DNA from: Lachnospiraceae bacterium
Lineage (GTDB): Bacteria > Bacillota > Clostridia > Lachnospirales > Lachnospiraceae
DNA length: 64,000 bases
Assembly: GCA_021205755.1 (NCBI GenBank)
Contig: JAJPWX010000009.1
Location: 1 to 64,000 of the forward strand
Direction: 5' to 3'
Shown here: piece after piece, positions 1-64,000 of the stretch
Position numbering within the stretch: the first letter of the stretch is position 1
Layout of the letters: each line of letters starts with the position of its first letter
Translations under genes and position numbers: made by a program
The notes under the pieces: generated by a model
The model's database searches: none
Seen by the model: only the letters and a program-made list of their open reading frames with translations
Told to the model about the DNA's origin: nothing

Positions 1-166
1 TTATAATTAAAGAGTTAGCAATTTCTAACCGTCGTTCGTTATATCACACCATTTTGCTTTCGTCAATGCATTTTTCATAAAAAAGCAGAAAAATTATTCA
101 GCAAAGATTTTATCTCATGAAAAGATAAAGGACTGCCTTCCAACAGCCCCATGTCGCAATGAAACT

Positions 167-541
167 TTAATTGTAAATCAGTTCTGATAATACGACCTCT
201 TCCGCAGCATTACGGATGTTATTCATCGCACCGACCCAGCCCACCTGGTCACGGACTTTCAGTGTCTCGTTGATGTGTTTTCGCTCAGCCATTTGTCTAA
301 TCAGCAATTCCATTCTGTCATTCGCAGCGTCATCAATCTCATTCAGATGTGCTGTCAATTTTCCGGTCAGCAACAGTGACGAGTACAGACCTCTCCGATG
401 TTCCTTCAGGAATGTCTTCCGCATCCTGCCATACTTGCCGTAGTGCGGTTCTTGACCTTCCGAAAGAACCAGATCAGGATAATACATCCCATCTTCGCCC
501 AATGTGTAAGTGCCGCCCATCCGTTCATACAAACTCTGCAT
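167..541 (-). CDS. tnpV: TnpV family transposon-encoded protein (remnant)
   Basis: A 124-residue protein that I recognise as the TnpV family carried by Tn4451-type mobilizable transposons. It starts MQSLYERMGGTYT, has a central GKYGRMRKTFLKEHRRGLY segment and ends NIRNAAEEVVLSELIYN. Its role in transposition is not settled. The start is supported by an AAGGAGG site 7 bases upstream. No large serine recombinase (TnpX) or other transposon gene lies beside it within the window, so it looks like an orphan or the edge of an element lying to the left. It begins 21 bases after the rlmD stop on the same strand. Family call fairly secure; activity unknown. Confidence 0.8.
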   Translation of the reverse strand: MQSLYERMGGTYTLGEDGMYYPDLVLSEGQEPHYGKYGRMRKTFLKEHRRGLYSSLLLTGKLTAHLNEIDDAANDRMELLIRQMAERKHINETLKVRDQVGWVGAMNNIRNAAEEVVLSELIYN

Positions 542-562
542 TTTTCGTCCTCCTTCATCTTG

Positions 563-2344
563 TTATTCTTTGATCATCGCAAAATGCTTCAGGGCAGCCC
601 GGATTGCTTCCTCCTTTTCCGGCGGACACTGCGGTACTCTGGCGTTATCGGTCTTCGCATGATTATAACTCGGACCGACTTCAAGGCCGCACTTCCGCTT
701 TATCTGAGAAATATATAAACTTGAAACCTTTATGCCAAATTCTTTCAGCACATAATCCTTGATTTCTTCATAAGTCGCTTTCAGTTCGGCTGAGGTGGCA
801 TCTAACTCATCCAGATACAGATCGACTTCGATATAATCATCGGGCTTGCGTTGGGACAAAGCAACAACCGTCTCGACGTTCGCCGTCTGCGGAAACATAT
901 CTACGCAGCTGATCCGCTCCGCCTGATACCCGTTCGCCTGCAGCACTTCCAGATCCCGCGCCAGACTGGTCGGTTTGCAGGAAATATAAAGGATACGCGG
1001 TGCACCGTATGCGATGATTTTCTGCAGCGCTTTCGGATGGATGCCGTCACGCGGCGGATCCAGGACAATAAAATCCGGTTGCTCAGAGATCTCATCGAGA
1101 ACTTTCAGGACGTCGCCTGCAATGAAGGTGCAATTATCAAGGCCATTCATCCTGGCGTTTTCACGTGCAGCTTCTACAGCCTCTTCTACGATTTCTACAC
1201 CAATCACTTTGTCTGCGACCGGGGAGAGGATTTGAGCGATTGTGCCGGTTCCGCTGTAAAGGTCAAAGATCACACGGGGTGTTTCGCACAGATCATGCTT
1301 ATTTTCTGTATCCGGTGCATTTTTTGAAGCTGAATCACACTTCGGGAGCTCTGTCACATATTCCCGCGCCACACTATATAAAACCTCGGCTCCCAGGGAG
1401 TTTGTCTGGAAGAAGGAAAACGGTGTGATTTTAAAGCGCAGGCCAAGAAGTGTTTCATAAAAATAGTCCTGGCCATATAAAACCGTTGTCTCATCGCTCT
1501 GCACAATATCTGCTACGGAATTGTTTCGCATATGAAGAATCCCTACGATATGCCCATCCAGGCGCTGTTCCAGAGAAAGAAGGCATGCTGTATATTCCTG
1601 CAGAATTCCCGAAAAATTTTTCTCTAAATTTTGCTCTTTCATTCCAGCTGTTACCAGGCAGACCAGGATTTCGCCCGTCTTTTCCGCCCGACGGAGCAAA
1701 AGATGGCGCAGGACGCCTTCGTGCGTCATTTTGTGATAATGCGGAATCTGCTGTTCCTGAAAAAAAGAAAGGGTTTCGCTTAAGATTGCTGTCATGTCCG
1801 GATGTACCAGGCGGCAGTCGGCCGCAGTCAGCACGTCGTAGTGGCTGCCCCGCTTGTGAAGGCCAAGCGTGAGCGGCCCATCCTTATACTCGTCACCAAA
1901 AGAAAATTCCATTTTGTTGCGGTAAGCAAATTCCTGCGGGCTGCGATGAATCCCCTCAAAGATCGAATCAATCATGGATTCCGCTTTCTCTGCATGTCTC
2001 TGTTCATCTGTCTCTGCCTGACGCAGCACCGGCGCAAGCAGGCGCTTCACCTGCTCCGCTTTTAATTCCAGCTGATTTTCGTAAGACAAGCTCTGCCAGG
2101 TACAGCCGCCGCAGTCCGGAAAAAGAGGACAGGCAGGCTCCTGATCTTCCAAGCTGGACGGATGCAGTACTTCCAGAAGACGGCCTTCCGCACGTCCGCT
2201 CCGTTTTTTTGAGATCACAAACTGAATATTCTGGCCGGGAAGCGTGTTTTTTACTGTAACAGTGCCTTCTTCTGTCCGCACGATGCCTTTGTTTGGAAAG
2301 TCAACGCGTTCTACCACGCCTTCCAGAATCTGTCCTTTTTTCAT
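563..2344 (-). CDS. rlmD: 23S rRNA (uracil-1939-C5)-methyltransferase, RlmD/RumA type, with C-terminal extension
   Basis: SAM-dependent methylation of uracil in 23S rRNA. Visible are an N-terminal TRAM domain (about residues 1-60), iron-sulfur cysteines C72, C78 and C81 in CPLFPDCGGC plus one in TAADCRLVH, the SAM loop FDLYSGTGT, and the catalytic C456 in LYISCKPTSL. I chose the ATG at 2344 because an upstream in-frame GTG would put the AAGGAG ribosome site inside the coding region. The last 95 or so residues (from about IEVDLYLDELDATSAEL) go beyond the usual enzyme and form a separate conserved helical module that I recall on other clostridial RlmD proteins. A short polar insert precedes the SAM loop. 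Family certain; the exact target base is inferred from family. Confidence 0.9.
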   Translation of the reverse strand: MKKGQILEGVVERVDFPNKGIVRTEEGTVTVKNTLPGQNIQFVISKKRSGRAEGRLLEVLHPSSLEDQEPACPLFPDCGGCTWQSLSYENQLELKAEQVKRLLAPVLRQAETDEQRHAEKAESMIDSIFEGIHRSPQEFAYRNKMEFSFGDEYKDGPLTLGLHKRGSHYDVLTAADCRLVHPDMTAILSETLSFFQEQQIPHYHKMTHEGVLRHLLLRRAEKTGEILVCLVTAGMKEQNLEKNFSGILQEYTACLLSLEQRLDGHIVGILHMRNNSVADIVQSDETTVLYGQDYFYETLLGLRFKITPFSFFQTNSLGAEVLYSVAREYVTELPKCDSASKNAPDTENKHDLCETPRVIFDLYSGTGTIAQILSPVADKVIGVEIVEEAVEAARENARMNGLDNCTFIAGDVLKVLDEISEQPDFIVLDPPRDGIHPKALQKIIAYGAPRILYISCKPTSLARDLEVLQANGYQAERISCVDMFPQTANVETVVALSQRKPDDYIEVDLYLDELDATSAELKATYEEIKDYVLKEFGIKVSSLYISQIKRKCGLEVGPSYNHAKTDNARVPQCPPEKEEAIRAALKHFAMIKE

Positions 2345-2538
2345 GTGCCAATTCTCCTTACACTTCACTTTTTATTACGGTTCCTACGGCTCCGTATTTT
2401 CGCCATTTTCGTTTTTATAGCATGCATCCGCCTGCAGCCCATAGAACCAATCAGGCAGATGCGCTATGCACCTGCCCGATGACTTTCATTTGCTGAAATT
2501 GTCGTAGTCCTTCAGGACTTTCAAAGCTGTAAAGCTTT

Positions 2539-2859
2539 TTACGCCTCTGCCGCTTCCGCCTCTTCTTCCGATGCTTCTTCCGGCTCTTCTTTTTCGCTAT
2601 CCTCGGATTCTTCTGCTTCCTCTTTCTCATCTTTTGCTTCCGGGAAGTCGTCATCCTCGAAGAAATCATCGAAATCATCGTCAAAATCATCTTCGAAATC
2701 TTCCAGATAATCCGGTGTGAAGTAGCGATAAACCGCGTAAGCAATCGCTGCCACAGCCGCTACAGCGCCAATAATGGCAAATACCCATAATGCCGTATTC
2801 TTTTTCTTTTCCTCGTCATGCTTTTTCAATGCTGCTACCAAGTCGTCTACCTTTGTCAT
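2539..2859 (-). CDS. small single-pass membrane protein with acidic tail
   Basis: Not assigned to a named family. It has 106 residues: a charged N-terminal helix (MTKVDDLVAALKKHDEEKKK), one hydrophobic segment (about 23-46), a YFTPDYLEDF linker, then a tail made almost only of Asp, Glu, Phe, Ala and Ser (about 50-106). The Asp/Phe repeats (FEDDFDDDFDDFFEDDD) come from short DNA repeats. The start ATG has a purine-rich AAAGGACG site upstream. The likely topology is one anchor with a strongly negative soluble tail, which could bind cations or a basic partner; that is inference. It stands alone between pcrA and rlmD. Confidence 0.6.
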   Translation of the reverse strand: MTKVDDLVAALKKHDEEKKKNTALWVFAIIGAVAAVAAIAYAVYRYFTPDYLEDFEDDFDDDFDDFFEDDDFPEAKDEKEEAEESEDSEKEEPEEASEEEAEAAEA

Positions 2860-3085
2860 ACGTCACACGTCCTTTCTTGTTCTTTTCATCGGTCTGAGGA
2901 TGGTTTCCCAATATTTTCCATATCCGGAATGTACACGAGACCGTGAATGATCTTTGCTTCGCTTAGTATATCACAGGCAGCTGAATTTTACTATAAAAAT
3001 TTTCAGATTCTGCCGCTTTCTTCTCATCCCGGTCACTACATGATCAAATTTGCATTTTTAACCACTACCGATGGAAGCAGTCATC

Positions 3086-5542
3086 TCATCCCTCTGCTTT
3101 TGTAAGCTTTGCAAAGGCGGCAAACATCTTTTTTGTTCCTACGCGGTCAAAATCTACCGTAACCTCATAATCACGTCCTCCTTCCGTGATTCCGGTGACA
3201 GTTCCCACACCAAATTTAATGTGCTTTACCCGATCACCCACCGTATAGTCCAGGCCGTCGGATTTTTTTACTTCAAACTGTTGTGGCACAAATGCACGGT
3301 TTTGGAACGCTTCCTTTGCCTGCCGATATGCATTCTGGTTCAGATTTCGGGCTTGCTGGGAACGGCTAGCCCCGCTCTGATCTGCTCTGGACTCTCCAGA
3401 AGCCGCATGGCGGCTTTCACCGAACGTGTTGCCGGACAGGCGGAGGCTGCTGCCATACGATGATTCCGGTTCGTTTTCCGAAGTTCCTCCAGATGATGGG
3501 CGAGCTGATTCCCGAACAGAGCGGGTGCCGGTCTGCAGCAGTTCTTGTGGTATATCTTCGATAAAGCGTGAAACACGATTAAAACGCACTTCGCCCCGCA
3601 CCATTCGCTGCCTGGCCGCGGTCAGGTAGAGCTCCTTCTGCGCCCGGGTGATACCAACGTAGCAAAGACAGCGTTCCTCCTCCAGATCTGCCGGATCTTC
3701 GGAAGAAGTGCTCATGTAGCTTGGGAAAAGCCCTTCTTCCATGCCGACAAGAAAAACGGTAGGGAATTCAAGTCCTTTTGCACTGTGCAAGGTCATCATC
3801 AGCACCTGGTCATTTTCCCCCGACACATCATCAATGTCTGCTACAAGCGCAACCTCCTCCAGAAATCCGGACAGAGACGGCTCCGCCGCGCTCTGGTCAT
3901 AAGCGGCTGCCTTATTTAAAAGCTCATCTATGTTTTCCTCGCGTTCTTTTGCCTCCTCGCCGCCTTCCGTCTCCAACTCCTTCCGGTAACCGGTGACCTC
4001 CAGGACATCCTCAATCATTTCACGGACAGAATAAAATTCCTCCTTGCTGCGAAATGTCTGAATCATCTGCACAAACGCTTCCAGCTTCCCCGCGCCTCTG
4101 CCAATTCCCGGAATGGAGGAAGCTTCGCTAAGCGCCCGGTAAAAACTGATCTCTTCTGCAAGCGCATAATCCTGCACCCGCGCAATCGAAGTAGCCCCGA
4201 TTCCCCGGCGCGGCACATTGATAATACGGCGCACAGCCAGATCATCTTCCGCATTATCAATCGTTTTCAGATAAGCAAGGACATCCTTTATCTCTTTCCT
4301 TGCGTAGAAATTAATCGCACCCACAATTTTATAAGAAATATTTTCAAGCAGGAACTTTTCCTCAAACATGCGTGACTGCGCATTTGTCCGGTAAAGTATC
4401 GCAAAATCTTTGTAAGAGGCTTTTCCCTGACAGACAAAGGTACTGATCCGATCCGCGACATACTCTGCCTCCTGAAACCCGTTCATAAACTGGCGAAAGT
4501 GAATCTGAGACCCCTCCCCATTTGAAGTCCAGAGAGTTTTCTCCTTGCGGCCGACATTCTGTTTGATCACCTCATTGGCCGCATTCAGAATGTTCTGAGT
4601 CGAGCGGTAATTCTGTTCCAGACGGATCACCTTCGCATCTGGGAAGAATTCCTCAAAATTCAGAATATTTCCAATATTTGCGCCTCGGAAACGGTAAATC
4701 GACTGGTCGTCGTCTCCCACGACACAAAGATTCCTGTATTTGGAAGCCAGCTGGCTGACCAGCTTAAACTGCGCTGTGTTCGTATCCTGATATTCATCCA
4801 CCATGATAAAGCGAAAACGTTCCTGATAGGAGTCCAGAACTTCCGGACACTCCGAAAACAGCTCCACCGTCTTGCAGATCAGATCATCAAAATCCAGCGC
4901 ATTGCTTGCGTGCAGCTGTTTTTGATATTCCTTGTAGACACGAGAAACCATTTTCATTTTTAAATCGTCCTGTCCAAACGCCCGCGCCTCATACTCATCC
5001 GGATTGATCAATTCGTCCTTTGCCGATGAGATCATCCCCATAAAATAGCGTTCTTTAAACGTTTTTGTGTCAATATTCAGACGCTTGCAGACATCGCGTA
5101 CCACTGCTTTCTGGTCATCACTGTCGTATATCGTAAAATGCCTGTCATAACCAATGCGGTCTATGTAACGACGCAGGATACGCACACAAGTACTGTGGAA
5201 AGTCGATACCCAGACCGAACCTGAAAAACCAGATCCCGTTCTGCCTGCGGCACCTTTATCCCCTTCCAAAGCAGGAGAAGAAGGATTCTGTACGCCCGGA
5301 TTCAGTTCCGGACGGTTCAGGATATGTTCCACCCTCTCCCGCATCTCACCCGCGGCTTTGTTTGTAAACGTAATCGCCAGAATATTCCAGGGATTCACGC
5401 CCATCTCTTCAATCAGCCACGCAACGCGGTGTGTCAATACCCTGGTTTTCCCAGATCCCGCTCCAGCCAGAATCAGCAATGGCCCTTCGTAATAGCGAAC
5501 TGCCTCCTGCTGCTGGGGATTCAGTGAATCGTAAATGCTCAT
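3086..5542 (-). CDS. pcrA: ATP-dependent 3'-5' DNA helicase PcrA/UvrD
   Basis: Superfamily 1A helicase for nucleotide excision repair, removal of RecA filaments and transcription-replication conflicts. Walker A is AGAGSGKT (residues 26-33). Other motifs are the Q-motif LNPQQQEAV, VDEYQDTN (Walker B), GDDDQSIYRFRGA (motif III), QNYRST (IV), TLHSAKGLEFP (V) and CYVGITRAQ (VI). The C-terminal end has the usual RVKHIKFGVGTV module that binds RNA polymerase in relatives. At 818 residues it is longer than the usual 720-750: a roughly 30-residue low-complexity insert lies before the WVSTFHS motif, and a Ser/Gly-rich stretch precedes the C-terminal module. No ligA or pcrB is linked. Confidence 0.96.
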   Translation of the reverse strand: MSIYDSLNPQQQEAVRYYEGPLLILAGAGSGKTRVLTHRVAWLIEEMGVNPWNILAITFTNKAAGEMRERVEHILNRPELNPGVQNPSSPALEGDKGAAGRTGSGFSGSVWVSTFHSTCVRILRRYIDRIGYDRHFTIYDSDDQKAVVRDVCKRLNIDTKTFKERYFMGMISSAKDELINPDEYEARAFGQDDLKMKMVSRVYKEYQKQLHASNALDFDDLICKTVELFSECPEVLDSYQERFRFIMVDEYQDTNTAQFKLVSQLASKYRNLCVVGDDDQSIYRFRGANIGNILNFEEFFPDAKVIRLEQNYRSTQNILNAANEVIKQNVGRKEKTLWTSNGEGSQIHFRQFMNGFQEAEYVADRISTFVCQGKASYKDFAILYRTNAQSRMFEEKFLLENISYKIVGAINFYARKEIKDVLAYLKTIDNAEDDLAVRRIINVPRRGIGATSIARVQDYALAEEISFYRALSEASSIPGIGRGAGKLEAFVQMIQTFRSKEEFYSVREMIEDVLEVTGYRKELETEGGEEAKEREENIDELLNKAAAYDQSAAEPSLSGFLEEVALVADIDDVSGENDQVLMMTLHSAKGLEFPTVFLVGMEEGLFPSYMSTSSEDPADLEEERCLCYVGITRAQKELYLTAARQRMVRGEVRFNRVSRFIEDIPQELLQTGTRSVRESARPSSGGTSENEPESSYGSSLRLSGNTFGESRHAASGESRADQSGASRSQQARNLNQNAYRQAKEAFQNRAFVPQQFEVKKSDGLDYTVGDRVKHIKFGVGTVTGITEGGRDYEVTVDFDRVGTKKMFAAFAKLTKAEG

Positions 5543-5592
5543 TTCCTGTTTTCCTCTTTCTTTTTTATTTCCGCGTAGAACAGCATCCTTTT

Positions 5593-5823
5593 CTATTCTT
5601 CAAATCGGGCAACAACCGTATAGCCGCTCTCATCCGTCCGTACTTCAGTAACTACTCCATCCCGTGTTTTCAAACGCTCACGGTTCGTATAGTTCGCAGA
5701 CATTGCTACCGCCGGCTCAATTGTATAATACCAGCTAAGGGGTAGCACTCCCTCCGTCACATGAACCGCATCTCCTGGCTTCACCAGGCCTTCCCGTTCC
5801 ATCTTGAATTCCATCTCCCGCAT
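5593..5823 (-). CDS. small conserved-looking hypothetical protein
   Basis: A 76-residue soluble protein that I do not recognise. It has alternating hydrophobic and polar residues that suggest a small beta-rich fold ([18 protein letters not shown], then [21 protein letters not shown]), reminiscent of SH3 or KOW-like folds. A GAGGGGAAAG site precedes the ATG. It lies 50 bases upstream of pcrA on the same strand and may be cotranscribed with it. No function can be given. Confidence 0.55.
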
Positions 5824-5937
5824 ATTCTTTCCCCTCTCTGCGGATCTGTTTCCCTATAATACGTTTTCATACATACTTCGCTTCGAGTGCAAAATACCAT
5901 TCCGAATCCTTCCAGTTACAATTATTCAACATTTTCC

Positions 5938-5966
5938 TTGTAATCTGGTTCGCAAAACTATATAAT
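5938..5966 (+). promoter_or_regulatory. sigma-A type promoter for the DUF1836 gene
   Basis: TTGTAA (5938-5943), 17-base spacer, TATAAT (5961-5966), about 90 bases before the DUF1836 start codon. Perfect -10 and correct spacing. Confidence 0.7.
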
Positions 5967-6058
5967 ATGATACAAACATTTCAAAACGTAGAAATTTTTC
6001 CTGCCAACGCACTCCGGCAGGGTAATAAAGCATGCATCCTTAAAAGCGAGGTATCTAT

Positions 6059-6718
6059 ATGAATCAGACAAACACAAAACTTCTGGCCGATATTTTACGG
6101 AATATTGCCAATACGCCCCATATCCGTCCGAGCGAAGTGCCTGACATTGACCTGTATATGGATCAGGTCACGACCTTCATGGACGAGCATCTTAGCAGCA
6201 CGCGCCGCTCTCAGGATGACAAAATCCTGACGAAAACCATGATCAACAACTACACAAAGAAAAAGCTTCTGCCTCATCCAACGAAAAAAAGGTATTCGAA
6301 AGAGCATCTGCTTCTTTTGATTTTCATCTACTATTTAAAGGATTTTCTTCCGCTGACCGACATCCGGGCGATATTAACTCCGATCACAGAACGTTTTTTT
6401 GAGGCAGATGACTCTATTTCCATCGAAAACATCTACGCGGAAGCCTACGATCTGAGTAAAGAATGGGTGAATAATATTTGCCGCGATATTACGGAATCCT
6501 GGCACACTGCTTCCAATTCTTTTGAAGACTGCCCGGCCAAAGACCGCGAGACGCTTCAGATTTTCTCCTTTATCTGCATGCTAAGCTTTGATATTTACCT
6601 CAAAAAGCAGGTGATTGAGCAAATGATAGACGGTCTTGGAACAGGTGAACCCACCGACAGCGAGGAGTCTGCGGAATCCGACAAATCGGACAGCGCAGAA
6701 TCGACCCCCCATTCCTGA
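6059..6718 (+). CDS. DUF1836 domain protein
   Basis: A 219-residue protein recognised as DUF1836, a Firmicutes family of unknown function. The N-terminal half resembles a MerR-like helix-turn-helix region (KTMINNYTKKKLLPHPTKKRYSKEHLLLLIFIYYLK, about 70-105), so a DNA-binding role is plausible but unproven. The C-terminal end is an acidic Glu/Ser tail. It has its own good promoter upstream and an AGCGAGG site, and converges with yerC. No membrane segment. Confidence 0.75.
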   Translation: MNQTNTKLLADILRNIANTPHIRPSEVPDIDLYMDQVTTFMDEHLSSTRRSQDDKILTKTMINNYTKKKLLPHPTKKRYSKEHLLLLIFIYYLKDFLPLTDIRAILTPITERFFEADDSISIENIYAEAYDLSKEWVNNICRDITESWHTASNSFEDCPAKDRETLQIFSFICMLSFDIYLKKQVIEQMIDGLGTGEPTDSEESAESDKSDSAESTPHS

Positions 6719-6753
6719 GCACATCCATCCCTCACACCGCTGCCCGCTGCAGC

Positions 6754-7065
6754 TCATTCTCCCCCGGCGGGCAGTTTTCTCCCCTGAATCCTCGATAGCA
6801 CCAGTTCATAGCCGTCGCTTCCGTAATTCAGAGAACGGTTCACGCGGCTGATCGTCGCTGTGGAAGCTCCAGTCTTTTCCGCGATTTCCAGGTAAGTCTG
6901 GCTGTCCTTGAGCATACACGCCACTTCGAACCTCTGCGAAATGGACAGTAACTCGTTCACTGTGCAGACATCTTCAAAAAAACGGTAACATTCTTCCTTA
7001 TTGTTCAGGCAAAGCACTGCCTCAAAAAACTGATCGACTGCTTCCGTATGTATATTTTTACTCAT
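6754..7065 (-). CDS. yerC: YerC/YecD family TrpR-related DNA-binding protein
   Basis: A 103-residue helical protein with the TrpR-like fold: helix-turn-helix in TYLEIAEKTGASTATISRVNRSLNYG (about 60-85), preceded by SISQRFEVACML. The family (TIGR02531) is common in Firmicutes, and in Bacillus it sits near pcrA, which matches this neighbourhood loosely. A direct DNA target is not known. GGAGAGACGGA precedes the ATG. It is divergent from the cyclic-di-GMP protein across a 320-base spacer. Confidence 0.85.
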   Translation of the reverse strand: MSKNIHTEAVDQFFEAVLCLNNKEECYRFFEDVCTVNELLSISQRFEVACMLKDSQTYLEIAEKTGASTATISRVNRSLNYGSDGYELVLSRIQGRKLPAGGE

Positions 7066-7184
7066 TCCGTCTCTCCATTTCCGTCATCTGCGTCTATTTT
7101 TCCATGATCAACAATGAGTTTATCACGACACCGTAACGATGTAAAGGAATTTATTTTTTCGCATATTACAGAAATCGTACATAT

Positions 7185-7241
7185 CAGTCACACCTGCAGA
7201 AGCAAAAATAGCGCAATCTGATTAATATGTGACTTGTAACG
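7185..7241. repeat. diverged inverted-repeat element (copy of the 58.7 kb element)
   Basis: The left arm CAGTCACACCTGCAGA and right arm TGTGACTTGTAACG flank an AAAAATA-containing loop. The same order and near-identical arms occur at 58683-58744, where the 15-base arms are perfect. It lies in the 323-base gene-free spacer between yerC and the GGDEF/EAL gene. It could form a hairpin on either strand; its role is unknown. Confidence 0.55.
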
Positions 7242-7279
7242 AAATTACATGATTTGGCACACAAAAATCAAGTTTTTGA

Positions 7280-7308
7280 TTGACTATCCACACAAAAAAG
7301 TGTAGAAT
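7280..7308 (+). promoter_or_regulatory. promoter of the GGDEF/EAL gene
   Basis: TTGACT (7280-7285), 17-base spacer, TAGAAT (7303-7308). It leaves a 5' leader of about 75 bases that I do not recognise as a riboswitch. The rest of the 7066-7388 spacer holds only the inverted repeat at 7185-7241 and AT-rich sequence. Confidence 0.7.
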
Positions 7309-7388
7309 TATTGTATATTTTTTATATTTTTGCAAAAAGCATTGGACTTTTTTGTCTGATTCTATCATTTGAAGACGAGGTGACAATT

Positions 7389-10235
7389 ATGTCATATACC
7401 GCTGATATGATCAATATTGATTCTCAGGATCACGCAAAGCTGGCATCCAACACACGCAAGCTGCGCGAGCTGGCGGAGCTTTTACAACATTCCGGCATTT
7501 CCATTTTTGAATACTTTCCAGAGGAAGATCTGCTGCTGGTTTACGATGGCAATCTCAAAATCAAACGTCAGCTGCCTGACTACCTGAAGCGATTCGATGA
7601 GGTCACGCAGATTTCTGCGGCAGACCGGCCATCCGTGGCGGAATTGATGCGCGGAAACCGGACCGAGCCGGTGGAAGTTCAGATGCGCGACGCGAACGGC
7701 CGTATTTCCAACTGTATTTTTTCCCTTCCGCAGTCAGATTCTGAGGAGACTCCCGGCCATTCCCTCGTTGGTACGATTACTGATGTTACGCTGGAGCGTG
7801 AACGTGAGAATATCCTGAAGGAAAAAGCACAGCGCGATTCCATGACAATGCTTTATAATCATTCCTATGGCAAGGAAAAGATTGAACAATATCTGCGCCA
7901 CAAGAATCCATATTCTTCCTGCGGCCTTCTGATAATAGATATTGATTATTTTAAAACCGTTAACGATGTCTACGGGCATTTATTCGGAGACATTGTGCTC
8001 ACAGAGCTGGCCAGTCTCCTCGCACGGTCTTTCAACCGGACGGATGTGATTATGAGAGCCGGCGGCGATGAGTTTGTCATCCTGATGGAAGAAGCGTCCC
8101 ATACTGCCCTTGTCAAAAAAACAACCGAGCTCATGAAAGAAATACGTGCCCTGCGATTCCGTGAAAACGATTCAACCATTACCTGCAGCATCGGGGTCTG
8201 CTTTCTTCCGGAGAATCTGACTGGTTATACCTATGACCAGCTGTTTGCAAATGCGGATTGGGCGCTTTACCGGGCAAAAGAGCATGGTCGCAACCGCTTT
8301 GAATTCTGTGATAATCTGAAACGCTACGAGGAATCAGAAACACATCAGAATGCCCTCCTGTCTCCCGAATCCAGCGCTCTTTATCTGCAAAACGACATCA
8401 TCTCCACTGTTCTGGAGATTTTTGAAAAACGAAATACATTCGAAGCAGCGATCTACCAGGCGCTCGAACTGATTGGGGGACACTTTCACCTGGACCGCAT
8501 CACAGTCGTCCGTACAGACACCGGTGCCCGTATGGCCGGGCGGCAATTTCAATGGCTGGGCAAAAATATCCCTGAAGCGCTCCCGACAGAGTCCAGCTTC
8601 GAAAAAGAAGATTTCCTCACCCTTTTCAACAGCTATGACAGCGATGGCACTATTGTTCTTCATTATGACAATATGGCGATGTATTCAAAGAGCGCTGCGG
8701 ATCTCCTGATGCAGGGCGAAGCAAAAACCGTTGTCTACGCAGCTCTGTACTGTGAAGGGAAATACACTGGCGCCATCTCCTATGTTGTCTGCCAGAACAA
8801 GCGGGAATGGACCACCGTACAGCGCCATCAGCTTGGTGTTCTGACCAAAATCATCTCAGCGCATCTGGCAAAACACCTGGCAATCGAGGCTTCCGGAACA
8901 GGCTCAGCCGCCTCGCCAAGCTTTGATTCCCTGACTGGGCTGGTCTCCTTTACCCGCTTCCGCGATGATCTGGAGCATCTGATTCAGGCCGGACAGACAG
9001 ACAACCTCGTGGTCGTTTATACCGATTTTGTCAATTTCAAATACCTGAACAAAAAATACGGATACCGTATGGGCGATTTCCTGCTTAAGGATTTTGCAAG
9101 CTGCATTTACGGAACCATGAAAAGCGACCAGGATACCTGTTTCTCACGTATCGTATCGGATCAGTTTATCTTTTTCATGTATTATACAGGTTCTGACCGG
9201 GAACAGGCCCGAAACGCTGTCCACAAGATCAATGAAGATTTTATCAATGCGCATGCATCCTTCTTCCCAGATGTAAACTTAAGTCTTCGCTCCGGTATCT
9301 ATTTTGTCGAACCAGACTGCGGCAGTGCTTCCGCCGCGATTGACGCCGCAAACAGCGCGCGCCGTCAGGTAGACAGTGCATCCGGGAACTTCGCCTGCCT
9401 CTATGATAAACAGCTCAACCTCGAGCAAACACGGGAAACGGAGATCATTAATAACATGGGAATTGCCCTGAAAAACGGCGAGTTTCAGGTCTTCATGCAG
9501 CCGAAATTCTCCCTTCAGGATTATTCCATCATCGGTGCGGAAGCACTGGTGCGCTGGATCAAGCCGGACGGCACTGTCATGCCGCCAGACTCCTTTATTC
9601 CTATTTATGAACGCACAGGAAAAATATCCGAACTGGATTTCTATGTATTTGAACAGGTAGCTGCTTTTCTCGCCAAAAACAACGCACTCGGACGCAGACA
9701 GGTGCCGATTTCCATCAATGCCTCCATCCTGCACGCCTCCGACAGCAATACCGTGAAGCACTATCTCGACATTCTGAAAAAATACAATGTTGATCCGTCC
9801 CTGACAGAAATCGAGCTCACGGAAACCGCTACCGTGTCCGATTACACCAACGTTGTCCAGCTCTTCCAGCAGCTTCAGAATGTCAATATGCTGACCTCGC
9901 TCGACGATTTCGGAGCCGGATACTCCGTTCTGAACACGATCACGGAAATTCCGGTCAACACGGTCAAGCTTGACCGCGTCTTCATTACCCGCTGCGAAGC
10001 GAGTGAAAAGGGCATTTACTTTCTGAAACAGATCATTTCCATGGTCAAAGGCCTGGGATACCGTGTGATCTGCGAGGGGGTCGAGACAGAAGACCAGATC
10101 GCGATCCTGCAGGAGGCCGGCTGCGAAGAAGCGCAGGGCTACTGGTTCTCCAAGCCCCTGCCGTTGGACGAGTATGAGAAGCTGATGTATGGAAGCGAAA
10201 CAGCAATAAGCGCTGAAAGTACTCCGGCACCGTAA
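7389..10235 (+). CDS. cyclic-di-GMP turnover protein: PAS-like / GGDEF / GAF-like / degenerate GGDEF / EAL
   Basis: A 948-residue cytosolic signalling protein. The order is a PAS-like sensor (about 20-120), an intact diguanylate cyclase domain with GGDEF at 225-229, a GAF-like region (about 330-490), a second GGDEF-fold domain whose active site reads SDQF (590-593) instead of GGDEF, and an EAL phosphodiesterase domain. The EAL domain keeps EAL at 718-720, SINAS, ELTETAT, LDDFGAGYS, VKLDRVF, CEGVET and AQGYWFSKP, so it looks active. The ATG at 7389 is chosen for its GACGAGGTGAC site; a longer in-frame form lacks one. No membrane helix. The net direction of c-di-GMP change cannot be told from sequence. 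Confidence 0.9.
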   Translation: MSYTADMINIDSQDHAKLASNTRKLRELAELLQHSGISIFEYFPEEDLLLVYDGNLKIKRQLPDYLKRFDEVTQISAADRPSVAELMRGNRTEPVEVQMRDANGRISNCIFSLPQSDSEETPGHSLVGTITDVTLERERENILKEKAQRDSMTMLYNHSYGKEKIEQYLRHKNPYSSCGLLIIDIDYFKTVNDVYGHLFGDIVLTELASLLARSFNRTDVIMRAGGDEFVILMEEASHTALVKKTTELMKEIRALRFRENDSTITCSIGVCFLPENLTGYTYDQLFANADWALYRAKEHGRNRFEFCDNLKRYEESETHQNALLSPESSALYLQNDIISTVLEIFEKRNTFEAAIYQALELIGGHFHLDRITVVRTDTGARMAGRQFQWLGKNIPEALPTESSFEKEDFLTLFNSYDSDGTIVLHYDNMAMYSKSAADLLMQGEAKTVVYAALYCEGKYTGAISYVVCQNKREWTTVQRHQLGVLTKIISAHLAKHLAIEASGTGSAASPSFDSLTGLVSFTRFRDDLEHLIQAGQTDNLVVVYTDFVNFKYLNKKYGYRMGDFLLKDFASCIYGTMKSDQDTCFSRIVSDQFIFFMYYTGSDREQARNAVHKINEDFINAHASFFPDVNLSLRSGIYFVEPDCGSASAAIDAANSARRQVDSASGNFACLYDKQLNLEQTRETEIINNMGIALKNGEFQVFMQPKFSLQDYSIIGAEALVRWIKPDGTVMPPDSFIPIYERTGKISELDFYVFEQVAAFLAKNNALGRRQVPISINASILHASDSNTVKHYLDILKKYNVDPSLTEIELTETATVSDYTNVVQLFQQLQNVNMLTSLDDFGAGYSVLNTITEIPVNTVKLDRVFITRCEASEKGIYFLKQIISMVKGLGYRVICEGVETEDQIAILQEAGCEEAQGYWFSKPLPLDEYEKLMYGSETAISAESTPAP

Positions 10236-10286
10236 ACATATGCGGAAACTGTACCCGTTTCCGGTTAACCGAAAAATAACAGTCTC

Positions 10287-11744
10287 TCACTTCACTTTCA
10301 GTGGAAATACGACCATGAATTTTGTCATCCCATCACCACAGCTCACCGAAATTTTTGCCCGGTGCGCTGTGGCGATGGCTTTCGCAATCGAAAGCCCCAG
10401 CCCATAATGTGCCTGCGCGGCCCCATCCTGCCCGCTGACTGTGCGCGAGGAATCCACACGATAGAATCGGTCAAAAATCCGGTCCGTGGACTCCGGCGGA
10501 ATCGGGTCTCCTTCATTCGCCACGGTTAGAATCGCTGAGCCTTTTCCACCTTCCAGCGATACCACTATCCGCCCGGAGGGATTTGTATGTGCAAATGCGT
10601 TATCAACCAGGATCGATATCAATTTCCCGATCTGTGAAGCTTCTCCGGCAATAAATATGTCATCCGCAATCTCACAGGACAGTTCAAATCCTTCTTCAAA
10701 TGCCCTCGCCTCAAACGGAAGTACACCGGCAGTGACCGCCCGTCCAAGATCCATACGCTCCAGCTGTTCTGCCTGTGACGTCAGACTCTCCGCGCGCAGC
10801 AAATCCAGGAGGCTGCGTACGATTTCTGTCATCCTGCTGTTCTCGTAGCGGATATTATCCAGCCACCGATTTTCCCCAATCTCCCGCTGCAAAAGCTCCG
10901 CATTCGTACTGATCGTGGAAACCGGCGTTTTTAATTCATGCCCTGCGTCAGAGATAAACTGATTCTGCCGCCTGTAGTTTTCTTCCAGCGGACGGATAAT
11001 CCACCCCGACAGGAAAATTGCCAGAACCAGCACCACCACGATAGCTACAGCGCCAAAAATCACCGTATAGCGCAGAAGTGTGATAATGCTCTCCCCGACC
11101 ACCGTATTATCCATCATGGAGACAAGCGTGTAATCCTCCCCGGAAACCAGGTAGATCATATTTCTGGAAATACCATAGGACTTTCCGGTTTCCAGAAACG
11201 ACTGCGCCAGCTCCGTCAGCACCTCATCCGACATCTGGGATGGATCGTCATTATTCACCTGAAGTACGCTGCCGTCTGCGGAAAACACAACTGAATAAAA
11301 CGTAGAGAGCTCTAGACGGCGGCGGGAGATGCCGTAAGTGTCATCTGTCCCTGCCAAATCTCCCAAAGCAGACCCTGAAGCGGCAAAGGAATCATCCTTT
11401 ATAATCTTCCGGTATTCATTCTCACCTGCCCCCGAAGTCGCGTCTATCGTTTCCGGTAATTCTTCTTCGGACAGCTCACTGGCTATCCGTCCATCCTCCG
11501 GCACTTCACCATTCGCTGATTCTTCATCCGGCAGCCTGTCTCCGGAATCATCCCCATCCACGTCCGTATCCGGCAGCCCGCCATTCTCCAGATATTCTCT
11601 TGCGTACAGCTCCAGCATACTCCGGTTTTCCTGACTCATTTCACGGTAACTGACCCCATAGATCACGGCGATCGTCCCCAACAGAGTCAGAAGCAGAATT
11701 GCCATCAAAAGCGCGACGATTTTTATTCTTGATCTTCGAAACAT
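10287..11744 (-). CDS. membrane sensor histidine kinase
   Basis: A 485-residue sensor kinase. It has an N-terminal membrane helix (about 7-29), an extracellular region of about 190 residues that includes a Ser/Asp/Glu-rich low-complexity segment (about 60-110), and a second helix (about 222-246, FGAVAIVVVLVLAIFLSGW). H269 in DAGHELKTP is the phospho-acceptor. The ATPase domain has an N-box (ILVDNAFAHT) and GLGLSIAKAI. It lies 117 bases downstream of its response regulator on the same strand. The ligand is unknown; the mixed acidic sensor region does not match a family I recognise. Confidence 0.92.
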   Translation of the reverse strand: MFRRSRIKIVALLMAILLLTLLGTIAVIYGVSYREMSQENRSMLELYAREYLENGGLPDTDVDGDDSGDRLPDEESANGEVPEDGRIASELSEEELPETIDATSGAGENEYRKIIKDDSFAASGSALGDLAGTDDTYGISRRRLELSTFYSVVFSADGSVLQVNNDDPSQMSDEVLTELAQSFLETGKSYGISRNMIYLVSGEDYTLVSMMDNTVVGESIITLLRYTVIFGAVAIVVVLVLAIFLSGWIIRPLEENYRRQNQFISDAGHELKTPVSTISTNAELLQREIGENRWLDNIRYENSRMTEIVRSLLDLLRAESLTSQAEQLERMDLGRAVTAGVLPFEARAFEEGFELSCEIADDIFIAGEASQIGKLISILVDNAFAHTNPSGRIVVSLEGGKGSAILTVANEGDPIPPESTDRIFDRFYRVDSSRTVSGQDGAAQAHYGLGLSIAKAIATAHRAKISVSCGDGMTKFMVVFPLKVK

Positions 11745-11861
11745 TTCGATTCCCCAATCTTAGACCCGTTTCCTGTGTCATTTTCTTAACCCGTCAACCA
11801 TTATCCATATTATGGCATTCGCCATATGGCTGTAATTGTTCAGGTACACATCACTTTGGCT

Positions 11862-12536
11862 TTACCCCAGCAGCTCATACCCCAGTCCGCGCACTGCCTT
11901 AATCTCCGTCTTCGAGCCGATAAAGGCCAGTTTTTTCCGGCAGAAAGAAATATAAACCTCCACGTTATTATACTCCGCACTGCTCTCATATCCCCACACC
12001 TTCAGAGCCAGCTTCTCCCGCGACACAATTGTCCCCTGCTTCGCGATCAGGTACTCCATCAGATGCAGTTCCTTTTCCCCCAGCCGAATCTCCTGCCCTG
12101 TCAGCGTGCAGGAAAGAATCGCCGTACTCGAATCCAACGTCAGATCCCCCACCCGCAGTCTTCCGTCCGCGGCAGGCACATTCCTCCGGCAGAGTGCGCG
12201 CACCCGCGCCAGCAATTCCTCCACCATAAACGGCTTCGTCAGATAATCATCCGCCCCGGCATCCAGCCCTTTAACTTTATCCGCCAATTCACTCTTCGCC
12301 GTCAGCATCAGCACCGGTGTACGGACATTCTCCTGCCGCACTTGCCGAATCACGGAAAAGCCATCCAGCTTCGGCAGCATCACATCCAGAATCACCGCGT
12401 CATAAATGCCGCTCAAAATCGCGTCCAGGCCGCTCTCTCCATCGTAACAGACATCCACATCATAGTTTTCCTGGCGCAGAACCTCCGCTACCGCCTCCGC
12501 CATGCGCCGCTCATCCTCTACTAATAGAAGTTTCAT
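11862..12536 (-). CDS. OmpR/PhoB-type response regulator
   Basis: A 224-residue two-domain regulator. The receiver domain has acidic residues in VEDE near the N-terminus, phospho-acceptor D51 in VILDVMLPK, and the conserved T and K (MLTAKSE, YLTKPF). The C-terminal winged helix (about 125-222) has LGEKELHLMEYL and VEVYISFCRKKL and ends RGLGYELLG. It is the first gene of the pair with the kinase that follows, so an operon is likely. Target genes are not evident here. Confidence 0.94.
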   Translation of the reverse strand: MKLLLVEDERRMAEAVAEVLRQENYDVDVCYDGESGLDAILSGIYDAVILDVMLPKLDGFSVIRQVRQENVRTPVLMLTAKSELADKVKGLDAGADDYLTKPFMVEELLARVRALCRRNVPAADGRLRVGDLTLDSSTAILSCTLTGQEIRLGEKELHLMEYLIAKQGTIVSREKLALKVWGYESSAEYNNVEVYISFCRKKLAFIGSKTEIKAVRGLGYELLG

Positions 12537-12637
12537 ACGTTTCCTCCCGTGTTCTCTTCCAAGTTATCTAATACACCTGTTCAGAATAGAAAGCTGCACG
12601 GGCTTTTGTCTATGGTTCTGAACCGCTATAGTCTCTG

Positions 12638-12684
12638 CAAAAAGCCGACAAGCGCGGTATATTCTCCCGCCAGCCTGTCGGCTC
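12638..12684 (-). terminator. Rho-independent terminator after mazEF
   Basis: Stem AGCCGACA (12643-12650) with TGTCGGCT (12676-12683), followed on the minus strand by a T run, 80 bases beyond the mazF stop. Confidence 0.7.
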
Positions 12685-12764
12685 TCTACGGACAACCTCT
12701 TCGGTACCAGTATAACAGAAAAAGCTTGAAATGAAATTGAAAGTCACAAAAAGTACAGTAAAAA

Positions 12765-13088
12765 TCAACCGCCTTGCCCATTATAAGGATAGTAGTCAAA
12801 AATGCCCTGAATGGCATCGGTAATGTCCATGATGCTTTCTATCTTCAATTCTCCCATCTTCTTGTAACCACGAACACGCAGATCCAACAATTTTAGCTGT
12901 TCACACAATACAATCCCTTCTGTATCACTCCATGCAACAGGAATATGCAGCGGATCCGCTGCTGCATTTTCTTGAATCGGGCAGACAATAACCTGTTCCG
13001 ATCGGTTAAAAAAATCTTTGCTGACTACAAGAACCGGAAAAGAAAGTTTTTCGATTTTTAAAATATCTCCCTGTGAGATTGTAAACAT
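12765..13088 (-). CDS. mazF: MazF/PemK-type endoribonuclease toxin
   Basis: A 107-residue toxin expected to cut single-stranded mRNA. The family order is visible: QGDILKIEKLSFPVLVVSKDFFN, the core strand VIVCPIQENAAADPLHIPV, then EGIVLCEQLKLLDLRVRG. The last corresponds to the usual SxVxxxQxRxxD region, with the usual serine and arginine positions altered, which is seen in PemK-type subfamilies. Its start lies 3 bases after the mazE stop, so translation is probably coupled. Local DNA is richer in A+T than neighbours, consistent with acquisition. Confidence 0.85.
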   Translation of the reverse strand: MFTISQGDILKIEKLSFPVLVVSKDFFNRSEQVIVCPIQENAAADPLHIPVAWSDTEGIVLCEQLKLLDLRVRGYKKMGELKIESIMDITDAIQGIFDYYPYNGQGG

Positions 13089-13091
13089 CTA

Positions 13092-13334
13092 TTACCACAT
13101 CTCCCTTCCGGTCGATTCTCCCCACGATATTTCCTCATAAGGGCCAAGTTTACCTCCATATTCAGCAGCCCGCTCTTCCAGTGTCTTATGCCGGAATGTT
13201 TTAGACAGTATGATGTCTCCGTTTACCACTTTGACATCAAGATACTCATTTAAACAAATCCCCAGTGAATCCAATAATTCTTTCGACAAACGGATTCCCT
13301 GACTGTTACCCCATGCTTTTACCTGTGCTACCAT
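13092..13334 (-). CDS. mazE: MazE/AbrB-type antitoxin
   Basis: An 80-residue antitoxin. The N-terminal swapped-hairpin AbrB fold (VKAWGNSQGIRLSKELLDSLG) binds DNA. The C-terminal tail (LEERAAEYGGKLGPYEEISWGES) is the expected toxin-neutralising segment. The ATG at 13334 is supported by AAGGAG 8 bases upstream; an upstream ATG that adds 11 residues has none. A perfect palindrome overlaps its promoter, so autoregulation is likely. Confidence 0.88.
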   Translation of the reverse strand: MVAQVKAWGNSQGIRLSKELLDSLGICLNEYLDVKVVNGDIILSKTFRHKTLEERAAEYGGKLGPYEEISWGESTGREMW

Positions 13335-13420
13335 GTTTTTTTCTCCTTTCTGCCACGTTTTTAGCAAGAACAGACAGCTCTATATTACTGTTTCTTCATA
13401 ACTGTGTAGTATCAAACTGT

Positions 13421-13443
13421 TAGTATATACAAAGTATATACTA
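13421..13443 (-). promoter_or_regulatory. mazEF operator overlapping the promoter
   Basis: TAGTATATAC-AAA-GTATATACTA, a perfect 10-base inverted repeat with a 3-base centre. On the minus strand it overlaps a TATATA -10 located 17 bases after CTGACA. The position, about 90 bases before mazE, fits binding by the MazE or MazEF complex. Confidence 0.7.
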
Positions 13444-13483
13444 TGTTGTCAGTAAAAGCAAGCCATTTGCCATTCTTTTTCAA

Positions 13484-13511
13484 TTTACTTTCAATCTTTT
13501 TGTTGTATGAT
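13484..13511 (+). promoter_or_regulatory. promoter of the secreted esterase gene
   Basis: TTTACT (13484-13489), 16-base spacer, TATGAT (13506-13511), with the start codon 33 bases on. An AAAGGAG site precedes the ATG at 13544. Confidence 0.55.
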
Positions 13512-13543
13512 AGTATCTATAAAATCGAAAGGAGATTTTCACT

Positions 13544-16108
13544 ATGAAGAAAAAATGGCTGTCTTTCCTTCTGGCAGGCACGCTTTGTCTTTCGGGACTT
13601 TCCGCGCCGCTGACCGGAAGTGCGGAGGAATCCGGCGAAACGGCGTCGGATACTTCGGCCGATTCGGATGTGACTACTGCGGTTTCTGACCAGGAGTATA
13701 TTGAAAACACTTTGAATCTCGCAAACAATGAAGACCAGACCTGGACGTACCAGGAGAGTGCGGACGCGTGGGTGCTCTCGATCGTCTCGGCGGTCGCTTA
13801 CCCGGAACTGCCGGATGAGCAGGGCGTATCGGTCTGTGTGCCGGGCGCGTATGTTACCGGTATTGATACAGATGGCGACGGTGTGGCAGATGTGACGGCG
13901 GAATCTGCTGTGGAGTCTGGTTCGACTTCCATCAATGGTTCGCTGGTGATCGATTATGAGGCGGAGATTGTGAGCACCAATGGACAGACTTACACGGCAG
14001 CGACGGCTCCAGTCATTTTAAATACGGGAGCGGCTGGATACAGTTCTTCGAACAACTCCACAGCAGCGACGACCTACGCGGCAGAGGGCTATATCAATGT
14101 GGCCTGCGGCAACCGCGGAAAACAGGACACCGCAACGGATGAGGATGGGAATACCTATTACACAGGCGACGCCCCATCCTGTCTGGTGGATCAGAAAGCC
14201 GCGACACGTTTTGTAAAATACAACATCCTGCTCGGCAACCTGCCAGGCAATGTGGATTATTTCGTTTCCACCGGCGGTTCGGGCGGCGGCGCGCATGCGA
14301 CCATGTTTGCGGCGACCTCGAACAATTCCGATTTCTATGATTATCAGATCGAAGCGGGCGCGGTCGGCGTCTACCGTCTGGAGGACGGCAGCTATTCCAC
14401 TACGGTCACCATCGACGGCGTAGATTATGAAATCTCAGACGGCGCATGGGGCTGTGTCGCGTATAGTGCGATTACCTCTCTGTATGAGGGCGACATGGCG
14501 ATGGCGTTTGAGTATTACATGGACACGACCTATGATTTTGGTTCTTCATTCCAGGAGCAGCTCGCGGCATACCTGTCCGAAGCTTATATGGAATACATCA
14601 ATGAGCAAAATCTTTCTGTAGAAGAATCGGCGGTCGGATTTGATCTGAATGAGGATGGCGACACGGATGATACAATCGCGCTGACCATCGAGTATGATCT
14701 GGAGGCTTATCCGGAAACCAACGGCTATTATGGCACCTATCTGGATCTTTATCTGGCAGAGTTTACTTCAAACCTGCAGTGGTATCTTGACAACCTCGAC
14801 TACGCGGACGGCTGGACCTGGTTTGATGCAGACGGCAACGCGCTCAGCGATGAGGAAGTAGCTGCCATGACAACCGAGGACAAAGCGACTGCATTTATTG
14901 AAGGGCGTTATGCGTCTTCCGGCACCAGCGAAATGGGCGGCGGCACAGGCGACCTGCCGAGCGGCATGAACGGTGCGTTAGACTTCGCAGACACAGATGA
15001 CATGGATTTATCCGATCTGGGTGATCTGTCTGATCTGGGTGGAATGCCAGATGGCGATACTGCTGGTGGAATGCGCGGCGGCATGGACGGAGACAACGCA
15101 GGCGGACGCGGCGGCATGGGCGGACACACAGACGGAACCACTTCAGATGATATCGATTCTGATAGCACAGATGCGGTTTCCGATGAAGCTGCAGACGCAG
15201 CTGAGCTTACGGATGGAGAACTGCCGGGCGATATCAGCGAAGCAGGTGATCTCACAGATGGCGATCTGCCGGGCAATATCAGTGAAGCGGGTGATGTTCC
15301 TGATAATGCAGCAGCTCCCGATGACTCAACCGATGCGGATGCAGCCGAAGAAGAAACCACCGCGGCAAATGATAATACCGCAAATCAGCTTGAAGTAGGT
15401 ACGCCTGACGCTGGTACGACGCAGTCCGCGACCGGATCTCAGGATTCCGCGAACTATTCCACCTATGAAGAAATGGTCGAGGCGTATGAGACAGACATCG
15501 CCTCTATCCTGGAAGGCGACAAATACGGCAATAACATTGTTTCACTGTACAATCCGCTGAACTACATCGGCGCGGAAGACACAGACGACGCGACCTGGGT
15601 AAGAATTGTGATGGGCGCTTCGGAAGGCGATATGTCTATGTTCACTTCCCTGAACCTGCAGATTGCCATGCTGAACGCTGGTATTGACGCAGAAATTGAA
15701 TGGCAGTGGAACGGCGGCCATGTACCGTCCGAAATTTTCGGAAACTCTCTCGCACTCTATGTCGACCAGATGTACGGTGAGTACGTAGAAGGCGCGGCAG
15801 CCATCGAGAAAACAGCCGCAGAAAAACAGACCACCAACGGCACCGCGACAGAAGCGACCGGCACGGACATCTCGAGCTGGGTCAACTATGAGGATGTCAC
15901 CAGTGTATCCTTCTCCCTCGCTGACGCAGTCGCATACCGCACCAACGGTGCAAGCAAGGCAATCCCTGGCTTCGACGTAATTGACTACGGCCAGGAAGAC
16001 TATGTGTTCGGCAACACCGAGCAGGACGCGCGGCACTGGAATACATTCCTGCTGGAAATTTTCCAGACCTACGCAGATGTACTCTCTCCGCTGTTTAACC
16101 AGGGATGA
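13544..16108 (+). CDS. large secreted tannase-like (subtype B) alpha/beta-hydrolase
   Basis: An 854-residue exported esterase. The signal peptide (about 1-27) ends near GSA. The body resembles bacterial subtype B tannases from memory of the Lactobacillus enzyme: VCVPGAYV, TAPVILNTGAAGY, CLVDQKAATRFVKYN, LPGNVDYFVSTGGSGGGAH, then NPLNYIG and a C-terminal acid and histidine. The probable triad is S246, D696 (GASEGDMSM) and H726 (WNGGHVPSE). A Gly/Asp/Met- and Thr/Ala-rich low-complexity linker (about 465-640) splits the catalytic parts. A segment with IPGFDVIDYG and GNTEQDARHW sits after the histidine, whereas I recall it before the acid in the Lactobacillus enzyme. Substrate (tannin or other phenolic ester) is inferred. 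Confidence 0.68.
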   Translation: MKKKWLSFLLAGTLCLSGLSAPLTGSAEESGETASDTSADSDVTTAVSDQEYIENTLNLANNEDQTWTYQESADAWVLSIVSAVAYPELPDEQGVSVCVPGAYVTGIDTDGDGVADVTAESAVESGSTSINGSLVIDYEAEIVSTNGQTYTAATAPVILNTGAAGYSSSNNSTAATTYAAEGYINVACGNRGKQDTATDEDGNTYYTGDAPSCLVDQKAATRFVKYNILLGNLPGNVDYFVSTGGSGGGAHATMFAATSNNSDFYDYQIEAGAVGVYRLEDGSYSTTVTIDGVDYEISDGAWGCVAYSAITSLYEGDMAMAFEYYMDTTYDFGSSFQEQLAAYLSEAYMEYINEQNLSVEESAVGFDLNEDGDTDDTIALTIEYDLEAYPETNGYYGTYLDLYLAEFTSNLQWYLDNLDYADGWTWFDADGNALSDEEVAAMTTEDKATAFIEGRYASSGTSEMGGGTGDLPSGMNGALDFADTDDMDLSDLGDLSDLGGMPDGDTAGGMRGGMDGDNAGGRGGMGGHTDGTTSDDIDSDSTDAVSDEAADAAELTDGELPGDISEAGDLTDGDLPGNISEAGDVPDNAAAPDDSTDADAAEEETTAANDNTANQLEVGTPDAGTTQSATGSQDSANYSTYEEMVEAYETDIASILEGDKYGNNIVSLYNPLNYIGAEDTDDATWVRIVMGASEGDMSMFTSLNLQIAMLNAGIDAEIEWQWNGGHVPSEIFGNSLALYVDQMYGEYVEGAAAIEKTAAEKQTTNGTATEATGTDISSWVNYEDVTSVSFSLADAVAYRTNGASKAIPGFDVIDYGQEDYVFGNTEQDARHWNTFLLEIFQTYADVLSPLFNQG

Positions 16109-16180
16109 TATAGAAGAAAGCTAAGGAATTATTATGCGCAGAATTTTCTGCGCGGCTCAAAAGCTATAAAAATATATGTG

Positions 16181-16226
16181 AAAAAGCCCAGCCAGGATTT
16201 ATTCAAATCCCGATTGGGCTTTTTCG
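16181..16226 (+). terminator. terminator of the esterase gene
   Basis: AAAAAGCCCA pairs with TGGGCTTTTT around an inner GGATTT/AAATCC stem. The T run serves the plus strand, and the A run makes it possibly bidirectional with the mutase gene that converges on it. A smaller GCGCAGAA/TTCTGCGC hairpin precedes it. Confidence 0.8.
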
Positions 16227-16358
16227 TACGCACATGGATATAAGGGAATCATTCATCTCCACAAGGCATATTCTCCTCTACGCCTCATTTCGATCCGCGC
16301 TATCAGATTATTCGCGTAATTCGCCGCCGCAAGCGCCGCGAACTTCTTGCGGGTCACA

Positions 16359-18185
16359 TTATCGAAAATATGCTTTCATGGCCTCCGCCATCTGCTTTTC
16401 CAACTCTCTGGCCTCTTCTTTTGTCGCGGCACTCACGGAAATGTAGGTCTTCAGCTTCGGCTCTGTACCGGATGGGCGGACGACAACGGAGCAATCGTCC
16501 TCCAGCAGGTATTTCAGAACGTCGGATTTGGGCAGCCCATCCAGCCCTTCCCCGTAATCCAGCACACGCTCAACCTTTTTCGGTCCGATTGCATCGACTC
16601 CTTTGCGGAATTCTGCCATAATTTCCTGCATCCGCGCAAAGCCGGCGGAGCCTTCAAATTCAAAGGAGTACAGGGTGTTCAGGCAGTAGCCAAATTCACG
16701 ATAAAGCTCCCCCAGACGGTCCAGCAGGGAAATCCCGCGCGTCCGGTAGTAAGCAAACATTTCGCAGATCAGCAAAGAAGCGTCGACCGCATCCTTATCG
16801 CGCACATAAGAACCGCTGAGATACCCATAGCTTTCCTCAAAACCCAGGAGGTAATCTTCCGTCCTTCCCTGCTTTTCCAGAAGACCGATCTGCTCGCCGA
16901 TGAACTTAAATCCGGTCAGAACGTTGACCGTGCGGACACCATATTTTTTCGCAATCCGCTCTGCCATATCAATGGTGACAATGGTCTTGACCAGCACTGG
17001 ATTCTCCGGCATCTGCCCGTGCCGGATGCGCTGGCTGCAGATAAAATCGAGCAGCAGCATACCCGTCTCATTTCCTGAGAGAAGCACATATTGATTCGTC
17101 GCCTGTGTGCTTTCCGTTCCTTCCGGCGCCATCGCATCTGTATTTTTATTGCCCGCATCTAACAGCGCAGGAGCGTCTGCATTATTATTTCCCGCCCCTT
17201 CCGATATGGCGGCAGTTGCAGTCTTCTTCACCGCAATCCCCACGCGGTCGCAGTCCGGATCGGTCGCAAGCAGCAGATCCGCATTGCATTTCGCTGCATA
17301 CTCCATGCCAAGCGCCATCGCCTCCCGAATCTCCGGATTTGGATAAGGACAGGTCGGAAAATGGCCGTCCGGCTGCTCCTGCTCCGCTACCACCGTAATA
17401 TTCGTAAAGCCGCTCTCCTTCAGAGTGCGCAGCACTGGCTTTAAGCCGGTGCCGTTCAGCGGCGAGTAGACAATCGAGACATTCCTGTCGATTTCATCGC
17501 CAAAGAGGACGGACTGCTTTTTCACTTCTTCTACAAATGCGGTATACACCTCTGCCGGAATGTAAGAAATATCAGAAGAGGATTCCGCCGCAAACTCTGT
17601 CACCTGAATATCGTCAAAAATATCCAGCCGCTCAATTCCGGCCAGAATCTCGGCCGCTGCCTCCGTGGTAATCTGGCAGCCGTCCACGCCGTAGACCTTG
17701 TAGCCATTGTACTTGGAGGGGTTGTGGGAGGCGGTCACCATAATACCCGCCGCACAGCCCAGCGCACGCACCGCGTAAGACAGGCACGGCGTCGGCATCA
17801 GTTCCGGATAAATCCATACCTGGATGCCGTTTGCCGCGAACACACCGGATGCGACCTGCGCAAAGCGGTCGGACTTGATTCGGGAGTCATAGCTGACCGC
17901 GATTTTCCAGTCTTCCTGGGCAAAATTCTTTTTCACATAATCCGCCAGTCCCTGCGAAGCCTTCGCTACTGTGTAAACATTCATGCGGTTCGTCCCCGCG
18001 CCGATCACGCCGCGCAGGCCGCCTGTTCCAAACGCCAGGTCACGGTAAAAGGCATCCTCAATCTTCGCCTCATCTGCTGCCATCGCTTTGAGTTCCGCCG
18101 CTACATCGGCATCGTAAAGTGCCGTTTCCGCGCTCAAACACTGTTCTACCCAGCGCTGATATTCCTTCCTGATCTCTGCTTTCAT
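16359..18185 (-). CDS. phosphoglucomutase/phosphomannomutase (alpha-D-phosphohexomutase)
   Basis: Interconverts hexose 1- and 6-phosphates, linking glycolysis to glycogen, UDP-glucose and wall sugars. The phosphoserine loop is VTASHNPSKYNG (S153). The metal site is DPDCDRVGI, the sugar-binding loop GFEESYGYL and the phosphate-binding loop RPSGTEPKLK. The ATG at 18185 has GGAGG 9 bases upstream. It overlaps the upstream gene by an ATGA junction, so the two are translationally coupled. At 608 residues it is longer than the usual 560-580 because of a roughly 50-residue Ala/Asn/Gly/Thr-rich insert after the metal-binding loop. Confidence 0.93.
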   Translation of the reverse strand: MKAEIRKEYQRWVEQCLSAETALYDADVAAELKAMAADEAKIEDAFYRDLAFGTGGLRGVIGAGTNRMNVYTVAKASQGLADYVKKNFAQEDWKIAVSYDSRIKSDRFAQVASGVFAANGIQVWIYPELMPTPCLSYAVRALGCAAGIMVTASHNPSKYNGYKVYGVDGCQITTEAAAEILAGIERLDIFDDIQVTEFAAESSSDISYIPAEVYTAFVEEVKKQSVLFGDEIDRNVSIVYSPLNGTGLKPVLRTLKESGFTNITVVAEQEQPDGHFPTCPYPNPEIREAMALGMEYAAKCNADLLLATDPDCDRVGIAVKKTATAAISEGAGNNNADAPALLDAGNKNTDAMAPEGTESTQATNQYVLLSGNETGMLLLDFICSQRIRHGQMPENPVLVKTIVTIDMAERIAKKYGVRTVNVLTGFKFIGEQIGLLEKQGRTEDYLLGFEESYGYLSGSYVRDKDAVDASLLICEMFAYYRTRGISLLDRLGELYREFGYCLNTLYSFEFEGSAGFARMQEIMAEFRKGVDAIGPKKVERVLDYGEGLDGLPKSDVLKYLLEDDCSVVVRPSGTEPKLKTYISVSAATKEEARELEKQMAEAMKAYFR

Positions 18186-19078
18186 AGCCTTTCTCCTCCA
18201 TCCGTTCTTTTCCATAACAGTCGATTGTTCTCAAACTCCACATCTACCCGTCCGCATCCTTTCAGCCAGGAAAGATAGGAACGCACTGTGCTGCCGACGA
18301 GTGCATGCTGTTCAAAATTCATCACCAGGCCGTATCCGTCAAACACTTTCTGTAAAATCTCCTCAAAGCTGCCCGGCGTCTCACAGAATCCGGCAATCCG
18401 CTCCGCAATCTCTTCCACCTTTGCGATGTTAAGCTCCGCCAGCGGCACAATATCTTCGGTCGGCTCTGTGTGCGCCGGGATAAACAATTTTGCCTGTAAG
18501 GACTTCACCTTCTCCAGCGTATCCAGGTAAGCGCCAACATCATAGATATACCCGATCTGATATTTTTCAATCGTCTCCGCACTGGACAGACAATCCGCCA
18601 GATAAATGACGCCGTCCGCCGTCCGGAAGCCGACCATATCAAAGCAGTGCCCCGGCAGAGAAAGCATTTCCAGCCCTTCAGGCAAAGCATCTTTCGTCAG
18701 ATACTCTGCTGCGCTCTCCTGCGCCATGAGGAACTTGTGACGCAGCTCCGTCGGCGGGCAGCCGCCGTAAAGAGCCACCGACTCCAGAACCGGGTGCCGC
18801 GCAAAGCTGCATTCGATGCCGGAAGCATAGACCTTACATCCCGTCTGCTTCTGGAGATACTGATTACCGCCGATATGATCCGCATGGGAGTGTGTATTGT
18901 AAATTGCCCGCAGGTGCCAGCCCTGCGCATCCAGAATCTGTCTCACCTTCCGCCCGGCATTTTTATCATTTCCACTGTCAATCAGGCAGACATCCTGCTC
19001 ATTTAACCGCACCAGCCCGATTTTGGCCGGACATTGAATATAATAGCTGTTCCCGACAGCCTGAATCAATTCGTACAT
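18182..19078 (-). CDS. MBL-fold metallohydrolase
   Basis: A 298-residue metallo-beta-lactamase-fold enzyme of the glyoxalase II-like group. The metal ligands are THSHADH (H63, H65, D67, H68), a later LPGHCFDMVGF histidine, LADCLSS and IPAHTEP. The ATG at 19078 is supported by AAAGGAAAA; the upstream extension is not. The C-terminal 80 residues resemble a winged-helix-like cap (FEEILQKVFDGYGLVMNFEQHALVGSTVRSYL in relatives). Overlap with the mutase suggests a shared operon, but the substrate is unknown. Confidence 0.85.
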   Translation of the reverse strand: MYELIQAVGNSYYIQCPAKIGLVRLNEQDVCLIDSGNDKNAGRKVRQILDAQGWHLRAIYNTHSHADHIGGNQYLQKQTGCKVYASGIECSFARHPVLESVALYGGCPPTELRHKFLMAQESAAEYLTKDALPEGLEMLSLPGHCFDMVGFRTADGVIYLADCLSSAETIEKYQIGYIYDVGAYLDTLEKVKSLQAKLFIPAHTEPTEDIVPLAELNIAKVEEIAERIAGFCETPGSFEEILQKVFDGYGLVMNFEQHALVGSTVRSYLSWLKGCGRVDVEFENNRLLWKRTDGGERL

Positions 19079-19241
19079 AATTGTATTTTCCTTTGAAATC
19101 GATATTGAATGCATCTGTAAAAGCACTGAACAATTACAAGTTCACGACCATTCCAGTATAGCATAAGATATCGGGTTTCGACAGTACCTTTTTCATAAAA
19201 CAGTCCTTTTGAAATAGCGCTGATTCTTTTAAAGTTGGGGG

Positions 19242-19270
19242 TTGAAAAATTGATTATACTGACATATAAT
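19242..19270 (+). promoter_or_regulatory. strong promoter upstream of a structured leader
   Basis: TTGAAA (19242-19247), 17 bases, TATAAT (19265-19270). Near-consensus. Transcription should begin near 19277. Confidence 0.75.
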
Positions 19271-19276
19271 ATGCTT

Positions 19277-19395
19277 AGCTAGGGAGCCGGAAGGTGAGTG
19301 CAGGTCACCTGACTCGGCATTAATAGTTACAAAGCTTTAAAAAATAGCCGTTCCTATCTTTTCCAGAGTGCAGGACGGCTATTTCTTATTTTCCA
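19277..19395 (+). ncRNA. structured leader or small RNA ending in a terminator
   Basis: The transcript contains a two-part hairpin (GCCG ... CGGC outside, AGGTGA ... TCACCT inside, 19287-19317). An A-rich single strand follows, then a strong terminator hairpin (AATAGCCGT ... ACGGCTATT, about 19343-19384) and a T-rich tail. It lies 65 bases before the ribosome site of the NlpC/P60-like gene. This fits a premature-termination switch or an independent 120-base RNA. It does not match the riboswitch consensus sequences I know (c-di-GMP I and II, ydaO, guanidine, THF, ZTP). The rest of the 19079-19460 spacer holds nothing else that I can see. Confidence 0.55.
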
Positions 19396-19460
19396 AATTC
19401 AGAATTTCAACAACAAGTAAACATGCCGCTATAAAATAACCGGCAGCAAGGAGTACCGAT

Positions 19461-20771
19461 ATGTATTCATTCCATTATAAGAAAAGTTCACAAGCCTCGC
19501 CCTGTCTCCCTGAAATCCCCGCCTTCTTTCATTTTCTGCGCCTGCTGCTGCCCTCGCTGCTGCTGGCATTTAGCCTTTTTGCATCAGCCGAAGCCGCAAA
19601 TACGTCTGTAAAAACACTTGCGGTCGGCAAATCCTACACGATCAGCGGATACGCGAAAGTGACGGTTTCAAAAACTACGGTTGCGAAGGTAAAGGAAAAA
19701 TCAGATGGCTCTTACAAAATCACGGCCCTGAAAAAAGGCCGCGCCACGCTGCGTCTCTATGATGAGGATGGAAGCCTCGCAGAAAAAGTATACCTGCTTG
19801 TAACAAATGCGAATTCTTTCCAGTATGACACCACGGCAGTCTCGCTCATGGCCGGTGAGACAACGACGGTAGCAGCAACGGTACAGACCGGCTGTACCGT
19901 CAAATACAAAAGTTCCGACAAAAGTGTCGCCCGGGTCAGCTCCACCGGAAAGATTCGAGCCATAAAGTCTGGCACGACGACGATTACTGCAAAGGTTTAC
20001 TACAAGGATACTCTGGTCAAAAAATTGAAAAAGAAAGTCACTGTGACAACCGATGTGGCCTCCAGTACGCTGAAAACGCTGCTTTCGACCGCGCTGGAAC
20101 CCGTAGGTTCTACCATGTATATCTGGGGAGGCGGATGGAATGAGGCCGATACCGGTGCCGGGACGGAAGCGGTATCCGTTGGCGTCAGCACACAGTGGAA
20201 GACATTTTTTGAGCAGCAGACAAGCAGCTATGATTACCGGACAACCCGCTACCAGATTGCAAACGGGCTGGACTGCTCCGGCTATATTGGCTGGTGTATT
20301 TACAATATTCTGAATACCACAGATGGAAATGAGGGATACGTGATGAAAGCCTCCCAGATGGCCGGTAATTTTGCCGCCCGCGGCTGGGGCACTTATAAAT
20401 CGGCTTCTTCTGTAACCGATTACCGGGCAGGCGACATTATGAGTTCGAGCGGGCACGTCTGGATGGTGGTCGGCCAGTGTGAGGACGGCAGCGTGGTACT
20501 GCTCCACTCCAGTCCGCCTGGAGTGCGGATGTGCGGGACACCCACCGCGTCCGGCAGCACCTCCAGCCAGGCCATCCAGCTGGCGACCACTTATATGAAG
20601 ACCTATTACCCGGAATGGTACAGCAAATATCCGAGCTGCTCGGTTGGCACTTCCTATCTGACCGGCTACGCCCAGATGCGCTGGGATACCTCCGGGAACT
20701 CTATCATGACTGACCCGGACGGGTATCTTGACATGAGCGCGGCGGAGATACTGGAGGATTTGTTTTCATGA
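19461..20771 (+). CDS. secreted Ig-like (BIG2) plus NlpC/P60-like cell-wall peptidase
   Basis: A 436-residue exported protein. The N-terminal signal peptide is about 46 residues and has an unusually long polar n-region. Two bacterial Ig-like (BIG2) repeats follow (about 50-120 and 125-198; KSYTISGYAKVTV, SVARVSSTGKIRAIKSGTTTITA). The C-terminal domain has NlpC/P60-like features: a cysteine in NGLDCSGYIGW, a histidine in SSSGHVWMVVG and a second histidine in VVLLHSSPPG. The expected role is cutting peptidoglycan stem peptides outside the cell. AAGGAG lies 7 bases before the ATG. It is preceded by the structured leader at 19277-19395, which may control it. Confidence 0.78.
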   Translation: MYSFHYKKSSQASPCLPEIPAFFHFLRLLLPSLLLAFSLFASAEAANTSVKTLAVGKSYTISGYAKVTVSKTTVAKVKEKSDGSYKITALKKGRATLRLYDEDGSLAEKVYLLVTNANSFQYDTTAVSLMAGETTTVAATVQTGCTVKYKSSDKSVARVSSTGKIRAIKSGTTTITAKVYYKDTLVKKLKKKVTVTTDVASSTLKTLLSTALEPVGSTMYIWGGGWNEADTGAGTEAVSVGVSTQWKTFFEQQTSSYDYRTTRYQIANGLDCSGYIGWCIYNILNTTDGNEGYVMKASQMAGNFAARGWGTYKSASSVTDYRAGDIMSSSGHVWMVVGQCEDGSVVLLHSSPPGVRMCGTPTASGSTSSQAIQLATTYMKTYYPEWYSKYPSCSVGTSYLTGYAQMRWDTSGNSIMTDPDGYLDMSAAEILEDLFS

Positions 20772-20778
20772 CAATTTG

Positions 20779-20820
20779 GGGCGAGAAAGGAAAAGATTCA
20801 TTATCTTCCCTTTCCCGCCC
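20779..20820. terminator. hairpin between convergent genes
   Basis: GGGCGAGAAAGG pairs with CCTTTCCCGCCC around a short loop. No T run on either side, so termination strength is uncertain. Confidence 0.45.
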
Positions 20821-20847
20821 AATACGATGAACAATGAATAATATTTT

Positions 20848-21666
20848 TCAAAAGAAAGTAACACACATTCCTACTGTTGCGATCACCAAAATAGAAAGAA
20901 TAATAATGTAGCTAATCAAAAACCATTTATTCTTTGCATTATTAACAAAAATAAGAATAATTCCCATCATCACAACTATACACAAAGACAACGATAAATT
21001 CATTACCAAAATGTATTTAAAATTCAAAGATGCCTGAGAAAATGCCTGGTAATTAATAGTCAGTAATGTAAAAATAGCCACCAAAACACCCATTAATGTC
21101 AAAACATTGGCATATATTTTCTGAGAGACACCTTCTATATCCTCTTTCGTTTTCTCTGCTTCTTCCTTCATTTGCTTCTTATATTCTTCACTATAATTCC
21201 CAAGTCCACGATATTCTTCTTCATCCAGAAAAGCCGCATCCGGCTGAGCATTATAGGGTACGTCTGGAACCTGCGTAAGCTGTTCAAAAATAACCTGGGC
21301 AATGGACATTCCCTTAGCTAACAGAATAGAGGTCCCCGAAATATTCATTATACGAAGAAAAGCATACGTCTTATGTCCCGGCTGATAATGCGGGCCATCA
21401 ACTTTCAGTCCTTGACGCATTCTTGAATTTTTCTCCGCAATTCTACCCAATATGTTCTCCGGAATATTAAGTTCTTCCCGTGTTTTTATAAAAACATTTT
21501 CACCCGGACTCAGCCAATATTCGAAAACCGGAACTCCGCTTTCATCATATACCACATCAATAGTCAGGTCATAGGAGATACAGTTAACATTTTCTTCTAT
21601 GTATCCAACTGAAATCAGCTGATGGTTTTTAGCATACCATTTTATGTCTTTATCAACCAGAATCAT
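20848..21666 (-). CDS. dCTP-deaminase/dUTPase-like domain fused to three membrane helices
   Basis: A 272-residue protein. Residues 1-155 resemble the dCTP deaminase/dUTPase trimer fold: MILVDKDIKWY start, SYDLTIDVV strand, AEKNSRMRQGLKVDG in place of the GRSSxAR-to-GxIDxGY region, and KGMSIAQVIFEQL. The usual catalytic glutamate (in TLE) and the dUTPase aspartate loop are not conserved (KTYAFLRIMN), so it may bind nucleotide without turning it over. A charged, probably coiled-coil linker (about 155-183) leads to three hydrophobic segments (184-204, 218-241, 248-271). DNA is clearly richer in A+T than both neighbours, suggesting transfer. The layout of sensor plus membrane segment recalls abortive-infection effectors; that is inference. 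Confidence 0.62.
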   Translation of the reverse strand: MILVDKDIKWYAKNHQLISVGYIEENVNCISYDLTIDVVYDESGVPVFEYWLSPGENVFIKTREELNIPENILGRIAEKNSRMRQGLKVDGPHYQPGHKTYAFLRIMNISGTSILLAKGMSIAQVIFEQLTQVPDVPYNAQPDAAFLDEEEYRGLGNYSEEYKKQMKEEAEKTKEDIEGVSQKIYANVLTLMGVLVAIFTLLTINYQAFSQASLNFKYILVMNLSLSLCIVVMMGIILIFVNNAKNKWFLISYIIILSILVIATVGMCVTFF

Positions 21667-21746
21667 CCCGCACCCCCTTTTGTTGATATCGCGATTATAG
21701 CACTTTCAACTTCAATGTACAATATTCCTATCAAAACTTTATTATT

Positions 21747-22985
21747 CTATATTTCACCCTTAAAATTCGTCAATATGTTTTGTTCCGGTCTACTTACTAT
21801 CAGCATAGCATCACCAAAACTGAAAAACCGATACCGTTCCTCAACCGCAATCCGATAGGCATTGAGAACATTTTCCCGCCCGGCGAGGGCAGATACCAGC
21901 ATCAATAGCGTAGATTCCGGCAGATGGAAGTTTGTAATCAGTCCATCCAGCAGCTGGAACTGGAAACCCGGGTAAATAAAAATATCGGTCCAGCCGCTGC
22001 ATGCCTGTATGTCCCCATGGAAACGCTGCGCGGCAGATTCAATGGTCCGGCAGCTGGTGGTGCCGACACAGATCACACGACCGCCACCTGCTTTGGTCTC
22101 GCGGATGATACGCGCTGCTTCTTCATCGACCTGGTAGAACTCCGAATGCATATGGTGCTGCGTCACGTCCTCGACCTTAACTGGCCGGAAGGTGCCCAGA
22201 CCCACATGGAGCGTCACCTCCGCGATACGTACACCCATGGCACGCACCTGTTCCAGAAGCTCCGGCGTAAAGTGCAGACCAGCCGTTGGCGCCGCTGCTG
22301 AACCGTCATATTTTGCATAAACGGTCTGGTAGCGGTTTTTGTCCTTGAGTTCATGCGTAATGTATGGCGGCAGGGGCATCTGTCCGAGTTGATCGAGGAT
22401 TTCTTCGAAAATCCCTTCATATGAAAAACGAATCAGGCGGTTCCCTTCCTCGACTACATTTATCACCTCGCCAACCAGAAGCCCATTTCCGAATATAATA
22501 CGCGTACCCGGGCGCGCTTTCTTGCCAGGGCGCACCAGTGTCTCCCATACATTGTCTGCTTTGCGCTTGAGGAGAAGCACTTCAATGGTAGCACCCAGCT
22601 TCTGTCCACCTCCAGCAGTTTTCTGATCGACAGCTGAAAATTGACTCTCGCCTGAAGACGCCCCACCAGTCGAACCACCATCAGCTGCCTTCTCATCAGC
22701 TGCAGCCTGGATATCAGCAGAAGGCTGAGCAATCGCCGACTCTGCAGAATTTCCCGCATCAGACAGCACCCGATTCCCGTAAAGCCGTGCGGGAATCACT
22801 TTTGTATTATTCAGTACCAGGCAGTCGCCCGGACGCAGGTATTCTGTGATATTGTAAAAATGGCGATGCTCAATCGCCCCGGTGTCTTTATCCAGCACAA
22901 GGAGCCGGGACGCGGAGCGATCCTCTAAGGGATCCTGCGCAATCAGCTCCTGCGGCAGGTCAAATTTAAAATCCGATGTTTTCAT
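21747..22985 (-). CDS. queA: S-adenosylmethionine:tRNA ribosyltransferase-isomerase
   Basis: Adds the epoxycyclopentanediol group in queuosine synthesis on tRNA wobble guanine. Hallmarks are [73 protein letters not shown] and [16 protein letters not shown]. At 412 residues it is about 70 longer than usual. The extra is a Ser/Ala/Gly-rich insert after [11 protein letters not shown] (about residues 75-131), just where the second lobe begins. No tgt or queG is linked. It follows the phosphatase gene on the same strand. Confidence 0.95.
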
Positions 22986-23053
22986 TCTTCATCCATTCTT
23001 TCCAAAATAATAATAATGTATTATAACCAGTGGTATGCATCTGGCTATTGTTT

Positions 23054-23737
23054 TTAATCATAAAACAACCGGTCCTGCTCTTTGATCTTCCAAACTCCAT
23101 CTTCCAAATCTACAATCGTGACCGCGCAGTTTTTCGGCACGCCGCCGCACCAGAAATCTCGGAGCGAACAATGCGTGATATTGGCAAGCAGCGCACGGGA
23201 AGCAGCTCCGTGGGTGGAAATCAGAATATTCCCCACTGAATGCTTCTTGTCAGGCGCATCATTGTCACAGGAATTTGCTTCTGTAAAGCCAAGAGCCTCA
23301 CGGCGCAGCATCTCCAAGAATTCACCCGTTCTTTCCAGCAGCGCTTCAAAGCTCTCGCCGCCCTCCGGAGGAATATACCGCTCCGGATCGTTGAAAAACC
23401 GAATATAGTTTTCTACATTGAGAACGCCGTTCTCATCTCGCACACGTTCTCCTTCCATCGCACCGAAGCTGATTTCCTGAAGATGCAAGTCTGCATGAAT
23501 GGGTGTCGCCATTCCGATCTGTCCATTGTTCTCGCTCACCAGTTCTGCGGTCTCACGGGCACGGATCAGCGGGCTGGAGTAGATCCGTTCGAAGCATATT
23601 CCCTGACGCGCGAGTGCTTCGCCTGTTTTTCTCGCCAGTTCCCGGCCACTCTCATTCAGTGGAATGTCCGTCCGGCCCTGCAAACGATAAGAAGAATTCC
23701 ACTCCGTCTGGCCATGTCGGATGATATACAGTCTCAT
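23054..23737 (-). CDS. histidine phosphatase family protein (phosphoglycerate-mutase-like)
   Basis: A 227-residue branch-1 histidine phosphatase. The catalytic RHG is in YIIRHGQTEWN, with YSSPLIRARETAEL and a second histidine in ISTHGAASRALL. The usual acidic residue is in EISFGAMEGERV. A polar insert (about 15 residues, TEANSCDNDAPDKKHS) sits just before the second histidine motif. It could act on a sugar phosphate, phosphoglycerate or a cobalamin intermediate; context (pheT upstream, queA downstream) does not decide. Confidence 0.87.
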   Translation of the reverse strand: MRLYIIRHGQTEWNSSYRLQGRTDIPLNESGRELARKTGEALARQGICFERIYSSPLIRARETAELVSENNGQIGMATPIHADLHLQEISFGAMEGERVRDENGVLNVENYIRFFNDPERYIPPEGGESFEALLERTGEFLEMLRREALGFTEANSCDNDAPDKKHSVGNILISTHGAASRALLANITHCSLRDFWCGGVPKNCAVTIVDLEDGVWKIKEQDRLFYD

Positions 23738-23841
23738 CTTTTTCTCCTCATAAAAAGTTGCCGAAACCTTATTTTCACGGAAAGCCCTGCTCGCGCAAGG
23801 CTTTCTGTTTCATATCATAATTCAAGTGATAAGAAGGGTTA

Positions 23842-26322
23842 TCATGACCGAATCTCAATCCCCAGTGATTCCAGCCCGTTCCAGATTTTCTTCATGGCAG
23901 CTGTGATATCGTTCTCGCCGAGCGTGCGGTTCTTCGCGCGGAAGGCCAGCGAGTAAGCCATGGATTTATATCCCTTCGGAATCTGCTTGCCCTCATAGAC
24001 ATCGAACAGACTGCAGGATTCCAGAATCTTGCCGCCGCGCTGAAGGATCATTGCCTCAATCTGACCGGCAAGTACTTTCTTCGGAACAAGCATGCTGATG
24101 TCTCTGGTCGCCGCCGGATAGCGCGCAATGCCGGTGTATTTATAATCGAAGCTGGCAAATGAAGTGACCTCCTGCATATCAAGCACCGCCACAAAAACTC
24201 TTTCACCAATGCCGTAGGAATCGTTGGCCACGGTCGGATGAATCTGACCGAGATAGCCGAGTTTCTTCTTATTATATATAATGTCCGCCTGACGGCACGG
24301 ATGCAGATACGGCCGGTCGGATGCCGGGTCGTAGGTCACTCTGCCATTGAGCCCTGCCTTTTCAAGGAACTCCTCTACCACGCCCTTCATGACGAAGAAA
24401 TTGCCCTCGCCATCCTTCGTGGAAACGTCGCCCTCGCCATACATACCAAGCGTGAACTGCATCCGCTCATCCGGCAGTTCCGTCAACGGCAAAGCCTTCG
24501 GCAGGTAAATATTGCCCAGCTCATACAGACGCACGTTTCGGTTCCCATGATTGTAGTTGAATGCCAGGGAAGTCAGCATCCCATTTAAAGGCGTCGTCCG
24601 CATGATGCTGTAATCCTCCCCCAGAGGGTTGGTGATTTTAATTGCCTGGCGAAGCGGAGAATCCTCCGGCAGGAGCAGCTTGTCAAATACCTTCGGACTC
24701 TCGAAGGAATAGCTCATGCCCTGTGAGAAACCGCAGAATTCCGCAACCTCCTGTGCAACATCACGCACACGCATCTCAAAGGAACGTTTTCCAGTCGTCG
24801 CCTCACCGCTCGGCAACGTCATCGGAATGTTGTCGTAGCCGTAGAAACGGGCTACTTCCTCCGCCAGATCGGCCGTGCGGAACAGATCCTGACGGAACGT
24901 CGGCGCAATCACCTCATTTGCTGCCGCGTCATACTCCAAGTCGATTTTCTTAAAATACGCAAGCATCTGCTCTGCGGAAATATCTGTGCCAAGCAGAGCA
25001 TTGATATTTTCCGGCTCAAACGGGATGCGCACCGGCTCTTTTACCACCGGATAAATATCTACCATGCCAGGAACCACATCTCCGGCATCCATCTCTTCCA
25101 CCAGCTGGCACGCACGGTCAATCGCCGCTTTCGCGTTGTTCGGATCGAGGCCTTTCTCAAAAATCGAAGACGCGTCTGTGCGCAGACCGATTCGCTTCGA
25201 AGAGAGACGGATATTCGTGCCGTCAAAGCAGGCCGCCTCGAACATCATTGTTTTCACATCGTCCGTGATCATGGAATTCTCGCCGCCCATGATGCCGCCG
25301 ATACCGACCGATTTCTCGCCATCGCAGATCATCACGACGTTCTCATCCATGGTGCGCTCCTGCCCATCCAGTGTTGTAAATTTCTCATTCTTTGCCGCGC
25401 GGCGCACGATAATCTCATGACCGGCAATGGTATCATAATCATACGCATGCATCGGCTGGCCATACTCTTCCATGACATAGTTTGTAATATCGACAATATT
25501 ATTGATCGGACGAATCCCGGCTGCCGCCAGACGGCGCTGCATCCACTTCGGTGAAGGCGCGATACGGATATTTTTCACAATACGCGCGGTATAACGGGAG
25601 CAAAGATCCGGATCCTGCACCGTCACCTTCACGTAATCCGACGCCTGCTTCCGGCTATCCGTCTCGTCATTTTCTTTTGCCGGACGGCTCGGAGTTTCAG
25701 TCACCACCGGCGGATGGAATTCCTTTCCAAACGTCGCCGCTGCCTCGCGCGCGATGCCGATCACGGAGAAGCAGTCTACACGGTTTGACGTAATCTCATA
25801 TTCAAAGGTCACATCATCCAGGCCAAGCGCCTTGACCGCGTCAGAGCCAACCTCGGCATCCTCCGGGAAAATATAAATGCCATATTCCGGCGCTTCCGGA
25901 TACAGATCTCTCGTAGAGCCAAGCTCCTCAATCGAGCACATCATACCATTCGATTCAATCCCGCGAAGCTTGCCCTTTTTGATCTCGATGCCGCCCTCGG
26001 TCATCTTTCCGTCATGATTGCCCGCCACGCGGCCGCCATCCAGAACGACCGGAATCTTATCACCCACATGGACATTCGGCGCACCCGTCACAATCTGAAC
26101 CGTCTTCTCGCCGACATTCACCTGGCAGACAATCAGCTTATCCGCGTCCGGATGCTGCTCAATCTGCTCAATCTGGCCAATCACGATCTTGTCCAGATCA
26201 CGGTCCGCCGCCACATAGCCTTCTACCTTCGTCCCGGAAAGCGTCATCGCGTCCGTATACTCCTGCGCAGTCACGTCCAGATCCGGGACATATGCCTTTA
26301 TCCACGATAATGTTGTATTCAT
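23842..26322 (-). CDS. pheT: phenylalanine-tRNA ligase, beta subunit
   Basis: An 826-residue large subunit of the heterotetrameric enzyme. It contains the tRNA-binding domain (about 40-155: KIVIGQIEQIEQHPDADKL), the B3/4 editing region, B5, the catalytic-like core (ITNPLGEDYSIMRTTPLNGML) and the C-terminal anticodon-binding ferredoxin-like domain (YPAATRDISMLV). The ATG at 26322 is 8 bases after AAGGAG; an in-frame TTG two codons earlier is too close to it. A short polar insert (TPSRPAKENDETDSRKQ) lies near 205-230. The spacer from pheS is 251 bases and filled with repeats, whereas pheS and pheT are usually adjacent. Confidence 0.97.
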   Translation of the reverse strand: MNTTLSWIKAYVPDLDVTAQEYTDAMTLSGTKVEGYVAADRDLDKIVIGQIEQIEQHPDADKLIVCQVNVGEKTVQIVTGAPNVHVGDKIPVVLDGGRVAGNHDGKMTEGGIEIKKGKLRGIESNGMMCSIEELGSTRDLYPEAPEYGIYIFPEDAEVGSDAVKALGLDDVTFEYEITSNRVDCFSVIGIAREAAATFGKEFHPPVVTETPSRPAKENDETDSRKQASDYVKVTVQDPDLCSRYTARIVKNIRIAPSPKWMQRRLAAAGIRPINNIVDITNYVMEEYGQPMHAYDYDTIAGHEIIVRRAAKNEKFTTLDGQERTMDENVVMICDGEKSVGIGGIMGGENSMITDDVKTMMFEAACFDGTNIRLSSKRIGLRTDASSIFEKGLDPNNAKAAIDRACQLVEEMDAGDVVPGMVDIYPVVKEPVRIPFEPENINALLGTDISAEQMLAYFKKIDLEYDAAANEVIAPTFRQDLFRTADLAEEVARFYGYDNIPMTLPSGEATTGKRSFEMRVRDVAQEVAEFCGFSQGMSYSFESPKVFDKLLLPEDSPLRQAIKITNPLGEDYSIMRTTPLNGMLTSLAFNYNHGNRNVRLYELGNIYLPKALPLTELPDERMQFTLGMYGEGDVSTKDGEGNFFVMKGVVEEFLEKAGLNGRVTYDPASDRPYLHPCRQADIIYNKKKLGYLGQIHPTVANDSYGIGERVFVAVLDMQEVTSFASFDYKYTGIARYPAATRDISMLVPKKVLAGQIEAMILQRGGKILESCSLFDVYEGKQIPKGYKSMAYSLAFRAKNRTLGENDITAAMKKIWNGLESLGIEIRS

Positions 26323-26339
26323 AATCAAAATCTCCTTCT

Positions 26340-26391
26340 ATAGCCCTTAGCGGATAAATCCGCACGGGCTTTGCTATCTTGTTGCTGCTGC
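26340..26391. repeat. 52-bp direct repeat, copy 1
   Basis: Identical to 26509-26560. Each copy contains an imperfect palindrome (AGCCC ... GGGCT outside, GCGGAT/ATCCGC inside). This copy ends immediately upstream of the pheT ribosome site on the minus strand, so a hairpin could form right next to it. Confidence 0.8.
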
Positions 26392-26410
26392 CATCCATTT
26401 TATCCAGAGC

Positions 26411-26440
26411 AGCAGGCCGCAGACCGCCTGCTACGCAGGC
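26411..26440. repeat. 30-bp repeat shared with the pheS leader
   Basis: Exactly the same 30 bases (AGCAGGCCGCAGACC...) occur at 27795-27824 inside the pheS leader. Internal CCTGC/GCAGG arms can pair. Confidence 0.75.
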
Positions 26441-26508
26441 TATATGCCGCCTTACGTCGTCCTATGTCTGTGGCTTGATGGGCGTCCCGCCCATCCCAAC
26501 AAGATACC

Positions 26509-26560
26509 ATAGCCCTTAGCGGATAAATCCGCACGGGCTTTGCTATCTTGTTGCTGCTGC
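26509..26560. repeat. 52-bp direct repeat, copy 2
   Basis: Exact second copy of 26340-26391, starting 13 bases downstream of the pheS stop codon. The two copies bracket a 117-base segment that includes the 30-bp repeat. Confidence 0.8.
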
Positions 26561-26573
26561 TCTGGACTGGTTT

Positions 26574-27593
26574 TCAAAACTGCTTTAAAAACCGCACATC
26601 GTTCTCGTACAGCAGGCGCATGTCATCTATCTCATATTTCAGCAGGGCAATACGCTCCAGGCCGACGCCGAAGGCGAAGCCGGTGTAGACGTCCGGATCG
26701 ATGCCGCACATTTCAAATACGTGCGGGTGTACCATGCCGCAGCCAAGAATCTCAATCCAGCCGCTGCCTTTGCAGAAACGGCAGCCTTTTCCGCCGCATT
26801 TGAAGCAGGAGACATCCATTTCTGCGCTCGGCTCTGTGAATGGGAAATGATGGGGACGGAATTTTGTCCGTGTTTCCTCACCGAACAGTTCTTTCGCGAA
26901 CACCTCCAGCGTTCCCTTCAGATCTGCGAAGGTGATATTTTTATCCACTACCAGTCCCTCGATCTGATGGAAGGACGGCGAATGGGTCGCGTCGACCTCA
27001 TCGGAGCGGAATACACGCCCCGGAGAAATCATACGGATCGGCAGCTTTCCCTGCTCCATCACACGCGCCTGCACCGGGGAGGTCTGCGTGCGCAGTACAA
27101 TGTCTTTATTAATATAGAAGGTATCCTGCTCATCCTTTGCCGGATGGTTGGCAGGAATGTTCAGTTTTTCGAAATTATAGAGGTCATATTCAATCTCCGG
27201 GCCTTCTATAACCTCATAGCCCATGCCGACGAAGATGCGCTCCACTTCTTCCCGCGCGATCGTATTCGGATGGCGATGACCGACCTGGCTGCGTTTTGCC
27301 GGAAGGGTCACGTCAATGGCTTCTCCTTTCAGCGACGCCTCCAGAGCGATCTGCTCCAGCTTTTTCTTCGACTCGTCCAGAGCCTCCTCAATCTGTGCGC
27401 GTGTCTCATTCACCAGCTTGCCAAATGCCGGACGTTCTTCCGGCGGCACATCCTTCATACTCTTAAGAAGCGCGGTCAACTCGCCTTTTTTGCCAAGGAA
27501 ATTCACCCGCACGTCATTCAGGCGATCCAGCATATCCGCGTCCTTGATCTGTGCAAGCGCGTCCTCTTTGATGGACTGTAATCTGTCATTCAT
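26574..27593 (-). CDS. pheS: phenylalanine-tRNA ligase, alpha subunit
   Basis: A 339-residue class II catalytic subunit that charges tRNA-Phe. It has the N-terminal coiled coil (about 1-85), motif 2 region ISPGRVFRSDEVDATHSPSFHQIEG, the substrate site HHFPFTEPSAEMDVSCF and motif 3 GFAFGVGLERIALLKY. The ATG at 27593 has AAAGGAA upstream; the longer reading would run into the leader. A cysteine cluster (CFKCGGKGCRFCKGSGW) near the end is a typical variant in Firmicutes. Expression is controlled by the T-box leader upstream. Confidence 0.97.
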   Translation of the reverse strand: MNDRLQSIKEDALAQIKDADMLDRLNDVRVNFLGKKGELTALLKSMKDVPPEERPAFGKLVNETRAQIEEALDESKKKLEQIALEASLKGEAIDVTLPAKRSQVGHRHPNTIAREEVERIFVGMGYEVIEGPEIEYDLYNFEKLNIPANHPAKDEQDTFYINKDIVLRTQTSPVQARVMEQGKLPIRMISPGRVFRSDEVDATHSPSFHQIEGLVVDKNITFADLKGTLEVFAKELFGEETRTKFRPHHFPFTEPSAEMDVSCFKCGGKGCRFCKGSGWIEILGCGMVHPHVFEMCGIDPDVYTGFAFGVGLERIALLKYEIDDMRLLYENDVRFLKQF

Positions 27594-27604
27594 AATATTC
27601 TTCC

Positions 27605-28095
27605 TTTCTACTGTAAGTTTGGACAGGATGGCGATAAAAAAAGCTCCATCCCAAAATAGGGACGAAGCCAATCTACTCCGTGGTACCACCCTGCTTCCCG
27701 CTTCTGTTTTTCATCCTTTTACAATACGGATTGCAAAAATTCTTTTTCCCTGCAAATCCTCACTGCAGCATCGAAATTCGTAACTGTTCAGAACAGCAGG
27801 CCGCAGACCGCCTGCTACGCAGGCAATATAGACGGAAAACAATAAAACGGACACTCGATATGCGTAACGTGCACTAACGCCATTTCCTACTATGTTCGCA
27901 GCAGTTCAGAACAGCGGCCGTCTATAGCCTGCTGCCCGGAATCGTTACCTCTGCTCAACTAAGAAACAATTCAGAAACAGAACTCCGGTGTGAATTTCGC
28001 TCCCTGCCTGAACATAAGGATGTTTCCAGCCGATGACACCCTCTCTCTGGATGAAGTCAGGTCACTACTTTGCACCATCTTCGTTTTTCTCACTG
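27605..28095 (-). promoter_or_regulatory. tRNA-Phe responsive T-box leader (enlarged by a repeat insertion)
   Basis: Minus-strand leader of pheST. The T-box core AGGGTGGTACCACGG lies at 27678-27692. A terminator follows (GCTTCGTCCC pairs with GGGATGGAGC, then seven T, about 27634-27668). Stem I lies near 27970-28090. A candidate Phe specifier TTC is at 27992-27994, inside GCGAAATTCACACC. The leader is about 490 bases, roughly twice the usual length. The extra is an inverted-repeat-rich block at 27781-27946, between Stem I and the antiterminator. When uncharged tRNA-Phe pairs with the T-box loop, transcription should continue into pheS. Confidence 0.88.
27781..27946. repeat. inverted-repeat element inside the T-box leader
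   Basis: Bounded by TAACTGTTCAGAACAGC (27781-27797) and, inverted, CGTTAC (27942-27947). It has internal GTTCAGAACAGC copies and the 30-bp repeat at 27795-27824. GACGG/CCGTC and CAGGC/GCCTG arms can fold. Related pieces occur at 26411, 42124 and 47693. Confidence 0.6.
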
Positions 28096-28101
28096 AAACC
28101 C

Positions 28102-28129
28102 ATTTTAACACAGGAAAACAGGTTGTCAA
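28102..28129 (-). promoter_or_regulatory. promoter of the pheST operon
   Basis: On the minus strand: TTGACA (28124-28129), 16-base spacer, TAAAAT (28102-28107). The -35 overlaps the stop codon region of the preceding glycosidase gene. Confidence 0.75.
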
Positions 28130-29721
28130 GCAATTTTTCCCATAACATATTTTCTGAGAAAGTAAGCCGGCCCGCAGCTCCATGCATGGCAATAGCTGTT
28201 TACGATACTCCCTCCATAGGGAGATTCCGACGGATTTTCCGGATTATAGAGTTCCCAGAACGTGTCCGCGCCTTCCCTGGCCATTCCGCCCCAATATCTG
28301 CGAAGCACCTCAAATGCCTTTTCCGTTCTGTCCGCCTGAAGCAGTGCCTCGATATAATGATGGTACATATAGGGAGTCACCATCCGGTGTGCCTGCGGAA
28401 TTCGCTCAACCGCGTCAAGCACAGAACCATCCGCCGCACCGCCAAGCACCATCCATACCTGACTCGCATAAGAAATCTGTCTGGATTCGCCGCTTACAAA
28501 AACGCCTGCCAGTTTGTCAAAGAAATATGTCTTTGCCGCCTCTGTCTTTCGTTGAAGATTCTTCTCCAGATCATCCGCCGATGGAAACGGACTTTCTCCT
28601 GTCTGGGTATGCAAATTAAGCATACGAGTCATATCCAGAAGCGCACGTGTACAATAAAGGTAAATGCCCTGTGCAGAAGCCTGCTTGTTCAGATGCAGGT
28701 CCCAATCCACAAAACACCATCCCAGCTGATCGGAATCACGGATAACATCGTTATCGTCAAAATTCTGCTGTGCCAGCTCCCATTGGCGCAGCGCTGTCGG
28801 ATATAGTTCGCGTACAGTATCCCGATCGCCCGTCGCATTATAATAATCGCGGAGTGTCGCAATAAAAAACAGCGAATAATCAAACATCACTGTATCATCC
28901 GCTTCAATCTCCGGCTCCAGAAAAATACACGCGCTGACGCGTCCATCTGGCAGCGTAGAGCCGGCAAACAGATAAAGACAGGATTTCACCATGTCATTCT
29001 GGCGATATGTCTCATAATTAACCAGCGCCTGAAGGCGCAAATCTCCAATCCACAAACGGCGGTCTCGCTTTGGTCCGTCCTCAAACACCGTCTGCATACA
29101 CTCATGCAGAGTCCGACAGGCAATCTGATCCAGCGCTTCATCCTCCGGCGAACCATGATATGGCTGTAGTTTCTCCCTCATCGCACTGGATACTGCCGTG
29201 CAGAATGCCTCCCTTACGGTCAGCCGAAACTTGCTGCTGATGTCCAGCACTTCAATCAGAACATATCGAAACGCGTATCGTCTCGGCAGATTTAAAACAG
29301 TCGGCAAAACATCAATATGAAGCTCCTCCGACTGAATCCAGCCTTTGGAAATCCAGCCATGGTAGGCATTCACATCCTCCTTTAGCTCCTGTAATCGTTC
29401 CGCAAATCGTACCCGCAGCCACACCGGTGCGTCCGGATGACTGCCCGTATAACCAAGCTTCAGGGTCAGATAGCCGACCTGATGATCTCCAAAATCCAGC
29501 AAAAGGCTTTCTCCGGTTCCAAGCGGTTCTTCCGAATCCGTTCTTGAAAAAATCTCATTTTTTAACAGTTCCTGTGGATTGCTCTGCGGAAATACCACTG
29601 TTTTCTGAAGCTTTGGAAACAGGGATTTCGCTTTCTGTAAAAAGTAATCGTTATTCTGTATGCTGCACTTGTTATCCAAAATATACCTCATTTCCGCAGT
29701 CCATAGACGCCGCTCATACAC
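28126..29721 (-). CDS. alpha-L-rhamnosidase-like glycoside hydrolase (GH78-type fold)
   Basis: About 531 residues, no signal peptide, so cytosolic. It resembles GH78 rhamnosidases: a beta-sandwich N-terminal part (LLLDFGDHQVGYLTLKLGY), then an alpha/alpha barrel with EDGPKRDRRLWIGDLRLQAL, the region bearing the catalytic acid in that family. Later GWCFVDWDLH and GADTFWELYNPENPSESPYGGSIVNSYCHAWSCGPAYFL match the barrel end. I prefer the GTG at 29721 (AGGAAAAGAA upstream); a GTG at 29778 would overlap the GH3 gene. It follows the GH3 gene directly, and both belong to a sugar-use cluster. The true substrate is inferred. Confidence 0.72.
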   Translation of the reverse strand: MYERRLWTAEMRYILDNKCSIQNNDYFLQKAKSLFPKLQKTVVFPQSNPQELLKNEIFSRTDSEEPLGTGESLLLDFGDHQVGYLTLKLGYTGSHPDAPVWLRVRFAERLQELKEDVNAYHGWISKGWIQSEELHIDVLPTVLNLPRRYAFRYVLIEVLDISSKFRLTVREAFCTAVSSAMREKLQPYHGSPEDEALDQIACRTLHECMQTVFEDGPKRDRRLWIGDLRLQALVNYETYRQNDMVKSCLYLFAGSTLPDGRVSACIFLEPEIEADDTVMFDYSLFFIATLRDYYNATGDRDTVRELYPTALRQWELAQQNFDDNDVIRDSDQLGWCFVDWDLHLNKQASAQGIYLYCTRALLDMTRMLNLHTQTGESPFPSADDLEKNLQRKTEAAKTYFFDKLAGVFVSGESRQISYASQVWMVLGGAADGSVLDAVERIPQAHRMVTPYMYHHYIEALLQADRTEKAFEVLRRYWGGMAREGADTFWELYNPENPSESPYGGSIVNSYCHAWSCGPAYFLRKYVMGKIA

Positions 29722-29746
29722 TTCTTTTCCTGTCCCAGTGATTCCT

Positions 29747-31525
29747 TCATTCTTTTTCCCGCAGATATTCTTTCCCACAGAAGGGATCCACAGGGCTTAC
29801 GCCGGTGAACTTCGCCCGTCCCATAATCCGTTCCATGACTGCTTCACAAAATTCCTGCTTTCCGCTGTACGCATTGATATAGGTCTTCACCATCGGCGCA
29901 TCGAACAGATGATACGGGTACGCAGTGCTAATCATCATCACAGGCACCTCCTGCGTGAGCCATGGAGCGTCATCGCCCAATCCAAACGCCACATTCCAGT
30001 TCAAACGGAGGGTCGTGTTATTCGACGCATTTTCCATATTACAAATATAGACATACAGGTCATAACTCTCTTTCGCCTCTGTCACACTCCGATACATTTC
30101 ATACATCAGAGCCGCTTTTTCCCGGGAAAGGGAATCTGTCATATAGTCCTGCACGGTAATGCTTACCCTGCGGTCCCGCACAGTCACTTCAAAGCCTTCT
30201 TTTTCAAACAACTCTTTCCATCGCGTCACAAATGGATGCTCCGGATCCATATCACGCTGAATCACATTCAAATATACTCTGTGAAATTTTTCTGGGGAAA
30301 GCGGAAGCAGATTCTGCGTATCCTTTACAAGAGTAACCGCATTTTGCGCGACCTCTTTTGCCCATGCCCGGTGTTCGGCACAGCCGACCACACACAATGC
30401 ATCCTCGCCCGGAACAATTGTACCGTCACATTTCTTTTTGTGCAGTCCCAACGCTGCTTTCGTTGCCAGAATCCGCGTGACCGCCTCATCCAGCCTTGCC
30501 TCGCTTAATGCGCCATTTTTCAACCCGCTCATCAAAAATCCAAAGTCTTCCTCCAGATCCTTGTTAAACAAAATCATATCTGCACCCGCCGCAATCGCCG
30601 CCGGAATTGCTTTCTCTCGTGGCATCGCCGTTGTAAAACCGACCATCGGCGTCGAATCCGTACAGATGAGGCCATTGAATCCAAGTTTTCCGCGAAGCAA
30701 CCCTGTCAAAAGGACAGGATTCAGGCTGGCCGGAAGCAGCTTTTCTTCCCAGGTCGCGTCAGGCTTCAAAGCCTCCACGCAAGCAGGCTGGGCAATATGA
30801 CCGGCCATGACAGTCTGCGCCCCTTTCGCGATCAGGGACAAATAAACCTTCCCATAGCTTTCCTCCCACGCTTCCACAGACAGAGAATTTACACTCGTGA
30901 GAATATGCTGATCCCGCTCATCCACGCCGTCCCCCGGAAAATGCTTTATGGCAACCGCTACTCCATTCTCCTTTGCTCCGTCCATATAACGTGATGCATT
31001 CGCAATGACTCGCTCCGGATCACTGCCGAACGTCCGCACATTCGTGATCGGATTGTGGAATTCCATGTCAATGTCAACAATCGGCGCAAAACTCCAGTTC
31101 AACCCAAGCGCAGCTCCTTCTTTGGCAGCCACGTATCCCATGCGGTATGCGTTTTCCGGATCACCCGTGGCAGCAACCGCCATCGGCTGTCCAAAAGAGG
31201 TTCCTTCAAAAGCCAGCCCATCACCCCCGGCTTCAGTGTTTGCCGCAAGTAACAGCGGAACCTTCGCAAGCCGCTGAATTGTCTCATGCGTCTTACGAAT
31301 ATTCGGCGCAGAATCCGCCCGGTACATCAAACCGCCAACACCAATCTCACACACCAGATGGCGCAGCACAGATTCTTCTCCCGTGAACCCTATTGGACAG
31401 AATACCTGTCCCGCCTTTTCTTCAAGTGTCATGGAGGAAAGCGTCTCTTCCACCCACATAATATCCGAATCGCTCAGAGAAAACGGTGCTTTTTTCAAAT
31501 CTACCATATCCTGTGCCCTCTCCAT
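29747..31525 (-). CDS. GH3 family glycosidase, beta-N-acetylhexosaminidase-like
   Basis: A 592-residue cytosolic GH3 enzyme. The TIM barrel (about 20-360) has the NagZ-type signature KHFPGDGVDERDQH, which carries the His-Asp acid/base dyad, and the nucleophile aspartate in GLICTDSTPMVGF. The C-terminal 200 residues form the alpha/beta sandwich domain. This points to release of beta-linked N-acetylglucosamine or a related sugar, for wall or host glycan recycling. Two starts are possible (31525, or an ATG at 31507 with GGAGAGG upstream). It lies between the broken permease gene and the GH78-like gene. Confidence 0.85.
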   Translation of the reverse strand: MERAQDMVDLKKAPFSLSDSDIMWVEETLSSMTLEEKAGQVFCPIGFTGEESVLRHLVCEIGVGGLMYRADSAPNIRKTHETIQRLAKVPLLLAANTEAGGDGLAFEGTSFGQPMAVAATGDPENAYRMGYVAAKEGAALGLNWSFAPIVDIDMEFHNPITNVRTFGSDPERVIANASRYMDGAKENGVAVAIKHFPGDGVDERDQHILTSVNSLSVEAWEESYGKVYLSLIAKGAQTVMAGHIAQPACVEALKPDATWEEKLLPASLNPVLLTGLLRGKLGFNGLICTDSTPMVGFTTAMPREKAIPAAIAAGADMILFNKDLEEDFGFLMSGLKNGALSEARLDEAVTRILATKAALGLHKKKCDGTIVPGEDALCVVGCAEHRAWAKEVAQNAVTLVKDTQNLLPLSPEKFHRVYLNVIQRDMDPEHPFVTRWKELFEKEGFEVTVRDRRVSITVQDYMTDSLSREKAALMYEMYRSVTEAKESYDLYVYICNMENASNNTTLRLNWNVAFGLGDDAPWLTQEVPVMMISTAYPYHLFDAPMVKTYINAYSGKQEFCEAVMERIMGRAKFTGVSPVDPFCGKEYLREKE

Positions 31526-31563
31526 TTTCCTACACTTTCCTGCAATTTCCTCGTTTACTCTCT

Positions 31564-32375
31564 TTACGCAGTTCTCCGCTCCGCTTTTCTTCCGGTAAAG
31601 AAGGATGTAATCTTATATTCATTGCTCAGGAAGATAACAAACCCTACCAGAATCAACGCCGTGACAATCTGCTGAATCGAAGAATCTACGTTCAGGCGGC
31701 TATACATCAGGCTGACAAATGCGGATGTCACCGCTCCAAGCAGATAGCCAAGCTTATCATTTGAAAACCGTCCGATGAAGCCGCCGGCGAACATCGGAAA
31801 AAATGCGGTAAACATCACACCGATCGAACCAAAATTCAGAGACATCTGAATCGTCCCATTGTTTGTCGCCGTGATAAAACCAACCACGCCCATAAGCATA
31901 CCTGCGATGCCGTAAGTGAGAATCGCGTTCGGAATTTCCCGGATGCCCGTATTCACCGCTATTTTCTGTCCGTACATCAGAGCCTTATGATTATAGCCAA
32001 ACCGGCTGAGATCAAATACTACAATCATAAATACCAGACCAGCTGCAATGACCGCAAGATAAAACGGAATCGTACCAACGGAAGTGTACTCTTTATTCGT
32101 TACAAAGGATACGCCATAGCCGCTGGTAATGACATAAGCAAATCCCTCATAGAACAGGGTTACTCCGAGAGAAACGATAATCGCAGGCAAACGCAATGCT
32201 ACGTACACTGCTCCTGAAATAACGCCCAGGACAAAACCCGAAACAACCGAAAGTGCCAGCATCATCCACACCGACAGCCCGAAGGAAAGGCTGATCTGCG
32301 CACTAATGACAGAAGAAAGAAGGCTGATTGCTCCCAAAGAAAAGTCAAACCTTCCGGAATTCAGATTAATATATC
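31564..32375 (-). pseudogene. sugar ABC transporter permease (RbsC-type), 5'-truncated
   Basis: About 265 residues of a BPD_transp_2-type permease survive, with seven or so hydrophobic segments (LSVWMMLALSVVSGFVLGVISG, VALRLPAIIVSLGVTLFYEG, AILTYGIAGMLMGVVGFITATN). The reading frame runs upstream into NLNSGRFDFSLGAISLL, the motif usually found about 60-80 residues into such proteins, then hits a stop at the junction. No start codon, ribosome site, N-terminal helices, ATPase or binding-protein gene remains. The break lines up with that of the GH39 remnant on the other strand. Confidence 0.75.
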
Positions 32376-33073
32376 CGATTTACCTGACCGAATGGAACAA
32401 TACCCCCAGCCACCAGGACTGGCTCAATGATACCTGTTTTAAATCCTGTTATTTAGTCAAAGGCATCCTGGAAAACATGGACGCACTGGAGAGCTTTTGC
32501 TACTGGTCGCTCACCGACTGGACAGGTGAATCCCCCATCCCATCTGAACTGTTTTTTGGCGGTCTCGGGCTTTTCACCAAAAACGGCATCCCCAAGCCTT
32601 CCTACTACGCACTGACGCTCCTGCGCCGCCTGGGCAGCACCTGCATTGGCCATGGAGAAGGATGGTATGCGACAAAAGGAGAGCCTGCTACTTACCAGAT
32701 CATCCTGTACAATTACCGCCATTTTTCGCACCTGTACGCCCTCGGCGAACGATTTGATATGACGTTTACAGACCGCTACACGCCCTTTCCACGGGAACAG
32801 TCCATGGATGCAGATATTACGCTGACAAATATCCCCAATGGCAAATACATCGTGCGGGAAGTCTCTGTCGGACGAAAATGCGGCAGCGCCTTTGATCAAT
32901 GGGTCCGGATGGGTGCTCTGGAACTGGAGCAAGAAGAGCTGTCGGTTCTTGAAAACCAGTCACAGCCTGGCCTGACAAAATATACGGCTGAGGCAAAGGA
33001 AAGGGTATTGAAACTGAATGTTATGTTAGAGATGTTAGAGGTAAAACTTGTTACGGTACAATGTTTAAGATAA
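32376..33073 (+). pseudogene. GH39 beta-xylosidase-like protein, C-terminal fragment
   Basis: About 232 residues remain. They begin at the catalytic nucleophile motif IYLTEWNNTPS and continue through SCYLVKGILENMDALESFCYWSLTDW, FFGGLGLFTKNGIPKPSYYALTLL and the C-terminal beta-sandwich. A full GH39 protein has about 250 more residues upstream, including the acid/base glutamate, and some relatives carry an AraC-type DNA-binding domain. None of this is present, and no start site is visible. Its missing 5' end coincides with that of the permease in the opposite direction. Confidence 0.75.
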
Positions 33074-33170
33074 TTTTGTAAATCGTAAAAAACTTTGTTA
33101 AACAATATATGATTATGTGATATATTTATGTTGCTGTCGACTCATTCCAGCAGGAAGGAGGTGACGCCGC

Positions 33171-33284
33171 ATAGCTGAATTCGTCATTACGTTTCTTATT
33201 TCTGTCGGAGCAAGTGTAATTGGCAATTACATAAGCAGTTTTATAAGCAATTGCACTGGCAAATGGCTGGGCAGGGATAACTAG
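33171..33284 (+). CDS. small hydrophobic peptide, type I toxin-like, apparent ATA start
   Basis: A 37-codon frame too short for usual gene finders. It encodes a peptide with a hydrophobic helix (AEFVITFLISVGASVIGNYI) and a polar, basic end (KWLGRDN). A perfect AAGGAGGTGA ribosome site (33155-33164) lies at the right distance, but the codon there is ATA, with an in-frame stop just upstream and no ATG or GTG in frame. A strong terminator follows at 33326. The layout resembles type I toxin cassettes. Either the start codon has mutated and the toxin is silent, or ATA is used at low rate. The family is recalled only loosely. Confidence 0.55.
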   Translation: MAEFVITFLISVGASVIGNYISSFISNCTGKWLGRDN

Positions 33285-33325
33285 ACAGCAGCAGCCTGAA
33301 AGGATTAGCTCACCATGACGAGCAA

Positions 33326-33367
33326 GAACACCCTAGAGGATAGCCGCCTCTAGGGTGTTCGTTTTTT
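33326..33367 (+). terminator. terminator of the small peptide cassette
   Basis: GAACACCCTAGAGG pairs with CCTCTAGGGTGTTC around a 7-base loop, followed by GTTTTTT. The rest of the 33074-33442 spacer is leader of the peptide cassette and AT-rich sequence. Confidence 0.88.
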
Positions 33368-33442
33368 GCGCCACATGGAAGTCATTACGTTCCTAGCTGA
33401 AAATATGATATACCCAATCATTATAAATGTCAATCACTTTTT

Positions 33443-34987
33443 CTACTTCAACACTACAAACGACTGTGGCGCAAGCGTGATCTCCTGTCCCTTCACTTCT
33501 CCATTTCCGATCGCATAGAGCACATTTTTCCCCGCATCCGCCTCGGCGACTGGTGCGCTCACACGCTCTGTGGATGGGTTTAACGCCAGCAAAAGACTGC
33601 CTCGACGGTACACAAACGGCAGCTTTCCTCTTTCCGCGTAAACCACTTCAAAATCCCCATCCGCCTGCAGATCTTCTTCCTCATGACGAAGACGAAGCAG
33701 GTCTTTTACTGTGGAAAGCAGCGAGTTCCTATCCGCTTCCTGCGCGGCTACACTGGGCGCTCCCTCGGCTGTGTCGACCGGAAGGTAAAGCGCGTCCGCC
33801 GGGCAAGTGGAGAATCCGGCATTTTTCTCACTGGTCCACTGCATCGGGGTGCGGGAACCGGTACGGCCGTAGCCGCCCTCTTTCGTCTTAAGCTCCAGAT
33901 AGCGCATCCCGATCTCGTCGCCATAGTAAAGGAACGGAACACCTGGCATGGTGAAAAGAAACGCATACGCAATTTTCAATTCAGAGTCATCCAGATTGTA
34001 CTTCGGGCGCTTTGTGTCATGATTGCAGGAGATCAGGCAGTAATAGCCATTCTCCCGAGTTGCTTTATAGCGGGGCAAATATTCGTCCAGGAAACGCAGT
34101 ATGTCGCCGGAACCGTCTTTTTTGAAGAAGCTGTGGTCTTCCCCCATCTCATAATCCCGCAGAAGGGAGCTGTAACCATTTCCGCTCCAATTGAGGTAAA
34201 AGTCCATGTGAAATCCGCCCTGATTGATAGCCATCTCCGGGCCGTTCCATTCGGACACCATCGCTGCCTCCGGGTATTCCGCGTCGAGCATTTCCCGCAC
34301 GTTTCTCCAGATCGCGCTGGTGCCGGATTTTTTCTCATCGTCGTTTTTCACGAGAGAGTCCGCCATATCCACACGGAAGCCGTCACAGCCGTGGTCCAGC
34401 CAGAAACGCATCACATCCTTCATGGCCTCACGCGTAGCGACACAGTCCGGGTGATCCACTGGCAGCTGCCAGTCCTCCTCCGGATTCAAAAAGCCATAGT
34501 TGAGTGCGGGCTGGCTTTTAAAGAAATTCAGCACGTATACACCATCCCGCTCTGTCTCACCGCCGATATAGAGAAAGCCTTTTGCCGGCTGGAAGGCCGC
34601 GTTTGTCCAGATATAGCGGTTCGAATACTCATTTTTCTCCGCCTTCTGGCTTTCCAGGAACCACGGATGCTCCTCTGAGGTGTGTCCCGGCACGAGATCC
34701 AGCAGAACATGGATGCCCCTCCTGTGCGCCTCGCCGAAAAGGCGGTAGAGGTCACTGTTCGTCCCATATCGGGGCGCGACCTTTTTATAATCCCGCACAT
34801 CATAGCCCGCGTCGTGAAAAGGCGAGTCAAAGCAGGGATTGATCCACAGGGCATTGCACCCTAAGCCTTTTATGTAATCCAGTTTTTCAATAATTCCGTT
34901 GAAGTCCCCGATTCCGTCTCCATTCGTATCATAAAATGACTGCGGGTAGATCTCATAAAATACGGCATCTTTTAACCACTTTGGCAT
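33443..34987 (-). CDS. GH13 alpha-glucosidase/alpha-amylase family enzyme
   Basis: A 514-residue cytosolic GH13 enzyme. It starts WLKDAVFYEIYPQSFYDTNGDGIGD. Other parts are ALWINPCFDSPFHDAGYDV, LLDLVPGHTS (region I), DGFRVDMADSLV (nucleophile aspartate), MVSEWNGPE (acid/base glutamate) and SCNHDTKRP (transition-state aspartate). The ATG at 34987 has AGGAGG 7 bases before it. The GIGD start and QSF signature fit oligo-alpha-glucosidases. No signal peptide, so it acts on imported oligosaccharides. It is transcribed alone from a TATAAT-containing region near 35100. Confidence 0.92.
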   Translation of the reverse strand: MPKWLKDAVFYEIYPQSFYDTNGDGIGDFNGIIEKLDYIKGLGCNALWINPCFDSPFHDAGYDVRDYKKVAPRYGTNSDLYRLFGEAHRRGIHVLLDLVPGHTSEEHPWFLESQKAEKNEYSNRYIWTNAAFQPAKGFLYIGGETERDGVYVLNFFKSQPALNYGFLNPEEDWQLPVDHPDCVATREAMKDVMRFWLDHGCDGFRVDMADSLVKNDDEKKSGTSAIWRNVREMLDAEYPEAAMVSEWNGPEMAINQGGFHMDFYLNWSGNGYSSLLRDYEMGEDHSFFKKDGSGDILRFLDEYLPRYKATRENGYYCLISCNHDTKRPKYNLDDSELKIAYAFLFTMPGVPFLYYGDEIGMRYLELKTKEGGYGRTGSRTPMQWTSEKNAGFSTCPADALYLPVDTAEGAPSVAAQEADRNSLLSTVKDLLRLRHEEEDLQADGDFEVVYAERGKLPFVYRRGSLLLALNPSTERVSAPVAEADAGKNVLYAIGNGEVKGQEITLAPQSFVVLK

Positions 34988-35046
34988 CTTCTGTCCTCCT
35001 GTACCTGATCGTAATCTGAACATAAAGCTGATCGGAAGCTGCGGCA

Positions 35047-35077
35047 GCGTAACTGTGAAGGTATGGAACAGTTATGC
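35047..35077. promoter_or_regulatory. inverted repeat in the GH13 leader (possible operator)
   Basis: GCGTAACTGT (35047-35056) and ACAGTTATGC (35068-35077) form a 10-base inverted repeat with one mismatch, just downstream of a minus-strand -10 (TATAAT at 35100-35105). It could be an operator, a leader hairpin, or a member of the GTAAC-ended repeats seen elsewhere. Confidence 0.4.
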
Positions 35078-35135
35078 AACAGCAGATTCTGGTAAAGATA
35101 TTATACTATATTTACTAAAAATGGAAGAATTATTT

Positions 35136-36002
35136 TCAGTTACCCTGACCCCTTCCCTGCTTCCACGGCACATCCGAAGAAAACAGCTCCGGCGCGGCCA
35201 GATAATGGTTGAGCTCCGCTCCGAGAAACCACAGGTACATACACGCATACAGCCACAGCATCACTACCACCAGCGTCGTCAGGCTGCCGTAGATGACTGA
35301 CATATTGGTCGAATACTCCAGATAAACCGAAAAGAAAAAGGAAAACACGCACCATGCAATTGCGGTAAAAATCGCGCCCGGCAGCTGCGTGGACATCCTC
35401 ATCCTGCGATTCGGAAGATAGGTATACATCAACAGGAACAAAACCGCCAGAAGCCCTACGGTGAGCAATGCCGGAATGATCGTCGTGAAATCCGGCAAGA
35501 ACTGCAAAAATGCGATTTTCTCAGCCACATAGCCACTGAAACCGTAACCCATGACCAGAATAATCACGCTTGCGCCAAGCGACACCACCAGCGCTACGAT
35601 ATATATGGCTGCACGCACCCGCACCACAAAATAGTTTCGGGTCTCCTCAATCCGATAGATGGTATTCAGGCCATCCGCCATTCCCAAAACACTTTTCCCC
35701 GCTGTCCAGATTGCGGCGACAGCGGTTGTAGAAACCAGGGCGATCGTCTGATTATAAATAGAGTCCAGCATCGGCTCCAGCATATCCCTCACATCAAACG
35801 GTGTCAGTTCTTCGATTGCGCTGATGATCGCCTCCGGCGTAACAGAAGTATACTTTAACATCGTAATCAGCAGCATCAGCAGCGGAAAGCAGCTCATCAT
35901 CAGGAAAAAAGCCGCTTCCGCGGAATGCGCCCGCACATGGTCATGACTTACTTTATTCATCACATTTCGAACAAATTGGACATATTCAGGGATTTTTTTC
36001 AT
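35136..36002 (-). CDS. YihY/BrkB family membrane protein
   Basis: A 288-residue integral membrane protein with six hydrophobic segments and the family features HSAEAAFFLMMSCFPLLMLLI near the start, AIWTAGKSVLGMADGLN, LLAVLFLLMYTYLPNR and YGSLTTLVVVMLWLYACMYLWFLGAELNHYL. The family was once called ribonuclease BN by mistake; its role is unknown. AAGGAG precedes the ATG. Confidence 0.9.
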   Translation of the reverse strand: MKKIPEYVQFVRNVMNKVSHDHVRAHSAEAAFFLMMSCFPLLMLLITMLKYTSVTPEAIISAIEELTPFDVRDMLEPMLDSIYNQTIALVSTTAVAAIWTAGKSVLGMADGLNTIYRIEETRNYFVVRVRAAIYIVALVVSLGASVIILVMGYGFSGYVAEKIAFLQFLPDFTTIIPALLTVGLLAVLFLLMYTYLPNRRMRMSTQLPGAIFTAIAWCVFSFFFSVYLEYSTNMSVIYGSLTTLVVVMLWLYACMYLWFLGAELNHYLAAPELFSSDVPWKQGRGQGN

Positions 36003-36065
36003 TTTGCTTTCCAGCTCTCCTTGTTATATATAACAAAAAACTGATTCAAAATCATTTTAATCAGA

Positions 36066-37565
36066 TCACGAATAGTAATATTCCAGAATTTCCAGGTAGG
36101 AAGCCCCTTCCGCCGCCATCTGCGCCGCGCCATACTGGCTCATCCCGTTTCCATGGCCGTAGCCGCCTCCGTAAATGTACAGTATGTCATCTACTCCTGC
36201 CACAAGATTCGAACTTTCTTTACTGGTCGTAACATCCTCTCTATCCGTAGAGCAGGATTCGATCTCCATCCAGAAAAACGCGCTCGGAAGAAGCTGCAGT
36301 CCGGACACCATTGTCCCATCCATCAATTCTACTTCTGTCTCAGCTGGAGACAGGAACTGCCGGATGGCATATTCTCCCTCAATTTCCACAGTTTCTTCTC
36401 CTGCTACTATCTGCAAAAGCTGCACCTGCCCGTTCCCGCTGCGGGATTCCACAGAAATCTTTTCCAGTGTATCGGCCTGAACGCCGTATGTGTCCGCCAG
36501 TCGCTCAAGAACCAGTGACACAGGGATGTCCATCTCCCACCGTACCCAGGCTGATCCATACTCGGCTTCTTCATCGGGCATTTCTGACAAAAAAACCTGA
36601 AACGCCTGCTCCTCATCCAGATCCTCCCGGTGCTCCGACAGACAGGAAGTAGAATAATACTGAACCTCATCCAACATAAGAATCATCTGGCAGGTCGCAT
36701 CAACAGCCTCGCGGGCTGCATCCGTAGCTTCGCGGTTATTATACACTTGAAACCGCACGCTGTCATCCAAATCCGCTATTGATTTTTTCTTTTTCTGATC
36801 CTCCATGCAAAGAAGTGCAAAGGTTCTCGCACAGACCGCCTGTGCTTTCAATGCCTCTACCGGAAAATAGGACGGCATCTCACTAGAGACAACGGTATAC
36901 AGATATTCCTCCAGATCCAGCACATTCACAAGAGCAAGTCCGCTCTCCAGGCGATAAATATAGAGTTCTCCTTCATACGCAGGAGAACCATCCGCGCGCG
37001 TCAGACTTGTCACTGTAATTGTCCCGCCGTCACCCGGAATCAGTCGGAGCACCCCGCCAGTCTGAAGCTCTTTTACAGTTATCGTAAAACTTTCATTTGC
37101 CTCATATACGGCAACCTTCTCCCTTTCACTCTCTATAAGTGTTTCACTCTCTATAAGCGTTTCACTCTCTATAAGCGTTTCACTCTCTCCTTCATTTTCC
37201 CCGCCGCCTTCAAAATTATATGCGTCATCATACGTCCCCCTTTCCACCGTAAACCCATTCGCAGCGGTCACCGTTATTGTTTCAAACAAATTCCTTTCAT
37301 AGTCATCATCCAGAATCCGGACGCGAATCAAACCCATATCTTCTCCAATCAGCTGCACAAGCTGAGCATTATATTCCGAGTCTTCTGCCTCGGAAACTTC
37401 TTCTTCCGAATCATTCGTTTCGATCTCGACTGCCGTCCCGCTCACTGCCCGCTCCCCTTCCTCCATATACCGGAATAGCAAATAAAAAGAGAGCAGCACC
37501 ATCCCCGCCAAAAGCACAACCTCCAAAACCGTTACCAGGCGTCCGATGACTTTTTTATGCCTCAT
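36066..37565 (-). CDS. SpoIID/LytB-domain protein with N-terminal anchor
   Basis: A 499-residue membrane-anchored protein: one N-terminal helix (about 10-32), an acidic linker, a beta-rich region, then the SpoIID domain (LDLEEYLYTVVSSEMPSYFPVEALKAQAVCARTFAL). It ends with the typical GYGHGNGMSQYGAAQMAAEGASYLEILEYYY. SpoIID is a lytic transglycosylase acting on glycan strands lacking stem peptides during engulfment; this longer relative may act in vegetative wall remodelling. An exact 18-base tandem repeat in the linker gives repeated SETLIE units. Confidence 0.85.
   Translation of the reverse strand: MRHKKVIGRLVTVLEVVLLAGMVLLSFYLLFRYMEEGERAVSGTAVEIETNDSEEEVSEAEDSEYNAQLVQLIGEDMGLIRVRILDDDYERNLFETITVTAANGFTVERGTYDDAYNFEGGGENEGESETLIESETLIESETLIESEREKVAVYEANESFTITVKELQTGGVLRLIPGDGGTITVTSLTRADGSPAYEGELYIYRLESGLALVNVLDLEEYLYTVVSSEMPSYFPVEALKAQAVCARTFALLCMEDQKKKKSIADLDDSVRFQVYNNREATDAAREAVDATCQMILMLDEVQYYSTSCLSEHREDLDEEQAFQVFLSEMPDEEAEYGSAWVRWEMDIPVSLVLERLADTYGVQADTLEKISVESRSGNGQVQLLQIVAGEETVEIEGEYAIRQFLSPAETEVELMDGTMVSGLQLLPSAFFWMEIESCSTDREDVTTSKESSNLVAGVDDILYIYGGGYGHGNGMSQYGAAQMAAEGASYLEILEYYYS
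37124..37187. repeat. 18-bp tandem repeat within the SpoIID-domain gene
   Basis: About 3.5 copies of TTTCACTCTCTATAAGYG, in frame, encoding repeated Ser-Glu-Thr-Leu-Ile-Glu. Copy number can change by slippage without shifting the frame. Confidence 0.85.
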
Positions 37566-37693
37566 CCAATCTCTGCGCCCTTTCTCAAACTCTGTACAGA
37601 GCTTCTTATTTTTTATAATCTATTGTATTCCAGGGTGCGGAAAGCTATGCTTCTATATTCTTTGCAATTCAATTCCTGATCTAATCTCTCATG

Positions 37694-37740
37694 AAAAAAA
37701 GAGGCAATCAGCCAGTCTCCGTCGACCGATTGCCTCTCTC
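37694..37740 (-). terminator. terminator after the glycine-rich protein gene
   Basis: AGAGGCAATC pairs with GATTGCCTCT; on the minus strand a run of seven T follows. Confidence 0.85.
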
Positions 37741-37763
37741 TTTATTACATCCAGGCTTGTGTG

Positions 37764-38030
37764 TCACAGAATAATCGCGACAATTGCGACAACCACTAAT
37801 ATAAAACAGCAAAATGGCATAAAACAACAGCCTCTGCCGTATCCCCTCCAGCGATCCCAACCCTATCGTCTGCGCGGTGGTGGTGGACCTCCCATCGGGC
37901 CACCGCCGTAGCCTCCTCTCGGACCACCGCCGAATCCGCCGCCCGGGCCTCCGCCGAATCCGCCACCCGGACCGCCGCCTGGGCCTCCGCCGGAACCGCC
38001 GCCATGACCGCCGCCTGCTCTTCCTGGCAT
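37764..38030 (-). pseudogene. glycine-rich small membrane protein interrupted by an in-frame TAG
   Basis: From the ATG at 38030 (AAAGGAGGAG upstream) the frame encodes a 55-residue Gly/Pro-rich protein (MPGRAGGGHGGGSGGGP...) that stops at TAG (37863-37865). The same frame then continues for 32 codons to TGA (37764-37766), giving GWDRWRGYGRGCCFMPFCC and a hydrophobic helix (ILVVVAIVAIIL). The Gly-rich head plus Cys-rich hydrophobic tail looks like one protein split by a nonsense mutation. Only the head would be made unless TAG is read through. Function unknown. Confidence 0.6.
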
Positions 38031-38062
38031 AATAACTCCTCCTTTCTAAATATCGGCTAAAG

Positions 38063-38524
38063 CTATCTCAACCGCTGCTTAAACTCCTGCTCTGCCTCGC
38101 GCCGCTGATCTTTCTTTGCAATATCCTGCCGCTTGTCATAGAGCTTTTTGCCCTTTGCAAGTCCGATCTCTACTTTCACAAGACTTCCCTTGAAATACAC
38201 CCGAAGCGGCACCAGGGTATAGCCTTTCGCGGCAATCTTGCCAGCCATCCGCCCGATCTCCTGTCTGTGCAGCAGAAGCTTCTTTACCCGCAGCGGATCC
38301 TTATTAAAAATGTTTCCTTTTTCGTATGGGCTGATATGCATCCCGTAAATAAAGACTTCCCCATTCTCTATGCGAATGAAGGATTCTTTGATGCTGCACT
38401 TCCCCATGCGCAGAGACTTGACCTCCGTCCCATGTAGAGAAAGCCCTGCCTCATAAGTCTCCTCAATAAAATAGTCATGGTATGCCTTTTTGTTATTCGC
38501 AATTAATTTAATGGATTCTCCCAT
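38063..38524 (-). CDS. smpB: SsrA-binding protein SmpB
   Basis: A 153-residue partner of tmRNA in trans-translation. Hallmarks are [32 protein letters not shown], the central [14 protein letters not shown] and the basic C-terminal tail [23 protein letters not shown]. It sits downstream of eno and secG, the usual Firmicutes order except that no rnr lies between. I see no tmRNA gene in the window. Confidence 0.97.
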
Positions 38525-38588
38525 TTTTACAACTCCATATCAGAAAAACAGCTCTCCACATATGTCTGCCGCTGCTTTAGCTATAATG

Positions 38589-38622
38589 AAAAAGGACTCA
38601 TGCCCTCTTTCGCATCAGTCCC
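38589..38622 (-). terminator. terminator after secG
   Basis: GGGACTGATGC pairs with GCATGAGTCC, followed on the minus strand by TTTTT. It separates secG from smpB. Confidence 0.7.
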
Positions 38623-38635
38623 TATCATTCACTCA

Positions 38636-38872
38636 TTAAAAGCCAAGGTTTAAAACAACCGCGAACACGATAAACGCTGCTGCCAGCCATTTTGTCGCCT
38701 TCACGATCGCGCCCTCTATCGAACGTCCTTTATTCTGGCTCCAGTAGGTATTACCCATACCGCCGATCGATCCCAGCCCCTCGTCTTTCCCCTGCTGCAG
38801 AAGTACAAGCACGGTCAGGACAATGCATATAAGGATAAAGATAACCGTCAAAATATTCCTCAATATTACCAC
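38636..38872 (-). CDS. secG: preprotein translocase subunit SecG
   Basis: A 78-residue membrane protein with two helices (about 6-26 and 58-76) and the loop QQGKDEGLGSIGGMGNTYW, typical of SecG. It starts with GTG, supported by AGGAGG 8 bases upstream. It lies 151 bases after eno. It assists SecYEA-dependent export. Confidence 0.93.
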   Translation of the reverse strand: MVILRNILTVIFILICIVLTVLVLLQQGKDEGLGSIGGMGNTYWSQNKGRSIEGAIVKATKWLAAAFIVFAVVLNLGF

Positions 38873-39023
38873 GAATCACACCTCCTATATCACGTTCCCA
38901 AATGGAGAAAAACCAGAGAGACTTTCTCCACCGTCAAACAGAGATAGTCTATCACAGGATTCCCTGGATTGCAAGGATATTTTTACGGAAGCTTTTAAAA
39001 ATTTCCGCTGCCGTTCTGAACTG

Positions 39024-40349
<1,326 letters not shown>

Positions 40350-40432
40350 TCAGACTGATCTATAAAGCTGTTTTGATTTCTGGGAATAGTATGTCCTGTC
40401 CTCCTTTTTTCACTCAAAAAACGAATTCCATT

Positions 40433-42100
40433 TTATTGAAACTGGCTGTTGTACTCCTCAAATCCATCGGAAAAGCCGTCGTCAAATTCATCCGAAGACC
40501 GATCGGATTTGTCTTCGTCACTGCCGTCCTCAGTTTCATCAGAGGACGAAGAGTCCTCATCTGACGTGCCCGAAACGCCGGACGCTGCCTGCAGGGTGAC
40601 CTCCACCTCACGCGCCTCGTAGGTGCCGTTATTTGCAGTCTGTACCTCTAAGGTAATCGTCTCGCCGGGAGCATAGTAGCTCATAATCTCTATCAGTTCC
40701 GTAGAACTGCTCACGCTTTCGCCTTCAATCGCCGAAATAATATCTCCGCTCTGGATCCCGGCCTCATCCGCCGCGGAGCCTTCTGTCACTTCATAGACAA
40801 AAGCACCTGCCGGCATATTATAAGTCCCTGTTGCCTCATCCGATACCGTCAATACGGTAGCGCCAATATAGCCACGCTCGGAATCACTCAGTTTGTCTCT
40901 GGTCTCTTTGTTGATCAGCTGCTCCAGGATGGGCGCCGCCGTATCAATCGGGATTGCGTAGCCGACACCGTCCGTACCATCCCCGCTGTCATCCGTTACG
41001 CAAATACCAATCAATTCACCGGAAGTATTCAGCAGTGCGCCGCCGCTGCTGCAGCCATCCGCCGCATCTGTCAGAATAACCTCCACAGACACATCATTCA
41101 GGGTCACAGTCAGGTTCGTCGCACTGATGATGCCAACCGTCGCCACCAGGCCATATCCGCAGTCGCTGAGCACAACCGCAGCCTGCCCCATCTTCAGATC
41201 TTCCGAACTTCCCAGATTTGCAATCTTCAGCTGTGAAAGAACGCTCTCCTCTATCTCGTCAAGATCAACCGCCAGTACAGCCAGGCCTGAACTGGAGCTG
41301 CTGCTCTTCACCTTCGCGGATGCCGTGAGGTCATCTTCCTCCTCTGCCCCAACAGAGAAAGTAACTGTCAATTCTTCTGCAGCGCTCACTGCCTGGTATC
41401 CGGTCGCGATCAGCAGCTCCTCCTCATTCTGCGCGATGATGACGCCAGATACCGTAGTCTCCTGCGTCAGGGATTCCGCCTCCGCAGTGTCCATTCCATA
41501 ATAATAGTAATCCGAGCTATAATCCGAATCTACGTCCGCTTCTTCCGCTTCGGAAACGACCGTCACGGAAACAACCGACGGCAAGCAATTCTCCACAACC
41601 TCTGAAACATCCGTCAGGGAAGCGCTGCCGGAAACACTCTCTGCTGTGTCAATTGTCTGGCCGCTACCAAGAGCGATATCCCCCGAATCTGCGTTGTCTG
41701 CATCTTCTGACAATTCTGTTTCTTCCTCTGTCTCCGAAACCGCGCTTGTTTCGGGCTCTGCTGTGTTCTCCTCATCATCCGAGACCGCAGCGGAAGCGTC
41801 CCCCCGATTCAGCGTTACCCGCTCCGATTCTTCACCCGAAGTATCCGACACCGTGTCCGCGGCAGCTTCCGTATCTGGGGCAACCGTCTCCTGCGCTCCG
41901 GTCGTACTAATGGACTTTTCCGTCTCCGGTGCTTCTGTCTCCTCCTCATCCTTCACGATATTCAGCGTGGTACGCTGTGTTTCTTCTGTCTCCTGCGCAC
42001 TTGCCGTAGCCGCCTGATACAAAGCGCCCCCCTGCGCACAGGCTCCTGTCGTTACTACAACTGCCATCGCAATCGCGCCATATTTTTTCCAGCCTTTCAT
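40433..42100 (-). CDS. HtrA-like protein with PDZ domain, lacking catalytic histidine
   Basis: A 555-residue exported or anchored protein. It has an N-terminal hydrophobic segment (about 8-27), a long Glu/Thr/Ser-rich stretch (about 35-150), a trypsin-fold domain of HtrA type, a PDZ domain (about 415-500; AGAFVYEVTEGSAADEAGIQSGDIISAIEG) and an acidic Ser/Asp tail. The serine loop is kept as GCSSGGALLN and the aspartate strand as GLAVLAVD. Where HtrA has TNNHV, this protein has TGYQAV, and I find no histidine anywhere in it. It is probably a pseudo-protease. Start ATG at 42100 chosen for AAAGGGG 10 bases upstream. Confidence 0.82.
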   Translation of the reverse strand: MKGWKKYGAIAMAVVVTTGACAQGGALYQAATASAQETEETQRTTLNIVKDEEETEAPETEKSISTTGAQETVAPDTEAAADTVSDTSGEESERVTLNRGDASAAVSDDEENTAEPETSAVSETEEETELSEDADNADSGDIALGSGQTIDTAESVSGSASLTDVSEVVENCLPSVVSVTVVSEAEEADVDSDYSSDYYYYGMDTAEAESLTQETTVSGVIIAQNEEELLIATGYQAVSAAEELTVTFSVGAEEEDDLTASAKVKSSSSSSGLAVLAVDLDEIEESVLSQLKIANLGSSEDLKMGQAAVVLSDCGYGLVATVGIISATNLTVTLNDVSVEVILTDAADGCSSGGALLNTSGELIGICVTDDSGDGTDGVGYAIPIDTAAPILEQLINKETRDKLSDSERGYIGATVLTVSDEATGTYNMPAGAFVYEVTEGSAADEAGIQSGDIISAIEGESVSSSTELIEIMSYYAPGETITLEVQTANNGTYEAREVEVTLQAASGVSGTSDEDSSSSDETEDGSDEDKSDRSSDEFDDGFSDGFEEYNSQFQ

Positions 42101-42123
42101 CGTCCGCAATCCCCTTTCGTTTT

Positions 42124-42178
42124 GGTAACTGTTCAGGACCGTGCGTAAACCTGTGGCCTGCTGTTCTGAGCAGTGACC
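42124..42178. repeat. short inverted-repeat element
   Basis: GGTAACTGTTCAGGAC (42124-42139) and GTTCTGAGCAGTGACC (42163-42178) match as inverted arms at 13 of 16 positions. The loop contains GGCCTGCT. Arms resemble TAACTGTTCAGAACAGC at 27781 and GTAACAGTTCAGAACAGC at 47693. Confidence 0.6.
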
Positions 42179-42243
42179 TTTTTGTTTCTACAATATATCG
42201 CCCGAATGTGTCACAAATGTGAAGAAGCTCTGATTTTCTCTTT

Positions 42244-43803
42244 CTATCGGTTTGTGCAGACACCATCTGAACCGAGGATGTATTTTCCAATGGTCGTATT
42301 CGTCTGCATCACACCGGTCGTCTTATCAAAATAATAATACTTTCCGCTGATCTTCAGCCAGCCGGTCGCCATTACGCCGACCGAACCGCTTTTCTTGCGG
42401 AAATAATACTTATCGCCATCCACGGTCACCCAGCCGGTTTTGCGCACGCCCGTCTCTTCGTCCATGTAATACGTTTTGCTGCCTATCGTGAGGAATCCCT
42501 TCTGCATTGCGCCGGTGGACTTGTCAAAGTAATAATACTTCCCGCTGATCTTCACCCAGCCGCTCGCCCTGACGCCTACCGGGCTGCTTCCTTTGCGCAG
42601 ATAGTAGGTCTCCCCGTCCAGTTCCAGCCAGCCCGTCACACGCACTCCGGTACTGGCATCCAGATAAAAGGTCTTACTGTCGACAGTCGTCCAGCCCTTC
42701 TGCATCGCTCCCGTATCTTCATCAAAATAATAGTATTTCCCGCTGATTTTCAACCAGCCGGTCGCCATCCGTCCGGCCGGACTGCTGGCCTTCCGCAGAT
42801 AATAGGTCTCTCCGTCAAGCTCCAGCCAGCCCGTCTTCCGCGCACCCGTAGACGGATCAAGATAGTACTTTTTCCCGTTCAGATTCAGCCACCCCGTCTG
42901 CATGACACCAGTAGATGTTCTGAAATAGTAATAGCTTCCGCCGATTTTTGCCCAGCCCGTAATGCGGTAGCCATTCGAATCCACATAGTATGTCTTCCCA
43001 TTGACCGTCAGCCAGGTGCTCGTCGGGATCGTTCCGTCTTCCTCTACATACCAGTAATTTGTACCGTCTGTCTGCCAGCCGCTCCCGGAGCGGCGCGAGG
43101 CTGCCGTAGTCCTGGGCGTAATGATCTTCGAATAATCCTTATAGCTATAGTCCAGATCCACCGCGGTCGATATGCCATTGACAGAGCCCGTCGAGCTGTA
43201 CTGCCACATAGAAAACGAGGAAATGGTCGGTTCCGCGTACCAGGTCGCCACCCAATAATCATATCCGGAAAGAATGCTCAAATCCAGAGAATCCCGGAAG
43301 TAATTATTACTGGCATAAATCATCGGATAATATCCGGCATCTGCAATCACTTCCATGAAAGCAACGGCAATCTTTGAGCGCTGCGCCGCTGTCATGCTTG
43401 AATACACCGAATCTTCCATATCAATTGCGATCGGATAGGAAATTTTATACCCGTCCACCAGATCCAGTACGTAATCCGCCGCATTGCGCGCGTCCGCCAC
43501 CGTTGTGACCGTCGCGTAGTGATAAACGCCTACGTAGATCCCGGCGTCGATGGCGCCCTGGATATTTGCCTCAAACATCACATCCGGCGTCGCCACACCG
43601 TTTTTATAGCGGCCCGTCCCGATCATAACGAACTCGATCCCGTCCTCTTTGACCTCTTCCCAGTCAATGGTTCCCTGCCATTTCGAAACATCTATTCCCT
43701 GCACCGGCGTCGACGCCTGTGCCAGCCATGGGTTAATCATCAATAACATTGCGAAAGCCAACATTGCCCCCGCTATCGCTCCCCTGAATTTCAATCTGTT
43801 CAC
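42244..43803 (-). CDS. GH25 lysozyme with C-terminal cell-wall-binding repeats
   Basis: A secreted muramidase of about 519 residues. A signal peptide (GAMLAFAMLLMINPWLAQA) is followed by the GH25 barrel (about 35-235) with GIDVSKWQG, the acidic pair in IAIDMEDSV and MWQYSSTG. About ten aromatic repeats of roughly 20-24 residues follow (GWLKISGKYYYFDKTTG type), the class that binds choline or other wall polymers. The start is uncertain: GTG at 43803 and a TTG three codons later both follow AAAGGACAGG. It is transcribed alone. Confidence 0.92.
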   Translation of the reverse strand: MNRLKFRGAIAGAMLAFAMLLMINPWLAQASTPVQGIDVSKWQGTIDWEEVKEDGIEFVMIGTGRYKNGVATPDVMFEANIQGAIDAGIYVGVYHYATVTTVADARNAADYVLDLVDGYKISYPIAIDMEDSVYSSMTAAQRSKIAVAFMEVIADAGYYPMIYASNNYFRDSLDLSILSGYDYWVATWYAEPTISSFSMWQYSSTGSVNGISTAVDLDYSYKDYSKIITPRTTAASRRSGSGWQTDGTNYWYVEEDGTIPTSTWLTVNGKTYYVDSNGYRITGWAKIGGSYYYFRTSTGVMQTGWLNLNGKKYYLDPSTGARKTGWLELDGETYYLRKASSPAGRMATGWLKISGKYYYFDEDTGAMQKGWTTVDSKTFYLDASTGVRVTGWLELDGETYYLRKGSSPVGVRASGWVKISGKYYYFDKSTGAMQKGFLTIGSKTYYMDEETGVRKTGWVTVDGDKYYFRKKSGSVGVMATGWLKISGKYYYFDKTTGVMQTNTTIGKYILGSDGVCTNR

Positions 43804-44081
43804 CCTGTCCTTTCTGAAATAAACCAATAAATCTTCTGCTTTACCATACTATGCTTCGAGCGGCAAAAGTGGGATGATACTACAGCCCAAGGTCATGAAT
43901 CAGAACGCAGGCGTTCCATTCTGTCCCGTAGTCCCTTGCATCATATTGTAACGAAAATACCATAATGCCGCAAGCTTTTTTAAGATTTCATTAATTCTTT
44001 TTTTCATTTTTAACAAGACAAGATTAGGAAAGCCATCCACTCCCAGAGACAGCTGAAATATTTTTTACTCGCCGTTGTGGT

Positions 44082-44116
44082 TAAAAAGAAGACCCAAAGG
44101 CAAACCTTCGGGTCTC
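44082..44116 (-). terminator. terminator of gpmI
   Basis: GACCCGAAGG pairs with CCTTTGGGTC, then TTCTTTTT on the minus strand. The remainder of 43804-44200 (about 400 bases) is AT-rich; I see no supported gene in it. Confidence 0.8.
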
Positions 44117-44200
44117 TCCAATCACACTGTAAATAATTCTGCGGCCATTTTCCCTGTACTGCTGCCTGCAAAACAGCCAGTACATCGTCTTCCAATCGCG

Positions 44201-45742
44201 TCACGCTTCGTGCGTCAGCAGTGACTGTCCTGTCATTTCCGCCGGCTGCTCCATCCCCATCAGTTCGATCAGGGTCGGAACAATATCCGCAAGGCGTCCG
44301 CCCTCACGCAGACCAACGCCCTCGCCGCAGTTCACGAGGATAAACGGTACCGGATTCGTCGTATGCGCCGTAAACGGTTCTCCGGTCTCATAATCGATCA
44401 ACTGCTCCGCATTTCCGTGATCTGCACAGATGAACAGCTTGCCATCCATGGATTTTACCGCCTCAACGACCTTGCCCACGCACTCATCCACCGTCTCAAT
44501 GGCTTTGATCGCCGCCGAAAGTACGCCGGTATGGCCAACCATATCCGGATTCGCGAAGTTCGTGATCACGACGTCATATTTGCCAGAGGTCACCGCGCCA
44601 ACAATCTTTTCGCATACCTCCGGAGCGCTCATCTCCGGCTGCAGATCATAAGTCGCCACCTTTGGAGACTTCACCAGAATTCGGTCTTCGCCAGGATTCG
44701 GCGCTTCCACACCGCCGTTGAAGAAAAAGGTCACATGGGCGTATTTCTCTGTCTCCGCGATACGAGCCTGCGTCATATTGTGCGCCGCCAGGTACTCGCC
44801 GAACGTATTTGTCACGGAAATCTTCGGAAACGCAACCGTCTTATTCGGAATCGTCACGTCGTAATCCGCAAAGCATACATAGGTCACATGAACACGCGGT
44901 CCGCGGTCAAATCCGTCAAAATCATCGCAGCAAAACGTGCGGGTCAGCTCACGCGCACGATCCGGGCGGAAGTTGAAGAAAATCACAGAATCTCCGTCCT
45001 TCACGGTCGTAACCGGTGCGCCGTCTTTCATCACCACCGTCGGAAGGACAAACTCATCTGTCACATCCTTCTCATAGGACTGCGCCACAGCCTCCACGCC
45101 GGAATTGGCCATCTCACCCTCGCCGTAAACCAGCGCACGGTAAGCCTTCTCCACGCGATCCCAGCGATTATCTCTGTCCATCGCGTAATAACGGCCGGAC
45201 ACCACTCCGATCTCGCCGACACCGATCTCCTGCATCTTATCGGTCAGCTCCTGTACGTAATCCTTTCCGGATGCCGGCGGTGTATCACGCCCGTCCAGGA
45301 AACAGTGTACATACACTTTCTTCAGTCCATAATTCTTCGCCATCTGCAGCAGCGCGTACACATGCGTATTGTGGCTGTGCACACCGCCGTCGGAGAGCAG
45401 TCCCCACATATGGAGGCTGGAATCGTTCTTCTTCGCGTTCTCCATCGCGCGCTTCAGTTCCGGATTCTCAAAGAAATCTCCATCCTGGATCTCCTTCGTA
45501 ATTCTCGTCAGATCCTGATAAACGACACGCCCGGCTCCCATATTCATATGGCCGACCTCTGAATTGCCCATCTGTCCGTCCGGAAGACCGACGGACAAGC
45601 CGCTCGCCGCACCCTGTACAAACGGGCAGGTCGCCATCAGGTTGTCCATCACAGGGGTCGCGGCCTGCGCGATCGCGTTGCCCTCTGTCTTTTCATTCAA
45701 TCCATATCCATCCAAAATCATCAAAACGGTTGGTTTTTTCAT
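44201..45742 (-). CDS. gpmI: 2,3-bisphosphoglycerate-independent phosphoglycerate mutase
   Basis: A 513-residue Mn-dependent enzyme of the alkaline phosphatase superfamily, interconverting 3- and 2-phosphoglycerate. It has MILDGYGLNE (metal aspartate), PDGQMGNSEVGHMNMGAGR (active-site serine), CFLDGRDTPP, GRYYAMDRDNRWDR, FNFRPDRARE, ANPDMVGHTGV and FICADHGNAEQ. CAAGGAGAATC lies before the ATG. It acts beside enolase in lower glycolysis, although the genes are 4 kb apart. Confidence 0.97.
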   Translation of the reverse strand: MKKPTVLMILDGYGLNEKTEGNAIAQAATPVMDNLMATCPFVQGAASGLSVGLPDGQMGNSEVGHMNMGAGRVVYQDLTRITKEIQDGDFFENPELKRAMENAKKNDSSLHMWGLLSDGGVHSHNTHVYALLQMAKNYGLKKVYVHCFLDGRDTPPASGKDYVQELTDKMQEIGVGEIGVVSGRYYAMDRDNRWDRVEKAYRALVYGEGEMANSGVEAVAQSYEKDVTDEFVLPTVVMKDGAPVTTVKDGDSVIFFNFRPDRARELTRTFCCDDFDGFDRGPRVHVTYVCFADYDVTIPNKTVAFPKISVTNTFGEYLAAHNMTQARIAETEKYAHVTFFFNGGVEAPNPGEDRILVKSPKVATYDLQPEMSAPEVCEKIVGAVTSGKYDVVITNFANPDMVGHTGVLSAAIKAIETVDECVGKVVEAVKSMDGKLFICADHGNAEQLIDYETGEPFTAHTTNPVPFILVNCGEGVGLREGGRLADIVPTLIELMGMEQPAEMTGQSLLTHEA

Positions 45743-45922
45743 TTTCAGATTCTCCTTGTATCTCTTAAACTTTTGCCAAAATCACCACAACTTTTTGCAA
45801 CTGCTTCATGCTCTTACCGTCCGGTGGCCTGGCCTCGGAAATATAACTCAATTGCCTTTTTCCATTGCAAAGTATACCACGGGACATTCGGAATTGCAAT
45901 AAGGGCAATCTGACAAATCCAC

Positions 45923-45985
45923 GTTACCATTACGTTTTCGCCCCTGACCACGCAGCAAGTGCGTGGTCGGGGTGTGAACAGTAAC
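45923..45985. repeat. large hairpin element in the gpmI/abgB-like spacer
   Basis: GACCACGCA (45946-45954) and TGCGTGGTC (45960-45968), extended by CCCC/GGGG, within outer GTTAC (45923) and GTAAC (45981). No T run, so not a standard terminator. It lies in the 328-base spacer 45743-46070, which otherwise holds AT-rich sequence only. Confidence 0.55.
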
Positions 45986-46070
45986 AAATCCTCTCAAAAT
46001 CATTTACGATAAATAAAAGAAAACAGGTATTGATATTCTCTCAGAAAAGTGTATGCCAGGTTTTAACACA

Positions 46071-47519
46071 TTACCCCAGATCCGGCACGGTCGGCACCGC
46101 ATCCGCCGGAATCGGACAGATATAGCCCTCGCGTGTGCGCCGCTCGAATTCCGCACGTGCCTCGTCCAGAATCCCCGGATTCTCATACAGATCTATCGCA
46201 GCCGCAGCCAGTACTTTTCCGGCGTGTATCGCGGCCTTGTGCCCAATCTCAGTCCGATCACAGGAAACATTCTGCCAGCTGTGTCCCGGGCAGCCATTCG
46301 GCCAGGAAGCTACATGAATCTGCGCGGTCGGCGTCAGCCAGCTCACATCCGCCACATCAGTAGAGCCTGGTTTAAAGGCATCCCCCTGGTACAGCGGTGC
46401 CAGAAAATCGTTCATTGCATGCCCGGCTTTTTCCCGCAGTAACCGCACCTCTTCCCGCGCGGCCGCATCGTTTTCTGCCGCTACCCCAGGAAGCGCGTCA
46501 CTGCCGGAGTAAGTTGCCGCCAATGCGTCGGCATACGCATGCTCCTCTTCCGTGTAGGAGGGAACCCCCAGCTCACAAAAATTCTCATACAGCACCCGTT
46601 CCAGAGCGAAATTGCTGATGGTATCGGCCAGACCGTCAATAAATTTGCGTTCAAACGTGGTATCGGTCATCAGTGCGGCTCCCTCGGCGATGCGGTCGAC
46701 TCTTTTCTGCAGCTCTACCGCCTCCGATACGTGGTTCGAGCGCACCATATAGAGCACACTCGCCCGCGGCTGGACAACATTCGGGCTGCAGCCGCCGGCA
46801 TCGGTGATCGCGTAATGAATCCGCGCCTTGTCGCTCATATGCTCCCGCAGAAACTGTACACCGATGTTCATCAGTTCCACCGCGTCCAGCGCACTTCGCC
46901 CCTGCTCCGGCGCACCCGCCGCATGGGAAGCTATGCCAGTGAATTTGTACTGAACCTGAATACAGGAATTGGATGAGCCGGTCGCAACCTCGTTCACATC
47001 CTCCGGATGCCAGGTCAGAGCCGCATCCAGCTCTTTCCAGAGACCGTCCCGCGCCATAAATGCTTTCGACGCACCGCCTTCCTCACCGGGACAGCCATAA
47101 AGCGTCACCGTTCCGGAATGTCCGGTCTGCTCCAGATAAGCTTTTATACCCAATGCTGCTGCAAACGCGCCCGCACCGAGCAGATTATGCCCGCATCCAT
47201 GGCCGCTTCCGCCTGCTGTGAGTTCCTCCCGTGTCACACTTCCGCCCCTCTGGGATAGCCCGGAGAGCGCGTCATATTCTGCCAGGATTCCGATATGAGG
47301 CTTTCCAAAGCCCCAGGACGCGGCAAAGGCCGTCTCGATTTCGCAGATGCCGCGCTCCACCTGAAAGCCTTCTTTCTCCAGCGTTTCGCAATACAGCGCG
47401 GCAGACTTCCACTCCTTCAGCGACAGCTCCGCGTATTCCCAGATGTGGTCTGCCACACAGATGATTTCTTCCGCTTTCGCGTCAATAGCCGCAAGTGCAG
47501 CCGCTTTCTTATCGGTCAT
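46071..47519 (-). CDS. M20 family amidohydrolase, AbgB-like
   Basis: A 482-residue metallohydrolase resembling AbgB, a subunit of p-aminobenzoyl-glutamate hydrolase. Metal and catalytic motifs are GILAEYDALSG, GSGHGCGHNLLGAG, YGCPGEEGG, LTWHPEDVN and a C-terminal GHSWQNV histidine. The dimerisation domain runs about 190-310 (GIASHAAGAPEQGRSALDAV). The ATG at 47519 is preferred over an in-frame TTG two codons earlier. A short Ala/Glu-rich insert lies near residue 350. No abgA or abgT is linked, so it probably works alone on an aminoacyl or folate breakdown product. Confidence 0.85.
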   Translation of the reverse strand: MTDKKAAALAAIDAKAEEIICVADHIWEYAELSLKEWKSAALYCETLEKEGFQVERGICEIETAFAASWGFGKPHIGILAEYDALSGLSQRGGSVTREELTAGGSGHGCGHNLLGAGAFAAALGIKAYLEQTGHSGTVTLYGCPGEEGGASKAFMARDGLWKELDAALTWHPEDVNEVATGSSNSCIQVQYKFTGIASHAAGAPEQGRSALDAVELMNIGVQFLREHMSDKARIHYAITDAGGCSPNVVQPRASVLYMVRSNHVSEAVELQKRVDRIAEGAALMTDTTFERKFIDGLADTISNFALERVLYENFCELGVPSYTEEEHAYADALAATYSGSDALPGVAAENDAAAREEVRLLREKAGHAMNDFLAPLYQGDAFKPGSTDVADVSWLTPTAQIHVASWPNGCPGHSWQNVSCDRTEIGHKAAIHAGKVLAAAAIDLYENPGILDEARAEFERRTREGYICPIPADAVPTVPDLG

Positions 47520-47692
47520 AATCAACTTTTCCTTCCTCTCCGGTATCTGTTCACTGCTTTCGCAGTCACACTCTCATAACCTCAGTATATACATTCCCGT
47601 TTTTTATGTCAACAACAGGACTTTTCAAAAAATGAGAATTCCTGTCTGAGAAGTTCATTGACTGACAACATCTGTTAAACTATAATTTAATT

Positions 47693-47752
47693 GTAACAGT
47701 TCAGAACAGCACCGACCGAAGCGGAGCGTAGACCTGCAGCCTGCTGTCCTGA
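47693..47752. repeat. short inverted-repeat element
   Basis: GTAACAGTTCAGAACAGC (47693-47710) and GCCTGCTGTCCTGA (47739-47752) form partial inverted arms and resemble the elements at 27781 and 42124. It occupies the middle of the 359-base spacer 47520-47878. Confidence 0.5.
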
Positions 47753-47792
47753 AAAAGTGATTCCAACTGCGCGGTTGTAGCAAACAAATAAA

Positions 47793-47834
47793 ATTCGCAT
47801 ACCAGGTTCATCGGCGGGAACCTGGTATGCGAAT
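47793..47834 (-). terminator. terminator of the amino-acid ABC operon
   Basis: ATTCGCATACCAGGTT pairs perfectly with AACCTGGTATGCGAAT, and TTTTATTTG follows on the minus strand. Confidence 0.88.
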
Positions 47835-47878
47835 GCCGCAGCTGAAATCAGTTTCTTTTCTTTACACAGCCGTACGTC

Positions 47879-48655
47879 TCAAAGCACCTTGGCCAGGAAG
47901 TCCTGCAGTCTCGGACTCTGGGGATGATCGAAAATATCGGACGGCGTCCCCTGCTCTACGAGCATTCCGTCCGCCATGAAGAGTACGCGGTTCCCCACCT
48001 CACGGGCAAAACCCATCTCATGGGTCACACAGACCATGGTCATACCCTCATTCGCCAGTTCCTTCATAACCTCCAGCACCTCACCGACCATCTCCGGGTC
48101 GAGCGCGGAGGTTGGCTCATCAAACAGCATGACTTCCGGTTCCATCGCCAGTGCACGCACGATGGCCACCCGCTGCTTCTGCCCGCCGGAAAGCTGAATG
48201 GGATACGCGTCCGCACGATCCTTCAGACCTACGCGGTCGAGCAGCGACAACGCCATCTCTTTCGCCTGCTCAGGATCCATTTTCCTTACCTTGATCGGAG
48301 CAAGGGTCATATTTTCCAAAATGGTCTTATGTGGGAACAGATTAAAATGCTGAAACACCATGCCCATCTTCTGCCGCAGCCCGTCGATGTCCAGCTTCAC
48401 CATTTTTCCGGACGCGTCCATGTATTTTTTCTTTGTAATATCGACTCCGTCAAAAATGATAGAACCCTCCGTAGGCGTCTCTAGCAGATTCAGGCTGCGC
48501 AAGAAGGTCGACTTGCCGGAGCCTGACGGTCCGATGATTACCATCACGTCTCCCCTTTGAATATCTACCGTCACACCGTCCAGAGCCTTGATGGCTCCGC
48601 CATTGTAATGTTTTTTCAGACCGGTTACCCGGATCAGACTATCTCCTGTCGCCAC
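47879..48655 (-). CDS. polar amino-acid ABC transporter, ATP-binding protein (GlnQ type)
   Basis: A 258-residue ATPase. Walker A is GPSGSGKST, the Q-loop is in [13 protein letters not shown], the signature LSGGQKQR, Walker [14 protein letters not shown] and the switch histidine VTHEMGF. It carries an insert of about 15 residues after [10 protein letters not shown] compared with GlnQ. Its start overlaps the permease end by 17 bases, so the two are coupled. It energises import through the permease and binding protein encoded upstream. Confidence 0.95.
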
Positions 48656-49421
48656 GGCTCATCCTCCTCTCAAAATACGCAATCAGCTTGGATGTCGGGA
48701 AGCACAGACAGAAATACAGCACCGTCGCCACAATCAGCGGCTCCGCAATAATAAAAGCCGCCCCCTTCACCGCGTTGACCGCTGACATGATATCCTGCAC
48801 ACCAATCGTGTAGGTAATCGCGGACTCCTTGATAATCACGACAAATTCATTCGCGATGGCCGGAAGGATATTTTTCAGTGCCTGCGGCAGAATGATGTAG
48901 CGCATATTCTGCACCTGCGACATGCCAAGAGAACGCGCCGCCTCCGTCTGCCCGCCGTCAATAGACTGAATACCGGAGCGGATGATTTCACAAAGATACG
49001 CCCCTGAATTCATACCCAGAGCTACTACGCCCGGGAAGAAGCGGTTAAATTTGATAAAGCCGAACAGCTTAAAGGAAGGAAGGCTGATCGCGCTGAACAC
49101 GACATAATAGATGATAAACACCTGCACCACAACCGGGGTGGAACGCAGGATCTCTACATAAGCGGTTGCCAGAAAATTCAGCGGGTTGAAGCGGCTGATC
49201 TTCAGAAGCACTCCGCTCTGTTTTTCATGTCCGTCGCTTCCGATTCCCAGAAAGCGAAGCGGCCGGACATTGGAAAGGCGCATCAGCGCCAGAACCAGCG
49301 CAAGGACAAAACCGATCACAACGGTAAACAGTGACATCAGGACGGTCACTGCTACACCCTGCGCAAACAGCTGCCAGTATGGCACAATTTTCGCAAAATT
49401 ACTAAGTTTAAAAAGACTCAT
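48639..49421 (-). CDS. polar amino-acid ABC transporter permease
   Basis: A 260-residue membrane permease of the His/Glu/Gln family with about five helices and the EAA loop [31 protein letters not shown] hydrophilic insert (about 50-75, [23 protein letters not shown]) lies in the first cytoplasmic loop. It probably works as a homodimer, since no second permease is present. Confidence 0.93.
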
Positions 49422-49534
49422 GAAAACTCCCTCTTCCCGCGCAGTCCTCTGTCCCGCTCTTCCCGGAAAACACGCTGCGCAGGTGTCTATTCATAAAATG
49501 GATTCCGGTGCGGCACAATGAATGTCCGCACCGA

Positions 49535-49592
49535 TGTACGGAACAAGGAGCCGCCGCATTTCGCATTGTGTCTGCCGTGCGGGAGCTCCTTG
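49535..49592. promoter_or_regulatory. intercistronic hairpin between binding protein and permease genes
   Basis: CAAGGAGC and GCTCCTTG form an 8-base stem extended by CGCA/TGCG. No T run. In many binding-protein operons such hairpins protect the upstream message and lower downstream expression; that role is inferred. Confidence 0.55.
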
Positions 49593-49621
49593 CGTCTTTG
49601 CAATCAATATGTTTATTTATC

Positions 49622-50491
49622 TTACTCTGTCAATGCCTCTGTCTCGTCCTCGATCAGTCCTTCATATTTTTCGCCGGTGGCCAGTTCATTCGCCTCCGCG
49701 ACGAAATTATCCATAGAGCCATCCTCCAGCGCTGCCGCAATCGCTTCGTTGACCGCCGCGAGCAGAGTTTCGTTCCCCTTGCTGACGCCGATTGCAGAGC
49801 CTTCTACATCATACGGAACATCCAGCACAATCACCAGATCTTCATAGTTCATCGCATAACTCTTCGCCACATCTGTTTCAATATAAGCGCCGTCCAGATT
49901 TCCGGTCAGCAGGTCAGTGATAATATCTGTCACCTTCGGGAGGGAGACGATATCCGCATCCGGAGAATACTCATTTGCCAAATCAAGCTGAATGGAACCA
50001 GTCTGTGCACCAATCGAATAGGAAGAATTGTTCGTATCCTCCAGAGACGTAAACAGGTCTTCATTTCCCTTTACCGTCACAAAGGACTGTCCGCCATAGT
50101 AATAAATGTCTGAGAAATCCATGATCGACTCACGTTCCGGATCCGGTGAGAGTCCCGCCAGGCCCAGATCCACAGACTGCGTCTGCAGCTCGCTAAGCAC
50201 ACCGTCAAAGTCTACTGTAACAATCTCTAACTCCAGTCCAAGATAATCCGCTATGTATCCGGCCAGTGCGATATCAAATCCGGCCAGCGTTGCGTTCCCA
50301 TCCTCATCAATCGCATAGAATTCATATGGCGCGAAGTCCGGGCTGGTTGCGACTGTCAGCACACCATCCGTCACGGTCTCCACCGCCGAAAGGTCGACCG
50401 AGGATTCTGTCTCCTCCTCTGCTAATGCCGGCACTGCCATAGACATTACCATACATGCGGACAATACCATCGCTGCAATTCTTTTTTTCAT
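49622..50491 (-). CDS. polar amino-acid ABC transporter substrate-binding protein
   Basis: A 289-residue exported periplasmic-type binding protein (SBP family 3): LTVATSPDFAPYEFYAID, LAGFDIALAGYIADYLGLELEIV, DGVLSELQTQSVDLGLAGLSPDPER, IGAQTGSIQ, LLTGNLDGAYIE, then AIGVSKGNETLLAAVNEAI. A signal peptide ends near PALA. The only lipobox-like cysteine is at position 13, too near the start for a good lipid anchor, which is unusual in a Gram-positive. The ATG at 50491 has AGGAGG before it. The ligand is probably a polar amino acid. Confidence 0.92.
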   Translation of the reverse strand: MKKRIAAMVLSACMVMSMAVPALAEEETESSVDLSAVETVTDGVLTVATSPDFAPYEFYAIDEDGNATLAGFDIALAGYIADYLGLELEIVTVDFDGVLSELQTQSVDLGLAGLSPDPERESIMDFSDIYYYGGQSFVTVKGNEDLFTSLEDTNNSSYSIGAQTGSIQLDLANEYSPDADIVSLPKVTDIITDLLTGNLDGAYIETDVAKSYAMNYEDLVIVLDVPYDVEGSAIGVSKGNETLLAAVNEAIAAALEDGSMDNFVAEANELATGEKYEGLIEDETEALTE

Positions 50492-50634
50492 AATGCTCCT
50501 CCTTTTCCGGCTCCGAAGCGGTGCCATGAATATTGATAGATTTTGATGCATTTTTATTCATTATAACGATTTTGGAGGATTTAGCAAGCAGAAATTACGC
50601 TTAATTGCAAATTTCACTAAGTTTTGGTTGTAAT

Positions 50635-51024
50635 TCACGAATAAAGGTGCTTTCCGCCGGAAAAAACCGCCGCCGCACAGAACAGGCCGCCCGCCACAAG
50701 CGAGTCCGTTGTACTGCCCGTATGTGGCAATCCATCCAGGCAAAAGCAGTAAACAGCATACAGGGCAGTTGCCATGAAAAAGCACAATAGATGCCGAAGC
50801 GCAGCCGTAAATCGCTTTCCGCGGGCATGAAGTGCATCCTCGAACGGTACTTGTCCAGTCAAAAGCATCAAAACGCATAACAAATCTGTCATTCCAAAGA
50901 GCGTAAAGCAGGTAGTCTGTACACTCCCCAGATTCGAAATCTGCATGTATTCCAGCGAGCACGCCGCCAGCAATATGACAAGAGCCGCCAGCCAGACGCC
51001 ATATACAATCCGCACTTTCTTCAT
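50635..51024 (-). CDS. small membrane protein of unknown function
   Basis: A 129-residue protein with four hydrophobic segments (about 5-22, 38-57, 78-98, 108-124). Not recognised. TGGAGACAGG precedes the ATG. It ends LVAGGLFCAAAVFSGGKHLYS. It lies 57 bases after the thiamine pyrophosphokinase gene on the same strand. A 188-residue frame covering the same DNA has a basic and cysteine-rich composition and no good ribosome site, so I prefer this one. Confidence 0.55.
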   Translation of the reverse strand: MKKVRIVYGVWLAALVILLAACSLEYMQISNLGSVQTTCFTLFGMTDLLCVLMLLTGQVPFEDALHARGKRFTAALRHLLCFFMATALYAVYCFCLDGLPHTGSTTDSLVAGGLFCAAAVFSGGKHLYS

Positions 51025-51081
51025 ATGCCTGTCTCCATTCCTGTTTGCATTTCAACAAGGGCAGGCGCAGACGCAAAAGGG

Positions 51082-51735
51082 TTATCCCAGCTTTTCGCGC
51101 TGCGGCAGCCCATTCGCCGCGTCCCACATCACCAGAAGGGTGCCATCCTTCACCGCAATGCTGCTGCGGCTCCCGGTAAACTCATTGCTCACGCCAAGCG
51201 CCCGCTCACAGGTCAGAACAGCGTCCTCCAGTTCATATTTCAGGCCGTGTTCAAAAACGCCTTTTGCACGCTCTCCCTGACAAAAAACCGAAAGCATTCC
51301 GCTCGCCTGCTCTGGGAAAAGCAGCCTTCCATTTGTAATCGCAGTCAAAATCGTCCCCTGCCCAATCAGCCAAGCTTCCTGCCCTTTCCTCGCCATCTGC
51401 GTCAGAAGGTGTAAATTCGCCAGCGTGTGATCCAGTCTTCCCCCAAGTCCGCCGTACAGAAAAAATGTCTGAAAGCTTTCCTTCTCGGCATAGGCGACCG
51501 CCAGGGCCATATCCGTGTCATCCTTGATGGGCGAATGCCGGATCAGATGGCGGTGCTCCGGCACTATGTCCAGAGAATCAAAGTCCCCCAGCAGTACATC
51601 CGGTTCCATGCCCATTTTTTTCAGATAACGGTAACCGCCGTCCGCCGCAATGAGCAGATCTCCCTCATCTGGCGCAGCAAAGCCTGGAAAACCATCAAAC
51701 TCTCCGGCACCTACAATAAAGCATCGTTTATTCAA
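51082..51735 (-). CDS. thiN: thiamine pyrophosphokinase
   Basis: A 217-residue enzyme making thiamine diphosphate from thiamine and ATP. It has the GAGEFDGF start, LLIAADGGYRYLKKMGMEPDVLLGDFDSL with the catalytic aspartates, KDDTDMALAVAYA and GGLGGRLDHTLANLHLL. The start is taken as TTG at 51735, 8 bases after AAAGGAG; an upstream ATG would place that site inside the gene. It follows the DUF308 gene by 16 bases. Confidence 0.93.
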   Translation of the reverse strand: MNKRCFIVGAGEFDGFPGFAAPDEGDLLIAADGGYRYLKKMGMEPDVLLGDFDSLDIVPEHRHLIRHSPIKDDTDMALAVAYAEKESFQTFFLYGGLGGRLDHTLANLHLLTQMARKGQEAWLIGQGTILTAITNGRLLFPEQASGMLSVFCQGERAKGVFEHGLKYELEDAVLTCERALGVSNEFTGSRSSIAVKDGTLLVMWDAANGLPQREKLG

Positions 51736-51751
51736 CTCACAAACTCCTTTA

Positions 51752-52348
51752 TCACATATCAATGATATTTCCGTCGATCTCGTCTTTTATCTCTTTGATC
51801 GTCCTGCCGAATTCTTTACCGATTTTCTTCATCCGCCAGGAGGTAAACAGCTCATTCAGCCCGTCTGCGATCAGAATCACACCCACTATGATGATCGCTG
51901 TGGAAGCCGCGTCAAACGGGAAAAACAGCATGAAAATCCCTGCCGCGAGAATCACCGCGGAGAGCGCCATATTCAGGCCCCATGCGGATACATGTGCCTT
52001 TTTCAGCTGCAGAGAGCTTTCCAGACAGTTCACACCGCCGATGATGACAAACACACTCAGAATATAAGTAAGCAGGGTAATGATTGTCCCGGTATGTGTC
52101 ACAGCAAACAGACCAAGGACACATTTGATCACACCGCCGAATAGACTTCCGCTCATCAGAAATCCATACTCCCGGTCGCTGATGTAGCGAATGATGTCGC
52201 CAATGCCGGAAACCAGGATCGCGATCCCAGCGATCAGCGCGATTGTACTGCCTGTCCCGCCCGGATTCAAAACAAACAAAATGCCGATCAGAATCGTTAA
52301 AACAGCATTTACCGTCATATTTACCCGAATTTTCTTAAAAAGTTCCAT
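51752..52348 (-). CDS. DUF308 (HdeD-like) membrane protein
   Basis: A 198-residue protein with six hydrophobic segments in pairs (TVNAVLTILIGILFVLNPGG, IALIAGIAILVSGIGDII, VIKCVLGLFAVTHTG and so on), typical of DUF308, plus a charged C-terminal tail (KKIGKEFGRTIKEIKDEID). In E. coli HdeD is linked with acid resistance; the role here is unknown. The ATG at 52348 has AAAGGAAG upstream. Probably cotranscribed with thiN. Confidence 0.85.
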   Translation of the reverse strand: MELFKKIRVNMTVNAVLTILIGILFVLNPGGTGSTIALIAGIAILVSGIGDIIRYISDREYGFLMSGSLFGGVIKCVLGLFAVTHTGTIITLLTYILSVFVIIGGVNCLESSLQLKKAHVSAWGLNMALSAVILAAGIFMLFFPFDAASTAIIIVGVILIADGLNELFTSWRMKKIGKEFGRTIKEIKDEIDGNIIDM

Positions 52349-52584
52349 ACTGCCGCTTCCTTTCCAGAATTGATGCATTTGCACTCGCCTTTTGCTCGCG
52401 CTTAGTATAGCACGCTGCGCGCTCCTTTTCTACAGACAAATTATTCTTTCTGTCAGGATTTTTGTATTATCGAGCAGGAGGCGGCTTTTCCCCCTGCGCA
52501 TAAATAGAGGGAATCCTCATCTGAGAATTCCCTCCATCTCGTTCATATTTTCTTTTGTCTGTATTCTGAGCAGCCAGCTGCGTC

Positions 52585-53088
52585 CTATTTTTTATTAATC
52601 ATGTCCTGTATAATCACATTGATCTCTTCCGGAGCCCGCCCGATCGCGAACGCCAGCTCTGAATACAGGGCTTCTTCCGCCATCTTGAAGTAACGGTCAT
52701 CTACAGAAGTACTTTTTTTCCCTTCCGAGAGACGTTTCTTTTTTCTCAGATAAATGTTCTTGATAATGCTGACCAGCAACTCCGGGTCACAGCTTTTGAG
52801 CGCTTCTTTGTATTCCTGCTCACGCAGCTTATCATTTGCAATCCAGGCCTCATCAATATCCGGAATTTTCTCAATCACCTGCCATGCCTTCTCTTCACTT
52901 AACACGCCCCGGATTGATGTGCTGTTGGTATCCACCGGAACATAAAGCTTTGCGCCCTGATCCGCCTGCGGAACCAGCAGGTAATACAATCTGTCTTTAT
53001 TCGTGTTCGGCACATCCAGATGTACGATGTCTTCCACCCGGCAGACACCATTGTTGGCCTTTACTACATAATCTCCTACCGAATACAT
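52585..53088 (-). CDS. CarD family transcriptional regulator
   Basis: A 167-residue protein with an N-terminal CarD/TRCF RNA-polymerase-interaction domain (MYSVGDYVVKANNGVCRVEDIVHLDV, about 1-60) and a helical C-terminal part (about 65-167) that in relatives touches promoter DNA. It would tune RNA polymerase open-complex stability. The ATG at 53088 follows AAAGGAG by 8 bases; an in-frame GTG is too close. Stands alone, with a hairpin (52507-52535) downstream. Confidence 0.92.
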   Translation of the reverse strand: MYSVGDYVVKANNGVCRVEDIVHLDVPNTNKDRLYYLLVPQADQGAKLYVPVDTNSTSIRGVLSEEKAWQVIEKIPDIDEAWIANDKLREQEYKEALKSCDPELLVSIIKNIYLRKKKRLSEGKKSTSVDDRYFKMAEEALYSELAFAIGRAPEEINVIIQDMINKK

Positions 53089-53306
53089 TCTGTTCACTCC
53101 TTTAAACCTTCGAAACCAGACAATTACTGGGTTTATTCTACCAGAAAAAAGTGGTTTACGTAAGTATTTTTTTCAGAAAAGAATGCAATTTCAGCAGTTT
53201 TGTGGACATTTTCCGCGCGAATTTTATGCAGTTCGCACAATTACATAGCGCAGCCTTATTCACGAACCCGCGCGAAAGGCTTGCAAAGCGAAAGTTGCCG
53301 ATTCAT

Positions 53307-54749
53307 TTACAGAATCGAATCTTTTTCCCCTTCCATCGCTTTCAGTTTACGGTACATCCAGAGATCAATCGAGATCGCAACAATAAAGGTAATCGCAACT
53401 GCCACCGGCATGGAAATCAGGATACCATAAATTCCGTTTTCAGAACCAAACAGCTGTGTAAATACCCACGGCAGAATGATCACAAGCGGAACTGCAAGGA
53501 CAACCTCACGCAGCAGGGAAAGCAGTGTAGACTGAACTGGCTTGCCTACAGACTGCAGGAAGATAAAGGATGCCTTGCACACACAATCCAGAGGAACCGC
53601 ACAGAGGTAAATCCGGAACGCCACCTTCGCGAAATCATAATACGTCTGCGAGTAGCTGTTTCCGAACATTTTGATCAGCTGTACCGGGAAAAGTTCAAAA
53701 ATCAACAGAAATACGACGCCTACCAGGAACTCATACATCAGCAGTCTTCTCATCAGCTCACGGACACGGTCAAACCGATGCGCACCATAATTGAACCCGC
53801 TGACCGGAATACAGCCGGCGGACATACCTACTACAACCGAGATCATGATCTGGAAAAACTTCATGACGATACCTACCACCGCCATCGGTGTATCGCCTGT
53901 TCCTCCCTCTCCAAAACGGGAAAGAGCGCCATATTTAGAAACCATGTTGTTCATCGCTGCCATAGACAGCACCAGAGAGAACTGGCTCAAAAAGCTCGTA
54001 AAGCCAAGCGGGATAAAATTCTTCATAAGAGAAGCCTTTAGCTTAAAGCTGATCTTCGAGAGCGTGATCTCTTTCATTTTGCACAGATAAACCAGCGAAA
54101 TCACCGCTGTAATCACCTGTCCGGCTACGGTAGCAACCGCCGCGCCCATGACGTCCCATTTCAGAATAAAGATCGCCACCGGGTCAAGGATAATATTGGC
54201 AACCGCACCTGCCAGTGTCGCTGCCATTGCAACCTTCGGACTGCCGTCTGAACGGATAATCGGGTTCATTGCCTGTCCGAACATATAAAACGGGATGCCA
54301 ATCGCAATCCAGGTAAAATAACGTTTCGCATAATTCCTGGTCAGTTCGGAAACCGCGTCCGTAGCGCCAAACATACGGAGAATCGGAGTCATAAAAATGA
54401 GATAAATGAGCATCAGGACAATACCGGAGATGATTGTCAGCACGATCGCATTACCGACAGTGCGGTGTGCGCGATCCTTATCCCCGCTGCCCAGACTGAT
54501 ACTTACATAAGAGCATGCACCATCTCCGATCATAGTCGCAATCGCCAGTGCCAGAACAGTCAGCGGAAAAACAATGGAGGTTGCGCCGTTTCCTTCCGCG
54601 CCGACACCCCAGCCAATGTAAATCTGATCGACGATATTGTAAAGAGCCGCTACCAAAAGTGAAATAATGCATGGAATCGCATAATTCAGCATCGTTTTCC
54701 CGATTGGGGCGGTCGTCAGATCCAGTTCGCCCGTTTTCTTTTCAGACAT
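53307..54749 (-). CDS. MATE family efflux transporter
   Basis: A 480-residue transporter with about 12 helices in two homologous halves. Family features: APIGKTMLNYAIPCIISLLVAALYNIVDQIYIG, SLGSGDKDRAHRTVGNA, FGQAMNPIIRSDGSPKVAMAATLAGAVANIILDP and GCIPVSGFNYGAHRFDRV. It exports cationic drugs or metabolites by Na+ or H+ exchange. The hairpin array at 54796-54962 lies directly upstream of its promoter region. Confidence 0.94.
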   Translation of the reverse strand: MSEKKTGELDLTTAPIGKTMLNYAIPCIISLLVAALYNIVDQIYIGWGVGAEGNGATSIVFPLTVLALAIATMIGDGACSYVSISLGSGDKDRAHRTVGNAIVLTIISGIVLMLIYLIFMTPILRMFGATDAVSELTRNYAKRYFTWIAIGIPFYMFGQAMNPIIRSDGSPKVAMAATLAGAVANIILDPVAIFILKWDVMGAAVATVAGQVITAVISLVYLCKMKEITLSKISFKLKASLMKNFIPLGFTSFLSQFSLVLSMAAMNNMVSKYGALSRFGEGGTGDTPMAVVGIVMKFFQIMISVVVGMSAGCIPVSGFNYGAHRFDRVRELMRRLLMYEFLVGVVFLLIFELFPVQLIKMFGNSYSQTYYDFAKVAFRIYLCAVPLDCVCKASFIFLQSVGKPVQSTLLSLLREVVLAVPLVIILPWVFTQLFGSENGIYGILISMPVAVAITFIVAISIDLWMYRKLKAMEGEKDSIL

Positions 54750-54795
54750 AAAAAACCCTTCCTTTTCTTATAGTGTTCATTTTTGAGTGCAATCG

Positions 54796-54962
54796 GATAG
54801 GGGACGCATATTTCCCCTATCCGCCCGCGCGGCCGGGTGTGGCTTTAGCCGCTAGACTCCTTACCCGGCCCTGCGATCGAGTAGGAGGCGGCTTGACGGC
54901 TCCTACTCGCCCGCGCGGGCTGCGTCTGGCATCAGCCAGAAAAATCCTTACGCAGCCCTGCG
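54796..54962. repeat. tandem array of covarying hairpins
   Basis: Two copies of a two-hairpin module. Order: stem GATAGGGGA/TCCCCTATC; spacer CGCCCGCGCGG; stem CCGGGT/ACCCGG with inner GGCT/AGCC; spacer CCCTGCGATCG; stem AGTAGGAG/CTCCTACT; spacer CGCCCGCGCGGG; stem CTGCGT/ACGCAG with inner GGC/GCC; CCCTGCG. Stem sequences differ between copies but stay complementary, while spacers are nearly identical. This points to selection for structure. Confidence 0.8.
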
Positions 54963-54965
54963 CAT

Positions 54966-55012
54966 AAAAAAAGAACGCAAACCCGAAACCCGGTTTTACG
55001 CTCTTTCTAAAA
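54966..55012 (-). terminator. terminator of the SH3 lipoprotein gene
   Basis: GAGCGTAAAACC pairs with GGGTTTGCGTTC, then seven T on the minus strand. The bases 55013-55194 show no further feature. Confidence 0.85.
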
Positions 55013-55194
55013 GTTCCTCGACTCACCCTGTGAATTGGAACCATATGCCACTCGGTTCAATGCATATTATAAGAAGAAACCGTTCAAAAGTCAAGCTTCC
55101 TTTCCGGTAGAAAATAAGTCAGATTTTGAACTTTTCTTCGGCATTTTTGCAATACTTACATCTGAGCAGAAATTCTGCATAACCCGCCGTTCTG

Positions 55195-56721
55195 TCAGTG
55201 CCCCGTCACCGCCGTCGCGTAAAGGGAACCGCTCGCTGTCGACTGTGAATAGTCAATCGTGGCTGTGATGTACAGCCCCTCCGTCAGCCCGCTCGAATTC
55301 AGCGAAGCGTTCGCGTAATTGATAGAATATGTAACGCCATCATCCCCGGCAATCAGAAGCGTATCCGACGTCACTGCTGTAATCGTCCCGCTTACCACCC
55401 CTGTCGTAGAAGTCGAAGTAGAAGAAGAGGAACTGGTAGATTCTGTGCTCTCTGTACTCTCCGTCGACGTTGTTTGCGTAGAAGAAACATAAGCTTTGGA
55501 AATATAGCCGGTCACACCATCTACGGTCACAATATACCAGTTGTCCGTCTCACCGGTCACGGTCACTGCCGCCCCGGAAGCCACAGTACCGGTCACGCTG
55601 CTGCTCGTACTCGGCTGGGAGCGAAGATTCACGGCTGTCGTCGTATAGAACGTATAGGATGAGCCATAGGTAATCTCACTTCCAAGCTCTGCAGAAGTCA
55701 TCGCGGAATCCTTACTCTCCGTCTCTTCACTATCACTATCCGTGGTCGTCTCCGGTGCGGTGCTTACCAGATAAGCTTTGTTGATATAACCCACAGAGCC
55801 GCTCACGCTGACCCGGAACCATTTTGATGTCTCGCCTGTAACCGATACGGAACTGCCCGCCGTCAGAGAGCCAATCCGCTCCGCCTCTGTACTCGGATAC
55901 TGCCGGATGTTCACATTCGTCGATGCATATAAGGTCGCACTCGTGGAATAAGCAGTCAGCGTCGAAAGCTCCTCGCTCCATGCCTCATCCTCATCGTCCT
56001 CATCATCGTTTTCCTCTTCCGTCTCCGTCTCTGACTCAGAAGTACCGTTATTTTCCACTGTTCCAGGCAGAACGCTGAAAATGCTGGTGCGATCCAGCAC
56101 GGTAAAACTCTCTACCGCATCCTGCACATCAGAAAGGAGGGACAGGTCATCCTCGGTCACTGTGCCGCTGATCACATACGCAGAATCTCCATCCGCAGAT
56201 AAAAGCGCATAGGTAACTGAATAAGACCACATACTTGTCGATAAATTATACTGCACAACATACTCATAAGTAACTACCGTTGACGAGCTGCGTTCCTCAA
56301 ATAAGAGGATCTCGAACGCGTCCTCTTCCGGGTACTGCCCCGCCAGTGTCTCCTCAAGAGCTTCCTCCGACTCCGAAACTGAGATATTCTTCATAGAATC
56401 CTCATCCGAAGCATGTACAATATTGATCATCGCATCTGACCCAGAAGCAAATACCCGCATCTCATCAATATCCTGCGTAACCTTCCAGGTACTGTCCGGC
56501 AATATAATCCGAATCGACACATCCTCCGAGATATAGACGACATCCGTCTCAAACTCCGTTTCTGTCTCGGTTTCCGTCTCAGTCTCCGTTTCCGTCTCGG
56601 TCTCTGTCTCAGACTCTGTTTCACTATTTTTTTCTAGAAGCTGGCAGCCTGATGTAAATACGGCGATCGCCAGGGCGAGCATCAGATAAATCAATACTGC
56701 TCTCTTTCTTCTGTCTAACAT
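55195..56721 (-). CDS. lipoprotein with two bacterial SH3 domains
   Basis: A 508-residue surface lipoprotein. The lipobox is FTSGC (cysteine near residue 26), followed by a Glu-Thr repeat (about 30-55), a mixed domain of about 170 residues that I do not recognise, and an acidic linker. Two SH3b domains come next (YASTNVNIRQYPSTEAERIGSL and YTTTAVNLRSQPSTSSSVTGTV), then a Ser/Thr-rich linker and a C-terminal beta domain (about 440-508). SH3b domains bind peptidoglycan. The ATG at 56721 has GGAGG upstream; a longer frame has no ribosome site and hides the lipobox. Confidence 0.85.
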   Translation of the reverse strand: MLDRRKRAVLIYLMLALAIAVFTSGCQLLEKNSETESETETETETETETETETETEFETDVVYISEDVSIRIILPDSTWKVTQDIDEMRVFASGSDAMINIVHASDEDSMKNISVSESEEALEETLAGQYPEEDAFEILLFEERSSSTVVTYEYVVQYNLSTSMWSYSVTYALLSADGDSAYVISGTVTEDDLSLLSDVQDAVESFTVLDRTSIFSVLPGTVENNGTSESETETEEENDDEDDEDEAWSEELSTLTAYSTSATLYASTNVNIRQYPSTEAERIGSLTAGSSVSVTGETSKWFRVSVSGSVGYINKAYLVSTAPETTTDSDSEETESKDSAMTSAELGSEITYGSSYTFYTTTAVNLRSQPSTSSSVTGTVASGAAVTVTGETDNWYIVTVDGVTGYISKAYVSSTQTTSTESTESTESTSSSSSTSTSTTGVVSGTITAVTSDTLLIAGDDGVTYSINYANASLNSSGLTEGLYITATIDYSQSTASGSLYATAVTGH

Positions 56722-56830
56722 TTTATTCCTCCAATCGGGAATGGGAAATCCTCTTCTTCTGCACACCAGATGTATTACGAATGGCACCGCAGCTCCGCAT
56801 AGAAAATGATTCAAGACCATACCGAAGTCT

Positions 56831-56859
56831 ATCATACCACGACCTTCCAACTTCTGCAA
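56831..56859 (-). promoter_or_regulatory. promoter of the SH3 lipoprotein gene
   Basis: On the minus strand: TTGCAG (56854-56859), 17 bases, TATGAT (56831-56836). It gives a leader of about 100 bases. The rest of the 56722-57069 spacer holds only a weak AAGCC/GGCTT hairpin near 57045-57062, after the pepV stop. Confidence 0.65.
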
Positions 56860-57069
56860 GTCACATGCTCTCAAATCCGTCAATGTTATCAGAAACGTAA
56901 AATTTTCGTAATATTTCTTTTAGGCAATAACACCAAACAAAAGAGCTTTCTGTCCAATAAAAAAGTTCGGAAAACTGCCCCGTCAAACGAAAAAACGAGA
57001 GTATACACCCCCGTTCTTCCTCTATCACTGTCTTCCTACGCTCCGTCAAAAGCCGTGGCTTCTGCAGCG

Positions 57070-58626
57070 TTACAGGTCATTACAGATCCGTATGGCCGCG
57101 TCCGCAAAAATCTTCGCACTCATTACCAGTGTGTCAATCATCATGAACTCATCGTCTCCGTGCATATGATTGTCAACGTCCGGCGTTCCGCAGCCAAAAG
57201 CCACGCCGCGCTCCAGCCCGTGCACATAGGTGCCGCCGCCGGTTGAAAGAGGTTCTCCTTTGATGCCCGAATAGCGCTCATAGCTTTCCAGCAGAATCTT
57301 TACAAATTGTGAATCTCCCGGCACGCAATGCGGCTTTGACATCGGTGTATCTTCCATCTCCAGTCCTGCCGCCCGGAGCGCTTCCATGAGCGGACGTCTG
57401 GTATTCTCCTCCGTACATCCAATCGGCAGACGTGCGTCAAATGTTCCGCTTAAACGCTCCGGCGTATAATCCAGAACACTAAAACACAGCGTCACCGCAC
57501 CGGAATTTGCATCCTCCCGATAGACACCGGCTGCCCTGCCACAGGTATCCTCATATGGGAAAAGCTTTTCCAGTGCCAAAAGTGCCTTTATACCAGCATT
57601 TCCACTATCTTCACAGGATGCCCCGTCAAACAGCTTTGATACCAGGCGAAGCGACGCAGTCAGTGCGTTCTTCCCCTCCTGCGGAGTCGAAGCATGTGCA
57701 GAAACCCCGCGGGCGTCAATTCTGAGGGCATTTCCAGACTTCTTTTCTGTTTTATCGGTACCGTCTTTTTCTATCTGAGCTCCATCGGCAGTCCCTGTTT
57801 CCGTCAGGCAGCTGATTTCAAAAGCAACCCCCGTCTCCTTTGTCGTCTCTTTCGCGGCAAGACGCACAGTCTCTTCACCCAGCCCCTCCAGTTCAAGCAC
57901 TGCCCGGCCCGGAACAACATTTGCCTTATCCCCGCTCTTCAAAAGCAGGACACACGGCTGCTCATCAGAGAACTTCGCGTGAAAGCTTGCCGCCAGACGC
58001 CCTTTTTCAATATTAATCACCGGGAACTCCGCATCCGGCGTAAAAGTATATGGTGCCTCCTTCTCGATCCCATAATAATACTTAAGATCGCTAGAACCAC
58101 ATTCTTCATCGGATCCCAGCACCAGACGGATCCCTTTTTTCATCGGGATACCAAGCTCACGGATAGCGCGAAGCGCATATAACGCCGCAATCGCAGGTCC
58201 TTTGTCATCCGATGTACCGCGTCCGTAGATTCTGCCATCCACCACCTTTGGCTCAAACGGCTGTGTCACCGTCCAGTCCTCTGTCACTGGCACGACATCC
58301 AGATGCGCCAGAATATCCAGACCTTTTTCTCCCTGGCAAGGGCAGCCTGTCACCTCTGACATCTTATCATCCGAAGCTGCGTCCACAGCTGTTGCAGCCA
58401 GATCCCCTGTCACTACATAATTCTCATAATTTTTCACATCCAGCCCATAGCGCTGCATCAGCTCCTGCGCTGCCGCAATCGCCGCCGCCGGTCCGGCCCC
58501 AAACGGCTTACCATCCTCCGCCTGGCCTTTCTGGCTGTCAATCCGCACCAGCGTCTTCAAATCTTCCAGCATCTCTTCTTTTTTGCTGTCAATGTAGGCA
58601 TCTATTTTTTCTTTATATGAATGCAT
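57070..58626 (-). CDS. pepV: Sapep/PepV-type Mn/Zn-dependent dipeptidase (M20)
   Basis: A 518-residue cytosolic dipeptidase. Metal motifs are DILAHLDVVPV, GRGTSDDKGPAIAALYAL, LGSDEECGSSD, TPDAEFPVINIEKG and a C-terminal FGCGTPDVDNHMHGDDEF. GGGTYVHGLERGVAFG is typical of PepV. Two polar inserts are visible, near 85-110 (AVDAASDDKMSEVTG) and 275-300 (ETGTADGAQIEKDGTDKTEKK). It would split Xaa-dipeptides brought in by peptide transport. GGAGCGACAAAC lies before the ATG. Confidence 0.93.
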   Translation of the reverse strand: MHSYKEKIDAYIDSKKEEMLEDLKTLVRIDSQKGQAEDGKPFGAGPAAAIAAAQELMQRYGLDVKNYENYVVTGDLAATAVDAASDDKMSEVTGCPCQGEKGLDILAHLDVVPVTEDWTVTQPFEPKVVDGRIYGRGTSDDKGPAIAALYALRAIRELGIPMKKGIRLVLGSDEECGSSDLKYYYGIEKEAPYTFTPDAEFPVINIEKGRLAASFHAKFSDEQPCVLLLKSGDKANVVPGRAVLELEGLGEETVRLAAKETTKETGVAFEISCLTETGTADGAQIEKDGTDKTEKKSGNALRIDARGVSAHASTPQEGKNALTASLRLVSKLFDGASCEDSGNAGIKALLALEKLFPYEDTCGRAAGVYREDANSGAVTLCFSVLDYTPERLSGTFDARLPIGCTEENTRRPLMEALRAAGLEMEDTPMSKPHCVPGDSQFVKILLESYERYSGIKGEPLSTGGGTYVHGLERGVAFGCGTPDVDNHMHGDDEFMMIDTLVMSAKIFADAAIRICNDL

Positions 58627-58682
58627 ATGTTTGTCGCTCCTATTATATAAATCGGTTCAGGCCTACCTATCTCGAATCACCG

Positions 58683-58744
58683 GTTACAGGTCACACCTGT
58701 AGAGGTAAAAATAAGGTAAATTTGGTCAGGGTGTGACCTGTAAC
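58683..58744. repeat. perfect 15-bp inverted-repeat element
   Basis: GTTACAGGTCACACC (58683-58697) and GGTGTGACCTGTAAC (58730-58744) are exact inverse complements around a 32-base AT-rich loop. A diverged copy lies at 7185-7241. It lies just after the sugar kinase stop, so it may end or protect that message. Confidence 0.8.
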
Positions 58745-58747
58745 GCC

Positions 58748-59686
58748 TTATAACGCCGTCTGCGCCACAAATGCCTCGACCTCATCTCTCGTCGGAAGTG
58801 CCGGAATGCCGCCCATCTTCTGCACACACAGGCCTCCTGAGGCATTTGCGTAGACAAGTGCTTCACGCACCAAATCCTCCGCCAGATCAGAAACCGTCGT
58901 AACGCCGCCAAGCAGCAGTCTGGAAAGGAAACCGCCCCAGGAGGCATCGCCTGCGCCCGTCGCGTCGATGGCTTTCACCTTGTGCCCTGCGACCGTCCCG
59001 GTCTTTCCATCAAAGAAATATCTCGCTCCCTTCGAGCCGAGCGTCTCAATCACGACGGAGATTCCCTGCTCTTTCATCAGATTCGGAATGTTCTCCTCTC
59101 CGCCGACAAAATCCAGTTCCTCGTCGGATACCTTCAACAGATCGACATACGGAAGTACACGGTCTACCACCTCTTTCGCGTCCTCAAAACTCCAGATCAT
59201 CGGACGGTAATTGATGTCATAGCTGACCAGCTTCCCATTTTTCTTTGCCAGATCCATGGCGTGAAAATGGGCGTTCCGGCTGGGGTTCGCCGACATTCCA
59301 AAGGAACCGCAGTGCAGAATCTTTGTATTTTTGATCACTTCTTCATCAATATCTGACGCTTCCAGTAAAATATCCGCGCCCGGCTTGCGCACAAAGGTAA
59401 ACGACCGTTCGCCGCCCTCATAGAGCGTCACGAATGCCAGTGTCGTCACTGCCTCGTCTGTCAGTTCGGGCAGCAGGACTTCCACCTGGTTTTCTTCCAG
59501 AGTCGCCTTCAAAAGCTTTCCGAAATCATCATTGCCCAAACGTCCAAGGAAACCGGTCTTCAGTCCATTCCGCGCAATCGCGATGCATGCATTCGCCGGC
59601 GCGCCGCCCGGATTGCAGACATAGCTTCGTTCCTCTTTCCCCGGTGTAAAATCAATCAGCATTTCTCCCATACAAATGATATCCAT
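58748..59686 (-). CDS. PfkB family sugar kinase, fructokinase-like
   Basis: A 312-residue kinase. Features are MDIICMGEMLIDFTPG, NPGGAPANACIAIARNG, FLGRLGNDDFGKLL, YDINYRPMIW, VIETLGSKGARYFFDG and the anion-hole motif IDATGAGDASWGGFL with the catalytic aspartate. The GGAPANxA and DxNYRP features fit fructokinases. GAGGAGGAACC precedes the ATG. No sucrose or fructan gene is linked. Confidence 0.88.
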   Translation of the reverse strand: MDIICMGEMLIDFTPGKEERSYVCNPGGAPANACIAIARNGLKTGFLGRLGNDDFGKLLKATLEENQVEVLLPELTDEAVTTLAFVTLYEGGERSFTFVRKPGADILLEASDIDEEVIKNTKILHCGSFGMSANPSRNAHFHAMDLAKKNGKLVSYDINYRPMIWSFEDAKEVVDRVLPYVDLLKVSDEELDFVGGEENIPNLMKEQGISVVIETLGSKGARYFFDGKTGTVAGHKVKAIDATGAGDASWGGFLSRLLLGGVTTVSDLAEDLVREALVYANASGGLCVQKMGGIPALPTRDEVEAFVAQTAL

Positions 59687-59767
59687 ATTGGTTCCTCCTC
59701 ATTTATATATTTCCGTTACTGCACGGTTTTCCCTTTTTATGCGTCCTGCATCGAAGTGTAACGCTTT

Positions 59768-61081
59768 TTACTTCTCATGCCGCTCCCGCGGCGCCTTTTT
59801 CGCGTTTTCCAGATTCGTCTGACGGCGATTCTTTACTTCCTCGCTCATCGGCTGAATCTCGCCGGCCGCTTTCAGAGACATCTTTGTCAGCAACGGGCCG
59901 ACCAGCTCATAAATCAAAATGGCAAACAAGGTGATATTGCGGATCAGGGTTCCCTGCTCCCCTAGCTGCTGCGCCGTCACGCACATGCCAAGCGCCACAC
60001 CGGCCTGCGGCAGAAGCGTAATACCGAGATATTTGCAGATGGTATCGCTGCAGTGCGTCCCCTTTGCGGAAAGATATGCGCCAAGATACTTTCCGGCAGA
60101 ACGCGTAATAATATAAATAACGCCGATCAGCACAATCAGTCCATCCCCAAAAACAGAAAGCTCCAGCTCCGCGCCCGAAATCACAAAGAACGCGGCAAAC
60201 AGCGGGCTTGTCCAGCTGTCCGTCTTTGACATAATTTCATCGGAAAGCGGGCAGAGATTGCAGAACACCGTTCCCAGCATCATGCACACCAGCAGCGACG
60301 AAAAGCCGATCGTGACTGGTCCGGCTTCAAACTCCAGCATGGAAAGCGCTGTGGTCAAAAACACAAACGCGATGGACATATTCAAACGGTTCGTATTTGA
60401 ATTAAACAGCTTCTCCAGCTGCGTCAGCAGCCAGCCCATCACTGCTCCGAGCGCCAGAGAGCAAACAATCTCCAGAATCGGATTAACAAAAATAGAGACA
60501 AAATCAAATGTGCCGCTCACCATCGCCCGCGCGATACCAAAGCTTACGGCAAATACCACCAGGCCAACCGCGTCATCCAATGCTACAATCGGCAGCAGCA
60601 GGTCGACCAGAGGACCTTTCGCCTTATACTGCCGCACGACCATCAGGGTAGCCGCCGGGGCAGTCGCCGTAGCAATAGCACCGAGCGTAATCGCCTGTGC
60701 CGGAGTCAGCTTACCATTCGTCGCCGCACTGACCGCCAGCAAAGCCACATCCACGAATAACGTCGCGGTCAGCGCCTGCACAATGCCGATCACCGTCGCC
60801 TGCTTCCCGGTCTTTTTCAGCTGAGACAGCCGGAACTCATTGCCGATCGCAAAGGCAATAAAGCCAAGTGCTACATCCGACACCAGGCTCAGATCTTCTA
60901 CGCTCTCCATCGTCGTAAAGCCGAGACCCGTAATATTAACGCGCCCAAGGCAATACGGTCCAATCAATACGCCCGCCACCAGATACGCCGTCACCGACGG
61001 CAGCTTCAGCGGCTTTAGCACACGGGTCATCAAAAGCCCTGCCAGAATCGCAACCGAAATCGACAGCAATGTGTAAACCAT
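59768..61081 (-). CDS. cation:proton antiporter (CPA2/KefB-type membrane domain)
   Basis: A 437-residue membrane antiporter with 12 to 13 helices. It starts VYTLLSISVAILAGLLMTRVLKPLKLPSVTAYLVAGVLIGPY and has AFAIGNEF, PIVALDDAVGLVVFAV with the conserved paired aspartates, and LLPQAGVALGM. There is no regulatory RCK/TrkA-N domain, only a short basic tail. It likely exchanges Na+ or K+ for protons. The ATG at 61081 is chosen because GGAGGAGA falls inside a longer reading. Confidence 0.9.
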   Translation of the reverse strand: MVYTLLSISVAILAGLLMTRVLKPLKLPSVTAYLVAGVLIGPYCLGRVNITGLGFTTMESVEDLSLVSDVALGFIAFAIGNEFRLSQLKKTGKQATVIGIVQALTATLFVDVALLAVSAATNGKLTPAQAITLGAIATATAPAATLMVVRQYKAKGPLVDLLLPIVALDDAVGLVVFAVSFGIARAMVSGTFDFVSIFVNPILEIVCSLALGAVMGWLLTQLEKLFNSNTNRLNMSIAFVFLTTALSMLEFEAGPVTIGFSSLLVCMMLGTVFCNLCPLSDEIMSKTDSWTSPLFAAFFVISGAELELSVFGDGLIVLIGVIYIITRSAGKYLGAYLSAKGTHCSDTICKYLGITLLPQAGVALGMCVTAQQLGEQGTLIRNITLFAILIYELVGPLLTKMSLKAAGEIQPMSEEVKNRRQTNLENAKKAPRERHEK

Positions 61082-61236
61082 TTTTTCTAACTCTCCTCCC
61101 ATCCCGAAATCCCGGGATATATTCTCTTTCTCTTTTCAGAATGCGCGAAGTACCACACCACAGCTCTGCTGCAATTTTTCCCCGCACAGCCATACAGAAT
61201 TTATTCCACTCTGTTTTCAACCCTGCCCTATAACGC

Positions 61237-62292
61237 TTAATCTTCCGTCCCGACCTTTGTCTTTAATGCCTCGTTCGCAATCCGCTCACACAGATCTTCA
61301 AATGGAATCCCCACCGCTTCTGCTTCCTGCGGCAAAAGGCTGGTCTGCGTCATTCCCGGAAGTGTATTGATTTCAATAAACCAGATTTTCCCTGCTTTAT
61401 CAATGATAAAATCCGCCCGTGAATAGACACGAAGATTCAGCGCATGCGCCACCTTCAGCAGCATTTCTCCCATCTCTTTTTCCTCTGATGGCAGAATATC
61501 CGCGGGAGTGCGCTCGTAAGCAAGGCCTTTCTGGTATTTATTTTCATAATTGTAGAATTCTTTTTCTACAATGATCTCAATCGAAGGAAGCGCCTGGTCA
61601 TTCAGAAATCCCATCTGAATCTCGCGCCCCTCAATATACTGTTCAAAGATCAGCCGCGTGCCGCGGTTGCTCTCAAGAACCGCCCGCAGCTCGGCGGGGT
61701 GTTTTACAATATAAACTCCAATCGAAGAGCCGCCGTTTGGCACTTTTACGACAATCGGAAGCGGAACTTCGCACATAGCCGCCTCAATGGCTTCGTCATT
61801 CGTGATTTCGCGAATCTCCCAGTCCGGTACAGCCACGCCTGCCGCTTTAGCCAGCACCTTAGTCAGGTGCTTATCCATAGCGATACCGCTGCCCAGATAA
61901 TCCGAGCCGGTATAGTGTACCCCCATCAGATCAAGCGCAGCCGGAATTCGCCCGTCCTCGCCGCTGCCGCCGTGCAGCGCCAGAAAGACCACATCCACTT
62001 CCTGGCAGAGCCGCAGGACATTCGGCCCAAGCAGGCGGTTTTTGCACTCCGGATGCGCAGCTTTCAAGGCTTTCAGATCCGGCACTTCCGTCGAGATCCG
62101 TTTCCAGTCCTCACAGATTTCTTCCCGGTATAACTGGTCAATGTCAGCATCCGCGTCCGCGACTCCGATATAAGAATCGATAATCGCCACCTGATGCCCC
62201 CTCTTCCGCAGAGCGCCCGCGATCATCGCGCCAGAGCTCAGCGAAACATTACGCTCCGGACTATAGCCTCCCGCAAGAACCAGAATATTCAT
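61237..62292 (-). CDS. ddl: D-alanine-D-alanine ligase
   Basis: A 351-residue ATP-grasp ligase making the D-Ala-D-Ala end of peptidoglycan precursors. Features are LVLAGGYSPERNVSLSSG, LALHGGSGEDGRIPAALDLMGVHYTGSDYLGSGIAMDKHLTK, VVKVPNGGSSIGVY, YSRADFIID and WFIEINTLPGMTQTSLLPQEA. The omega-loop tyrosine region reads KYQKGLAYERTPAD, somewhat unlike the usual KY motif, so substrate choice should not be assumed. The ATG at 62292 has GGAAGGTGG upstream. Confidence 0.92.
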   Translation of the reverse strand: MNILVLAGGYSPERNVSLSSGAMIAGALRKRGHQVAIIDSYIGVADADADIDQLYREEICEDWKRISTEVPDLKALKAAHPECKNRLLGPNVLRLCQEVDVVFLALHGGSGEDGRIPAALDLMGVHYTGSDYLGSGIAMDKHLTKVLAKAAGVAVPDWEIREITNDEAIEAAMCEVPLPIVVKVPNGGSSIGVYIVKHPAELRAVLESNRGTRLIFEQYIEGREIQMGFLNDQALPSIEIIVEKEFYNYENKYQKGLAYERTPADILPSEEKEMGEMLLKVAHALNLRVYSRADFIIDKAGKIWFIEINTLPGMTQTSLLPQEAEAVGIPFEDLCERIANEALKTKVGTED

Positions 62293-62364
62293 GTTCGATT
62301 TTCCACCTTCCATTTTCTATTACCAGACTCCCTCTGCCAGAAAGAGTTCGTCGCCCCTGTATTT

Positions 62365-63639
62365 TTATCGGTAGATAATATCCTCTCTCGCCGGCCCATT
62401 GGAAACCATCGTGATCGGGAAACCGATCTGTTTCTCAATAAATTCCACATATTTGCGGCAATTCTCCGGCAGATCCTCGAATTTGCGGATGCCGCGGATG
62501 TCGCACTTCCAGCCCGGAAGCGTCTCCAGAACCGGCTTCGCCTTTTCCAGCTTCACCGTCGTCGGAAATTCCGTCGTCACTTCGCCGTCGATCTCATAGC
62601 CGACACAGACCGGAATTTCATCCAGATAGCCCAATGCGTCGAGAACCGTAAACGCCACCTCGGTCGCGCCCTGCATCTGGCAGCCATATTTGGACGCAAC
62701 ACAGTCAAACCAGCCCATTCTCCTCGGACGTCCGGTTGTCGCGCCATATTCTCCGCCATCGCCGCCGTGATTGCGCATCAAATCAGCCTCTTCTCCAAAA
62801 ATCTCACTGACAAACGCGCCCGCGCCAACTGCGCTGGAATAAGCCTTGCTGACCGCCACAATCCGCTTGATCTCATACGGCGGCACGCCTGCGCCTACCG
62901 CACCGTAACCGGCCAGAGTCGAAGAAGACGTCACCATCGGATAGATGCCGTGATCCGGATCCTTCAGCGTACCGAGCTGTCCCTCCAGCAAAATGGTTTT
63001 TCCTTCCCTCAGGGCTTTTGCCAGGAATGCGCCCGTATCGCCGACAAATGGAGAAATCTGGTCGCGGTAGCCGCGCAATTCTGCAAGAATTCCCTCTACC
63101 GTCAGAAGCGGCTTGTGGTACAGATGCTCCAGCAATGGATTTTTTAATTCGCAGATACGCTGTGCCTTTTCTTTGAGCGTATCCTCATCGAAAAGCTCGC
63201 TCACCTGGAAGCCGACTTTGGCAAATTTATCCGAATAGAACGGCGCGATGCCGGATTTGGTCGAGCCAAACGACTTGCCCGCGAGGCGTTCCTCCTCATA
63301 CGCGTCAAGCAGAATATGATAGGACATCACAATCTGCGCACGGTCTGATACCAGAATATGCGGCATCGGGACGCCGCGGTCCACCAGATTCTGAATCTCT
63401 TTGATCAGAAGCGGGATATTCAGCGCAACACCATTGCCGATAACGCTCGTCGTGTGGTCATAGAACACACCGGACGGCAGCGTATGCAGCGCAAATTTGC
63501 CATAATTGTTGATGATGGTGTGTCCGGCGTTTGCCCCACCCTGGAAACGCACAACAATGTCAGCCTTTTCCGCCAGCATATCCGTAATCTTTCCTTTTCC
63601 TTCGTCTCCCCAGTTTGCTCCTACGATTGCCTGTACCAT
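62365..63639 (-). CDS. purA: adenylosuccinate synthetase
   Basis: A 424-residue GTP-dependent enzyme converting IMP to adenylosuccinate. It has GANWGDEGKGKITDMLAEKADIVVRFQGGANAGHTI, GNGVALNIPLLIKEI, LLEGQLGTLKDPDHGIYPMVTSSST, GAGAFVSE, GEYGATTGRPRRMGWFD and VSNGPAREDII. The second residue of the usual GAQWGDEGKGK loop is changed (N for Q), as in some clostridial enzymes. It lies downstream of purB on the same strand; both act in AMP synthesis. Confidence 0.96.
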   Translation of the reverse strand: MVQAIVGANWGDEGKGKITDMLAEKADIVVRFQGGANAGHTIINNYGKFALHTLPSGVFYDHTTSVIGNGVALNIPLLIKEIQNLVDRGVPMPHILVSDRAQIVMSYHILLDAYEEERLAGKSFGSTKSGIAPFYSDKFAKVGFQVSELFDEDTLKEKAQRICELKNPLLEHLYHKPLLTVEGILAELRGYRDQISPFVGDTGAFLAKALREGKTILLEGQLGTLKDPDHGIYPMVTSSSTLAGYGAVGAGVPPYEIKRIVAVSKAYSSAVGAGAFVSEIFGEEADLMRNHGGDGGEYGATTGRPRRMGWFDCVASKYGCQMQGATEVAFTVLDALGYLDEIPVCVGYEIDGEVTTEFPTTVKLEKAKPVLETLPGWKCDIRGIRKFEDLPENCRKYVEFIEKQIGFPITMVSNGPAREDIIYR

Positions 63640-63827
63640 ATAAATTTACCGCCTTTCCGTGAAACCATGCGTTTCACAGTTTTTATCAATGATTTCATCT
63701 GTGTTTTTTATGTAGGATTCACACATAAAATAATTGCGAATCAACGTTCTCCCAAACCATTCTGCAATTTTCAGGGTTCGGTTTGAACGGCATTTCTCTT
63801 CAATCTCTGAGCAGAATAAGCAGGTTA

Positions 63828-64000
63828 TTACACGTTAATTTCTGCCTTCACACCGAGCAGCTCCTTATTCTCGTCAAGAACCGGCTGCACAACATCCCTG
63901 GCAAACCGCTCCACCTGCTCTTTGGAGCGCCCGATATAACGGGATGGTTCCATAGATTTCTGTAAATCCTCCAGCGAAAGATTAAACGCCGGGTCGGCCG
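63828..64000 (-). CDS. purB: adenylosuccinate lyase, C-terminal end (runs off the window)
   Basis: The last 57 codons, read from the right edge: ADPAFNLSLEDLQKSMEPSR, then YIGRSKEQVERF, VVQPVLDENKELL and GVKAEINV before TAA. This matches the C-terminal end of adenylosuccinate lyase as I recall it. The catalytic part lies beyond 64000. It stands 188 bases before purA. Confidence 0.85.
   Translation of the reverse strand, partial: ADPAFNLSLEDLQKSMEPSRYIGRSKEQVERFARDVVQPVLDENKELLGVKAEINV

Follow-up and report, generated by a model that had tools for sequence, protein, structure and literature searches.

The window, a stretch of 64,000 nucleotides from a Lachnospiraceae contig, carries between nlpC and queA a reverse-strand gene, here called pseudo-dcd, which converges with nlpC. 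Its product consists of a domain resembling dCTP deaminase (Dcd; DCD domain), a charged linker and three hydrophobic segments, an anatomy that is well supported (Table 1). The open reading frame, strand and length given in the preliminary description are correct, and its coordinates fit the gene. An inverted repeat in the nlpC-proximal interval may act as a two-way terminator, and a terminator scan of the pseudo-dcd region returned no terminator. Promoter-like sites number seven in the region compared with 4.2 (sd 2.0) in shuffled sequences, so the site upstream of the start is a weak candidate.

Table 1. Coordinates of pseudo-dcd, its parts and surroundings in the window, and of related loci elsewhere
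Feature	Position	Strand	Basis or content
pseudo-dcd gene, 272 aa (whole gene)	20848..21666	-	ORF and translation
DCD-like domain, residues 1-165	21172..21666	-	Pfam DCD; family profile against solved Dcd chains
Residues 78-84, E-K-N-S-x-x-R, counterpart of the Dcd K/R-S-S-x-x-R segment	21415..21435	-	alignments
Gln95, at the Dcd/dUTPase Asp position	21382..21384	-	alignments
Arg105, at the Dcd catalytic Glu position	21352..21354	-	alignments
Charged linker, residues 166-186	21109..21171	-	sequence
Hydrophobic segment 1, residues 187-206	21049..21108	-	hydropathy
Hydrophobic segment 2, residues 217-243	20938..21018	-	hydropathy
Hydrophobic segment 3, residues 251-272	20851..20916	-	hydropathy
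Accessory stretch between nlpC and queA	20772..21746	.	missing in four close species, where nlpC and queA are adjacent
Inverted repeat between converging nlpC and pseudo-dcd, possible two-way terminator	20778..20820	.	by eye
Promoter-like TGTACA-16-TATAAT upstream of the pseudo-dcd start	21694..21721	-	motif scan, weak
Split form	L012:4953-6270		all three genes; DUF1653 by Pfam; phage record
Split form	L100:1501-2807		all three genes; its genome G810 had three equal-score matches
Split form	L016:1031-2169		first two genes
Kinase-linked Dcd-like loci	L095:223-1392, L022:657-2100, L056:10001-11141, L123:410-1981

Domain architecture and catalytic positions

The first 155 or so residues had been described as dCTP deaminase/dUTPase-like, a description supported at the sequence level by Pfam, PHROG and Dcd profile matches. 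The Pfam DCD family (PF22769) matches residues 50-130 of the window protein (57.9 bits, E = 1.6e-15, cut-off 27) and all 26 members of the family alignment at E up to 0.01, and PHROG 1663, labelled 'dCTP deaminase', matches residues 1-208 (9.9e-20). M. tuberculosis Dcd is matched by the window protein as a single sequence at 3.6e-7 and by the 26-member family profile at 8.8e-14, with profile positions 1-143 corresponding to Dcd residues 1-167; since this alignment begins at the first residue of Dcd, the first ~150 residues would form one Dcd-like domain and no fragment. The protein misses the cut-offs of the NCBIfam dCTP deaminase equivalog TIGR02274 (56.7 of 92.8 bits) and of the Pfam dUTPase family PF00692 (19.8 of 22 bits).

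The catalytic glutamate and the dUTPase aspartate had been reported as not kept, and the alignments agree on both. At the position of the Dcd glutamate, which we take to be the catalytic general base, arginine (Arg105) is present in 26 of 26 aligned members, including the window protein; the aspartate position is occupied by glutamine (Gln95) in 20 of the 26, by tyrosine, histidine or phenylalanine in six, and never by aspartate. These positions were compared with solved Dcd and with 28 glutamate-bearing ORFs from the same searches, 27 of which carry the aspartate as well. The residues S31, D33, E78, N80, S81, R84, G86, P92, Y94, P96 and H98 are invariant in all 26 members, as are R105, N108, A123, Q124, F127, P134 and Y138. 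In the counterpart of the Dcd K/R-S-S-x-x-R segment, which presumably binds phosphates, N80, S81 and R84 are retained, the first serine being asparagine. The exchange of one charged residue for another that then became fixed, with the phosphate-type segment largely kept, is a pattern unlike decay, and the simplest reading of the DCD-domain residues is that they would permit binding without turnover.

In comparison with Dcd (TIGR02274; solved structures include 2qxx and 1xs1), the family profile of pseudo-Dcd aligns through the S-x-D segment, the K/R-x-S-x-x-R segment and the C-terminal P-Y, whereas both the glutamate and the aspartate are replaced and three hydrophobic segments are added. Trimeric dUTPases (PF00692) belong by sequence to the same superfamily, from which pseudo-Dcd differs by the lack of the aspartate and the presence of membrane segments. 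Because the residues that define these two enzymes are missing, pseudo-Dcd is classed, on sequence grounds, as neither a dCTP deaminase nor a dUTPase. It might still catalyse a reaction, though an altered one, with Arg105 and His98 working on another substrate at the membrane; the fixation of P92, Y94, P96, H98 and R105 across the 26 members would suit a new active site, but suits a binding-only site equally, and with no carboxylate at either the Glu or the Asp position, the latter varying among Gln, Tyr, His and Phe, we regard this explanation as very unlikely.

The charged linker and three hydrophobic segments noted earlier are recovered by hydropathy (residues 166-272), and the layout proposed for the protein, an apparently dead DCD-type domain joined to a predicted membrane segment, holds. 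At least three hydrophobic segments likewise arise in 393 of 5000 same-composition shuffles, and the three-segment tail is found again in relatives down to 37% identity (L049). Pfam provides no effector family common to the tails of the 26 members: the adenylyl cyclase N-terminal region, tetraspanin and Vma12 are weak matches in one to four members only and were rejected as tail identities. Two tail-only matches were set aside as chance, one because its matched frame has stops (L007) and the other an efflux-pump-like protein by eye (L031). At L028:1276-1806, between restriction-like genes, a winged-helix-like protein (by eye) bears a similar linker and membrane tail, the match covering residues 151-244 (E = 7.3e-4) with one stop within the matched stretch.

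Distribution, foreign composition and selection

Within the genus, pseudo-dcd occurs in 2 of 47 genomes, the second copy (G040) being cut by a contig end at residue 7; matches in the genus genomes G019 and G011 carry both the aspartate and the glutamate and were discarded as ordinary Dcd. Arg-type matches, with the window's own counted each time, were obtained in 4 of 397 genomes sampled from the family, 2 of 392 from the order and 2 of 398 from the phylum. The genome-collection scan gives 28 loci, 22 of them with the membrane tail (TM-type) and 6 tail-less, all from Clostridia or Bacilli groups where named; relatives are sparse in Bacillota. Among viral contigs, the 26-member alignment recovers seven loci; neither a five-member alignment nor the L044 protein used by itself produced matches there. 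The short genome matches L017 and L019 yielded no protein of the pseudo-Dcd type. A quick tree covering 81 of 86 DCD-like rows (five were dropped beforehand, and long branches were warned of among the other lineages) places the Arg type in a single clade separate from ordinary Dcd (SH-aLRT 99, 32 rows). Two members have unusual arrangements: L049:10001-11208 contains two tandem Arg-type genes, the second running out near the contig end, and L057:9941-11218 (the same place as L015) encodes an Arg-type protein that has two hydrophobic segments and, at its C terminus, an additional domain resembling by eye a nucleoside deoxyribosyltransferase, a likeness that neither Pfam nor PADLOC confirms.

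The gene had been placed on an AT-rich island relative to queA and the NlpC/P60 gene, and both GC and GC3 reproduce this. GC over pseudo-dcd is 33-38% in windows compared with roughly 50-57% on both sides, and its GC3 of 0.342 lies below that of every one of the 38 other window ORFs that do not overlap and have 200 codons or more (mean 0.584, sd 0.045). The value is equally low in both halves of the gene (DCD domain 0.345, tail 0.336). Of the 22 TM-type loci, 21 have a GC3 lower than the mean of their neighbours, the average shift being 0.146, with a difference of about nil in L042, L044 and L057 and a reversed one (higher) in L047; the tail-less genes display no shift, being lower than their neighbours in 3 of 6 cases with a mean difference of -0.013. 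Among the 30 genus nlpC loci that were read, queA directly adjoins nlpC, with pseudo-dcd absent, in four close species (L138-L141); the window has both the gene and queA, G040 has the gene followed by the contig end, and the other 24 have neither in reach. The accessory, mobile character of pseudo-dcd is well supported.

Purifying selection acts on both halves of the gene. Between the window and G040 copies, dN/dS is 0.165 (DCD domain 0.162, tail 0.164), compared with 0.075 for the flanking nlpC, and two more distant pairs give 0.07 and 0.095, with dS (2.2 and 1.4) close to saturation; for another two pairs no dS was obtained. A transferred dcd that is decaying, fused by chance to membrane segments, would account for the 4 of 22 TM-type copies that are frameshifted or truncated (L034, L039, L042 and L050), some of which may be assembly errors; against the low dN/dS towards G040 and in the two distant pairs, and a conserved three-segment tail, we consider such a remnant extremely improbable. 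In the window and G040 comparison, dS is lower for pseudo-dcd (0.236) than for nlpC (0.553), which is consistent with exchange between species, other causes being possible. Towards L002, dS of the window copy is uneven, at 0.36 for the DCD part and 0.09 for the tail, with 0.55 for the neighbouring nlpC, and recombination may be responsible.

Genomic neighbourhoods and the pyrimidine operon form

The neighbourhoods of the 22 TM-type loci, classed by eye unless a profile match is given, are diverse. Three loci lie in prophages: L044 and L048 beside terminase (by Pfam) and portal genes, and L045 flanked by an integrase on one side and a repressor on the other (by eye). On the viral contig L064, pseudo-dcd stands one small gene ahead of terminase and portal genes (by eye). 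Also by eye, L036 neighbours two integrases, L033 and L047 transposases, and L041 a VapBC-like pair. L042, an ambiguous case, has an HNH gene with PtuB-like matches, the best at 5.2e-14. Two of the 22 are near known defence systems: a Druantia-like one at L058, where a DruE homologue (2.8e-171) is two genes away with a Schlafen/AlbA_2 protein in between, and a retron II-A one at L040, where a KAP NTPase/PifA-like protein (1.7e-47) is followed by retron NDT_II-A (1.2e-81) and RT_II-A (2.1e-114). This number may be little above background. By eye, 12 of the 22, including the window's own site (L032), lie among ordinary genes. A search of PADLOC-DB 2.0.0 at E up to 1 gives no family for the window protein, and the 26 members together give seven weak matches only, each in one member. 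The proposed defence role gains support from the sporadic presence and foreign composition of the gene, the three prophage loci and the two near defence systems, and a defence setting is not the rule, given the 12 loci among ordinary genes and the lack of a fitting PADLOC model. The aligned relatives are neither restricted to conserved core-gene neighbourhoods nor equipped with intact catalytic residues, the glutamate being present in 0 of 26.

The phage-borne copies bring in the explanation that pseudo-dcd serves prophages as a lysogenic-conversion or superinfection-exclusion gene, whose product would shield the resident element through action at the membrane and whose DCD domain would read the nucleotide enzymes of an incoming phage and not the general pool. 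Phage genes surround the copies at three of the 22 TM-type loci and on the one viral contig, and in three of the four cases terminase is adjacent or near; L044, L048 and L064 share a group of eight rows in the tree (SH-aLRT 93). The same group, however, includes L049 and L112, which were not read as phage, the phage copy L045 branches elsewhere, and most copies lie outside recognisable prophages. Exclusion genes, moreover, usually sit on the repressor side, unlike the copies that lie on the terminase side; on balance this role is unlikely.

Five of the tail-less relatives (L051-L055) are proteins of 166 residues that stop at the start of the linker, and their genes lie inside the pyrimidine operon of five genomes, co-directional with and upstream of pyrK and pyrD. 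Upstream of the tail-less gene, L052, L053 and L054 carry, in order, pyrC, pyrF, a PCC-domain gene and one for an aldose epimerase; in L055 the PCC gene is missing from this series, and the upstream sequence of L051 ends after the end of the epimerase gene. A membrane protein is encoded between pyrK and pyrD in L051, L052 and L055, and at L052:11379-13049 it is DUF6056, Pfam having been applied among these loci to L052 and to one gene of L055. The operon form is one clade (93 in the quick tree) and was present in a single genome among 143 sampled across one carrier's order, a frequency that rules out the pyrimidine operon as a widely conserved home; restricted to one clade and rare in the order, it looks like a single capture that was then kept. 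In four of the five genomes there is a second member of the DCD family, some 270-275 aa long and without the glutamate. In these second proteins (L071, L072, L073 and L074) the Glu position is serine or alanine, and the C-terminal part of L071 and L073 resembles DUF1653 by eye.

The operon location makes a ligand from the pyrimidine pathway the first guess, and it is speculation that Arg105 reads an anionic or acceptor-rich base such as orotate. A purine ligand is also conceivable, a guanylate-kinase-like gene lying after the remaining tail-less copy, L056. The tail-less, probably soluble version offers a means of finding the ligand, which makes the sensor idea directly testable. From the same operon comes the notion of a membrane-anchored regulator of pyrimidine metabolism or transport, which would sense a pyrimidine nucleotide or an orotate-type intermediate and control a membrane partner without killing. 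The presence of the tail-less relatives in the operon of five genomes suits it, as does the constraint on one tail-less pair (dN/dS 0.116 compared with 0.236 for pyrK in the same pair); yet the operon form is that one rare clade and lacks the membrane part, and the TM form occurs sporadically, for the most part with a foreign composition. We judge this regulator quite unlikely.

Nucleotide sensing, known systems and other lineages without the glutamate

Pseudoenzymes act as sensors elsewhere, and bacteria fight phages by emptying or altering nucleotide pools, direct reading of these pools being less clear. Our preferred reading, held tentatively, is that pseudo-Dcd is a horizontally acquired, single-gene, membrane-bound pseudoenzyme that binds a nucleotide, gates a membrane effector and guards against phage; its role as a sensor is likely, and its role in defence is plausible. 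The DCD domain would keep its fold and most of the phosphate-holding segment with the glutamate replaced by an invariant arginine, and with that replacement a nucleotide, or a metabolite of the pyrimidine pathway, should be bound but not converted. Should the protein form a trimer like its relatives, three linkers and nine membrane helices would be brought together, and ligand binding or loss could switch the membrane part between harmless and membrane-active. A phage that alters nucleotide pools might then elicit a response of the guard by abortive infection or superinfection exclusion; since prophages and islands carry the family, guarding against a phage-induced pool change would be the likeliest use. 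If this holds, a dead nucleotide enzyme combined with membrane helices would constitute a direct pool sensor built from a housekeeping enzyme.

Anti-phage dCTP deaminases empty the dCTP pool and share the nucleotide theme, but they are active enzymes, whereas pseudo-Dcd, lacking the catalytic residues, could at most read the pool. Ligand-controlled membrane disruption is proposed by analogy with Panoptes OptE and CBASS Cap15, which, in the excerpted text of PMC12657218, likewise have a small nucleotide-binding domain fused to membrane helices, with the ligand keeping OptE off and switching Cap15 on. As given in that excerpt, these proteins have an S-2TM-beta domain on two helices and a partner nucleotide synthase, in contrast to the DCD-like domain and three segments of pseudo-Dcd (PMC12657218). 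No such synthase is present beside the window gene (nlpC, queA), and none was recognised by eye in the partly read neighbourhoods, up to three genes per side, of its relatives. Pseudo-Dcd is classed as a variant of this kind of nucleotide-binding domain plus membrane helices. Phage dUTPases that signal to SaPI repressors, as outlined in excerpted text, are a precedent for a dUTPase-fold protein acting as a signal (PMC5593958). The available excerpt of the DefensePredictor paper lists a 'dUTPase' domain among predicted, unvalidated defence domains, and within that excerpt no dead Dcd with membrane helices is described (PMC13092281). Among the matches listed from open-access full texts, no description of a Dcd pseudoenzyme with a membrane tail was recognised.

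A broader and rather doubtful version of the guard reading takes Arg-type pseudo-Dcd to be a novel single-gene defence of Bacillota against phages: it would hold a nucleotide of the pyrimidine pathway, perhaps anionic and sensed by the arginine, and would open or dissolve its trimeric membrane module upon a phage-induced change of that pool. In one clade the pyr operon would have captured the sensor, which would serve there as a soluble regulator, and the combination of a dead Dcd with a membrane part would have arisen several times, fused or neighbouring. Among the 86 distinct DCD-like ORFs, at least two hydrophobic segments are found in 0 of 28 with the glutamate, as against 28 of the 58 that lack it (23 of the Arg type, 5 of other types), a pattern that is a lead and no test, the set having been gathered with a TM-bearing query and therefore being biased. 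In a split form, the membrane segments reside in a coiled-coil protein of its own, encoded after a Dcd-like protein without the glutamate and ahead of a DUF1653-like protein. Other Dcd-like proteins, either lacking the glutamate or of the Arg type, are fused to or lie beside guanylate, thymidylate or deoxynucleoside kinases (Pfam). At L018:1498-3628 and L113:1-2127, a Dcd-like protein common to two genomes has leucine at the Glu position and a single hydrophobic segment; its neighbour, of one kind in both, resembles an FAD oxidoreductase, an identity for which the L018 gene gives Pfam matches below their cut-offs and no others. On Priestia megaterium plasmids (L009:5977-9161 and L010:5977-9164), a Dcd-like protein has valine at the Glu position and two hydrophobic segments, and a MazG-like identity for the gene that follows it in L010 was abandoned, Pfam giving no confirmation. 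The genes downstream at these plasmid loci encode a small protein, for which only L010 has an annotation, an FMN oxidoreductase, and a product labelled DUF4062 that scores below the Pfam cut-off.
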